From NCBI GenBank assembly GCA_902514865.1, contig CABXSI010000003.1, forward strand, positions 1 to 42,099: 42,099 bases of DNA, written 5' to 3'. The position numbers and the translations under genes are program-made. The stretch comes from an uncultured SAR116 cluster alpha proteobacterium (GTDB lineage: Bacteria; Pseudomonadota; Alphaproteobacteria; Puniceispirillales; Marisalimonadaceae). Numbering within the stretch: the stretch's first letter is position 1; every line of letters begins with the position of its first letter. Under the pieces are notes generated by a model, which had not been told where the DNA came from, did no database searches, and saw nothing but the letters and a program-made list of their open reading frames with translations. This document shows positions 1 to 42,099 of this stretch, piece after piece.

Positions 1-2
1 AC

Positions 3-2225
3 AAAAAAGGTCGCCCTGGTAAGTTAGAAATAACACCAACAACACCTTTAATTAGTTCTCATGATTTATCCTTGGCATACTCACCAGGTGTAGCAACGCC
101 ATGTATTCAGATAGAAAAGACACCCGAAACAATTTATGACTATACTTCAAAAGGAAATATAGTTGCAGTTATCTCAAATGGAACAGCTGTTTTAGGTCTT
201 GGTAATATTGGTGCTTCTGCATCAAAACCTGTTATGGAGGGAAAGGCTGTATTGTTTAAAAAGTTTGCTGATGTTGATGGTATTGATTTAGAAATAGATA
301 CGGAAGATACAGAAAAATTTATTGACGCAGTTTCCTTACTTGAGCCAAGTTTTGGCGGTGTTAATCTAGAAGACATTAAAGCTCCTGATTGTTTTATAAT
401 TGAACAAAGATTAAGAGAAAAAATGAAGATACCAGTTTTTCACGATGATCAACATGGTACAGCAATTGTTACTGCTGCTGGAATAATAAATGCACTGCAT
501 TTAACTAATAGAAAAATAGAAGAAACAAAGTTTGTTTGTAATGGGGCAGGTGCGGCCTCTATAGCTTGTGTTGAACTTTTAAAAGTTATGGGAGCACAAA
601 ATAAAAACATTATTTTAGTAGACCGAGATGGGGTTATATACAAAGGTAGGCAGACTAATATGAACCAGTGGAAATCTGGGCATACTGTGGACACAAAAGC
701 TAGAACTTTGGAAGATGCTTTTAAAAATTCAGATGTTTTCTTAGGATTATCTGTTCCAGGTTCTGTTACAAAAAAAATGGTGAAAAGTATGGCTGAGAAA
801 CCAATTATATTTGCTATGGCAAATCCAATACCAGAGATTATGCCAGAAGAAGTAAGAAGTGTAAGGTCAGATGCTATTATAGCTACTGGAAGATCTGATT
901 ATCCTAATCAAGTAAATAACGTGCTAGGATTTCCTTATATCTTCAGAGGTGCCCTTGATGTAAGAGCAACCATGATTAATGATGAAATGAAGATTGCTGC
1001 AGCAAATGCTATTGCTGAATTAGCTAGAAAGGATGTACCTGATGAGGTTAATGCTGCTTATCATGGAGTACAACTACATTACGGTAATGATTACATAATA
1101 CCCGCACCTTTTGATCCAAGACTTATTTCGTCTGTATCATCTGCAGTTGCGAAAGCGGCAATGGATACTGGCGTTGCAAAAAAACCTATTAAAAATCTAG
1201 AAGCATATAGAAGAGAATTAGAAGGTAGAACTAACCCTATAGCCTCTATTCTCGAACCAATAAAATCAAGAATAAAAAATAAAAAACAGAAAGTTGTTTT
1301 TGCTGAGGGTGAAGAAGAAAAAACTATACGAGCAGCGTTGTCATTTTATAATTCAGGTTTTGGAATACCAATCTTAATTGGAAGAGAAAATAGAGTTAAA
1401 GAAACTATGGAACAAGTTAACTTAGAAGGTCTAAATGAATTAATAATTCATAATGCCAGTTTAAGTAAAAGCAATCAAAAATATACAGATAGTCTATATA
1501 AACGACTTCATCGATACGGACAATTAAGAAGGGATTGTCAAAGATTAATTAACCAAGATAGGAATGTTTTTGCTGCATCTATGGTATCTGCTGGTGACGC
1601 AGATGCTATGGTAACTGGAGTTACTAGGCCTTTTGGACGATGCTTTGATGACATCACAAAAGTTATTTCTACAAAAAATGATGAAAGTTTTTTGTCAATG
1701 TCTATGATGGTTTCTAAAGAGCGAACTGTTTTTATTGGTGACGTTAATATACATGATATGCCAAATGCTGAACAATTAGCTAATATTGCCACTGGCATAG
1801 CTAATACTGTAAAAAATTTAGGTTATACTCCCCGTGTAGCCTTATTATCATTTTCTAATTTTGGAAGCTTAACCAGACCTAGCTCAAAAAACTTAAAAGA
1901 AGCAGTAAATATATTGAATACTAGGAATGTTGATTTTGAGTTTGACGGAGAAATGACACCTGAGGTCGCGTTAGATTATGATCTAATTAAGGATAATTAT
2001 CCATTCTGTAGACTTTCTGGACCTGCCAATGTTCTAATTATGCCAAGTCTTTTATCTGCCAATATTTCTTTTAAGTTATTACAAAAACTCGGAGGAGGTT
2101 CAATCTTAGGTCCTCTAATGATAGGCGGGGAAAAACCATTTCAAATTGTACAAATGGGCTCATCTGTGTCAGACATTGTTAATTCTGCATCTATTGCAAC
2201 TTATAATTCATTATATTCTAATTAA
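3..2225 (+). CDS. maeB: NADP-dependent malic enzyme with C-terminal phosphotransacetylase-like domain (MaeB type), 5' truncated by window edge
   Basis: Frame is open upstream of the listed ORF (KKGRPGKLEITPTTPLISSHDLSLAYSPGVATPC...), and position 72 is TTG (Leu) rather than a real start; malic enzyme motifs followed by a PTA-like domain (KVVFAEGEEEKTIRAA...). Confidence 0.93.
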   Translation, partial: KKGRPGKLEITPTTPLISSHDLSLAYSPGVATPCIQIEKTPETIYDYTSKGNIVAVISNGTAVLGLGNIGASASKPVMEGKAVLFKKFADVDGIDLEIDTEDTEKFIDAVSLLEPSFGGVNLEDIKAPDCFIIEQRLREKMKIPVFHDDQHGTAIVTAAGIINALHLTNRKIEETKFVCNGAGAASIACVELLKVMGAQNKNIILVDRDGVIYKGRQTNMNQWKSGHTVDTKARTLEDAFKNSDVFLGLSVPGSVTKKMVKSMAEKPIIFAMANPIPEIMPEEVRSVRSDAIIATGRSDYPNQVNNVLGFPYIFRGALDVRATMINDEMKIAAANAIAELARKDVPDEVNAAYHGVQLHYGNDYIIPAPFDPRLISSVSSAVAKAAMDTGVAKKPIKNLEAYRRELEGRTNPIASILEPIKSRIKNKKQKVVFAEGEEEKTIRAALSFYNSGFGIPILIGRENRVKETMEQVNLEGLNELIIHNASLSKSNQKYTDSLYKRLHRYGQLRRDCQRLINQDRNVFAASMVSAGDADAMVTGVTRPFGRCFDDITKVISTKNDESFLSMSMMVSKERTVFIGDVNIHDMPNAEQLANIATGIANTVKNLGYTPRVALLSFSNFGSLTRPSSKNLKEAVNILNTRNVDFEFDGEMTPEVALDYDLIKDNYPFCRLSGPANVLIMPSLLSANISFKLLQKLGGGSILGPLMIGGEKPFQIVQMGSSVSDIVNSASIATYNSLYSN

Positions 2226-3195
2226 GAAATGTTTTGAGAGGAACTCTAGGTCTTGCACCGATATGTTTAATTATATCTGCAGCTACCTTACTTCCTAATT
2301 TGCCACAATCTTCAATTGAGTAGTTATTAGTTAAACCAAACAAAAACCCCGAAGCAAAAATATCACCTGCACCAGTTGTATCAACTAGATCATTCACTGT
2401 AATTGGAGTTACTAAATTTTCAATCTGATTTTGAAAAACGATGGAACCTTTAGATCCCAAAGTAATTGCTCCAACCTCAACATTTTCTTTAATTTTTTTT
2501 AAACTTTCTTGCAAATTCAATTGATATAAACTTTGTATCTCTACCTCATTAGCAAAAATAATATCAACAAATTCATTAATTAAATCAGAAAATTCTTCTC
2601 TATGTCTATCCACACAAAATGAATCTGACAAACTTAAGGCCACCTTACAATTATGAAATTTAGCTAATTTACAACAATAATAAATGGCTTTTTTGGCTTC
2701 AGATTGGTCAAATAAATAGCCTTCTATGTAAATTATTTTGCTATTCATAATTAAATCTTTGTTAATACAATCTATATTAAATTGAACACTTGCTCCTAAA
2801 TATGTATTCATGCTTCTTTCTGCGTCTGGAGTAACTAAGACAATACTCTTTGAGGTTTTTCCCAATGTCTGAGTAATTTTATTATCAAAAAAAACACCAG
2901 AATTATTAAGATCTTTTGAAAATAAAATTCCAAAATCGTCGTTACCTATTTTTCCGATAAAAGAACAGTTTCCCCCAAATGAACTGAAACCTACTGCAGT
3001 ATTTGCTGCACTACCACCAGAGATTATGATTGGATTTTTTAAATGATCTAAAATTAAATTAGATGACTTTTCATCTATAAGTTGCATAGATCCCTTTGGG
3101 ATTTTTAGTTTTTTCAAATTTTCATCCGAAAATTTAGAAATGATATCTACAATAGCGTTCCCTATAAAACAAACTTGATAATTTGACATTATCAT
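2218..3195 (-). CDS. PfkB-family carbohydrate/adenosine kinase
   Basis: GGSAANTAVGFSSFGG and DTTGAGDIFASGFLFGL signatures of PfkB kinases. Confidence 0.88.
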   Translation of the reverse strand: MIMSNYQVCFIGNAIVDIISKFSDENLKKLKIPKGSMQLIDEKSSNLILDHLKNPIIISGGSAANTAVGFSSFGGNCSFIGKIGNDDFGILFSKDLNNSGVFFDNKITQTLGKTSKSIVLVTPDAERSMNTYLGASVQFNIDCINKDLIMNSKIIYIEGYLFDQSEAKKAIYYCCKLAKFHNCKVALSLSDSFCVDRHREEFSDLINEFVDIIFANEVEIQSLYQLNLQESLKKIKENVEVGAITLGSKGSIVFQNQIENLVTPITVNDLVDTTGAGDIFASGFLFGLTNNYSIEDCGKLGSKVAADIIKHIGARPRVPLKTFLN

Positions 3196-3256
3196 TTTTC
3201 CTAAAAATTAATTTTTAATTAGACTTAATAGTTAACAATATTTATGAATATCATTT

Positions 3257-3811
3257 ATGAAATCAAATCTAAACAAAATTATTTTAAACTTTACCTTAAT
3301 TTTATTTCTTAGTTCGTGCCATACTTTCGAACATCAAAACATTTTTCTTGATACTAAAAAAAAAGCTGAGAGGCAGAATAAAGAAATAGATAATTTGGAA
3401 GGAAAAAGTACAAAGACTGAAATTGATTACATTGATAAAAACAAATCCTCACACGAAATTGAAATGGCACCTATAAACGTGCCCAAAAAGAAACAAAGGG
3501 TTAAAACTGTTGCCCTTAGTAAAAAAATAAATATTCCTAAAACTAAAATATTTGAACTTCATGTGATTAAAAATTGGTCTGAAAAAAAGTTAATCCAAAA
3601 GATGGGACAAAGTGATTTTATCAAAGAAGAAGGCCAATTAAAAAGTTATCAATATTATTTTTCAAGCTGTTTTTTAGATATTTTCTTTCTTAAAACAAAG
3701 AATGGTTATTATGTAAATCATATACAAACACGATCCACAAAACTTTATGGAAAGATTAAACCTGAAAAATGTTTAAAGGAAATAACTAAAAAAATTAATA
3801 GAAATCCGTAA
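3257..3811 (+). CDS. Putative lipoprotein, possible SmpA/OmlA-like C-terminal region
   Basis: Signal peptide with lipobox LFLSSC; C-terminal KMGQSDFIKEEGQLKSYQYYFSSCFLDIFF resembles the 'lGxPdfvrreG..evWqY....CvLdlfl' pattern. Confidence 0.6.
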   Translation: MKSNLNKIILNFTLILFLSSCHTFEHQNIFLDTKKKAERQNKEIDNLEGKSTKTEIDYIDKNKSSHEIEMAPINVPKKKQRVKTVALSKKINIPKTKIFELHVIKNWSEKKLIQKMGQSDFIKEEGQLKSYQYYFSSCFLDIFFLKTKNGYYVNHIQTRSTKLYGKIKPEKCLKEITKKINRNP

Positions 3812-3814
3812 TTC

Positions 3815-4627
3815 CTACCCACCGTTTATTAGAACATCTGATAAACTGTATAAACCAGGATCTGCTGTCGCAGCCCAATAAGACGCTCTCAAAGCTCCAG
3901 ATGCAAAAATTGACCTGTCTGTAGCCTTATGAACTAATTCTATTCGTTCTCCAGAGCTGGAAAAAATTACAGAATGTTCTCCTACAACATCCCCTCCTCT
4001 TAAGACTGCAAAACCTATTTCGGATTCTTTTCTTTTTCCAACAATACCGTCTCTTGAAACTGACTTCACACTTGATAAATCTTGACCTCGTGCTTCCGCT
4101 GCTGATTTTCCAAGTAACAATGCTGTACCCGATGGAGCGTCTATTTTATGTTTATGGTGCATCTCTAATATTTCAATATCCCATTCAGCACCTAACATTT
4201 GTGTTGAATTTGAAACTAAACTTGACAATAGTGTTACTCCTATAGAGAAATTTGCAGAATAGACTATAGGAATCTTTTTAGATAAGTTAAGTAATTCTTC
4301 TTCTTGAAGTTTATTCAATCCAGTAGTTCCTATTACTATAGACAAATTGTTTTCATAGCATTTTCTTGCGTGAAACATGGTTGCCTCTGGAACAGTAAAG
4401 TCAATAAGCACGTCTGAATTTTGAAATAAAGATGAAGTATCGGTATTTAATTCTTTATAAATCTTGGCCTTACCAACTAATATTCCAATATCAATACCAA
4501 CCTCATCTTCATTCGGTAAACAAGTGGAACTAGATAAGTTAAATTTTTCATTTTCTAAAATTAAGCCAAGTAAAGTTTTGCCCATGCGACCATTTCCACC
4601 TGGAATAGAAACAGAGATTTTTTTCAT
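3815..4627 (-). CDS. dapB: 4-hydroxy-tetrahydrodipicolinate reductase
   Basis: Likely start MKKISVSIPGGNGRMGKTL (ATG at 4627, not 4669); IEILEMHHKHKIDAPSGTAL motif. Confidence 0.93.
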   Translation of the reverse strand: MKKISVSIPGGNGRMGKTLLGLILENEKFNLSSSTCLPNEDEVGIDIGILVGKAKIYKELNTDTSSLFQNSDVLIDFTVPEATMFHARKCYENNLSIVIGTTGLNKLQEEELLNLSKKIPIVYSANFSIGVTLLSSLVSNSTQMLGAEWDIEILEMHHKHKIDAPSGTALLLGKSAAEARGQDLSSVKSVSRDGIVGKRKESEIGFAVLRGGDVVGEHSVIFSSSGERIELVHKATDRSIFASGALRASYWAATADPGLYSLSDVLINGG

Positions 4628-4678
4628 ATTTAGCTCTTTTTTACAATTACATAAATTATTGTTATACAAAAATAATGA

Positions 4679-5779
4679 TTATTGTATTAGTTTTTTAAAT
4701 CTACTAGTCTTGGGACTAATTTTGTCCACACCTAAATCTTTAATTTGTTTAAATAAATCTTCTTGTTTTCTTGAAATACCAACTGGCGTCTCCACATTTA
4801 TTTGTACATACTGATCACCTCTAGCTCCACCTCGAAGACCGGGCATACCTTTACCTTTCATTCGTAAACGAGTACCACTTTGTGTGCCAGAACTTAAGTT
4901 CATTTTGGCTTTTGAACCATCGATACAAGGAACTTGTATTGAATTCCCTAAAACAGCGTCAATAAATGATACAGGAACCTCAATAAATGTATCTTTTCCA
5001 TCTCTTTGAAATATAGAGTGGTCTTTAATATCAATGAAAATATATAAATCACCTGGTGATGAGCCCCTTGCACCAGCTTCTCCCTCACCTGAAAGGCGAA
5101 TTCGGGTCCCATTATCTACACCTGCAGGCACATTTACAGAAAGTTTTTTATTTTTATTTACTCGTCCCTGACCTTTACAAACTCTACAAGGATCTCCAAT
5201 GATTTCGCCTGCACCAGAACACGCTGCACATGTTCTTTCAATCGTAAAGAAACCTTGTTGCGCTCTTACTTTTCCATAACCACCACAATGGCTACATTGT
5301 TTTGGTTGAGATCCTTTATTAGCTCCTGATCCATTACAAGATTCACACTTAGTTGGTACTGTCAAAGATATTTCAACTTGATCACCTGAGTAAGCTTGCT
5401 CTAGTGATACCGATAAGTCATATCTTAAGTCAGATCCTGTAGATGCTGATCTTCTTTCAGAACCACCTCCCATCCCAAACATATCTTCAAATATGTCAGA
5501 AAATCCACCGCTCCCAAATCCTGAAAATCCTCCAGAAGCTCCTCCACTAGTACCTTGAGAAAAAGCTGCATGACCGTACTGGTCATATGCTGCCTTTTTT
5601 TGAGGATCCTTGAGAATTTCATAGGATTCAGAAATTTCTTTGAATTTTTCTTCGGCTTTTTTATCACCTGGATTTCTGTCAGGATGGTATTTCATGGCTA
5701 GTTTACGATACGAAGACTTAATTTCACTATCTGATGCTGATTTAGATAAACCTAGTATATCGTAATAATCACGTGCCAT
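4679..5779 (-). CDS. dnaJ: Chaperone DnaJ
   Basis: J-domain with HPD, G/F-rich linker, four CxxCxGxG-type zinc motifs. Confidence 0.98.
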   Translation of the reverse strand: MARDYYDILGLSKSASDSEIKSSYRKLAMKYHPDRNPGDKKAEEKFKEISESYEILKDPQKKAAYDQYGHAAFSQGTSGGASGGFSGFGSGGFSDIFEDMFGMGGGSERRSASTGSDLRYDLSVSLEQAYSGDQVEISLTVPTKCESCNGSGANKGSQPKQCSHCGGYGKVRAQQGFFTIERTCAACSGAGEIIGDPCRVCKGQGRVNKNKKLSVNVPAGVDNGTRIRLSGEGEAGARGSSPGDLYIFIDIKDHSIFQRDGKDTFIEVPVSFIDAVLGNSIQVPCIDGSKAKMNLSSGTQSGTRLRMKGKGMPGLRGGARGDQYVQINVETPVGISRKQEDLFKQIKDLGVDKISPKTSRFKKLIQ

Positions 5780-5808
5780 TTTTATACCTTAAGTATATCT
5801 GTATATAT

Positions 5809-7728
5809 TTAGGAAGCGTCTTTTTTTTCTTCGTTATCCTTAACTTCTTCAAAGTCAGCATCCACAACATCTTCTTTGTTTTCATTTGAAGTGTCAGTTG
5901 ATTCAGGGTTTTCTGAATTATTTTCTTGATTTGACTTATAAGCTGCTTCTCCCATTTTCATCATTACTGCAGATAAAGCGGATGTTTTATCTTTTATAAC
6001 TGTTATATCTTCACCTTCAAGTGATGTTTTTACCTCTCCAATTGCATCTTCTACTTCACTTTTAGCGCTAGGATCTGCTTTATCTCCTAAGTCAGTTAAG
6101 GACTTTTCAGCACCATGTATCATTGATTCAGCTTGATTTCGAACATCAATAGCTTCTCTTTTTTCTTTATCTGCTTCTGCGTTATCCTCAGCTTCTTTAA
6201 CCATTCTTTCAATCTCATTATCATCAAGACCACCAGAAGCTTGAATGGTTATATTATGAGCTTTACCAGTAGCTTTATCTTGAGCACTAACATTAACTAT
6301 TCCATTAGCATCAATGTCAAAAGTCACTTCTATTTGAGGAACGCCTCTAGGTGCTGAAGCAATACCTTCGAGATTAAACTCTCCTAGCGATTTATTGTCT
6401 GATGCCATTTCTCTTTCACCTTGAGATACACGAATGGTAACAGCAGATTGATTATCTTCAGCAGTTGAAAATATTTGAGATTTTTTTGAAGGTATAGTTG
6501 TATTTCTATCAATCAATCGAGTAAATACTCCACCTAATGTTTCAATTCCTAGCGATAAAGGTGTCACGTCGAGTAAAAGTACGTCCTTTACGTCTCCCAT
6601 TAACACTCCACCCTGAATTGCAGCGCCTGAGGCTACAACCTCATCAGGGTTAACACCTCTGTGAGGTTCTGTTTTAAAAAAGGTAGTAACAGCTTCAATG
6701 ATTTTTGGCATTCGAGTCATTCCTCCTACCAAAATCACCTCGTCAATGTCACTTGCACTTACTCCAGCATCTTTAAGAGCTGCTTTACAAGGATCAATAC
6801 TTTTAGTAATTAAGTCATCGACAAGACCCTCATACTGAGATCTTGTTAATTTAACATTCAAATGCTTTGGACCACTTGCGTCTGCAGTAACAAAAGGCAA
6901 ATTTACATCCGTTTGAGCCGCGCTTGAAAGTTCTATTTTAGCTTTTTCTGCAGCCTCTTTCATTCTTTGAAGAGCTAATTTGTCCGATCTTAAATCAATT
7001 CCATTGTCTTTTTTAAATTGCTCAGCAATATAATCTATTATACGTTGGTCAAAATCTTCACCACCTAAAAATGTATCTCCATTTGTAGATTTAACTTCAA
7101 AAACACCATCTCCTACCTCAAGGATAGAAACATCAAACGTACCTCCGCCAAGATCGTATACAGCAATCGTTCCGCTTTCTTTCTTATCAAGACCGTATGC
7201 TAAAGCTGCAGCTGTTGGCTCATTAATAATTCTTAATACTTCTAAACCTGCTATTTTCCCAGCATCTTTTGTAGCTTGTCTTTGAGCATCATTAAAGTAA
7301 GCTGGAACAGTAATTACTGCCTTATCAACTGTTTCTCCAAGAAATGCTTCCGCGTCTTCTTTAAGTTTTCTTAAGATAAAACTTGAAACTTCTGAAGGTG
7401 CGTATTCTTGTCCATTAGCCTCAACCCAAGCATCTCCATTTTTGGCAGATACAATTTTATAAGGCACTAGTTCAGAAAACTTCTTTGAATACTTATCGTC
7501 ATTCCTTCTGCCAATTAGTCTTTTGATTGCAAATAGAGTGTTTTCAGGATTCGTAACAGCTTGTCTTTTAGCTGGTTGGCCAACTAATCTTTCATCATCA
7601 GTGATACCAACCATAGAAGGAGTGGTTCTTGCACCTTCACTGTTTTCAATGATTTTTGGTGATTTTCCGTCCATAACAGATACACATGAATTAGTAGTAC
7701 CCAAATCAATACCAATAACTTTAGCCAT
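5809..7728 (-). CDS. dnaK: Chaperone DnaK (Hsp70)
   Basis: [21 protein letters not shown]; full-length Hsp70 sequence. Confidence 0.99.
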
Positions 7729-7764
7729 TTAAAAACTCCCTAAATTTGAATTACAACATGCTTT

Positions 7765-7792
7765 ATATGGGTTAAGTTGTTGTATTTACAAG
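7765..7792 (-). promoter_or_regulatory. Candidate sigma32 (heat-shock) promoter for dnaK
   Basis: Minus strand reads CTTGTAA - 13 nt - ACCCATAT, close to the CTTGAAA - N11-16 - CCCCATnT consensus, 37 bp upstream of the dnaK ATG. Confidence 0.65.
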
Positions 7793-7817
7793 ATTATGAA
7801 AAATTTAATTATCATAA

Positions 7818-8456
7818 TTAAACTTCATCTGTTTTTTTTTCTTTAACTTCTTCATCTTTAATTTCTTTTGAGATACCTACCATTGCGGGTCTAACAAGTC
7901 TGTCATGTAATAAATAACCTTTTTGGGAAACCTCAACAACAATACCGGGTTCACTTTCATTTGTTGGAACTTCAAACATAGCCTGATGAAAGTTATAATC
8001 AAACTTTTGACCCAAGGGGCAAATTTGCTTTAAATTATGCTTTTCAAAAGTACTAATTATTTCTTTTTCAACTATATCTAAACCTATGATTAAATTCTTT
8101 ACAGGTTCTGATAATTCAGACTTATCCTTAGGCACAGATTCTAAAGCTCTTTGTAAATTGTCAACAGAAGAAACTAAATCTCTTACAAAAGTAATGTGGC
8201 TATATTTTTTAGCATATTCGATTTCTTTAATCGTACGCTTTCTTAAATTTTCACTGTCTGCCAATGAACGCATTAATTGGTCTTTTAAATCTTTAACTTG
8301 ATTTTCAAGACTATTATTATTTTCAATCTCAGATTCATCAAACTCACTATTAATGTCAGCAAGATTTTCATCAGAAATTTTTTCAGTTTTTTCTATCTTT
8401 TCATCTTCATAATTAACGTCATTATCTATTTTAATTTTACCTTTTTTTTCAGACAA
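7818..8456 (-). CDS. grpE: Nucleotide exchange factor GrpE
   Basis: RDLVSSVDNLQRALE, FEKHNLKQICPLGQKFDYNFHQAMFEV and GYLLHDRLVRPAMVGIS motifs. Confidence 0.95.
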   Translation of the reverse strand: MSEKKGKIKIDNDVNYEDEKIEKTEKISDENLADINSEFDESEIENNNSLENQVKDLKDQLMRSLADSENLRKRTIKEIEYAKKYSHITFVRDLVSSVDNLQRALESVPKDKSELSEPVKNLIIGLDIVEKEIISTFEKHNLKQICPLGQKFDYNFHQAMFEVPTNESEPGIVVEVSQKGYLLHDRLVRPAMVGISKEIKDEEVKEKKTDEV

Positions 8457-8608
8457 TTTTCACTCCACAGATAATTATAATTATGTTCAAATAATAAATC
8501 TTTATAAAATTTGCAAGGGGTAAAATTTTATAATAATTGTAAATACAACTTTAGTATGTTTTAAGTTATTTCTTAATTATAATTTTCTTAATGGAATAGT
8601 GAGTATTT

Positions 8609-9334
8609 ATGTTTATCAGACCCTCAAATAGACAATATAATGAAATGAGAGAAGTATCGTTAGCATCTCAAGTCTCCCCTTATGCAGAGGGTTCATGCAT
8701 GGCTAAGTTTGGTAACACTCATGTTTTCTGTACTGCATCCGTCGATACTAAACTACCACCTTGGTTAAGAAGCTCAGGAAAAGGGTGGATTACAGCTGAA
8801 TATGGTATGTTACCAAGATCAACGCATTTAAGAATGGATAGAGAAGTTGTTAAAGGTAAACAATCTGGCCGCACCCAAGAAATACAAAGACTAATCGGAA
8901 GATCACTCAGATCAATTGTAGATTTGAAAAAATTAGGAGAAAATCAAATTAAAATAGATTGTGACGTAATTCAAGCAGACGGTGGAACGAGAACAGCATC
9001 TATTACTGGGGCTTGGGTTGCACTTTATGGGGCAATTAATTTTTTACTTAAATCTGGAAAAATTTCAGAAAATCCAATATTAGATCAAGTAGGTGCAATT
9101 TCTTGTGGTATTTGGAAAAACAAAGAGATAATTGATCTTGATTATGAAGAGGACTCATCTGCTGAAACAGATGGAAATTTTGTTATGACAGCAAATAATG
9201 GTATTGTTGAAATTCAAACTACTGCAGAAGAAAAACCTTTCAATAAAAGACAATTTCTTAATTTGTTAGATTTGGCTGAACACGGTACGAAGCGTATTTT
9301 CAAAATTCAAAGACATGCTCTTAATTTGGATTAG
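8609..9334 (+). CDS. rph: Ribonuclease PH
   Basis: [35 protein letters not shown]. Confidence 0.97.
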
Positions 9335-9338
9335 TTTA

Positions 9339-9956
9339 ATGAATGAACGAATTTTTAAAGATAAAAAATTAGTTATAGCCAGCCATAATAAAGGAAAGAT
9401 AATTGAGATTAAAGCTTTATTGGCACCCTTGAATATTGAAATTTTATCTGTTTATGATTTTCATATCGAGGAACCGGAAGAAAATGGTGCAACATTTGAA
9501 GAAAATGCATTAATTAAATCTACTTTTGTAACTCAAAAAACAGGATTACCAAGCATATCAGATGATAGCGGAATATGTTTTTCTGATATTAACAATGAAC
9601 CTGGTATTTACTCTGCAAGATGGGCTGGTTCGAACAAAGACTTTGATTCAGCAATGCATAAAGTTAATACTGCTATTAAGAAAGTAAGACGGCCTAACTA
9701 CGATTGTTTTTTCATTTGTTCTTTGTCAATTTCTTGGCCTGATAAATTCGATGTTACAGTTTCTGGAAAAGTACATGGTAAATTTTCATGGCCTCCTAAA
9801 GGGAATAAAGGCTTCGGTTATGATCCTATTTTTAAACCATTGGGGTATGACTTGACTTTTGCTGAAATGGATCCAAATTTCAAACATAAAATAAGCCATA
9901 GATCTATTGCTTTTAATAAATTAATAAATTTATGTTTTCCTGATTTGAAGTGTTGA
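9339..9956 (+). CDS. rdgB: XTP/dITP diphosphatase (RdgB/HAM1)
   Basis: KLVIASHNKGKIIEIKALL, SDDSGICF, GFGYDPIF; ATG at 9339 follows the rph stop, so 9315 is an unlikely start. Confidence 0.95.
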   Translation: MNERIFKDKKLVIASHNKGKIIEIKALLAPLNIEILSVYDFHIEEPEENGATFEENALIKSTFVTQKTGLPSISDDSGICFSDINNEPGIYSARWAGSNKDFDSAMHKVNTAIKKVRRPNYDCFFICSLSISWPDKFDVTVSGKVHGKFSWPPKGNKGFGYDPIFKPLGYDLTFAEMDPNFKHKISHRSIAFNKLINLCFPDLKC

Positions 9957-11125
9957 TCGAGAATAAAGATAAATTATTGAGCCTTTATATTCACTGGCCT
10001 TATTGTGCGTCAAAATGTCCTTATTGTGATTTTAATTCTCATGTAAACGAAGCATTTGACGTTAAACAATGGATCAAATCATACACAAATCAATTGCTTG
10101 AAATGAATGAACAACTTCTACATCACAACGTGAGTTTTAATAATTTAAATGCTGTTTTTTTTGGAGGGGGAACACCTTCACTAATGCCTCTAGAAATAAT
10201 TGATAGTATTTTAAGAACTGCTTCAAATTTGTTTGGGTTTGAGGAAAATGTAGAAATTTCGCTTGAAGCTAATCCAAGCTCCTACGAAAAAGAAAAATTC
10301 AATAATTTAAAAGAGGTAGGAATTAATAGAATATCTATTGGAGTACAGTCATTAAATGATGAAAATTTAAAATTTCTAGGACGACATCATAGTAGTTTAG
10401 ATGCACAATTAGCTGTAGACCATGCAATGAAAACATTTAATAATGTTTCTGTAGATTTAATATACGCCTTTTATGGTCAAAAACTGTTGCATTGGACAAA
10501 TGAATTGGAAGTATTTCTTAGAAAGAATGATTTACAACATTTGTCACTTTACCAACTTACTATTGAAAATGGTACAAGATTTCATACAGACTATAAAAAA
10601 GGTTTGTTAAATGTAATTGATACTGATCACGCAGCTGATTTTTATGAAAAGTCTAACGAAATATTAAACGATTACAATTTTTTAAAATATGAAGTGTCAA
10701 ATTATGCAAAAAACGGTTTTGAATGCAAACATAATAAAAACTATTGGAAATCCGAAAACTGGATAGGTATAGGTCCGGGAGCATATGGAAGATTATGGTC
10801 ATCAAAGCAAAATATTAAACGAGTCGAGTATCAAAATTATAAGAATCCAAAAACTTGGTTATCTAAAAATATACATAAATCAGAATTTGAAAATATTAAT
10901 TTTTTTAATGACGAAACTTCGGATATTGATACATTAACAATGGGACTTAGATTATATGAAGGAATAGAGACTTTCAAGTTGTTTGATAAATCTATAATAG
11001 AGGGTCATACTTTTAAAAAATTACAAAATAAGAAAATACTAAAAGTTAAAAATGATATGTTAAAAGTAGAAGAAAATTATATGATTAAATTAGATAGTAT
11101 AATTGATTTCTTGTTTAATCATTAA
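9950..11125 (+). CDS. hemW: HemW-like radical SAM protein
   Basis: SLYIHWPYCASKCPYCDFNSH (CxxxCxxC); GTG start overlapping rdgB; conserved rph-rdgB-hemW order. Confidence 0.88.
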   Translation: MLIENKDKLLSLYIHWPYCASKCPYCDFNSHVNEAFDVKQWIKSYTNQLLEMNEQLLHHNVSFNNLNAVFFGGGTPSLMPLEIIDSILRTASNLFGFEENVEISLEANPSSYEKEKFNNLKEVGINRISIGVQSLNDENLKFLGRHHSSLDAQLAVDHAMKTFNNVSVDLIYAFYGQKLLHWTNELEVFLRKNDLQHLSLYQLTIENGTRFHTDYKKGLLNVIDTDHAADFYEKSNEILNDYNFLKYEVSNYAKNGFECKHNKNYWKSENWIGIGPGAYGRLWSSKQNIKRVEYQNYKNPKTWLSKNIHKSEFENINFFNDETSDIDTLTMGLRLYEGIETFKLFDKSIIEGHTFKKLQNKKILKVKNDMLKVEENYMIKLDSIIDFLFNH

Positions 11126-12584
11126 AGTTACTACATTGTTCAATGTTAGTTATTTTTCCTAGACTTTCTATTTGCATGACATTAATAGGTTTTTTTACAT
11201 AGCCACCAGGTTTTAAAGTTAGACCTGTAATTGGACCTGAAATGTTTTTTAAAAAACTTGAACCATCTTTTTGTTTATCAACATAATTTATACCAATATT
11301 ACCTGAATCAAAACCAGCGTTTGAAAAATAATTTATATTATCCCCCCAAATTTTTCGCCAATAAATTCTAAAATCTTTTTCATTTTTACTTACGATAGCA
11401 GGAAACCAAGCCTTTTCTAGTGAAGGTTCGTTTTTGATTTCTTTAGTATTAAATTTTTCAGTGCCTAGAATTTTTACATACTTAGAATCTACATTGAAGA
11501 ATGCCAATAGTGGGGCTATTTCTAAAACGAACTCTTTACTACCACCTATAAGAATTGAATCAAACCTAGAGTGTAGAGTTTGATTTTCGTTAAATTTTAA
11601 GAAAGTTTTTAAAATTGAAAATAATTTTGATTTATTATTTATTTCATTATTATTAAGTAAAATTTTGTCATACTTATTATTTTTATAATCAGTTATTAAG
11701 TCTATAGATGCATTTGTTAAAATTCTGCCATAATAATTATCAGGAGCGATTAACCCAAAATTTTTATATCCATGACTAAGAGCGCATGAAATTACACTTT
11801 CCACTTGTTCTTCTGGCGAGAATCCTAACAACCAAATGTTATTTTCTCTTAATGATATGTCGTTTGAAAATGTAAGTATTGGTATAAATTTAGATTTAGC
11901 TATAGGCTTAATATCTAATAAAATTTCTCTCCTAAACGGTCCTATAATTAGAGTAGGTTTTAAATTATCAAATAATTTACTTATAGTTTTTTTATTAATG
12001 TTTTTGCCCGTATCAAAATAAATAATTTTGATTTTATTCTTACTAGAATTTAAAACACTAAGATCTAATGCTTTTCTTATTTTTACACCATAATTTGAAT
12101 AAGAACCCGTTAATGGAAGAAAAACTAAGATGTTCTTGTAATGAGTATCATTTTTTTTTACATCAAAATATCTATTATCTAATGAAATTTCACCACTACT
12201 ATTCAAATTTAAATTATCATTACTTGGACTTAAGTTTTGCTCTAACATTTTAAAAACTGCTGATAAAGCTTTTTTTGTTTTTGTTTTTTCTGTAAATTTA
12301 GATTTATCTCTTCCTTGAAGTAACCTTTCATTTCTGAATTCAAAAATTACATCATTGTTTTTTTGTTTCATTATATCTTCTTTTTTATTTAAGATTATTT
12401 TACTTTTAGATACTTTATCTTTGGAAAAATTTTTGTAGTTTAAAACTAATTTGTCATTTTTTGGAATTGCTGTTGAAATTTTATTTTCCAATATTAATTT
12501 ATCTCCATTATTTTGGCATCCATTAATCATTAATAATATACAAAAATATATAAAAGGATTATATTTTGAATTAAAATTATACAT
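11115..12584 (-). CDS. Penicillin-binding protein activator, LppC/LpoA-like lipoprotein
   Basis: Lipobox MINGC; periplasmic-binding-like fold (ILVFLPLTGSYSNYGVKIRKAL...LIIGPF...); divergent to rsmI. Confidence 0.75.
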   Translation of the reverse strand: MYNFNSKYNPFIYFCILLMINGCQNNGDKLILENKISTAIPKNDKLVLNYKNFSKDKVSKSKIILNKKEDIMKQKNNDVIFEFRNERLLQGRDKSKFTEKTKTKKALSAVFKMLEQNLSPSNDNLNLNSSGEISLDNRYFDVKKNDTHYKNILVFLPLTGSYSNYGVKIRKALDLSVLNSSKNKIKIIYFDTGKNINKKTISKLFDNLKPTLIIGPFRREILLDIKPIAKSKFIPILTFSNDISLRENNIWLLGFSPEEQVESVISCALSHGYKNFGLIAPDNYYGRILTNASIDLITDYKNNKYDKILLNNNEINNKSKLFSILKTFLKFNENQTLHSRFDSILIGGSKEFVLEIAPLLAFFNVDSKYVKILGTEKFNTKEIKNEPSLEKAWFPAIVSKNEKDFRIYWRKIWGDNINYFSNAGFDSGNIGINYVDKQKDGSSFLKNISGPITGLTLKPGGYVKKPINVMQIESLGKITNIEQCSNFND

Positions 12585-12627
12585 GAATACGCACTTAATA
12601 TTTCGTTATGACAATTAAGGTAATCTA

Positions 12628-13533
12628 TTGAAAAAATTAAGTAAAGAACATCAAAAAAATCCGAATGACTGTGAAATTGAAGATGTTCAAGGTTGTTTAT
12701 ACATTATAGCTACCCCAATTGGAAATTTTAGTGATATTAGCCTAAGAGCAATTCAACTTTTCAATTTTATCGATATATTATTATGTGAAGACACAAGAAG
12801 AACTAAAAAATTATTATCTCACCTCAACATAAATCATAAAAACATGATCTCTTATAATGATAATAATGCTGCAATTAAAAGACCCTATATATTAAAACAA
12901 CTTCTTTTAAACAAAAGTATCGGATTGGTTAGCGATGCAGGAACACCACTAATTTCCGATCCTGGTTATAAACTTGTTCAAGAGTGCTATTTAAATAAAA
13001 TCAGAGTCACACACGCACCTGGTCCTTCATCTGTAATAAACGGTTTAATATTATCTGGTCTCCCTACAAATCAATTTTATTTTGGCGGTTTTGTATCGGC
13101 AAAGAGAAATACAAAAATAAAACAGTTTACTCTAACTAAATCATATCCGATGACGGGTGTATGGTTTGATACTTGTTTAAGGTTAATTGATACTCTGAAT
13201 GTAATGCTTAACATCTATGGAAATAGAAAAATTTCGATAACAAGGGAGCTTACTAAAATTTATGAAGATATAATTTCAAGTGATTTAGAAAACATTGAAA
13301 GTTTAATTAATGAGAAACAATTAAACAATAAACCTTTAAAAGGAGAAATTGTAATTATAATTGGTGGCTATACTAAAAACGACAATATGAACATTAATGC
13401 ATTGAGATTTAACATAAAAAAGAAACTTCAAAAATTTTCACTTCGTGATACTGTTGATTTAACAATTGAACAGACTAATTTTTCAAGAAAATTAATCTAC
13501 AATGAAGCTGTAAAAATTAAAAAAAACTTATAA
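12628..13533 (+). CDS. rsmI: 16S rRNA (cytidine1402-2'-O)-methyltransferase
   Basis: LYIIATPIGNFSDISLRAIQ, CEDTRRTKKLL, SDAGTPLISDPGY; TTG start. Confidence 0.95.
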   Translation: MKKLSKEHQKNPNDCEIEDVQGCLYIIATPIGNFSDISLRAIQLFNFIDILLCEDTRRTKKLLSHLNINHKNMISYNDNNAAIKRPYILKQLLLNKSIGLVSDAGTPLISDPGYKLVQECYLNKIRVTHAPGPSSVINGLILSGLPTNQFYFGGFVSAKRNTKIKQFTLTKSYPMTGVWFDTCLRLIDTLNVMLNIYGNRKISITRELTKIYEDIISSDLENIESLINEKQLNNKPLKGEIVIIIGGYTKNDNMNINALRFNIKKKLQKFSLRDTVDLTIEQTNFSRKLIYNEAVKIKKNL

Positions 13534-13602
13534 CTAAAAAATAATACTATGAAATTAGATCATATTTATCCAAATTTACACAATTATGCAAAGGTATAAA
13601 AA

Positions 13603-14175
13603 ATGAAAAATTTATTGTTTGTTTCTATTATTACTTTTTTATTACAATCATGTGCACCATTGGCAACTATCGGCATGGTGTCTCTAGGTGCCGCTTCAAA
13701 AGAAAAGGGTATAGGCACTACATTAAATGATAATGTTATTAAAACAAAAATATCAAATTTAATATTTAAACTGGATAAAAATTTAATAAGAGATACCAAA
13801 ATATTTGTAAATAATGGCTCTGTTTTGATAACAGGTAAAGTAAAGAAACCAAGTGAAAAAATTGAATTTACTAAATTATCTTGGAGTGTTCGAGGCGTTA
13901 ATGAAGTGAACAACGAACTTCAAATAACTGATACTTCTTCGATTAAAAATATAGCAAGAGATATAGCTTCGTTGGGGGAAATAAGAGCACGTATTATGTC
14001 AGATAAAGTTGTTAACAGTATAAATTTTTCGATAGATGTTGTGAATGACACAGCTTACATAAGTGGAGTTGCAAGCAGTAAAGAAGAGATGCTAATTGTT
14101 AAAAATCATGCATCAAGCGCAAGATTTGTAAAAGAAGTATATAATTATATCATTATAAATGATGATGAAAGATGA
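13603..14175 (+). CDS. BON-domain lipoprotein (OsmY/DolP-like)
   Basis: Lipobox LLQSC; tandem BON-like repeats (NVIKTKISNLIF...VLITGKV). Confidence 0.8.
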   Translation: MKNLLFVSIITFLLQSCAPLATIGMVSLGAASKEKGIGTTLNDNVIKTKISNLIFKLDKNLIRDTKIFVNNGSVLITGKVKKPSEKIEFTKLSWSVRGVNEVNNELQITDTSSIKNIARDIASLGEIRARIMSDKVVNSINFSIDVVNDTAYISGVASSKEEMLIVKNHASSARFVKEVYNYIIINDDER

Positions 14176-15125
14176 AAAGTAATTTAAAAATTGCTTTTCT
14201 CATGGACCCCTTCGAAAAGCTTAATCTTAAAGGTGACACCACTTTTGCTCTAGCTCTTGAGGCTCAAGCTAGGAACCATGAAATAAACTTTTTTGAGCCA
14301 GATGACCTTCTCTTAAGATCTGGTCAAGTTTTTGCAAATATTTGTAAAATAGAATTAACGTATCAGAATGAAACTCATGATTATAAATATCATGATAAAG
14401 AAATGTCATCTTTAAATCATTATGATGTAGTATTAATGAGACAGGATCCACCTTTTAATATGTCGTATATTACGGCCACTCACATTTTAGAAAAACTTTC
14501 AAATTCTGTATTAGTTGTTAACAACCCATATGAAGTTAGGAATGCACCAGAGAAAATATTTGTAACAAATTTCTCACATTTAATGCCTAAAACTTTAATA
14601 AGCAGAAACCCAACAATAATTCAAGATTTTAGAAAGGAATACAAAGATATAATAATTAAACCTCTATACGGTAATGGTGGCCAAGGTGTTTTTCATGTTC
14701 TACCTAAAGATGAGAACTTTAATTCAATTTTAGAAATGTTTTTTACCCAAAATAGTGAACCTCTTATGGTACAAGAATATTTAAGCGATGTTAGAAATGG
14801 AGATAAAAGGATTATTTTAGTTAATGGTGAAGTTGTGGGAGCTATTAATAGAATTCCTGAAAAGGGAGAAAGTAGATCAAATATGCATGTTGGTGGAAAA
14901 CCAGAAAAAACAACTTTGACAAAGAGAGACAAATTTATTTGTAATGAAATCTCTCAATCCTTAAAAGATAAAGAATTGTATTTTGTAGGAGTAGATATTA
15001 TTGGTGATTATATAACTGAAATTAATGTTACTTCACCTACAGGTATAAGAGAAATAAGATCTTACGACTCAATAGCGATTGAAGAGATTTTTTGGGATTT
15101 TATAGAAAATAAGCTCAGTGTTTAG
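14172..15125 (+). CDS. gshB: Glutathione synthetase
   Basis: IAFLMDPFEKLNLKGDTTFALALEAQ, MRQDPPFNMSYITATHILE, NVTSPTGIREI. Confidence 0.97.
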   Translation: MKSNLKIAFLMDPFEKLNLKGDTTFALALEAQARNHEINFFEPDDLLLRSGQVFANICKIELTYQNETHDYKYHDKEMSSLNHYDVVLMRQDPPFNMSYITATHILEKLSNSVLVVNNPYEVRNAPEKIFVTNFSHLMPKTLISRNPTIIQDFRKEYKDIIIKPLYGNGGQGVFHVLPKDENFNSILEMFFTQNSEPLMVQEYLSDVRNGDKRIILVNGEVVGAINRIPEKGESRSNMHVGGKPEKTTLTKRDKFICNEISQSLKDKELYFVGVDIIGDYITEINVTSPTGIREIRSYDSIAIEEIFWDFIENKLSV

Positions 15126-15484
15126 TTCATCATGCTGCCTAAATTCTTTCCTCCCAAAACATGTACATGAAAATGAGGTACATCTTGATTACCATCATCT
15201 CCAGAATTAGTTATAATTCTAAATCCCTTTTTTGAGATTTTATTTAATTTTATTACTTCATTAACTAATTTCCAAAGAGATTCCATTTCTTTAATTGAAG
15301 CGTTTTCCATAAAATCATGAAAATTTAAATACGCATTTTTAGGTATTATTAAAATATGAATAGGTGACTGTGGATTAATATCAGAAAAAGCGAGAGCGTG
15401 TTTATTTTCTAGTATTTTGTTACATGGAATTTCAGATCTTAATATTTTTGCAAATATATTTTGTTTATCATAGCTTTTATTCAT
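15122..15484 (-). CDS. HIT-family (HINT-like) protein
   Basis: NIFAKILRSEIPCNKI...FSDINPQSPIHILIIPK...DVPHFHVHVLGG (HxHxH). Confidence 0.92.
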   Translation of the reverse strand: MNKSYDKQNIFAKILRSEIPCNKILENKHALAFSDINPQSPIHILIIPKNAYLNFHDFMENASIKEMESLWKLVNEVIKLNKISKKGFRIITNSGDDGNQDVPHFHVHVLGGKNLGSMMN

Positions 15485-15487
15485 GCT

Positions 15488-15814
15488 CTAACTCCTGCTG
15501 TTTTTTTCTTCAAACCCTGATTTTGACTTTCTATTAGATAATTCCTCCCATACTTCTCTAGGATCTATGCCCGTTGATACCCATAACACTAGTAAATGGT
15601 ATATAAGGTCTGCTGATTCATTAATAACACCATCCTTGTTTTTTTTAATAAAATCAATTATTAGTTCTGAAGATTCTTCACCTATTTTTTTTCCTAATAA
15701 TTCAGGATTCTTTATTAAATATGACGTGTAAGACTTATTTTTGCTTTTATTTTTCCTTTTCTTTAAACTATCATACATTTCTCTAATAAATTGATCGTTC
15801 ATTTTAATTTTCAC
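15488..15814 (-). CDS. hisE: Phosphoribosyl-ATP pyrophosphatase
   Basis: KKIGEESSELIIDFIK, ESADLIYHLLVLW; adjacent to hisF. Confidence 0.93.
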   Translation of the reverse strand: MKIKMNDQFIREMYDSLKKRKNKSKNKSYTSYLIKNPELLGKKIGEESSELIIDFIKKNKDGVINESADLIYHLLVLWVSTGIDPREVWEELSNRKSKSGFEEKNSRS

Positions 15815-16577
15815 AATCTCTTACAAGAATTCCATTTTTTAACATCTCTTTTTTCACTGATGATATTGAATGAATACCAAAATGAAAAATAGACGCGGCT
15901 AAAACTGCTGAAGCACCGGATTTAAGGACAACATCTACCATATCTTTAGGGTTACCTGCTCCACCTGATGCTATTACGGGTACAGGAACATTTTCAGATA
16001 TTAGCTTAGTAAGGTGCAGATTATAGCCAGCCTTCATTCCATCCGCAGTCATCGATGTTAATAAAATTTCACCTGCTCCATTTTCAACTCCCTGTTTCGC
16101 CCAATTTAGAACATCAATATTTGTTTTTTTTCTTCCTCCATGTGTAGTCACTTCATATCCACAAGGCATAGTTTCACTCTCTATAGCATCAATTGCCAAT
16201 ACAACACATTGGTTCCCAAACTTATCAGAAGAATCTTTTATTATTTTTGGATTTGATACAGCTGAAGAGTTAACTGATACTTTGTCTGCTCCACATTTTA
16301 ACAATTCACGAAAATCATTCAAATTATTAACTCCCCCTCCTACAGTAAGAGGAACGAAACATGACTCAGCTGTTTTTGAGATTACATCAAACATTGTTTT
16401 TCTTTTTTCGTATGTAGCAGAAATATCCAAAAAACAAATTTCATCAGCGCCTGTTTTACTGTATAGGTTAGCTTGCTCAACTGGATCACCTGCGTCTTTT
16501 AAATCGACAAAGTTAATTCCTTTTACTGTTCTTCCATCGTGAACATCAAGGCAAGCAATAACTCTTGTTGATAACAT
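15804..16577 (-). CDS. hisF: Imidazole glycerol phosphate synthase subunit HisF
   Basis: MLSTRVIACLDVHDGRTVKGINFVDLKDAGDPVE; TIM-barrel motifs. Confidence 0.98.
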   Translation of the reverse strand: MLSTRVIACLDVHDGRTVKGINFVDLKDAGDPVEQANLYSKTGADEICFLDISATYEKRKTMFDVISKTAESCFVPLTVGGGVNNLNDFRELLKCGADKVSVNSSAVSNPKIIKDSSDKFGNQCVVLAIDAIESETMPCGYEVTTHGGRKKTNIDVLNWAKQGVENGAGEILLTSMTADGMKAGYNLHLTKLISENVPVPVIASGGAGNPKDMVDVVLKSGASAVLAASIFHFGIHSISSVKKEMLKNGILVRDCEN

Positions 16578-17332
16578 TAAAATTTTGCCTTTTGAATTTT
16601 ATTTAAAGCCTCTGCAAAAGTAAACTGTTTGTCGTATAATGCTCTTCCAATTATAACTCCTTCAATTCCATTTGAAAATTCATCACTTAATCTCATAATA
16701 TCATTTAATGATGAAACTCCCCCAGAGGCAATAACAGGATGTGGAATAGATTTAGCAAAGTTTTTGGTCTCATTAAGACTAACTCCCTTCAAACTTCCAT
16801 CTCTTGATATGTCAGTATATATTACAGAGCTAATTATGGAAGGATTGAATTTATTAATTAAATCCACGGCTTTAATATTAGATTGATTTTTCCAACCATT
16901 TGAAGCAATCATTCCGTCTCTAACATCTGCACCAATTACAATTTTTTTATAATATTCATTTTCTAAGCCTTTAACGAAATCTGGATTTTCTAATGCTAAG
17001 GTACCTAAAATCAATCTTTCAACAGAGTTTTGCAACCAGAAATCAATATTCTCAATATTTCTAATTCCACCACCCAATTGGATCTTCACTTTATTTTGAA
17101 AAGTTTTTGAAAGTTTTTGTATTATAGTTTTATTAATACTCTTTCCTACAACAGCACCGTCAAGATCTACAATATGCAACCATTTTGCACCCTGATCTAC
17201 AAACCACATAGCTTGATCTATTGGATCATTATTATAAATGGTTTCTTTTTGCATATCTCCAAATAAAAGCCTAACACATTTGCCATCCTTAATGTCTATA
17301 GCAGGGTATAAAATAAAATGTTCTTCTTTCAT
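16577..17332 (-). CDS. hisA: Phosphoribosylformimino-5-aminoimidazole carboxamide ribotide isomerase
   Basis: LYPAIDIKDGKCVRLLFGDM, IQLGGGIRN, ASGGVSSLNDI. Confidence 0.97.
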   Translation of the reverse strand: MKEEHFILYPAIDIKDGKCVRLLFGDMQKETIYNNDPIDQAMWFVDQGAKWLHIVDLDGAVVGKSINKTIIQKLSKTFQNKVKIQLGGGIRNIENIDFWLQNSVERLILGTLALENPDFVKGLENEYYKKIVIGADVRDGMIASNGWKNQSNIKAVDLINKFNPSIISSVIYTDISRDGSLKGVSLNETKNFAKSIPHPVIASGGVSSLNDIMRLSDEFSNGIEGVIIGRALYDKQFTFAEALNKIQKAKF

Positions 17333-17333
17333 T

Positions 17334-17867
17334 TCATAATTCTTTAAAATAATAATAACCAGCTATATATTTGCCGTCTATGAAAACTGATTTTGGATTA
17401 ACCCCAGACTTTGTAAAACCTGCTTGTTCATATAATTGAATAGCCCTAGACTGCGTTTCTCTAACTTCAAGATTTATTACTTTAAACCCATCTTGTTTAG
17501 CTTTTAACTCTGCTTTTTTAAACACCGCTTTTGCTAGACCAAAACCTCTTGCCCAGGGTGCAAAGAAAAAGGTGCTTAAAGTACAAGAATGTGATTGTGC
17601 TTCATTATTTTTAGCGGGCTTTATTAATTGAACCGAACCAGCTATAACATTATCAAGCTTTCCTATAATAAGAATTCGTTCAGGTATCAACAAAACCCCT
17701 TTCCAATAATTTTGTAACGTTCTATTAGATGGTGGTGATATCCATCCAAACCCACCTCCACCTATAATAGCTTCTTCTGTTGCATCACAAAGTTCTTGTA
17801 AATCAACTTTGTTTAAATTTTTGCAAATTTCAGCCTTTACGTTATATTTATTTGTACTTTTTTTCAT
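17334..17867 (-). CDS. GNAT-family N-acetyltransferase
   Basis: LSTFFFAPWARGFGLAKAVFKKAELKAKQDGFKVINLEVRETQSRAIQLYEQAGF is a typical GNAT core. Confidence 0.85.
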   Translation of the reverse strand: MKKSTNKYNVKAEICKNLNKVDLQELCDATEEAIIGGGGFGWISPPSNRTLQNYWKGVLLIPERILIIGKLDNVIAGSVQLIKPAKNNEAQSHSCTLSTFFFAPWARGFGLAKAVFKKAELKAKQDGFKVINLEVRETQSRAIQLYEQAGFTKSGVNPKSVFIDGKYIAGYYYFKEL

Positions 17868-17881
17868 TTATTATCTTTCAC

Positions 17882-18541
17882 CTAACAACTCCATTTAAGC
17901 CAATTAGAAATCAACTTCTGACCTGATAAACTACTTTTTTCTGGATGAAACTGCACTCCTAAATAATTTTCTTGTCCAACAATTGCAGGAATTTGATGAC
18001 AATAATTAGTGCTGGCAATTAATTGATCAGATTGATTGCCCTCTAAACAGTAAGAGTGAACAAAATAATATTGATCTTTTTCACTTATATGTCTAAGTAT
18101 TGGATGATTATCTTTTTCAAGTAGTAAACTATTCCATCCCATGTGTGGAACTTTAAAATCTCTTCCCAAGTAATCTAAGCCGAAAGTTTTTATCTTGTTA
18201 AAGTTACCACTCAACCAGCCAAAGCCTGAAGTTTTTATTTTTTCTAAACTATAATCAAACATCAACTGCATTCCAACGCAAATACCAAGAAATTTTTTCT
18301 TTTTAAAAAGAACTTGTTCAGATAACACTTCATTCAGACCTTTTATATTTTGTAAACCACTTTTACAATCAGGAAATGAGCCAACTCCAGGTAAGACCAA
18401 AAAATCTGCCGCAGCGATAATGTTGATATTACTTGTAACTATAATTTTACACTTTAGGCTACTGTCAGAAATAGCGTTACTAAAAGCATTTTCAACGGAC
18501 CTAAGATTTCCAGACCCATAATCAATTATGATTAAGTCCAT
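17882..18541 (-). CDS. hisH: Imidazole glycerol phosphate synthase subunit HisH
   Basis: IIIDYGSGNLRSVENAF, LGICVGMQLMFD, GVQFHPEKSS glutaminase triad context. Confidence 0.97.
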   Translation of the reverse strand: MDLIIIDYGSGNLRSVENAFSNAISDSSLKCKIIVTSNINIIAAADFLVLPGVGSFPDCKSGLQNIKGLNEVLSEQVLFKKKKFLGICVGMQLMFDYSLEKIKTSGFGWLSGNFNKIKTFGLDYLGRDFKVPHMGWNSLLLEKDNHPILRHISEKDQYYFVHSYCLEGNQSDQLIASTNYCHQIPAIVGQENYLGVQFHPEKSSLSGQKLISNWLKWSC

Positions 18542-18542
18542 A

Positions 18543-19160
18543 TTAACTATTTCCTAATAATGTGCCTTTGGTGGAAGGTATATTATCTAAATTTTTTAAG
18601 TCAATACTAATAGCATTTCTCAAACTTATTGCTAAAGCTTTGAAACAAGACTCAATAATATGATGAGTGTTTTTACCATACAGATTTTCAATATGTATTG
18701 TAAACCCAGCAGCTTGCGAAAGTGATTGAAAAAACTCTCTAAATATTTCTGTTTCTATGTTTTTAATAGTTATGTTTGGTAGAAAAACGTTCCAAATAAG
18801 CCATGGACGTCCTGATATATCCAAACAACACCTAGTAAGACACTCATCCATTGGTAAATAATTAAAGCTGTAACGTCTTATGCCTCTTTTATCTCCCAAC
18901 GCGTCTTTGATTGCATTGCCTAGAGCCAAACCACAATCTTCCATGGTATGATGCGCATCTACTTTTAAATCACCAAAACAGCTTAGTTCAAGGTTAATTA
19001 AACTATGCTTAGATAATTGCTCTAGCATGTGATCAAAAAAAGGTAAACCAGTAGAAATTGAATTGTTTCCTGTTCCATCTAATTCTACTTTGACATTTAT
19101 TTTTGTTTCATTGGTATTTCTATTAATAATAGATATTCTTTTTTTATTAGATTTTTTCAT
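18543..19160 (-). CDS. hisB: Imidazoleglycerol-phosphate dehydratase
   Basis: STGLPFFDHMLEQLSKHS, DAHHTMEDCGLALG. Confidence 0.97.
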   Translation of the reverse strand: MKKSNKKRISIINRNTNETKINVKVELDGTGNNSISTGLPFFDHMLEQLSKHSLINLELSCFGDLKVDAHHTMEDCGLALGNAIKDALGDKRGIRRYSFNYLPMDECLTRCCLDISGRPWLIWNVFLPNITIKNIETEIFREFFQSLSQAAGFTIHIENLYGKNTHHIIESCFKALAISLRNAISIDLKNLDNIPSTKGTLLGNS

Positions 19161-19175
19161 AAATTATCCAAAGAA

Positions 19176-19628
19176 TTATATTAATTGAGATTTATACTTA
19201 TTTTTAATTCTAACCAACAAAGCACCTGTACCACCAAGTTTACTTGGGGCCGTTTCGTAATTAATTAATAAATTCATATATACTTTATCGTTTAACCATA
19301 TAGGAACTTCTTTTCTCAAAGCACCTCTATTATTTTGGCCTTTACCAGTTATAATCAAAATATTTCTAATATTTTTTTCATAAGCATTGACTATATAATT
19401 ATGCAAAACTACTTTAGCTGTACGTAATCTATAACCGTGGAGATCTATAACTCCTTCAGGATTGTTATTTTTATCTTTTTTAAAAACTTTTAGCCGGGTT
19501 GCTGAAAAATTTTTTTTTTTAATATTTACTAGATTTTTTTTATTGTTTACGAAATTAATATTAAAACTATTAAAATTTGCAACATAGTTTTCCCAGATCT
19601 GCTTATCACTTTTTGAAATAGGAGACAT
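19176..19628 (-). CDS. Smr-domain protein
   Basis: GVIDLHGYRLRTAKVVLHNYIVNAYEKNIRNILIITGKGQNNRGALRKEVPIWL. Confidence 0.9.
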   Translation of the reverse strand: MSPISKSDKQIWENYVANFNSFNINFVNNKKNLVNIKKKNFSATRLKVFKKDKNNNPEGVIDLHGYRLRTAKVVLHNYIVNAYEKNIRNILIITGKGQNNRGALRKEVPIWLNDKVYMNLLINYETAPSKLGGTGALLVRIKNKYKSQLI

Positions 19629-19632
19629 TATT

Positions 19633-20262
19633 TTACAAACTTTTTGTTTCTATTAAAGTCCAATTAGGATTTTGATCATTTATTTTTTTTTCAAAAATCC
19701 ATTCGTCTTTTACAAGAATTTCTTTATTTATATCACCATCAATAATTTTTTCGTGTTTATCCATTAACGCTGTAATTTGTAATGTTTCAAAAAAAACGTT
19801 AATCTTAATTGAAGATTTAGTAACTACTGATGATACAATTTTGTTTTTTTCAATAGATTTCAAGTCAATTATTAATGTTTCATTCTCCTTATTTCTGTCA
19901 TCAATAGCTCCTTTAAAACTTTTTAAAACTGACGGTTTTATAAAATTTTTCACATTGTCTAAATTGCCACTAACAAAACTTTTAAGAACCATCTCAAAAA
20001 AAGTTTTTGAACCATCTAAAAAATTAACTGTGTCAAAATTAGAGTCTACTTTCTTAATTTTATCAATTTCTTCATTAGCTAGATCATCATTATTAGATTT
20101 TAATGATATTACGTTTGAATATTGTTTAGATTGTTTTTTTTCGTTTAAACCACTTTCTTCGAAGTCAGTCTTTGTACCTAAAATATTTTTCAATCTAAAA
20201 ATTAAAAAAATTGCTATAACTCCAAAAATTAATATATCTATATATGGAAACCCATTCTGCAT
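19633..20262 (-). CDS. Tim44-like domain protein
   Basis: N-terminal TM then FLDGSKTFFEMVLKSFVSGNLDNVKNFIKPSVLKSF; divergent to secB as is common in alphaproteobacteria. Confidence 0.82.
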   Translation of the reverse strand: MQNGFPYIDILIFGVIAIFLIFRLKNILGTKTDFEESGLNEKKQSKQYSNVISLKSNNDDLANEEIDKIKKVDSNFDTVNFLDGSKTFFEMVLKSFVSGNLDNVKNFIKPSVLKSFKGAIDDRNKENETLIIDLKSIEKNKIVSSVVTKSSIKINVFFETLQITALMDKHEKIIDGDINKEILVKDEWIFEKKINDQNPNWTLIETKSL

Positions 20263-20387
20263 GTTTGTAACACCGTTTGTTATAATTGATAATTCTTGAT
20301 ATTATCATATACAAAAAATTAAAAATTAATATTTATTAATATTCATTTTTTTAATATTAATTAAAAATTAATAATTTAGGACTTTTA

Positions 20388-20816
20388 ATGAATAATGTAA
20401 ACGAAAATGAGATATCTAGTATAGAAATAATTAAGCATTACATAAAAGATTTATCGTTCGAAAACCCCCAGTCTATACAAGAAAATAATTTAGAAAATAA
20501 TAAAAATAGTAATATTTCTCAAAATATGAGCTTTGTTCAAACATCATTCGAGAACAACTTTTTCAGTGTTGTTGTGAAATATTCTTGTGAATGCTCTTCT
20601 AAAAAAAGTGGAAATAAACTTTTAGTTTTAGAATTAGATTATTTTGGATTTTTTAAGATTTTGAATAATAAAACATATAACCAAGCTGATTTAACAAAGG
20701 CAGGAGCAAAATTGATATTACCATTTGTGAGGTCAATAATTGAGGATATTACTAATAAAGGAGGAAGTATAAAAATAACTTTAGAAGACGTTGATTTTAA
20801 TTTAGTTAAAAACTAA
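20388..20816 (+). CDS. secB: Protein-export chaperone SecB
   Basis: HYIKDLSFENPQS; ADLTKAGAKLILPFVRSIIEDITNKGG. Confidence 0.9.
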   Translation: MNNVNENEISSIEIIKHYIKDLSFENPQSIQENNLENNKNSNISQNMSFVQTSFENNFFSVVVKYSCECSSKKSGNKLLVLELDYFGFFKILNNKTYNQADLTKAGAKLILPFVRSIIEDITNKGGSIKITLEDVDFNLVKN

Positions 20817-21523
20817 TTTTTTATCTTTTCCCAGATGCTATTAGGTATTTCTTCAATAATTTTTTTATGTAATTCATAATCAGAAATATCTAAATATGTA
20901 TTCTTAAAAGCTCTTCTTTCCTTTTTCTGATATAAACTTTTAATGTTAGTCGGTGATATTTCTTGATTTAAATCTGGATACATAGATTCCGAATTAAATT
21001 CTAATTTTGTTTGCCTTCCTCCTATCAATTCTAAATATACATAAGCCAATAGTTTCGCATCTTTAAGTGCACCATGGACCTCACGATCAGATATATCTAT
21101 ATCAAATTTTCTACACAAGGAGTCTAAACTTACTGATTGACCAAGGAAATGTTTTTTAGCTAACAATAATGAGTCAATAATTAGATTTTCATTTAGCCTT
21201 TCTTTTTCACACTTCCTCAACTCTGAGTTAATAAATCCTACATCAAAGGGTGCGTTGTGTATTATGATATTACTATCTGAGACAAAATCAATGAATTGGT
21301 CTGCAATATCAATAAATTTAGGCTTGTCCTTTAAAAATTCTGTAGTTAGTCCATGAATCTGTAACGCTTTAGGATTTGACTCCTTTTCTGGATTTAAGTA
21401 AAAATGGAAATAAGAACCTGTTTGAACATGATTCTCTAACTCTACCATACCAATTTCAACTATTCTGTCCCCGTTGTTGACATCTAGTCCTGTTGTTTCA
21501 GTATCTAAGACAATTTCTCTCAC
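20813..21523 (-). CDS. dnaQ: DNA polymerase III epsilon subunit
   Basis: REIVLDTETTGLDVNNGDRIVEIGMVEL; ExoI-III motifs. Confidence 0.96.
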   Translation of the reverse strand: MREIVLDTETTGLDVNNGDRIVEIGMVELENHVQTGSYFHFYLNPEKESNPKALQIHGLTTEFLKDKPKFIDIADQFIDFVSDSNIIIHNAPFDVGFINSELRKCEKERLNENLIIDSLLLAKKHFLGQSVSLDSLCRKFDIDISDREVHGALKDAKLLAYVYLELIGGRQTKLEFNSESMYPDLNQEISPTNIKSLYQKKERRAFKNTYLDISDYELHKKIIEEIPNSIWEKIKN

Positions 21524-22134
21524 AACTTTAAAACTTTCTTTTTAAAGATTATAATTATTAAATAAACAGTGATTATAATTAGACTAATAGACTTTCCATA
21601 AGAGGTGGTAACTAAATATGGGCTTTTATCTTTTTTCCTTTGATCATCCCATTGAGCCTTTTTTATAAGATTTAGTTTTTTTTGATTCATACCTGGTCTT
21701 GCTAATACTCTCCTTTTCTGCGTTTCTGCGTTTGCATATACCAAAAATATATCGTCACAAATCTTATCAGTTCCTGTTTCATATAATAAGGGAACATCAA
21801 GTGCTACTATAGCTGATTTTCCTACGCTTTTTATAAATCCACTCCTTCTTTCTTCAATTTGCGGGTGTATGATACCTTCCAAAATACTCCTATATTTCTT
21901 ATTACTAAAGATTTTTTTACCTAATAAATTTTTATCTATTTTTTTGTCGCTTTTTTCAATTAAAACAACCTCAGGCCATAAGTCATATATTTGTTTTTTT
22001 ACTGCATCATTATATTCTAATATATCTTTAACTTCTGCATCTGAGTCAAAAACGGGTATCTTAAATTTCTTTAACATACTAGCAATAGTGGACTTACCCA
22101 TTCCTATAGAGCCTGTAATACCAATAATTATCAT
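21520..22134 (-). CDS. coaE: Dephospho-CoA kinase (unusual hydrophobic/basic C-terminus)
   Basis: IIGITGSIGMGKSTIASML P-loop, DSDAEVKDIL, ALDVPLLYETG. Confidence 0.93.
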   Translation of the reverse strand: MIIIGITGSIGMGKSTIASMLKKFKIPVFDSDAEVKDILEYNDAVKKQIYDLWPEVVLIEKSDKKIDKNLLGKKIFSNKKYRSILEGIIHPQIEERRSGFIKSVGKSAIVALDVPLLYETGTDKICDDIFLVYANAETQKRRVLARPGMNQKKLNLIKKAQWDDQRKKDKSPYLVTTSYGKSISLIIITVYLIIIIFKKKVLKL

Positions 22135-22407
22135 TAATGTTCAATTTTGCCTGTAAATAAACTGTTGATAAATACAACCTATTTGATAATAAATTAATCT
22201 ATATAAACAGAGTATGCATTTATTATTGTTTTAACAACATCTGAGTAAAATGGAAAAAAAAAATTATAAATTGTTAATAAATCGAATTTTTATTATATTT
22301 AAACTAGTTATATTTTAATAACTTGTGGATAATATTTTGACAATTTTCTTATCCACAATAATTAAACACTACTACAACTAAAATTACTTCTGAAAAGTTA
22401 AGTTACT
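22135..22407. other. oriC: Putative chromosome replication origin (oriC)
   Basis: Intergenic between divergent coaE and hemE; perfect DnaA boxes TGTGGATAA (22324-22332) and TTATCCACA (22349-22357) in inverted orientation; near-matches TGTTGATAA (22163-22171) and TGTTAATAA (22272-22280); extreme AT stretch about 22250-22320; location next to hemE as in Caulobacter/Rickettsia origins. Confidence 0.8.
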
Positions 22408-23433
22408 ATGAACGATGTACTGAGTAAATTCTTTAAACATGAGTATTCTAGCACACCAATTTGGTTTTTAAGACAAGCAGGTAGACACATTCCAGAGTAC
22501 TTTGAAATACGCAACAAAGCGGATAATTTTATAGACTTCTGTTTAAACACAAAATTGATTGTTGAAAGCACAAAGCTACCGTTAAAATATTACGATTTAG
22601 ACGCTGCAATTGTGTTTTCAGATATATTGATGATCCCATGGGCAATGAACAGAAAAGTAGATTTTATTAAGGGTGTTGGTCCAAAATTACAACCTATGGT
22701 TCCTGATGAAACAAAAATTTTGAAAAATATGAATATTTTTCAGAAGCTTGAACCTTTAGAAATGTCAATATCTATCTTAAGAAATGAATTACCTCAATCT
22801 ACAAGTTTAATAGGTTTTGCTGGTGCACCATGGACACTAGCTTGTTATATGATTGAAGGTCAGAGTAGTAAAGATTTTATAAATACCAGAAAAGCTCTAT
22901 GGAATTCAAATAAATGGTTTATGGAATTAATTGATACATTATCTATTTATGTTGCAGAAAAACTTGAAATGCAAGCCAACGCAGGTGCAGATGTTTTAAT
23001 GTTATTTGACTCTTGGTCTCATATGATACCTAATAATTTTTTTAAGGAGTGTGCTATTAATCCCACTGCTAAAATTATTAGTATTTTAAAATCGAAAAAC
23101 ATCACAAAACCAATAATTGGTTTTCCTTTTAAGGCAGGTTCGTCTCTAGTAGATTATTCGTATGAAAGCAATGTTGATTGTATAGCATTGGATTGGACTG
23201 TAAATTTAAATTGGATAAATAAAAATTTAAACCCTTCAGTAGCTATCCAGGGAAACCTCGATCCAGCTTCACTTATTCCATTTAATAGTTATCATTTAGA
23301 TAATATTGTTCTTTCTATTTTAAACGTTATGAAAGATAATAGATTTATCTTTAGTGTTGGTCATGGATTAACTCCGGATTGTAAAATTAAAAATGTCAGA
23401 AAAGTTATTGATATTGTTAGAAACTATAAATGA
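22408..23433 (+). CDS. hemE: Uroporphyrinogen decarboxylase
   Basis: TPIWFLRQAGRHIPEYFEIR, GFAGAPWTLACYMIEG, QGNLDPASL. Confidence 0.98.
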   Translation: MNDVLSKFFKHEYSSTPIWFLRQAGRHIPEYFEIRNKADNFIDFCLNTKLIVESTKLPLKYYDLDAAIVFSDILMIPWAMNRKVDFIKGVGPKLQPMVPDETKILKNMNIFQKLEPLEMSISILRNELPQSTSLIGFAGAPWTLACYMIEGQSSKDFINTRKALWNSNKWFMELIDTLSIYVAEKLEMQANAGADVLMLFDSWSHMIPNNFFKECAINPTAKIISILKSKNITKPIIGFPFKAGSSLVDYSYESNVDCIALDWTVNLNWINKNLNPSVAIQGNLDPASLIPFNSYHLDNIVLSILNVMKDNRFIFSVGHGLTPDCKIKNVRKVIDIVRNYK

Positions 23434-23442
23434 AAAAAATAA

Positions 23443-23882
23443 TTGTATTATGATATAATAAAATCTATACACCTTGTGGCTGTTATATCTTGAATGGTTG
23501 GTTTGTTATATTTACCTAGGCTTTTCGTGTATCACAATGATAATGAATATTCTAGTCATATAGATATTACTTTTCTTTTAATGGAGTATCGTTTATTAAA
23601 ATATATAATGAAACCTGCTTTAATAGCCACTTACGCCTTTGGTTTTATTTTAATTTATGAAAATAATTATCTCTTACACGAAAATTATTTTTTACTGAAG
23701 TTATTATTAATTTTATTCTTACTCTGTTTCATATTTATTTATCTATTCTTTACAAAGACTTTAAAAAAGGCTATAAATGTAAAAGAACTAAGTTTTACAG
23801 AATAATTAACGAAATACCAACTATATTAATGATTGCAATTATTATACTAGTTATAGTTAGGCCTAATCTACAAAGTACTTAG
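23443..23882 (+). pseudogene. hemJ: Disrupted HemJ-type protoporphyrinogen oxidase (in-frame TGA plus apparent -1 frameshift)
   Basis: (TTG)YYDIIKSIHLVAVIS[TGA 23491-23493]MVGLLYLPRLFVYHN...LKKAINVKELSF, then after T-run 23793-23796 a different frame gives [28 protein letters not shown]; composite matches the HemJ pattern end to end. Confidence 0.8.
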
Positions 23883-23905
23883 CAACCCCCCTTTACGAGA
23901 ATTTA

Positions 23906-25165
23906 ATGCACTTAAAAGAATTAAAAGCTAAAAATCCTTCTGATTTGTTAATCTATGCAGAAAGCCTAGACATTGAAAACGCTAGTACTTTAAGAAAACA
24001 AGATATGATGTTTGCTTGTCTAAAAAAGTTAGCGTCAAATGATATTGGAATTTATGGTGACGGTGTATTAGAGGTTTTATCTGATGGATTTGGTTTTTTA
24101 AGATCCCCAGAATCCAATTATTTAGCTGGTCCTGATGATATTTATATATCGCCCAGTCAAGTTAGAAAGTTTGGATTAAGAACTGGAGACACTGTAGAAG
24201 GCCAAATTAGAGCTCCAAAGGATGGAGAAAGATATTTTGCCTTATTGAAAGTTGAAACTATAAACTTTGAATCACCAGAAGCAGTGAGGCATCGGATTAA
24301 CTTTGACAATTTAACACCTCTTTATCCTCAACAAAAAATTAATTTCGAAACTGAGTTTGATCCCAACAATAAGGACATAACAACTAGAGTAGTTGAGATG
24401 GTTGCCCCGATGGGTAAAGGTCAACGTGGTCTCATTGTTGCGCCTCCCAGAACTGGAAAAACAATGATGCTTCAATCAGTAGCACAAGCAATATCAAAAA
24501 ATCATCCAGAAATTTATTTAATTGTACTATTAATCGATGAAAGACCAGAGGAAGTTACAGATATGCAAAGGTCAGTCAATGGTGAAGTTATAAGTTCTAC
24601 ATTTGACGAACCAGCATCAAGACATGTTCAAGTAACAGATATGGTAATTGAAAAAGCAAAAAGATTAGTTGAACATAAACGCGATGTAGTGATTTTATTA
24701 GACTCAATTACAAGACTTGCTAGGGCTTACAATACAGTGATCCCTTCAAGTGGTAAAGTCTTAACAGGAGGCGTGGACGCTAACGCTCTGCAAAGGCCTA
24801 AGCGTTTTTTTGGCGCTGCTAGAAACATTGAAGATGGAGGTTCTCTTACAATTATTGCGACGGCATTAGTAGAAACTGGTTCTAGAATGGATGAAGTGAT
24901 TTTTGAAGAATTTAAGGGAACTGGAAATAGTGAAGTTATTCTTGACAGAAAACTTTCTGACAAACGGACTTTTCCTGCAATTGATGTTACAAAATCTGGG
25001 ACTAGGAAAGAGGAGTTGCTTGTAGAAAAAGACACTTTGTCTAGAATGTGGGTGCTAAGAAGGATTTTAATGCAAATGGGGCCAGTGGAAGCAATGGATT
25101 TTTTATCAGATAAATTAAAGCAGAGCAAATCTAATGAAGATTTTTTTCGAGCAATGAATAAATAA
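23906..25165 (+). CDS. rho: Transcription termination factor Rho
   Basis: [56 protein letters not shown]. Confidence 0.99.
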
Positions 25166-25171
25166 GTAAAA

Positions 25172-25187
25172 TGTTTCACGTGAAACA
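25172..25187. promoter_or_regulatory. parS: parS centromere site 1
   Basis: Perfect 16-bp palindrome TGTTTCACGTGAAACA, identical to canonical chromosomal parS. Confidence 0.95.
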
Positions 25188-25210
25188 GGAAAGAATAAAG
25201 TTTAAATAAA

Positions 25211-26509
25211 TTGGACACTATTTTTTCATCCGCCACTAATGCTCAAAAAAGTGCAATTAAAATAATAAGAATTTCTGGAAAAGACGTTTCAAAAATACCA
25301 AAAATATTTTCCTTTAAACCCCCAAAACCAAGAGTTGCGTCATTGAGAAGGCTTTATGACTTAAATAATAATATGATTGATGATGCCGTTGTAATTTTTT
25401 TTCCTGGACCATCATCTGTTACTGGAGAAGATGTTTTTGAAATTCACACGCATGGAAGTCTTATTATTGAAAAAAAAATATATGACTGTTTAGCAAACAC
25501 AAGTAGATTTAGGATTGCAAATAGGGGTGAATTCACAAAAAGAGCTTTTTTAAACGGTAAGATTGATTTAACACAAGCAGAGGGAATAAACGACTTAATA
25601 AATGCCGAAACAGAAAACCAATTCAAATTATCCATTTCACATTATGAGGGCGCATTATATGACAAATTAATATTATGGAGAAGTGATGTCATATTTTTAC
25701 TTTCAAAACTTGAAGCCATGATCGACTTTTCAGATGAAGAGCTTCCTCAAGAAATTGAAGCCTTGTTTAAAAAAAAGCTTTCATATTTAATCAAAGAAAT
25801 GAGAAATTCTATTAAATCTAGCAATTATGGTGAGAGAATTAGAAATGGTTTTGTTGTTACTATTTTAGGCAAACCCAATGTTGGTAAAAGTTCTTTGATC
25901 AACTATTTATCAAATAAAAAAATTGCAATTGTAACAGAAGAAGCGGGAACAACACGAGACGTCCTAGAAGTATTGTTAGATTTTGATGGTTTTCCTGTTA
26001 TATTAAATGATACTGCAGGGTTAAGAAAAACAAACTCAAATGTTGAAAAAATTGGAATTAGTAGAGCATTAAGAAAAGCAGAGGCGTCAGATATAATTTT
26101 AATTTTGTCAGATTGTGGAGATTTTTCTGTTCCAGAATTGAAACGTGGAGCAAAAAAAATATTAGTTCATACCAAATCAGATTTAAAACAAAATTACGAG
26201 GATGATTCGCCTAGAATTTCTGTAAAAAAACATAAAGGAATAAAAGAATTAATTAAAATCATTGTAGATCATTTAAAAATATTAGAACCCAAAGACAGTG
26301 TTTTATTAACTAGAAAAAGACACGTTCAGGGTATAAAAAAAGCTGTTTCTGCGTTAAAACAAATTTCAATTTTAAACTTGTCTAACGATCCAGAGCTTGC
26401 TGCAGAAGATTTAAGAGTTGCCGCTACAGAAATTGGAAATATAACTAATATTATTGACGTTGAAGAGATTTTAGATGATATATTTAATAATTTTTGTATT
26501 GGCAAATGA
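25211..26509 (+). CDS. mnmE: tRNA-5-carboxymethylaminomethyluridine synthesis GTPase MnmE
   Basis: TIFSSATNAQKSAIKIIRISG; GKPNVGKSSLINYL; C-terminal CIGK; TTG start. Confidence 0.97.
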   Translation: MDTIFSSATNAQKSAIKIIRISGKDVSKIPKIFSFKPPKPRVASLRRLYDLNNNMIDDAVVIFFPGPSSVTGEDVFEIHTHGSLIIEKKIYDCLANTSRFRIANRGEFTKRAFLNGKIDLTQAEGINDLINAETENQFKLSISHYEGALYDKLILWRSDVIFLLSKLEAMIDFSDEELPQEIEALFKKKLSYLIKEMRNSIKSSNYGERIRNGFVVTILGKPNVGKSSLINYLSNKKIAIVTEEAGTTRDVLEVLLDFDGFPVILNDTAGLRKTNSNVEKIGISRALRKAEASDIILILSDCGDFSVPELKRGAKKILVHTKSDLKQNYEDDSPRISVKKHKGIKELIKIIVDHLKILEPKDSVLLTRKRHVQGIKKAVSALKQISILNLSNDPELAAEDLRVAATEIGNITNIIDVEEILDDIFNNFCIGK

Positions 26510-26522
26510 ATTTAGGTAACTT

Positions 26523-28397
26523 ATGAATAATTTTGATGTTATTGTTGTAGGCGGAGGTCATGCAGGCATAGAAGCAGCATCCTCTTCATCTCGTATGGGT
26601 GCAAATACGGTGCTTATTACTATGGACATTGAAAAAATCGGAGAAATGTCATGTAATCCAGCAATAGGTGGGCTAGGTAAAGGTCATTTAGTACGTGAAA
26701 TAGACGCTCTAGACGGGCTTATGGCAAAAGCCATAGATTTATCCGGTATCCAATTTAGAATGTTAAATCTTTCAAGAGGTCCTGCGGTTCACGGTCCAAG
26801 ATCTCAAGCTGATAGAAAGCTTTATAAAAGTTCTATTCAAAGACTTTTAGAGCTTCAAGAAAATTTATCTATTATTGAAGGTGCGATAAAAGACATCAAA
26901 GTCGAAGGTAACCAAATTAATGGAGTTATATTAGAAGACAATACTTTTTATCGAGCTAAGTCAGTAGTTTTAACCACTGGAACTTTTTTGGGCGGGATAA
27001 TCCATATAGGCAGTCAAAGAATTGCTGCTGGTAGAATTGGCGATAGATCATCTGACATTCTATCAAAAAAAATTAGGCAGTTAAAACTACCTATTGGGAG
27101 GTTGAAAACTGGAACTCCCCCCCGAATAAAAAAAGATACTATTAATTGGGAAAAAGTAGAAATGCAATCTGCTGACTCTGTCCCAACACCTTTCTCTTAC
27201 ATGAATAATAAAATAAATGTTAAACAAATTGAATGTGGAATAACAAGAACCAATGATGCCACGCATAATATAATATCTAAAAATATTAACCTATCTCCAG
27301 TCTTTTCAGGTTCAATTCAGGGTTCGGGCCCCAGATATTGCCCCAGTATTGAAGATAAAGTTCATAGATTTAATGAAAAAAATTCGCACCAAATCTTTCT
27401 TGAGCCAGAAGGTTTAGATAGTCCTTTAGTTTATCCAAACGGTATTTCAACAAGTTTACCAAAAAAGGTTCAAAATGAATTCTTAAAAACGATTAATGGA
27501 TTAGAGAATGCGATTATTGATCAATATGGTTATGCAATAGAGTATGATTACATGGACCCAAGAGCCTTAAAAAGCACTCTTGAAGTAAAATCAATAAAAG
27601 GCCTATTTTTTGCTGGTCAAATAAACGGAACAACCGGCTATGAAGAAGCAGCGGCACAAGGCTTAATAGCAGGGATCAATGCATCAATTAATTTGAGTAA
27701 TAATCCCAAGTGGTTTTTTCTAGATAGATCTGAAGCTTATATTGGTGTAATGATTGACGATTTAATTACAAGAGGTGCACCAGAACCATATAGAATGTTC
27801 ACTTCTAGAGCTGAATATAGACTACTTCTACGTTCTGATAATGCAGATCAACGTCTAACTGATAAAGGGATTAAATTCGGGGTTGTTAACTATGAAAGAG
27901 AAAAATTTTGGCTTAAAAAAAAGGAAAATCTTGATAAAGCTAATAAAATGATGGAAAGCTTATTTTCTAAACCCAGTGAGCTAAAAAAATATAACTTACC
28001 TTCTACTAGGACTGGCAAACCTAGATCACCTAAGGATATTTTGTCGTCAGGAAGTTTTTTTATTAAAGATTTATTTCAGATTTGGCCAAAACTTAAAAAA
28101 ATTCCAGTAGAATTGCACGCACAGTTAGAAACAGATGCCAGATATAATGTTTACTTGAAAAGACAATTAGAAGATATTAAAGCATATAAAAAGGAAACTA
28201 AGATAAAAATTCCAATAAATTTTGATTTTAATCAAATTAAAGGGTTGTCCAACGAAACAAAAGATATTTTGAATAACGTAAAACCAACCACTATTTCCCA
28301 AGTATCAAATTTACCTGGATTCACGCCCACTGCAACATTATTACTTCTTAGGCACATCAAAAAAGTAAATACATTAAAAACTGTTAATGAAGATTAA
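26523..28397 (+). CDS. mnmG: MnmG (GidA)
   Basis: [54 protein letters not shown]. Confidence 0.99.
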
Positions 28398-29034
28398 CTC
28401 TTATAAAGATTTTTGTTTGTTTCAAAATGTTTCACGTGAAACATATGAAAAATTTATTATCTTTCATAAAACACTAATCAAATGGCAAAGCTCGATTAAT
28501 TTAATTAGTAAAAATAGTATAGAAAATATCTGGGCACGACATTTTTTAGACTCAGCACAATTATATAAAATCACAAAAGAAATTAAAGGAAACATTATTG
28601 ATTTTGGATCAGGGGCGGGTTTTCCTGGTTTGATATTAGCGATGATGGGTCACACAAAGATCCATTTAGTTGAATCAGATCAAAAAAAATGTACTTTCTT
28701 ACGTGAAGTTTGCATGCTTACCGATACATATGTTACTATTCATAACAGTAGAATAGAAAATCTAGAATACTTTGAAGTCGATCTTATTACTGCTAGAGCT
28801 TTAGCCCCACTAAATAAGTTGATAGATTATGCAGAAGCTTTTGTAAATAAATCTTCAACAAATCAAAAAATCCCTAAGATGTTGTTTTTAAAGGGCAAAT
28901 CATATAGAAAAGAAATTTCAAACCTAATTCAACAGGAAACTTTTTCTATTGAAGAGTTCGTATCAATTACAGATAAATTTGGTAAAATTTTATACATTAA
29001 TAAAAGAAATATGGTAAATATTAAGAATGAATAA
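28387..29034 (+). CDS. rsmG: 16S rRNA (guanine527-N7)-methyltransferase
   Basis: [48 protein letters not shown]. Confidence 0.96.
28428..28443. promoter_or_regulatory. parS: parS centromere site 2 (inside rsmG)
   Basis: Perfect TGTTTCACGTGAAACA, encoding the NVSRET segment of RsmG. Confidence 0.95.
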
Positions 29035-29821
29035 TAATCTTAGTCAAATAATTGCAGTTGCTAACCAAAAGGGTGGTGTAGGCAAAACAACCACTGTTGT
29101 CAATTTAGCTACTGCTATGGCTGCTTGTGATAAGAAAACATTAATCATTGATTCTGATCCACAAGGAAATGCTAGTACAGGATTTGGTGTTAAATATAAC
29201 GAAAGAGACAAAGACTTATACTCTATAATTTGTGGCAAAATAAATATAAACAATGCAATAAAGTCTACTATGATCCCAAAACTTGATATAATTCCTACAT
29301 CACCCAATTTGTCTGTTCTTGAACAAGAATTAGTTGATATTCATGAAAGAGAGTTTAAAATTAAAAGTGTATTAAATGATATAAATAATAGTTATGATTA
29401 TATCTTTATAGACTGTCCTCCATCACTAGGGTTGCTTACATTAAATGCGTTATGTGCAGCAAGAAGTCTTATAATTCCGTTGCAAACAGAATATTATGCC
29501 TTAGAAGGACTGTCTCAACTTATCAAAACATTAGAATCCGTTAAAGGTAATTTTAACAAAGATATCGCATTACAGGGTATATTATTGACTATGTATGATA
29601 AAAGAAACAAGATCTGTAAAATGGTATCAAATGATGTTAAAAATCATTTTAGTAACAAGGTTTTTAAGACTGTTATTCCAAGAAATGTTAGGGTTTCTGA
29701 AGCTCCAAGTTTTGGTCAACCAGTTCTGATGTATGATATATCTTGCCCTGGATCACAAGCATATGCGTCTCTCGCAGGTGAAATTATAAATCAAGAGAAC
29801 AATTACAATGAAAAAAAATAA
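29027..29821 (+). CDS. parA: Chromosome partitioning ATPase ParA
   Basis: IIAVANQKGGVGKTTTVVNLATAMA; FIDCPPSLGLLTLNAL. Confidence 0.98.
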   Translation: MNNNLSQIIAVANQKGGVGKTTTVVNLATAMAACDKKTLIIDSDPQGNASTGFGVKYNERDKDLYSIICGKININNAIKSTMIPKLDIIPTSPNLSVLEQELVDIHEREFKIKSVLNDINNSYDYIFIDCPPSLGLLTLNALCAARSLIIPLQTEYYALEGLSQLIKTLESVKGNFNKDIALQGILLTMYDKRNKICKMVSNDVKNHFSNKVFKTVIPRNVRVSEAPSFGQPVLMYDISCPGSQAYASLAGEIINQENNYNEKK

Positions 29822-30686
29822 AATTAATAAAACTAGTGGATTAGGAAGTGGTCTATCAAGTTTACTTGGAAGTCAGTTTGAAAAAAAATCAATTTTTTCC
29901 GAAAACACTACCGAAGAATATAGAATGGTTCCAATAGAATTTATTCAACCTGGACCATGGCAACCAAGAAAAAGATTCGACAAAAAGGAACTAGAATCTT
30001 TATCAAAATCCATTAAAAATCAAGGCGTTATTCAGCCTATAATCTTAAAAACGAGGGATGATAAAAGTAAGCATTACTACCTTATAGCTGGAGAAAGAAG
30101 ATGGAGAGCTTGTCAGTTAGCCAAAATTCATGAAATACCCTCAATTATAAGAGATGACATAGACAAGGAAAGAATTGCTGAGTTATCTTTAGTAGAAAAT
30201 ATTCAAAGATCAGAGTTAAATCCAATAGAGGAGGCTGAAGGTTACCAATCTTTGATAGAAAAATATAACTATACACAAGAAGAAATTTCTAAAGCCGTAG
30301 GTAAATCTCGTCCTTACATAGCAAATATTTTAAGGTTACAGGCGTTGTCAGATCTAGCTAAAGAATTTCTAATACAGGAAAAGTTATCTGTTGGTCAAAT
30401 AAGACCCCTTATTGGACATAAAGATACTGATAGCTTGCTTGAATTAATTAATAAAAACAATTTAACCTCACGACAAGTTGAAGCACTCGTAAAGAAACAA
30501 AACAAAAAATTACCGTTATCTAAAAATAATAATTTAGATATTTTAGAATTAGAAAAGGAAATTTTAGAAATTACCGGCATTAAAGCAAAGATTAATTTCA
30601 ATAACCAAAAAGAAAGAGGAAATATAAAATTGGAATGTAAGAGCTTATCTGAATTTAACTATTTATTAAAGAAGATTAAGTCTTAG
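29808..30686 (+). CDS. parB: Chromosome partitioning protein ParB
   Basis: GLGSGLSSLLGS; YYLIAGERRWRACQLAKI; LVENIQRSELNPIEEAEGYQSL. Confidence 0.98.
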   Translation: MKKNKINKTSGLGSGLSSLLGSQFEKKSIFSENTTEEYRMVPIEFIQPGPWQPRKRFDKKELESLSKSIKNQGVIQPIILKTRDDKSKHYYLIAGERRWRACQLAKIHEIPSIIRDDIDKERIAELSLVENIQRSELNPIEEAEGYQSLIEKYNYTQEEISKAVGKSRPYIANILRLQALSDLAKEFLIQEKLSVGQIRPLIGHKDTDSLLELINKNNLTSRQVEALVKKQNKKLPLSKNNNLDILELEKEILEITGIKAKINFNNQKERGNIKLECKSLSEFNYLLKKIKS

Positions 30687-31719
30687 CTTTTTTTTTAGCC
30701 AAGACAGAAACAGACAATATAAATTGGGATAGTAAAGTTTTTTCAGGATATATGCCAATCTTAGTTTTTAATTCAAGATCTATTAGTCTTTTTCGAATTA
30801 AATTAATTTTTTTGAATGACCATAATTTGCATTGGCTAAGGAAAAAGGGCTTTTCTTTAAAAAAAATAGGTGGTTTTAAATTATCTATAGTGACTGAAAA
30901 ACTACTTCCATGTTGACTTAATAAAAGAATTTTCTCAATAGTCTTAAAATGTTTTCCAAACATCCTTATAAGTAAAATATTATTATCTGATTTCTCATAA
31001 ATTTTGTCTAAATAAGACAAAGATATTTTAGTTTCTCCACTTAAACATGAGTTTACAATTTGATTTAAATTTATGTTTTCACTACTGGTGAGTAATTTAG
31101 TAAGTGAATTTTCAGAGATGTTATTATTATTTTCTAAAAAACTTTCTAACTTTTCAATTTCCATTTTATTAGATAATGAGTCTGAACTAAACTTATAACT
31201 TAAATATGATATAAATTCCTCAGAGAAAAAAACTTTATGTTTAAAAAATAAATTGTTTATCTCATTTTTAATTGTACCTCTGTTTTCTTCATAGCATGCT
31301 GTTAAAATGCTATTATTTAATTTTTCAAAATGCTTAACTAGATTACTTTGAGAACTTACATTCCCTGCCTTTATAATAAGTACATAATTCAAGTCTTCCT
31401 TAACGATAGCATCTAAAATAATATTTTCGATATTCTTATTAATCGTTACATTTAACAAATCTAATAAGATAAACCTTCTTTCTGAAAATATACTCAATGT
31501 GTTAATATTATCCTCTAAAATAAACGGATTTTCTTTAAACTCACTACCATCAATTTTAGAAACATTAAAAGGATCAGTTACATTAATATTTAATAATTTA
31601 ATAGACTTTTTGTATAGTAAATCTACCAACCCAAAATTTGTTCCATATAAAAAAATTACTTTATTATTTTGGTTATTACTTTTTATATAATCTATAAAAT
31701 TTTCAGATTTAATTTTCAA
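30676..31719 (-). CDS. holA: DNA polymerase III delta subunit
   Basis: VIFLYGTNFGLVDLLYKKS; position between parB and lptE/leuS. Confidence 0.85.
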   Translation of the reverse strand: MKIKSENFIDYIKSNNQNNKVIFLYGTNFGLVDLLYKKSIKLLNINVTDPFNVSKIDGSEFKENPFILEDNINTLSIFSERRFILLDLLNVTINKNIENIILDAIVKEDLNYVLIIKAGNVSSQSNLVKHFEKLNNSILTACYEENRGTIKNEINNLFFKHKVFFSEEFISYLSYKFSSDSLSNKMEIEKLESFLENNNNISENSLTKLLTSSENINLNQIVNSCLSGETKISLSYLDKIYEKSDNNILLIRMFGKHFKTIEKILLLSQHGSSFSVTIDNLKPPIFFKEKPFFLSQCKLWSFKKINLIRKRLIDLELKTKIGIYPEKTLLSQFILSVSVLAKKKAKT

Positions 31720-32198
31720 TCTAATTTGCTTAATATGATTTTTGTTAATACATAAAGTTTGTTCGCTGAACTTTTACTCAATCTTTCCTTAATATGTTTT
31801 AAACTCTTATCATTACTATAGAGTGAATTTGATGAAGAACTTAATGCAGGAAAAGTTTTAATTGAGCCAGACTTGATTAAAATATTTGAACTATTATCCA
31901 CTAGTGAATATTTTACAATTGCTTTTGTTGCATTAAGTACTTTTGATCCATTAACTGACAATGTTTCGTTTAAAACAAAAGAAATGTTAGCATTTAAAAT
32001 AAAGTTAGGTTTGAGATTTTTTTTATTATTAAATTTTCTTTTCAAATACTCTTTGAAAATGAGATTATATCTATCACTCGGTGTTTCAATAGCAACAACT
32101 TTTTCAATATCAGAGCTAGTTTTAGTAATGTCGAAGGATGTGCAACCGAAAGTAAATAAAAGTAGTAAGAATATAAAAAATTTATTTAAAAAAGACAT
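31716..32198 (-). CDS. lptE: LPS-assembly lipoprotein LptE-like
   Basis: Lipobox LFTFGC; leuS-lptE-holA gene order; sequence divergent. Confidence 0.7.
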   Translation of the reverse strand: MSFLNKFFIFLLLLFTFGCTSFDITKTSSDIEKVVAIETPSDRYNLIFKEYLKRKFNNKKNLKPNFILNANISFVLNETLSVNGSKVLNATKAIVKYSLVDNSSNILIKSGSIKTFPALSSSSNSLYSNDKSLKHIKERLSKSSANKLYVLTKIILSKLD

Positions 32199-32210
32199 GA
32201 CTAGCTATAT

Positions 32211-34733
32211 TTAAATTACAAAGTTTACAATGCGATTTGGAACTATAATAACTTTTTTTGGCGTGTCATTCAAAAACTTTAATATATTTTTTTCCTTTAA
32301 GGCTAATTTTTCTAATTCATCATTGTCCAAATCTTTTTGAACTTTTATAATTGCTCTCATTTTCCCATTAACCTGAATTGGTATTTTTATTCTATCTTTT
32401 TCCTCAAAAGATCTATCAGTTATAGGCCAGCTTTTATTAGCAATTAAACCATTTTCATTTAAAATTTCCCATAATGCTTCAGCTATATGAGGAACCATAG
32501 GGTTAATTAAAATTAACAACTTTTTCGTATTATATAAAATAACACTCTTGTCATCATTATTTAATATTTTATGTGAAGAAATGGCATTAAATAAACTTCT
32601 TATTGATGCTACAGCAATATTGAAATGAAAGTCGTCAATAGATTTTGTAACTTCTTTTATTGTTGTGTTCAATGTTCTTAGTAATTCTTTTTGTTGTTTC
32701 GAGAAGCTAGTAGGAAGTTTATCATGAATATTTTCTACTTCCAAAATGTTAACAAAATTCCATAATTTATTTAAGAACCGCCACGAACCTTCTATACCTG
32801 AATCTGACCATTCCATATCTCTGTTAGGTGGAGAATCAGAAAGCATAAAGAATCTAGCCGTATCTGCCCCATACGTTTTAATTATCTGTTGAGGATCAAC
32901 AACATTTTTTTTGGATTTGCTCATTTTTTCAATTCTTCCAGCGATAACTTCTTCTTTTGTATTTATATGAAAGAATGTATTATTTTCCTTTGTTACTTGG
33001 TTTGGGAAAAGCCATTTTTCTTTTTTAGTTTTAAAAGTTTGATGACAAACCATACCTTGAGTCTGCAAAGAATTGAAGGGCTCTATTAAGTCAATTGTTT
33101 TTACAAATTTTAAAGCTCGCATAAAAAATCTTGAGTAAAGAAGGTGCATCACAGCATGTTCAACACCACCTATATATTGGTCAACAGGCATCCAATATCT
33201 AAACGCTTCGTCAGAAAATGCCTTAGTAGGATTTAAATCTGTAAATCTAGCAAAATACCAACTAGATTCAAAAAAAGTATCAAATGTATCAGTTTCTCTG
33301 ACAGCATTACGATTACATTTTGGACATTTTGTATTCTTCCAAGTCGGGTGTGATACTAAGGGATTACCTTTTGTATCAAAGTTTATGTCATCCGGAAGAC
33401 AAATAGGCAGTTGATCCTCAGGAACTGGAACTTCGCCACAACTGCTACAAAATATTATAGGTATTGGACAACCCCAATATCTTTGTCGAGAGACACCCCA
33501 GTCTCGAATTCTATATGTTACTGTTTTTTTTCCAATTCCTAATTTCTGCAACTCTCTTATACTTATATCAATGGCTTCCTTTGTATTTAATCCATCTAAA
33601 AAATCGGAATTTATGTGTAAGCCATCTCCCATGAAAGGAAGAACATTATTATTTTTAATTACAGGTATAATGTCTAAGGAGTATTTGCTAGCAAAATCAT
33701 AATCTCTTTGGTCATGAGCTGGACAGCCAAAAATAGCCCCTGTTCCATAATCCATTAATATAAAATTTGCTATATAGACTATTAAATTCACATCCTTTTT
33801 AAAAGGATGTGAAACAGTAAGGTTTGTTTTGTAACCTGATTTATCAGCTTTCTCTAGATCTTTAGCTTTGTTAGATTGTTTTTCACAAAACTCTAAAAAA
33901 TCTTTTGCTTTATTGTCATTTTTGGCAATTTTTAATGATAATGGATGTTGTGGAGAAATAGCAATAAATGTTGCTCCAAAAATTGTATCCGGTCTAGTAG
34001 TAAAAATTTCAACGTTATCATCTGAATGATTTATTGAGAAACTTATAGTGGCGCCATTGCTTTTACCAATCCAGTTTCTTTGCATAGTTTTAACTCTATC
34101 AGGCCATTCCTTGAGGTTATCAATTTCGTTAAGTAAGTCTTCAGCAAAATCAGAAATTTTAAGAAACCACCCTTTCATTTTCTTTTTCTCTACTTCTGCA
34201 CCTGATCGCCATCCACGTCCATCAACAACCTGTTCATTAGCTAAGACTGTTTGTTCAATAGGGTCCCAATTAACAACCGTTTCTTTTTTATAGGCAAGTC
34301 CTGCTTTATAGAAATCTAAAAACATTTTTTGTTCAAATTTATAATAATCTGGATTACAAGTCGCTAATTCCCTATCCCAGTCATAAGACAAGCCCATTTG
34401 TTTGAGCTGACTTTTCATAATTTCAATATTTGAGTATGTCCATTTAGACGGAAGCGTACTATTTTCAATAGCAGCATTTTCTGCTGGTAATCCAAATGCG
34501 TCCCAACCCATAGGGTGAAGAACGTTAAAGCCTTGAGCCTTCTTATATCGTGCAACAAGGTCTCCCAAGGTGTAATTACGTACGTGCCCCATATGTATTG
34601 CCCCCGAAGGATATGGGAACATTTCTAACACATAATATTTAGGTTTGTTATAATCAATTTTGGCTTTGAAAATGTCTAATTCATTCCACTTTTTTTGCCA
34701 TTTTTTTTCAATTAATGAAGGGTTGTATTTCAT
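32211..34733 (-). CDS. leuS: Leucyl-tRNA synthetase
   Basis: [24 protein letters not shown], zinc cysteines. Confidence 0.99.
33787..33813. repeat. Perfect inverted repeat with 13-bp arms and 1-nt centre inside leuS
   Basis: TTCACATCCTTTT-T-AAAAGGATGTGAA. Confidence 0.9.
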
Positions 34734-34738
34734 ATTTA

Positions 34739-35239
34739 CTAGTTATTCAAAGAATTAATTCTGTAAGTTCGAGCCTCGTTTAAAATATTATCTTCAATCT
34801 TAGACGCCAACTGATCATCAGTATATGTCTCAGTCCAGACACCATTTTTTAATTTTTGAACATGTACTTTAATATTTATGCCGTCTGATCTTAACTCACT
34901 AGTATTTATATATGCCATGATTTTTACCCTTTTATTCTTTATATTTTCATTAACATACCAGTCAGTTATTATCGTTCCACCCAATGCATCAGTTGAAATT
35001 AAGGGTGCAACTGATAAAATATTTAGAGATGCTCTCCATAAATAACCATTTACATTAATAGAACTTGAAGAAGTTCGAGGTTCTAAAATATCACTAAGTG
35101 AGATCCCTTTGCTAGAGTCTTTAGAGAAAATGCCTGGTGTTTTTTTTTCGCCTGTTATTGGGTTGCTAACAATAGAATCATTACTTGAACATCCTAGTAA
35201 AATAATGAAATTTAACATTAATACTAAATTTTTAATCAT
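34739..35239 (-). CDS. DUF3576-family lipoprotein
   Basis: Lipobox [38 protein letters not shown]. Confidence 0.85.
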
Positions 35240-35320
35240 GAAAGTTAGCCTTTTTTTATTTGAAATTAATCTTTTATCAGCATTTAACCATACATCAAAT
35301 AATTAATAACTAAAAGACAC

Positions 35321-35347
35321 AAAAAAAGGCGACTAAAGTCGCCTTTT
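35321..35347 (-). terminator. Rho-independent terminator of the porin gene
   Basis: Minus strand: AAAAGGCGACT-TT-AGTCGCCTTTTTTT; perfect GC-rich stem with T tract just after the porin stop. Confidence 0.9.
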
Positions 35348-35367
35348 GAAAACTAAATTAAAATAAT

Positions 35368-36339
35368 TTAGAATGTTGCTTTAATTGTAAGTTTTGAAAC
35401 AGATCCAGAATCTGCTGTTGTACCTGCACCAGCACCTGTTCCAACTTTATAATCATAATCTTCTACATTTAAATAAGCAGTCAATCCAGATGCAATTGTA
35501 TATGCAACTTCGGCGCCTGTATTTGTATATTCTTCGTTAGAAGTACTATCATCAGTATCTACAGTATGTACAGTGAATGTCATAGCATCAGAAACTTTAA
35601 ATTGAACTGAAGCTCCTGTTGATTCTTCATCTGTGTTAGATGCTTCATAAGTTGCCTGAGAAACAGCGGCAGTTATGTTACCTGAACCAACCTTAACACC
35701 AATAACTTGTGAGTCAATGTCTTGTGTAGAATTTTCAGTTGTACCACTTGCACCACCTATAGTTATAGAAGCGCCTCCAGCAGTCATACCATACTTGGCT
35801 CCAAATTGAGTAGAATCTGCGGAACCTGCTGCACCAGAATCTCGATAAGATATACCAGCAGTCAATCCACCCATTGCTGGAAGATGATATGCAACCTTAC
35901 TAGCATCGCCTTCCAAACCTGCAATGTCTGCATTTAATATTGTGAGTGTGTCTACACCTGTAGCATAGATTTCTTCAGCAGGTAAGTCTGTACTAGCAAC
36001 ACCATAATTGTCACCAACACCATCGTTACCACCAAGGACTAATTTACCAAAGCCACCAGAAATAGACAATGATGATTCATTAATAGCAGAATCTGTATCG
36101 TCTGATTCTACTTCAGTAACCATACCAATAGTTAGACCGCTGTCAGTTTTGTTAGAAAATTTAATAGCAATTTCTGAATCATTAGTCATTGTTGTTCCAT
36201 CATTAGCTGTAATATCAGAGCTAGTTGATGTATACTTCCACTCATAATAACCAGAAATAGAAACATCAGCTATAGCAGTATTTGCTGATAGTGTAGCAGC
36301 TGCAGCAAGTGCAGTTGTGCTTAAAAGTAATTTACGCAT
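35368..36339 (-). CDS. Outer membrane porin (Gram-negative porin type)
   Basis: Signal peptide MRKLLLSTTALAAAATLSANTAIA; VSISGYYEWKY; acidic beta-strand repeats; C-terminal Phe. Confidence 0.88.
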   Translation of the reverse strand: MRKLLLSTTALAAAATLSANTAIADVSISGYYEWKYTSTSSDITANDGTTMTNDSEIAIKFSNKTDSGLTIGMVTEVESDDTDSAINESSLSISGGFGKLVLGGNDGVGDNYGVASTDLPAEEIYATGVDTLTILNADIAGLEGDASKVAYHLPAMGGLTAGISYRDSGAAGSADSTQFGAKYGMTAGGASITIGGASGTTENSTQDIDSQVIGVKVGSGNITAAVSQATYEASNTDEESTGASVQFKVSDAMTFTVHTVDTDDSTSNEEYTNTGAEVAYTIASGLTAYLNVEDYDYKVGTGAGAGTTADSGSVSKLTIKATF

Positions 36340-36561
36340 TGCGTATCCCCTTTGTATATTAAGCTTTCTTATTATAAGAAAACAGTTAATTACATTTCCA
36401 CCACAGAAATGTTTTGTAATTATTAATTCAAAAATTAAATAAAAACTAGTAACAATGATATAAATATCACTTATTTGATTTCTTTGTGGTATTTATGCAA
36501 CATAATTAAAATTACAAATTATATATATTATTGTTAAGATTAGATTTTACGGAGAAAAAAA

Positions 36562-37233
36562 TTGGAAAATATTGAAAATAAAAAAAAAAAAATATTAGAA
36601 GACATTCATAAAGCTCATAAGAATAGCAATTTTTCATCATTGCCTTACCCAAGATTGGTTGCGGTTTCAAAAAAACAAGAAGAAAAAAAAATAGTAGAAG
36701 CAATCAAATCTGGCCAAAAATGTTTTGGAGAAAATAGAGTGCAAGAGGCAGAGCTAAGGTGGCAAAAAAGAATTGAAATTTTTAGAGATATAGAATTAAG
36801 ATTAATTGGCCCTCTTCAAACAAATAAAGTAAAACAAGCTCTAAACTTGTTTGATATAATTGAGACAATTGACAGAGAAAAGTTAGCAAAAGAAATTGCT
36901 AATAATTTTAATAATCAATCAAAAACGAGAAGCTTTTATATTCAAATTAATACAGGTTCTGAAATTCAAAAAAGTGGCATAGAAACCTCCGATGCAGATT
37001 CATTTATTAAATACTGTATAAAAGATTTAAAATTACCGATTATTGGCTTGATGTGCATTCCACCACAGAACGAAGAACCTGCAATGCATTTTGCGCTTTT
37101 AAAAAAAATTGCTCATAGGAACGGATTAATCGAGTTATCTATGGGGATGAGTAATGATTTTGAAGAGGCGATTAAATTTGGTGCGACTTCCGTAAGAATT
37201 GGTTCATTATTCTTTGGACCAAGACCAATTTAA
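36562..37233 (+). CDS. YggS-family PLP homeostasis protein
   Basis: LVAVSKKQEEKKIVEAIKSGQKCFGENRVQEA; IQINTGSEIQKSGI; GMSNDFEEAIKFGATSVRIGSLFFG; TTG start. Confidence 0.94.
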   Translation: MENIENKKKKILEDIHKAHKNSNFSSLPYPRLVAVSKKQEEKKIVEAIKSGQKCFGENRVQEAELRWQKRIEIFRDIELRLIGPLQTNKVKQALNLFDIIETIDREKLAKEIANNFNNQSKTRSFYIQINTGSEIQKSGIETSDADSFIKYCIKDLKLPIIGLMCIPPQNEEPAMHFALLKKIAHRNGLIELSMGMSNDFEEAIKFGATSVRIGSLFFGPRPI

Positions 37234-38355
37234 TCACAGAATATGCCCTGATTTTTTTGATTTTGTCTCAAGATATTTTTTATTATATTTGTTAGGCTTA
37301 ATCTTTATGGGTATTCTTTTTGTGACATTTATACCCAATTTAGTTAAATGTTCAATTTTTTTTGGGTTATTAGTAATTAACTTAACTTTGTTAATCTTTA
37401 ATTGTGACAACATTTGTTTAGCTGGATGATATAGTCTTTCATCATCATTAAAACCTAAATTTTCATTTGCTTCTACAGTATCCATTCCAACTTCTTGTAA
37501 AGAATAAGCCCTAAGTTTATTCAATAAACCTATGTCTCGTCCTTCTTGTGCTAAGTAAATGAGTACACCCTCATCAGCCTCTGCCATAATTTTAATAGAT
37601 TGTTTTAATTGTTGTCCACAATCACATTTAAGACTGTCAAGAATATCTCCAGTAATACATTGACTGTGAATTCTTACTAAAGTTTCGTCGCTACACTTTG
37701 AAGGAATTCCTCTGGTTTTCCCAAAAACTAAACAAAAGTGTTCATTTCCCCCATCTTGAGGCCTAAATATTATAATTTCACAATTATCTGTTTCAGCAAT
37801 TGGCACTTTAGCTCTTACTGTAATAGCAAGGCTTTCTGCGTTATTTTGTTCGTAAGAACTTATTTCATTAATATCAACATGTATAAAATTATTTTTATAT
37901 GCCCATTGATTTATATTTTCCGGTGAGACGTTTGATATAATAGACATTAAACCAGCTGGTAGCAGTCTTGATTGTCTTAAGATCAACAAACAACAAGAAA
38001 CAATACTTTTAATGTCCTCTACTATAACACCATTTATAATAGGAATTTTATGTGCAGTTAGTGGCATACAAAGTGACAATATGTCGTGTACAGTCCAATA
38101 TTTATCGATTAAAATTGAGCATGGTTCATTAGTAACTTTTATGCCTATAGCATTACATCTATTACTTGATAATATAATATTGGGCCGAGATAAAGCATGA
38201 TTAGAGAGCTTTTCAACAGTTTCTTTGTCAATCAATTCTGCTGCTACTAGTAGGACCGAAGTACCAAAATTAGGATCAGAAATTACAATCTTCCCACCTC
38301 TTCTAAGCTCTGATATTGCTCTTTCTATGTTTAATGTTAAGGTTGTTTCATTCAT
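37234..38355 (-). CDS. ribA: GTP cyclohydrolase II with degenerate N-terminal RibB-like domain
   Basis: IHSQCITGDILDSLKCDCGQQL zinc site; YLAQEGRDIGLLNKLRAYSLQE; N-terminal region RibB-like but lacking the acidic ENEGDL-type motif. Confidence 0.9.
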   Translation of the reverse strand: MNETTLTLNIERAISELRRGGKIVISDPNFGTSVLLVAAELIDKETVEKLSNHALSRPNIILSSNRCNAIGIKVTNEPCSILIDKYWTVHDILSLCMPLTAHKIPIINGVIVEDIKSIVSCCLLILRQSRLLPAGLMSIISNVSPENINQWAYKNNFIHVDINEISSYEQNNAESLAITVRAKVPIAETDNCEIIIFRPQDGGNEHFCLVFGKTRGIPSKCSDETLVRIHSQCITGDILDSLKCDCGQQLKQSIKIMAEADEGVLIYLAQEGRDIGLLNKLRAYSLQEVGMDTVEANENLGFNDDERLYHPAKQMLSQLKINKVKLITNNPKKIEHLTKLGINVTKRIPIKIKPNKYNKKYLETKSKKSGHIL

Positions 38356-38406
38356 AATAATATTTTTTTAAAAGCTTACACTAACAAATTCTCGTAAGGG
38401 TATTAA

Positions 38407-39090
38407 ATGGATAAAAATATTTCTATATTAATATACGAAAAAGAAAAAGACTTAAATTCAATTTTATTTCAACTAATGTCAGATGTAGAAGGTTATGAAA
38501 CTTACATAGCCAGTGATCAAAAAAATTTACTAGAGCTGCTCAATAAAAAAAGATTCGATATTTGTGTTTTTAATATAGAAGATATTGAAAGTAAACTTAC
38601 AAATTTTCTAGATATTATTTTAAACAAAAATCAAAATATAAATATGGTTGGTTATAGCAATAATTTATTTGATAATAGCATCAACAATAACTATAAGATT
38701 ATTTTTCTACAAAAACCATTTAAATTTAATTCTTTATTAGAAAAAATAGACAACATAATACTTACTAAAAAAGAATTTAATAAAATAACTTTAATGAAGC
38801 ATATAGAGTTTTCGCCAAATAAAAAAACCTTATATAATCTTAACACAAAAATCATATTGCGTTTGACAGAAAAAGAAAACAATCTATTACATTATCTATA
38901 TAAAAAAAAAGATTTAGAACTAAGTAAAAATGATTTGTTAATTAATATATGGGGTGTGACAGAAAGTATTAACACGCATACTCTTGAAACTCATTTGTAT
39001 AGGTTAAAACAGAAGTTGCTTAAAATAGAACCTAACTTATCTTTTTCGTTAGTAAATAAGAATGGTTTATATTTTTTAAAGTATAACTAA
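38407..39090 (+). CDS. OmpR/PhoB-type winged-helix regulator with atypical receiver
   Basis: C-terminal LTEKENNLLHYLYKK...LLINIWGVTESINTHTLETHLYRLKQKL wHTH; receiver-like N-terminus with FDICVFNIED and LQKPF. Confidence 0.82.
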   Translation: MDKNISILIYEKEKDLNSILFQLMSDVEGYETYIASDQKNLLELLNKKRFDICVFNIEDIESKLTNFLDIILNKNQNINMVGYSNNLFDNSINNNYKIIFLQKPFKFNSLLEKIDNIILTKKEFNKITLMKHIEFSPNKKTLYNLNTKIILRLTEKENNLLHYLYKKKDLELSKNDLLINIWGVTESINTHTLETHLYRLKQKLLKIEPNLSFSLVNKNGLYFLKYN

Positions 39091-39181
39091 AATTAATTTT
39101 AAGAAACAGAAAGCATTTCTGTGATAGAAATTTTATTAAATGGTTTTAATTATAAAGCATACTTTAGAAGGAGAAACTTAA

Positions 39182-40342
39182 TTGAATAAAGATATTTTTA
39201 AAGAAAAAATGGGCAGTGATTTCTTCAACACTTACTTTGGTAAAAAGTTTTTATATAAGCCAAATTTTGTAAACGACATAGAAAATACAATGAACATTAC
39301 GATTTTGGAAAATTTGCTTTCAAAAACAAATATTTGGAACAATAAAAATTTCCTAATGATGCTTGATCAAAAGAAACTAAATTATATAGATTATTCTTCT
39401 TTAGATTTAGATATTACAGGTAATAACTATAGGCCAAATATAGATAAAGTTCAAAGATTAGTATCTAAAGGTGCTTCTATTATTTTGAATGATATAGAAA
39501 AACAAAATTCAGGACTTTTGAAAATAGCATCTGAATTACAAAAATTAACAAATGGAAGATGCCAAGGTAACTTATATTTTTCAATGGCCAGCCATAAAGC
39601 TTTTGGACCTCATTTTGATATGCATGATGTTTTCGCAATACACTTTGAAGGAGAAAAAATATGGAACATATACGAGAATACCGAAAAAGACCCTGTTAAT
39701 CATAGTATTTTCAATTTGAGCATTGAAGAACGGACTAGAAAAGCTGGCAATCTTGTAGAACAAATAACATTAAAACCCGGAGATCTATTATACATACCTA
39801 GAGGACAATTTCATGATGCATTAGCTTCTAAAAATGGAGCTATACACATTGCATTTGGTTTGACATATTTCAAACCCGTAGATTTAATGTCAAGTTTATG
39901 GGAAAAATTCATCTTAAACGATTTCATGAGAAGTGACGTGAAAAAAGATTCTAACAAAGAAGATTTAAAAACTTTACTAACTAAATTCTCTAAAGAAATG
40001 AATTCTATACTCAATTCAGAAGAAACATTAGCGGTATTAACAAACAATATTAAAAATTGGCCTTATGAAATCAAAGAATATTCAATAAAAGACATTGTTT
40101 TTAATGGTATTAAATATGATGTAGATCAGTCAGTAAAGTTTGAAAAAAAAGGGGAAAAGTCATATTTGAAAAATGGGAATAATATAGTTGAGGTTCCTTA
40201 CAAGTTTTCTAAGTTAACAAAATATATTTTAGAAACTAAGTCAATTAACAACAAAGCTCTTTTCAAAACTTTCGAAAACACACCTACAGAAATAATTGAA
40301 GAATGTATAGAAAGTTTAAAAAAAATGAGAATTTTACACTAG
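39182..40342 (+). CDS. JmjC/cupin-4 family 2OG-Fe(II) oxygenase (RoxA/NO66-like)
   Basis: GPHFDMHDVFAIHFEGEKIWNIYEN (HxD) and PGDLLYIPRGQFHDALA (distal His); SD AGAAGGAG upstream of TTG start. Confidence 0.85.
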   Translation: MNKDIFKEKMGSDFFNTYFGKKFLYKPNFVNDIENTMNITILENLLSKTNIWNNKNFLMMLDQKKLNYIDYSSLDLDITGNNYRPNIDKVQRLVSKGASIILNDIEKQNSGLLKIASELQKLTNGRCQGNLYFSMASHKAFGPHFDMHDVFAIHFEGEKIWNIYENTEKDPVNHSIFNLSIEERTRKAGNLVEQITLKPGDLLYIPRGQFHDALASKNGAIHIAFGLTYFKPVDLMSSLWEKFILNDFMRSDVKKDSNKEDLKTLLTKFSKEMNSILNSEETLAVLTNNIKNWPYEIKEYSIKDIVFNGIKYDVDQSVKFEKKGEKSYLKNGNNIVEVPYKFSKLTKYILETKSINNKALFKTFENTPTEIIEECIESLKKMRILH

Positions 40343-40345
40343 TTT

Positions 40346-40368
40346 AAAAAAAGTTTCTCACAAGAAAC
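40346..40368 (-). terminator. Candidate Rho-independent terminator downstream of tRNA-Gln (minus strand)
   Basis: Minus strand GTTTCT-TGTG-AGAAAC followed by TTTTTTT. Confidence 0.65.
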
Positions 40369-40446
40369 AATTCCTGAACTTCTGAATTAATTAGTATTAT
40401 TTAAGTACAATTAAACTCTAAAATATTTTTTAAAACATAAAATATT

Positions 40447-40521
40447 TGGCTGGGGCGGTAGGATTCGAACCTACGGTACACGAGATCAAAACCCGATGCC
40501 TTACCACTTGGCTACACCCCA
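40447..40521 (-). tRNA. tRNA-Gln (anticodon TTG), CCA encoded
   Basis: Minus strand TGGGGTGTAGCCAAGTGGTAAGGCATCGGGTTTTGATCTCGTGTACCGTAGGTTCGAATCCTACCGCCCCAGCCA; cloverleaf pairs and loop TTTTGAT. Confidence 0.97.
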
Positions 40522-40543
40522 ATATCTTATTGAATTACATTAT

Positions 40544-41440
40544 TTAAAATTTATTTTCAAGCATTTTAGAACAACGAACTCTATTAATACTATAATCTTT
40601 TTTTCTCCCGTACCAGATAAAATATTCATCTTTAAAGTAATGAGAAATTGGTATAATATTTTTATTATCCTCAAATATGCCAAAACATGTTGAACCACTT
40701 CCCGACATACCATAAGCAACTACATTTGGAATACTTTTTAAGATAGATAAAATAGTTTGTATTTGAGGAGCTAAACAAATAGCAGAAGCAAGTAGAGAAT
40801 TATAAATACATACATTTCCTAAAAAACTTTTGCTTTCGTTGGATATATAGGATGAAAAACAACTAAAATGTGAAAAAACTTCTTTAGTGGATAAATGAAT
40901 ATTAGGATTTACTAATAAATAATAATAATTATTTGAAATCTTATTTCTTTTAACTTTATTCCCATAACCACTTATTTTTAAACTTTTGCTTTCCAAACAT
41001 GCAGGTACATCTGACCCAAGTTTGTTTGCAATTTGATAAAGATTAGAAATTGATATTTTGTTTGTATTTTTTTCTTTATTATACAATTTTCTTAATAATA
41101 TCAATGTAGCTGCCGCATCTGCTGAACCACCACCAAGTCCTGCGCCAATTGGTATATATTTATCTAAATAGATTTGAAATTTTTTGTTCCAACCCGTTAG
41201 GTTTCTGAAAGCATTTAATGATTCTAAAATTAGATTATATTTATTATCAATTATCAGTGTTTTTTTATCATAGTTTTGATAAAAAATATCAGTTTCACTG
41301 AACTTAAAAAATATTTTATCTGATAACTCTAAAAAACAAACATCGCTATCCAATAAATGTAAACCACTTTTAGTTTTACCCCTTACAAATAAATTTAGAT
41401 TAAGTTTAGCTGGGGCAATTATTGAATAACAATTATTCAT
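40544..41440 (-). CDS. ispE: 4-diphosphocytidyl-2-C-methyl-D-erythritol kinase
   Basis: APAKLNLNLFVRGKTKSGLHLLDS; IPIGAGLGGGSADAAATL; YGMSGSGSTCFG. Confidence 0.95.
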   Translation of the reverse strand: MNNCYSIIAPAKLNLNLFVRGKTKSGLHLLDSDVCFLELSDKIFFKFSETDIFYQNYDKKTLIIDNKYNLILESLNAFRNLTGWNKKFQIYLDKYIPIGAGLGGGSADAAATLILLRKLYNKEKNTNKISISNLYQIANKLGSDVPACLESKSLKISGYGNKVKRNKISNNYYYLLVNPNIHLSTKEVFSHFSCFSSYISNESKSFLGNVCIYNSLLASAICLAPQIQTILSILKSIPNVVAYGMSGSGSTCFGIFEDNKNIIPISHYFKDEYFIWYGRKKDYSINRVRCSKMLENKF

Positions 41441-42099
41441 ATTTTTTAATTTTTTCTTGGATACTTTTAATTATATATTTATTTTTTTCATACTTTATAG
41501 CCTTTTTCCACTCAAATATTGCCTCTTTTTTTCTACCTAACATTAGATAGCAATCACCAAGATGGTCTAAAATCTCTGAGCTTTTTGGGAGAATGGCAAT
41601 TGACTTTTCAAGATAAAAGACAGCTTTGTTATAATCTTTTCTTTTAAACTCCACCCAACCTATAGTATCAAGAAAATAGCCATTTTTTGGATCTAAACTT
41701 AAAGCTTTTTTTATTAAATTTAGAGCAAAATCTAAATCTTGATTTTTTAAAGCTAATTTATAAGATAAATAATTTAAAGTATGTGCATCCTTAGGGTTCC
41801 TTTTTAGCAAATCTAAAAACAAAATTTTAGCCTCTTTCCATTTACCAACTTTATCCAAATTTGAAGCATATAAGAAAAGGTCTTGATCATTTTCTCCATA
41901 TATCCGTATTATTTTCTGATATATTTTTATGGATTTAAAATACTCTTTTTTTAACTTGTAGTAATTTGCCAACTTGTATAAGAGAATTTTATTGTTTGGC
42001 CATTTTTTATTAAATTTAAATAATAATTCTTTATAATAACTCTCTTTATTTAGAGATTTTATAATTGATAGTTTTTTTAAATTACTAGGTAAGAGAAAA
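41433..42099 (-). CDS. TPR-repeat protein, 5' truncated by window edge
   Basis: Tandem TPR units; 41972 is a TTG inside an open frame that continues to the window end. Confidence 0.85.
   Translation of the reverse strand, partial: FLLPSNLKKLSIIKSLNKESYYKELLFKFNKKWPNNKILLYKLANYYKLKKEYFKSIKIYQKIIRIYGENDQDLFLYASNLDKVGKWKEAKILFLDLLKRNPKDAHTLNYLSYKLALKNQDLDFALNLIKKALSLDPKNGYFLDTIGWVEFKRKDYNKAVFYLEKSIAILPKSSEILDHLGDCYLMLGRKKEAIFEWKKAIKYEKNKYIIKSIQEKIKKYE

Follow-up and report, generated by a model that had tools for sequence, protein, structure and literature searches.

The hemE-linked chromosomal origins of Alphaproteobacteria are known from Caulobacter (Cori), Rickettsia and Wolbachia, in which the other boundary gene is COG1806 (PF03618); because that boundary varies in Wolbachia, it is no strict requirement (PMC1914354). 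For origin opening, the Basal Unwinding System (BUS) rule calls for a DnaA box with at most two mismatches, for trios within 16 bp of it (the spacer length peaking at 10-13 bp), for at least three consecutive 3'-NAN-5' units and for strand separation by DnaA that depends on box and trios (PMC6669920, PMC8287927, PMC10721633). In Bacillus subtilis DnaA, Asn187 contacts the trio adenine, Arg202 and Glu228 contact the guanine, and an A-to-T change in the trios impairs initiation (PMC10721633). The single-stranded DUE motif of Escherichia coli is TT[A/G]T(T) (PMC10380432).

Literature on SAR116 combined with oriC or replication origin yielded nothing apparently relevant, judged from titles and the starts of abstracts. 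The window analysed here, a stretch of 42,099 nucleotides, is contig 3 of a 1.08-Mb assembly that is 60.6% complete; the closest named relatives of its HemE are SAR116-cluster and Alphaproteobacteria single-cell genomes. Sequence analysis indicates that the coaE-hemE spacer at 22135-22407 is almost certainly the chromosomal oriC of this SAR116-type alphaproteobacterium. The features on which the following account draws, with conservation counts taken from 26 same-genus genomes that include the window's own, are:

21520-22134, minus strand: coaE (TIGR00152)
22135-22407: coaE-hemE spacer (273 bp), predicted oriC core, abutting hemE, with divergent genes on either side
22152-22160, minus strand: DnaA-type site A1 (TTATTTACA, two mismatches), in tandem with A2; at most two mismatches in 18 of 26
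22163-22171, minus strand: DnaA-type site A2 (TTATCAACA, one mismatch); at most two mismatches in 20 of 26
22240-22248, minus strand: DnaA-type site B (TTACTCAGA, weak); at most two mismatches in 20 of 26, perfect in one
22272-22280, minus strand: DnaA-type site C (TTATTAACA, two mismatches); at most two mismatches in 26 of 26
22324-22332, minus strand: perfect DnaA box D; at most two mismatches in 26 of 26, perfect in 11
22349-22357, plus strand: perfect DnaA box E, pointing to the trio-like tract and hemE; at most two mismatches in 24 of 26, perfect in eight
22369-22380, minus strand: DnaA-trio-like tract, 11 bp from box E; run of at least four units in 24 of 26
22381-22407: proposed start of the melted region, extending up to hemE, suggested by its position beyond the tract and by T-rich/TATATA runs in order-mates
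22408-23433, plus strand: hemE (TIGR01464)
25172-25187: perfect parS (TGTTTCACGTGAAACA), between rho and mnmE
28428-28443: perfect parS, at the start of rsmG
29027-29821, plus strand: parA-like gene (profile match)
29808-30686, plus strand: parB (profile match)

The divergent coaE/hemE layout, with a spacer of 262-327 bp, occurs in all 26 same-genus genomes checked. The genes coaE-dnaQ lie on one side of the window's spacer, and hemE, a hemJ-like gene, rho, mnmE, mnmG, rsmG, the parA-like gene and parB lie on the other, a set typical of alphaproteobacterial origins. The parB product has a TIGR00180 match that exceeds the cut-off; the ParA-superfamily matches of the parA-like product are all under curated cut-offs.

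The cumulative GC skew of the window is lowest at 22-23 kb; its own genome beyond the window is too fragmented for skew, and the skew shift rests on relatives. A 728-kb scaffold from the same genus (G012:C1) carries parS at 492.6 kb, hemE at 494 kb and dnaA at 558 kb; its skew drops to a low at 450-500 kb, beyond which it climbs. In G048, a complete order-mate with a 2.59-Mb genome represented by 60 samples of 20 kb (46% of the genome), the cumulative minimum lies at about 1.467 Mb, close to parS (1.488 Mb), hemE (1.490 Mb) and an inverted perfect DnaA pair immediately upstream of hemE; the maximum is about 1.3 Mb from the minimum, or about half a genome. For G043, a second complete order-mate, the sampling reaches 1.06 Mb; hemE is at 0.867 Mb, and the skew changes sign there, being about -0.13 before the gene and +0.13/+0.22 after it. 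The exact minimum is offset from hemE by 23 kb in G048 and by 33 kb in G012, distances that fall inside the noise of the curves. Perfect parS sites give the same location: the window has two, where 0.23 matches would be expected even allowing three mismatches, G012:C1 and the G048 sample have one each, and the G043 sample has four (5-10 kb away), so that parS lies 2-10 kb from hemE in the window and in these three relatives. The earlier note had proposed an oriC adjoining hemE, and the proposal is supported by this skew turn, which falls at or near hemE in both order-mates and on the scaffold, by parS, by the conservation of the boxes in 26 relatives and by synteny with the Cori boundary gene in order-mates. 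Of the refuting outcomes that the note named, neither of those open to computation came about. An origin beside dnaA, the arrangement common in other phyla, is very improbable here: upstream of dnaA the DNA is extremely rich in AT, with conserved blocks, and is where many contigs end, but in G012, G048 and G043 the turn of the skew clearly precedes dnaA, and no cluster of DnaA boxes was noticed upstream of dnaA by eye. In relatives, dnaA is 60-75 kb from the hemE locus. An oriC by hemE is in the expected place for Alphaproteobacteria, and the origin itself is ordinary.

The perfect DnaA box, TTATCCACA, occurs at seven sites in the whole 1.08-Mb assembly, among which boxes D and E are the only close pair; they are 25 bp apart, and seven random sites would be expected to yield about 0.0016 pairs within 40 bp. 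The close pair of perfect boxes in the spacer is not a product of chance. One-mismatch boxes are near chance in this AT-rich window (22 observed versus 14.8 expected), and the weaker boxes therefore carry weight only because relatives conserve their positions. Alignment of the 26 same-genus coaE-hemE spacers, in which a box with at most two mismatches has a chance of 0.003 per aligned position, reveals DnaA-type sites at six conserved positions. Five of them (A1, A2, B, C and D) are on the minus strand; E alone is on the plus strand. Columns within the elements average 1.14 bits, compared with 0.34 for the remaining columns, and shifting the element mask circularly never gives a better result; the right-hand box, E, is weakened in some relatives. 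The box positions given by the earlier note, namely the perfect pair and the weaker boxes at 22163-22171 and 22272-22280, are confirmed, and the alignment adds the conserved sites at 22152-22160 and 22240-22248. The hedged suggestion of a minimal, two-box origin fails, since the spacer has six conserved DnaA-type sites.

Sites for CtrA and IHF in the spacers are not separable from background: the CtrA motif TTAA-N7-TTAA has no perfect occurrence in the window's spacer and 24 over the 26 spacers, versus 11.2 in simple shuffles, a count that the DnaA-like sites may inflate, and the IHF consensus has one match (22158-22170), overlapping box A2. GANTC, which CcrM methylates in Alphaproteobacteria, is scarce, with two occurrences in the 26 spacers versus 19.6 in simple shuffles; on G012:C1 it stands at 0.48 of expectation, and GATC is not depleted there.

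Between box E and hemE, the top strand reads CTA CTA CAA CTA, which on the minus strand is 3'-GAT GAT GTT GAT-5'. At least four C[A/T][A/T] units starting 10-14 bp after the right box are present in 24 of the 26 same-genus genomes, whereas 2000 rounds of shuffling the tails gave 0.02 on average and never more than 1 of 26; within the genus the run is strand-specific. A looser form is found in 11 of 18 upstream regions at the level of the order (0.8 in shuffles) and in 8 of 15 box-bearing upstream regions at the level of the class (1.6 in shuffles); the strict form is found in none of 47 non-alphaproteobacterial hemE upstream regions. The combined signature of box, spacer and tract has one match in the whole of the window's own assembly, and its reversed control has none. 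In many order-mates the tract leads straight into poly-T/TATATA sequence before hemE. A separate observation concerns TTATCAACAGCATTATGTCTTCCAACATCTTCAA, which recurs away from hemE in many genomes of the genus, among them G011, G014, G017 and G019 (for example G014:C8:75792-75825); it has the look of conserved coding sequence whose resemblance to the signature of box and tract is due to chance.

These patterns point to the hemE-side tract as the place where opening probably starts. The earlier note had instead suggested that the unwinding element could be the block at about 22250-22320, on the coaE side, and opening of the oriC there is unlikely, the block being the weaker choice: it is the AT-richest part of the spacer (up to 0.93, at 22285-22314), but outside box C it holds 0.38 bits per column versus 1.14 in the elements, it is enclosed by DnaA sites, and the hemE side is where both the conserved tract and the AT-rich runs seen in order-mates are located. 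Somewhat less unlikely is an oriC in which the tract is conserved for another cause, such as the hemE leader or promoter spacing, with no contact by DnaA; the middle base of the tract varies, against the adenine rule of B. subtilis (PMC10721633), which would suit that explanation, whereas the spacing to the right box (10-14 bp in 24 of 26 genomes), the strand specificity, the lack of a constant codon frame across relatives and the absence from the 47 non-alphaproteobacterial hemE upstream regions speak against it. The same absence weighs against taking boxes and tract together as a DnaA-controlled promoter region of hemE and coaE and no origin. DnaA is able to regulate promoters and the elements lie directly upstream of hemE, but the skew turn and parS coincide with the spacer, and six conserved sites with a tract at BUS-like spacing exceed what a promoter needs, which makes this alternative highly improbable. 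On the trio strand, 38 of 106 units (36%) have A as their middle base and 68 have T, and the rule of three consecutive NAN units is passed by 11 of the 26 genomes and failed by 15, the window among the failures. By its position the putative opening tract is BUS-like, yet by the published base rule it is no member of that system.

The DnaA proteins of the genus, with residues numbered by alignment to the B. subtilis chain 8btg, have Tyr at position 187 and Lys at position 202 in all 21 sequences read, and Glu at position 228 in each protein in which that stretch is shown. Across the class (n=20), position 187 is Tyr in 16, Phe in three and His in one. It is possible, as a tentative proposal, that the genus and perhaps Alphaproteobacteria more widely use a code 3'-G-[A/T]-[A/T]-5', in which the guanine is kept and the middle A is free to become T, matching the replaced Asn187 (mostly Tyr). 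The link between residue and base is offered as a hypothesis because trio type and DnaA residues do not covary within the genus, Tyr187 being present in 21 of 21 proteins with GAT or GTT trios; the order-mate G045 has Asn at the 187 position, yet mixed trios. The window's own assembly, 60.6% complete, contains no recognisable dnaA, its single match (27 bits) being Hda-like. Loss of dnaA from the lineage was considered and rejected, as nearly all relatives carry the gene and the match in question is Hda-like. In at least 11 same-genus assemblies (G001, G002, G006, G010, G011, G015, G017, G022, G025, G027 and G035; loci L271-L275, L281 and L283-L286, with G010 apart) the contig ends no more than about 300 bp upstream of dnaA, and the unbroken upstream regions are extremely AT-rich with conserved blocks AAAAATCAATA..TTTTTTTATTTTATTA and TTGCGATTGG, reflecting either assembly drop-out or a real element.

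The explanation that best covers the whole, and that is very likely correct, is a hemE-linked oriC whose boxes would load DnaA onto the hemE-side tract, with segregation by parS and ParB. DnaA-ATP would assemble on the DnaA-type boxes of the spacer; from the box at 22349-22357, DnaA would be loaded in the 3'-to-5' direction onto the minus strand of 22369-22380, with one protomer per three nucleotides of the tract; the AT-rich DNA before hemE would open and the helicase would load; and ParB bound to the nearby parS sites would then segregate the new origins. For an abundant ocean lineage that is largely uncultured, the placement of the origin helps in estimating growth rates from metagenome coverage. 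The 26 related origins also form a natural series in which the proposed trios differ in their middle base but retain the guanine and the three-base period, so that adenine capture as the cause of origin opening by DnaA becomes directly testable.

By position, as judged from the sequence, the spacer is orthologous to the hemE-linked origin of Caulobacter and Rickettsia, with which it shares hemE on one side, an AT-rich intergenic region, DnaA boxes and a shift in GC skew. The window's spacer has no perfect CtrA site, and it differs from Cori and from the origin of Rickettsia in that the boundary gene in this SAR116-type genus is coaE, not COG1806. In four complete order-mates (G048, G043, G042 and G037) the COG1806 gene (PF03618, Kinase-PPPase) sits right past the upstream region of hemE; it was not found in five genus members (G000, G009, G012, G014 and G031, two of them 99-100% complete); coaE therefore appears to have become the origin's neighbour. 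That gene is seemingly lost from the genus, and order-mates keep it beside the origin. Like the E. coli ssDUE, the tract contains TTGT on its minus strand (5'-TAGTTGTAGTAG-3'), which the GTT units spell, and relatives of the CAA type read 5'-TTGTTGTTGTTG-3' on that strand; unlike the E. coli DUE, it has a strict three-base period beside a consensus box, has no 13-mers and has another geometry. With the BUS of B. subtilis and others it shares a consensus box, a spacer (11 bp) within the published 10-13 bp peak, a three-nucleotide period, strand polarity, G as the first base and 3'-GAT-5' units. In contrast to that system, the window's units GAT GAT GTT GAT do not give three consecutive NAN trios, 3'-GTT-5' and 3'-GTA-5' are common in the genus, and the DnaA of the genus has Tyr in place of the adenine-contacting Asn187. 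The hemE-linked origin is of an already known kind, and its trio-like tract is a testable variant of the published opening rule.

Follow-up and report, generated by a model that had tools for sequence, protein, structure and literature searches.

The hemJ locus and its two frame lesions

We examined a 42,099-nucleotide stretch of DNA (hereafter the window), which is contig 3 of the genome of a SAR116 (Puniceispirillales) bacterium (G000; 1.08 Mb, 92 contigs, 60.6% complete). The GC content of the window (30%) is similar to that of the low-GC SAR116 subclade described previously (PMC8547437), the best named match of its Rho protein comes from the SAR116 cluster MAG MED662 (93% amino acid identity), and a plasmid search returned no match. 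Between hemE and rho lies hemJ, the gene for HemJ (PgdH2; protoporphyrinogen IX oxidase, PPO), which oxidizes protoporphyrinogen IX in the step before ferrochelatase. The hemE-hemJ-rho neighborhood is common to the window and the relatives G022, G001 and G013, and its features in the window are as follows.

22408-23433, + strand: hemE, uroporphyrinogen decarboxylase, the intact upstream neighbor (TIGR01464, 324.7 bits, above cut-off), without lesion in comparison with three relatives
23443-23490, + strand: 5′ end of hemJ, a TTG start and codons 1-16 ahead of the premature stop, with the start frame as in the closest congeners
23491-23493, + strand: lesion 1, TGA replacing a conserved TGG (Trp17, W17)
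23494-23805, + strand: 103-aa open reading frame (ORF), HemJ residues 18 to about 89 and, past lesion 2, residues that are out of frame (TIGR00701, 67.9 bits, below cut-off)
23709-23882, + strand: C-terminal part of hemJ, read in the shifted frame up to the original TAG stop (23880-23882; TIGR00701, 53.7 bits)
23711-23714, + strand: lesion 2, a T-run one base shorter than in relatives that shifts the hemJ frame (DNA alignment and two PF03653 matches in two frames)
23906-25165, + strand: rho, transcription termination factor, the intact downstream neighbor (TIGR00767, 696 bits; 99% amino acid identity to relatives)

Translated from TTG 23443, hemJ reads LYYDIIKSIHLVAVIS, then the stop TGA, then MVGLLYLPRLFVYH. 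A Trp occupies the position of this stop in every intact congeneric HemJ protein aligned (26/26), and also in the HemJ copies from other genera that we compared. An earlier, sequence-only reading had recognized hemJ here with a TGA in place of the expected Trp, and both points hold: the identification agrees with the sequence, with the PF03653 and TIGR00701 matches and with the position between hemE and rho. It had further held that TGA serves as a regular stop codon throughout the window and that a recoded genetic code is unlikely. The 46 conserved ORFs of the window, which use 104 TGG codons, end in TAA (n = 28), TAG (n = 9) or TGA (n = 9), and no tRNA with a UCA anticodon was found in the scanned parts of the genome, which makes a recoded genetic code or a suppressor tRNA very unlikely.

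The second lesion was seen in a DNA alignment of hemJ (G034, on the wrong strand, was left out), in which the T-run at 23711-23714 has four Ts in G000 and five in G013, a 1-nt deletion. PF03653 gives two matches in different frames, one at 23446-23784 that spans the TGA and one at 23670-23864, and past the deletion the conserved C-terminus (FYRIINEIPTILM) continues in the frame of 23445 to the TAG whose last base, 23882, closes the true hemJ stop; the C-terminal third of the gene thus lies in another frame than its earlier part. Against TIGR00701 (the NCBIfam model of HemJ) the two halves match separately and each falls short of the curated cut-off (138.05 bits), which the intact G022 copy exceeds (146.1 bits), and the G000 gene gives no full-length, single-frame match above it. 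Compared with intact orthologs, hemJ therefore carries two disabling lesions, the TGA at Trp17 and the 1-nt deletion, about 220 nt apart within one 440-bp gene. Its sequence, its position and, lesions aside, every invariant residue except one are those of a HemJ, but its frame is broken twice and no full-length product is encoded.

The sequence-only reading had offered pseudogenization, stop readthrough and assembly error as its options, a fair list that overlooked the downstream frameshift. Since lesion 2 puts the C-terminus in another frame, readthrough of the TGA alone cannot restore HemJ, and simple stop readthrough falls away as an explanation. Translation from TTG 23443 would stop after 16 residues, and readthrough or initiation at 23494 would still give the wrong C-terminus, from which we infer that no functional HemJ would be made. 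The frame from 23494 is open for 103 aa, yet we give next to no credence to its encoding a functional, shortened HemJ. Owing to the two lesions, both ends of the protein encoded by this ORF are wrong: it is without the first helix and its conserved His, as had been anticipated, and the frameshift puts other residues in place of the conserved FYRIINEIPT region at the C-terminus. Its score is about half of the 138-bit TIGR00701 cut-off, and dN against G022 is 0.26 in the ORF frame, compared with 0.077 for hemJ read in its two true frames.

Constraint on hemJ and accuracy of the assembly

We found that hemJ of G000 has a dN/dS of about 0.12 against G022, close to that of the intact genes of the window and indicative of ordinary purifying selection. 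Besides the lesions, alignment with the 26 intact congeners revealed three private residues, one of which falls at a site that is invariant in the others. When neutral decay was simulated in a simple way, one nonsense mutation plus one frameshift were accompanied by a median of 8-19 missense changes; the probability of three or fewer was 3-19%, according to the indel rate assumed. So few private residues under such constraint mean either that the loss of hemJ is very recent or that one or both lesions are errors, and the conservation of the remaining gene is the main weakness of reading it as a pseudogene.

Frame lesions were then surveyed across the assembly. Along the 42 kb of synteny with G022, G001 and G013, no gene except hemJ has a broken frame; the remaining rows flagged in this comparison reflect starts extended upstream and cross-matches between HisA and HisF. 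A wider comparison covered part of G000 through 341 G022 orthologs (about 106,000 aligned residues, about 318 kb). Here, only two other clear genes were frameshifted, with one lesion each, and hemJ alone has two; two short, doubtful ORFs were also flagged, and the reverse comparison flags a similar number of broken genes in G022.

The two other frameshifted genes, and one further irregularity, lie elsewhere in the G000 assembly. In a dctM-like gene (TRAP-transporter large permease; L250:7538-8852, G000:C33), one extra A in an A-run breaks the frame. A 98-aa gene (L051:4568-4875, G000:C2) is frameshifted by an apparent short tandem duplication around TTATCCCTTATATA. At L170:1591-3370 (G000:C6), three adjacent G022 genes align only partly, possibly through a rearrangement or a chimeric join in the G000 assembly.

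The main rival to pseudogenization is that one or both lesions are consensus errors, arising from a low-coverage patch, amplification or a homopolymer, and that the organism's own hemJ is intact. We regard this as unlikely, though by no means negligible. The strong constraint and few private changes in the remaining gene fit it well, as does the intact hemJ of 27 of 36 congeners. The locus is also AT-rich (the middle part of hemJ lies in the lowest 4-10% of the window) and may be a locally poor patch, the hemJ frameshift sits in a homopolymer, the dctM frameshift is a second 1-nt homopolymer event in the same assembly, and the genome is 60.6% complete, all of which count against pseudogenization. 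Weighing against error, frame lesions are infrequent in this assembly and elsewhere occur singly, and by our own estimate scattered errors would place two lesions in any one gene about 3% of the time; two in a 440-bp gene are therefore poorly explained by scattered errors. Two error events, or one poor patch, would be needed to produce both a substitution and a deletion at a distance of 220 nt, and the gene that was struck is one that relatives have repeatedly lost.

Loss of hemJ among relatives

The sequence-only reading had called for comparison with related genomes. Close relatives mostly retain an intact hemJ, yet several other lineages have lost the gene independently. The nine congeners without a hemJ match (G010, G016, G018, G019, G020, G024, G028, G032 and G033) were considered as further losses and set aside: hemE is missing from them too, and in the four for which rho could be located the contig starts within hemJ, at rho or within rho, so that incomplete assembly explains all nine. 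Contig ends near hemJ or rho were likewise dismissed as a special signal, as about two are expected by chance by our own estimate.

The genome G007 holds a hemJ remnant (L163:7576-8001, G007:C7) that is a clear, independent pseudogene. Like the G000 copy it lies between intact hemE and rho, has a TGA at the same codon and keeps a recognizable C-terminal part; unlike that copy, to which it has about 59% nucleotide identity, it is much more decayed, with its start lost and several indels. The TGG of Trp17 can become a stop by a single G-to-A change, and the TGA shared by the two genomes may be a coincidence. The same TGA, together with the conservation of all other HemJ positions, could also speak for programmed recoding, in which the TGA would be decoded as Trp and a -1 shift at the T-run would bring the C-terminus back into frame, giving a functional HemJ. 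We consider this very improbable: two separate recoding events would be required, TGA is an ordinary stop in the window and the UCA-anticodon tRNA was not found in the parts scanned, no canonical -1 slippery heptamer was seen at the frameshift on inspection, 26 congeners use TGG and an unbroken frame, and the G007 copy is plainly decayed.

An order-wide search (136 genomes) extended the comparison. In G069, hemJ lies in two frames and contains one TGA and two TAA codons (G069:C12:2047-2471; search match only), and G072 retains no more than a 30-residue piece, which contains a TAG (G072:C1:131686-131775; search match only). In G041 and G050 (L133 and L134), about 160 nt separate hemE from rho and hemJ is absent from the interval, whereas two members of their genus, G038 and G044, have kept hemJ at this position. 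The hemJ matches in two other families (f2 and f4) are all full-length except for two partial ones (G108 and G118). In G081, a hemJ match contains a stop that may be merely the terminal one (G081:C3:41235-41657; search match only).

From these sequences, loss of hemJ appears to be recurrent in low-GC SAR116 lineages, which raises the prior that the lesions in G000 are real, and independent losses in other lineages favor a real loss over an isolated consensus error. We therefore think it probable that hemJ of G000 was recently pseudogenized within a recurrent loss of HemJ. In this low-GC SAR116 bacterium a TGG-to-TGA change at Trp17 and the loss of one T from the short T-run downstream would have inactivated the gene very recently; both lesions would exist in the cell, and presumably no functional enzyme is made. 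Other low-GC SAR116 lineages with hemE, hemF and hemH have lost HemJ independently, through decay or deletion.

Heme synthesis where HemJ is broken or missing

The genes hemE, hemF and hemH are present in G000, G007, G041 and G050. These genomes are 61-88% complete, and a PPO in the unassembled part is possible for each of them. HemJ, HemG and HemY have a mosaic distribution in bacteria (PMC4500134), and a survey found heme-synthesis genes in genera of both SAR116 subclades (PMC8547437). A search for hemG, hemY or another hemJ, also called for by the sequence-only reading, found none (for hemY, none above cut-off) in the roughly 60% of the G000 genome that is assembled. HemG (Flavodoxin_5) was not found in the 17 genomes searched, a set that excludes G041 and G050; HemY had no match above cut-off in any genome searched, and no second hemJ was found in G000 or in the relatives where it was sought. 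A likeness may be drawn to Prochlorococcus MIT9215 and MIT9515, which use only HemG (PMC4500134): there too a marine group whose other members use HemJ has single lineages without it, but the SAR116 lineages examined show no HemG (G041 and G050 lying outside that search) and no HemY above cut-off.

A divergent ferrochelatase was observed in G007 (L162:9780-10898) and G024 (L164:8791-9927), with about 35% identity to that of G000 and 96% identity between the two. It adjoins a 5-aminolevulinate-synthase-like gene and is possibly a replacement by transfer. The ferrochelatase of G041 and G050 is of the ordinary type, so replacement of HemH and loss of HemJ are not strictly linked.

If hemJ is inactive in G000, the step would presumably be supplied in another way: by a PPO outside the assembled sequence, by an unrecognized PPO, by slow aerobic self-oxidation of protoporphyrinogen, or by uptake. 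On its own, a broken gene in a draft genome would be unremarkable. The interest of this one is that the only known PPO found in these bacteria has apparently been lost independently in several SAR116 lineages, while the heme enzymes of the flanking steps are kept. Should the losses be real, the pathway would be completed by an unknown enzyme, by a known one that is unassembled, or by uncatalyzed oxidation, and the sets of genomes with and without hemJ make these alternatives testable. A bolder and rather doubtful proposal is that HemJ, the only recognizable PPO of low-GC SAR116 bacteria, is being lost from them while HemE, HemF and HemH are kept, because a still-unrecognized protein or uncatalyzed oxidation in sunlit, oxic water now performs the step. 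If that were true, the window would hold the newest of several independent losses of HemJ, pointing to a fourth kind of PPO.
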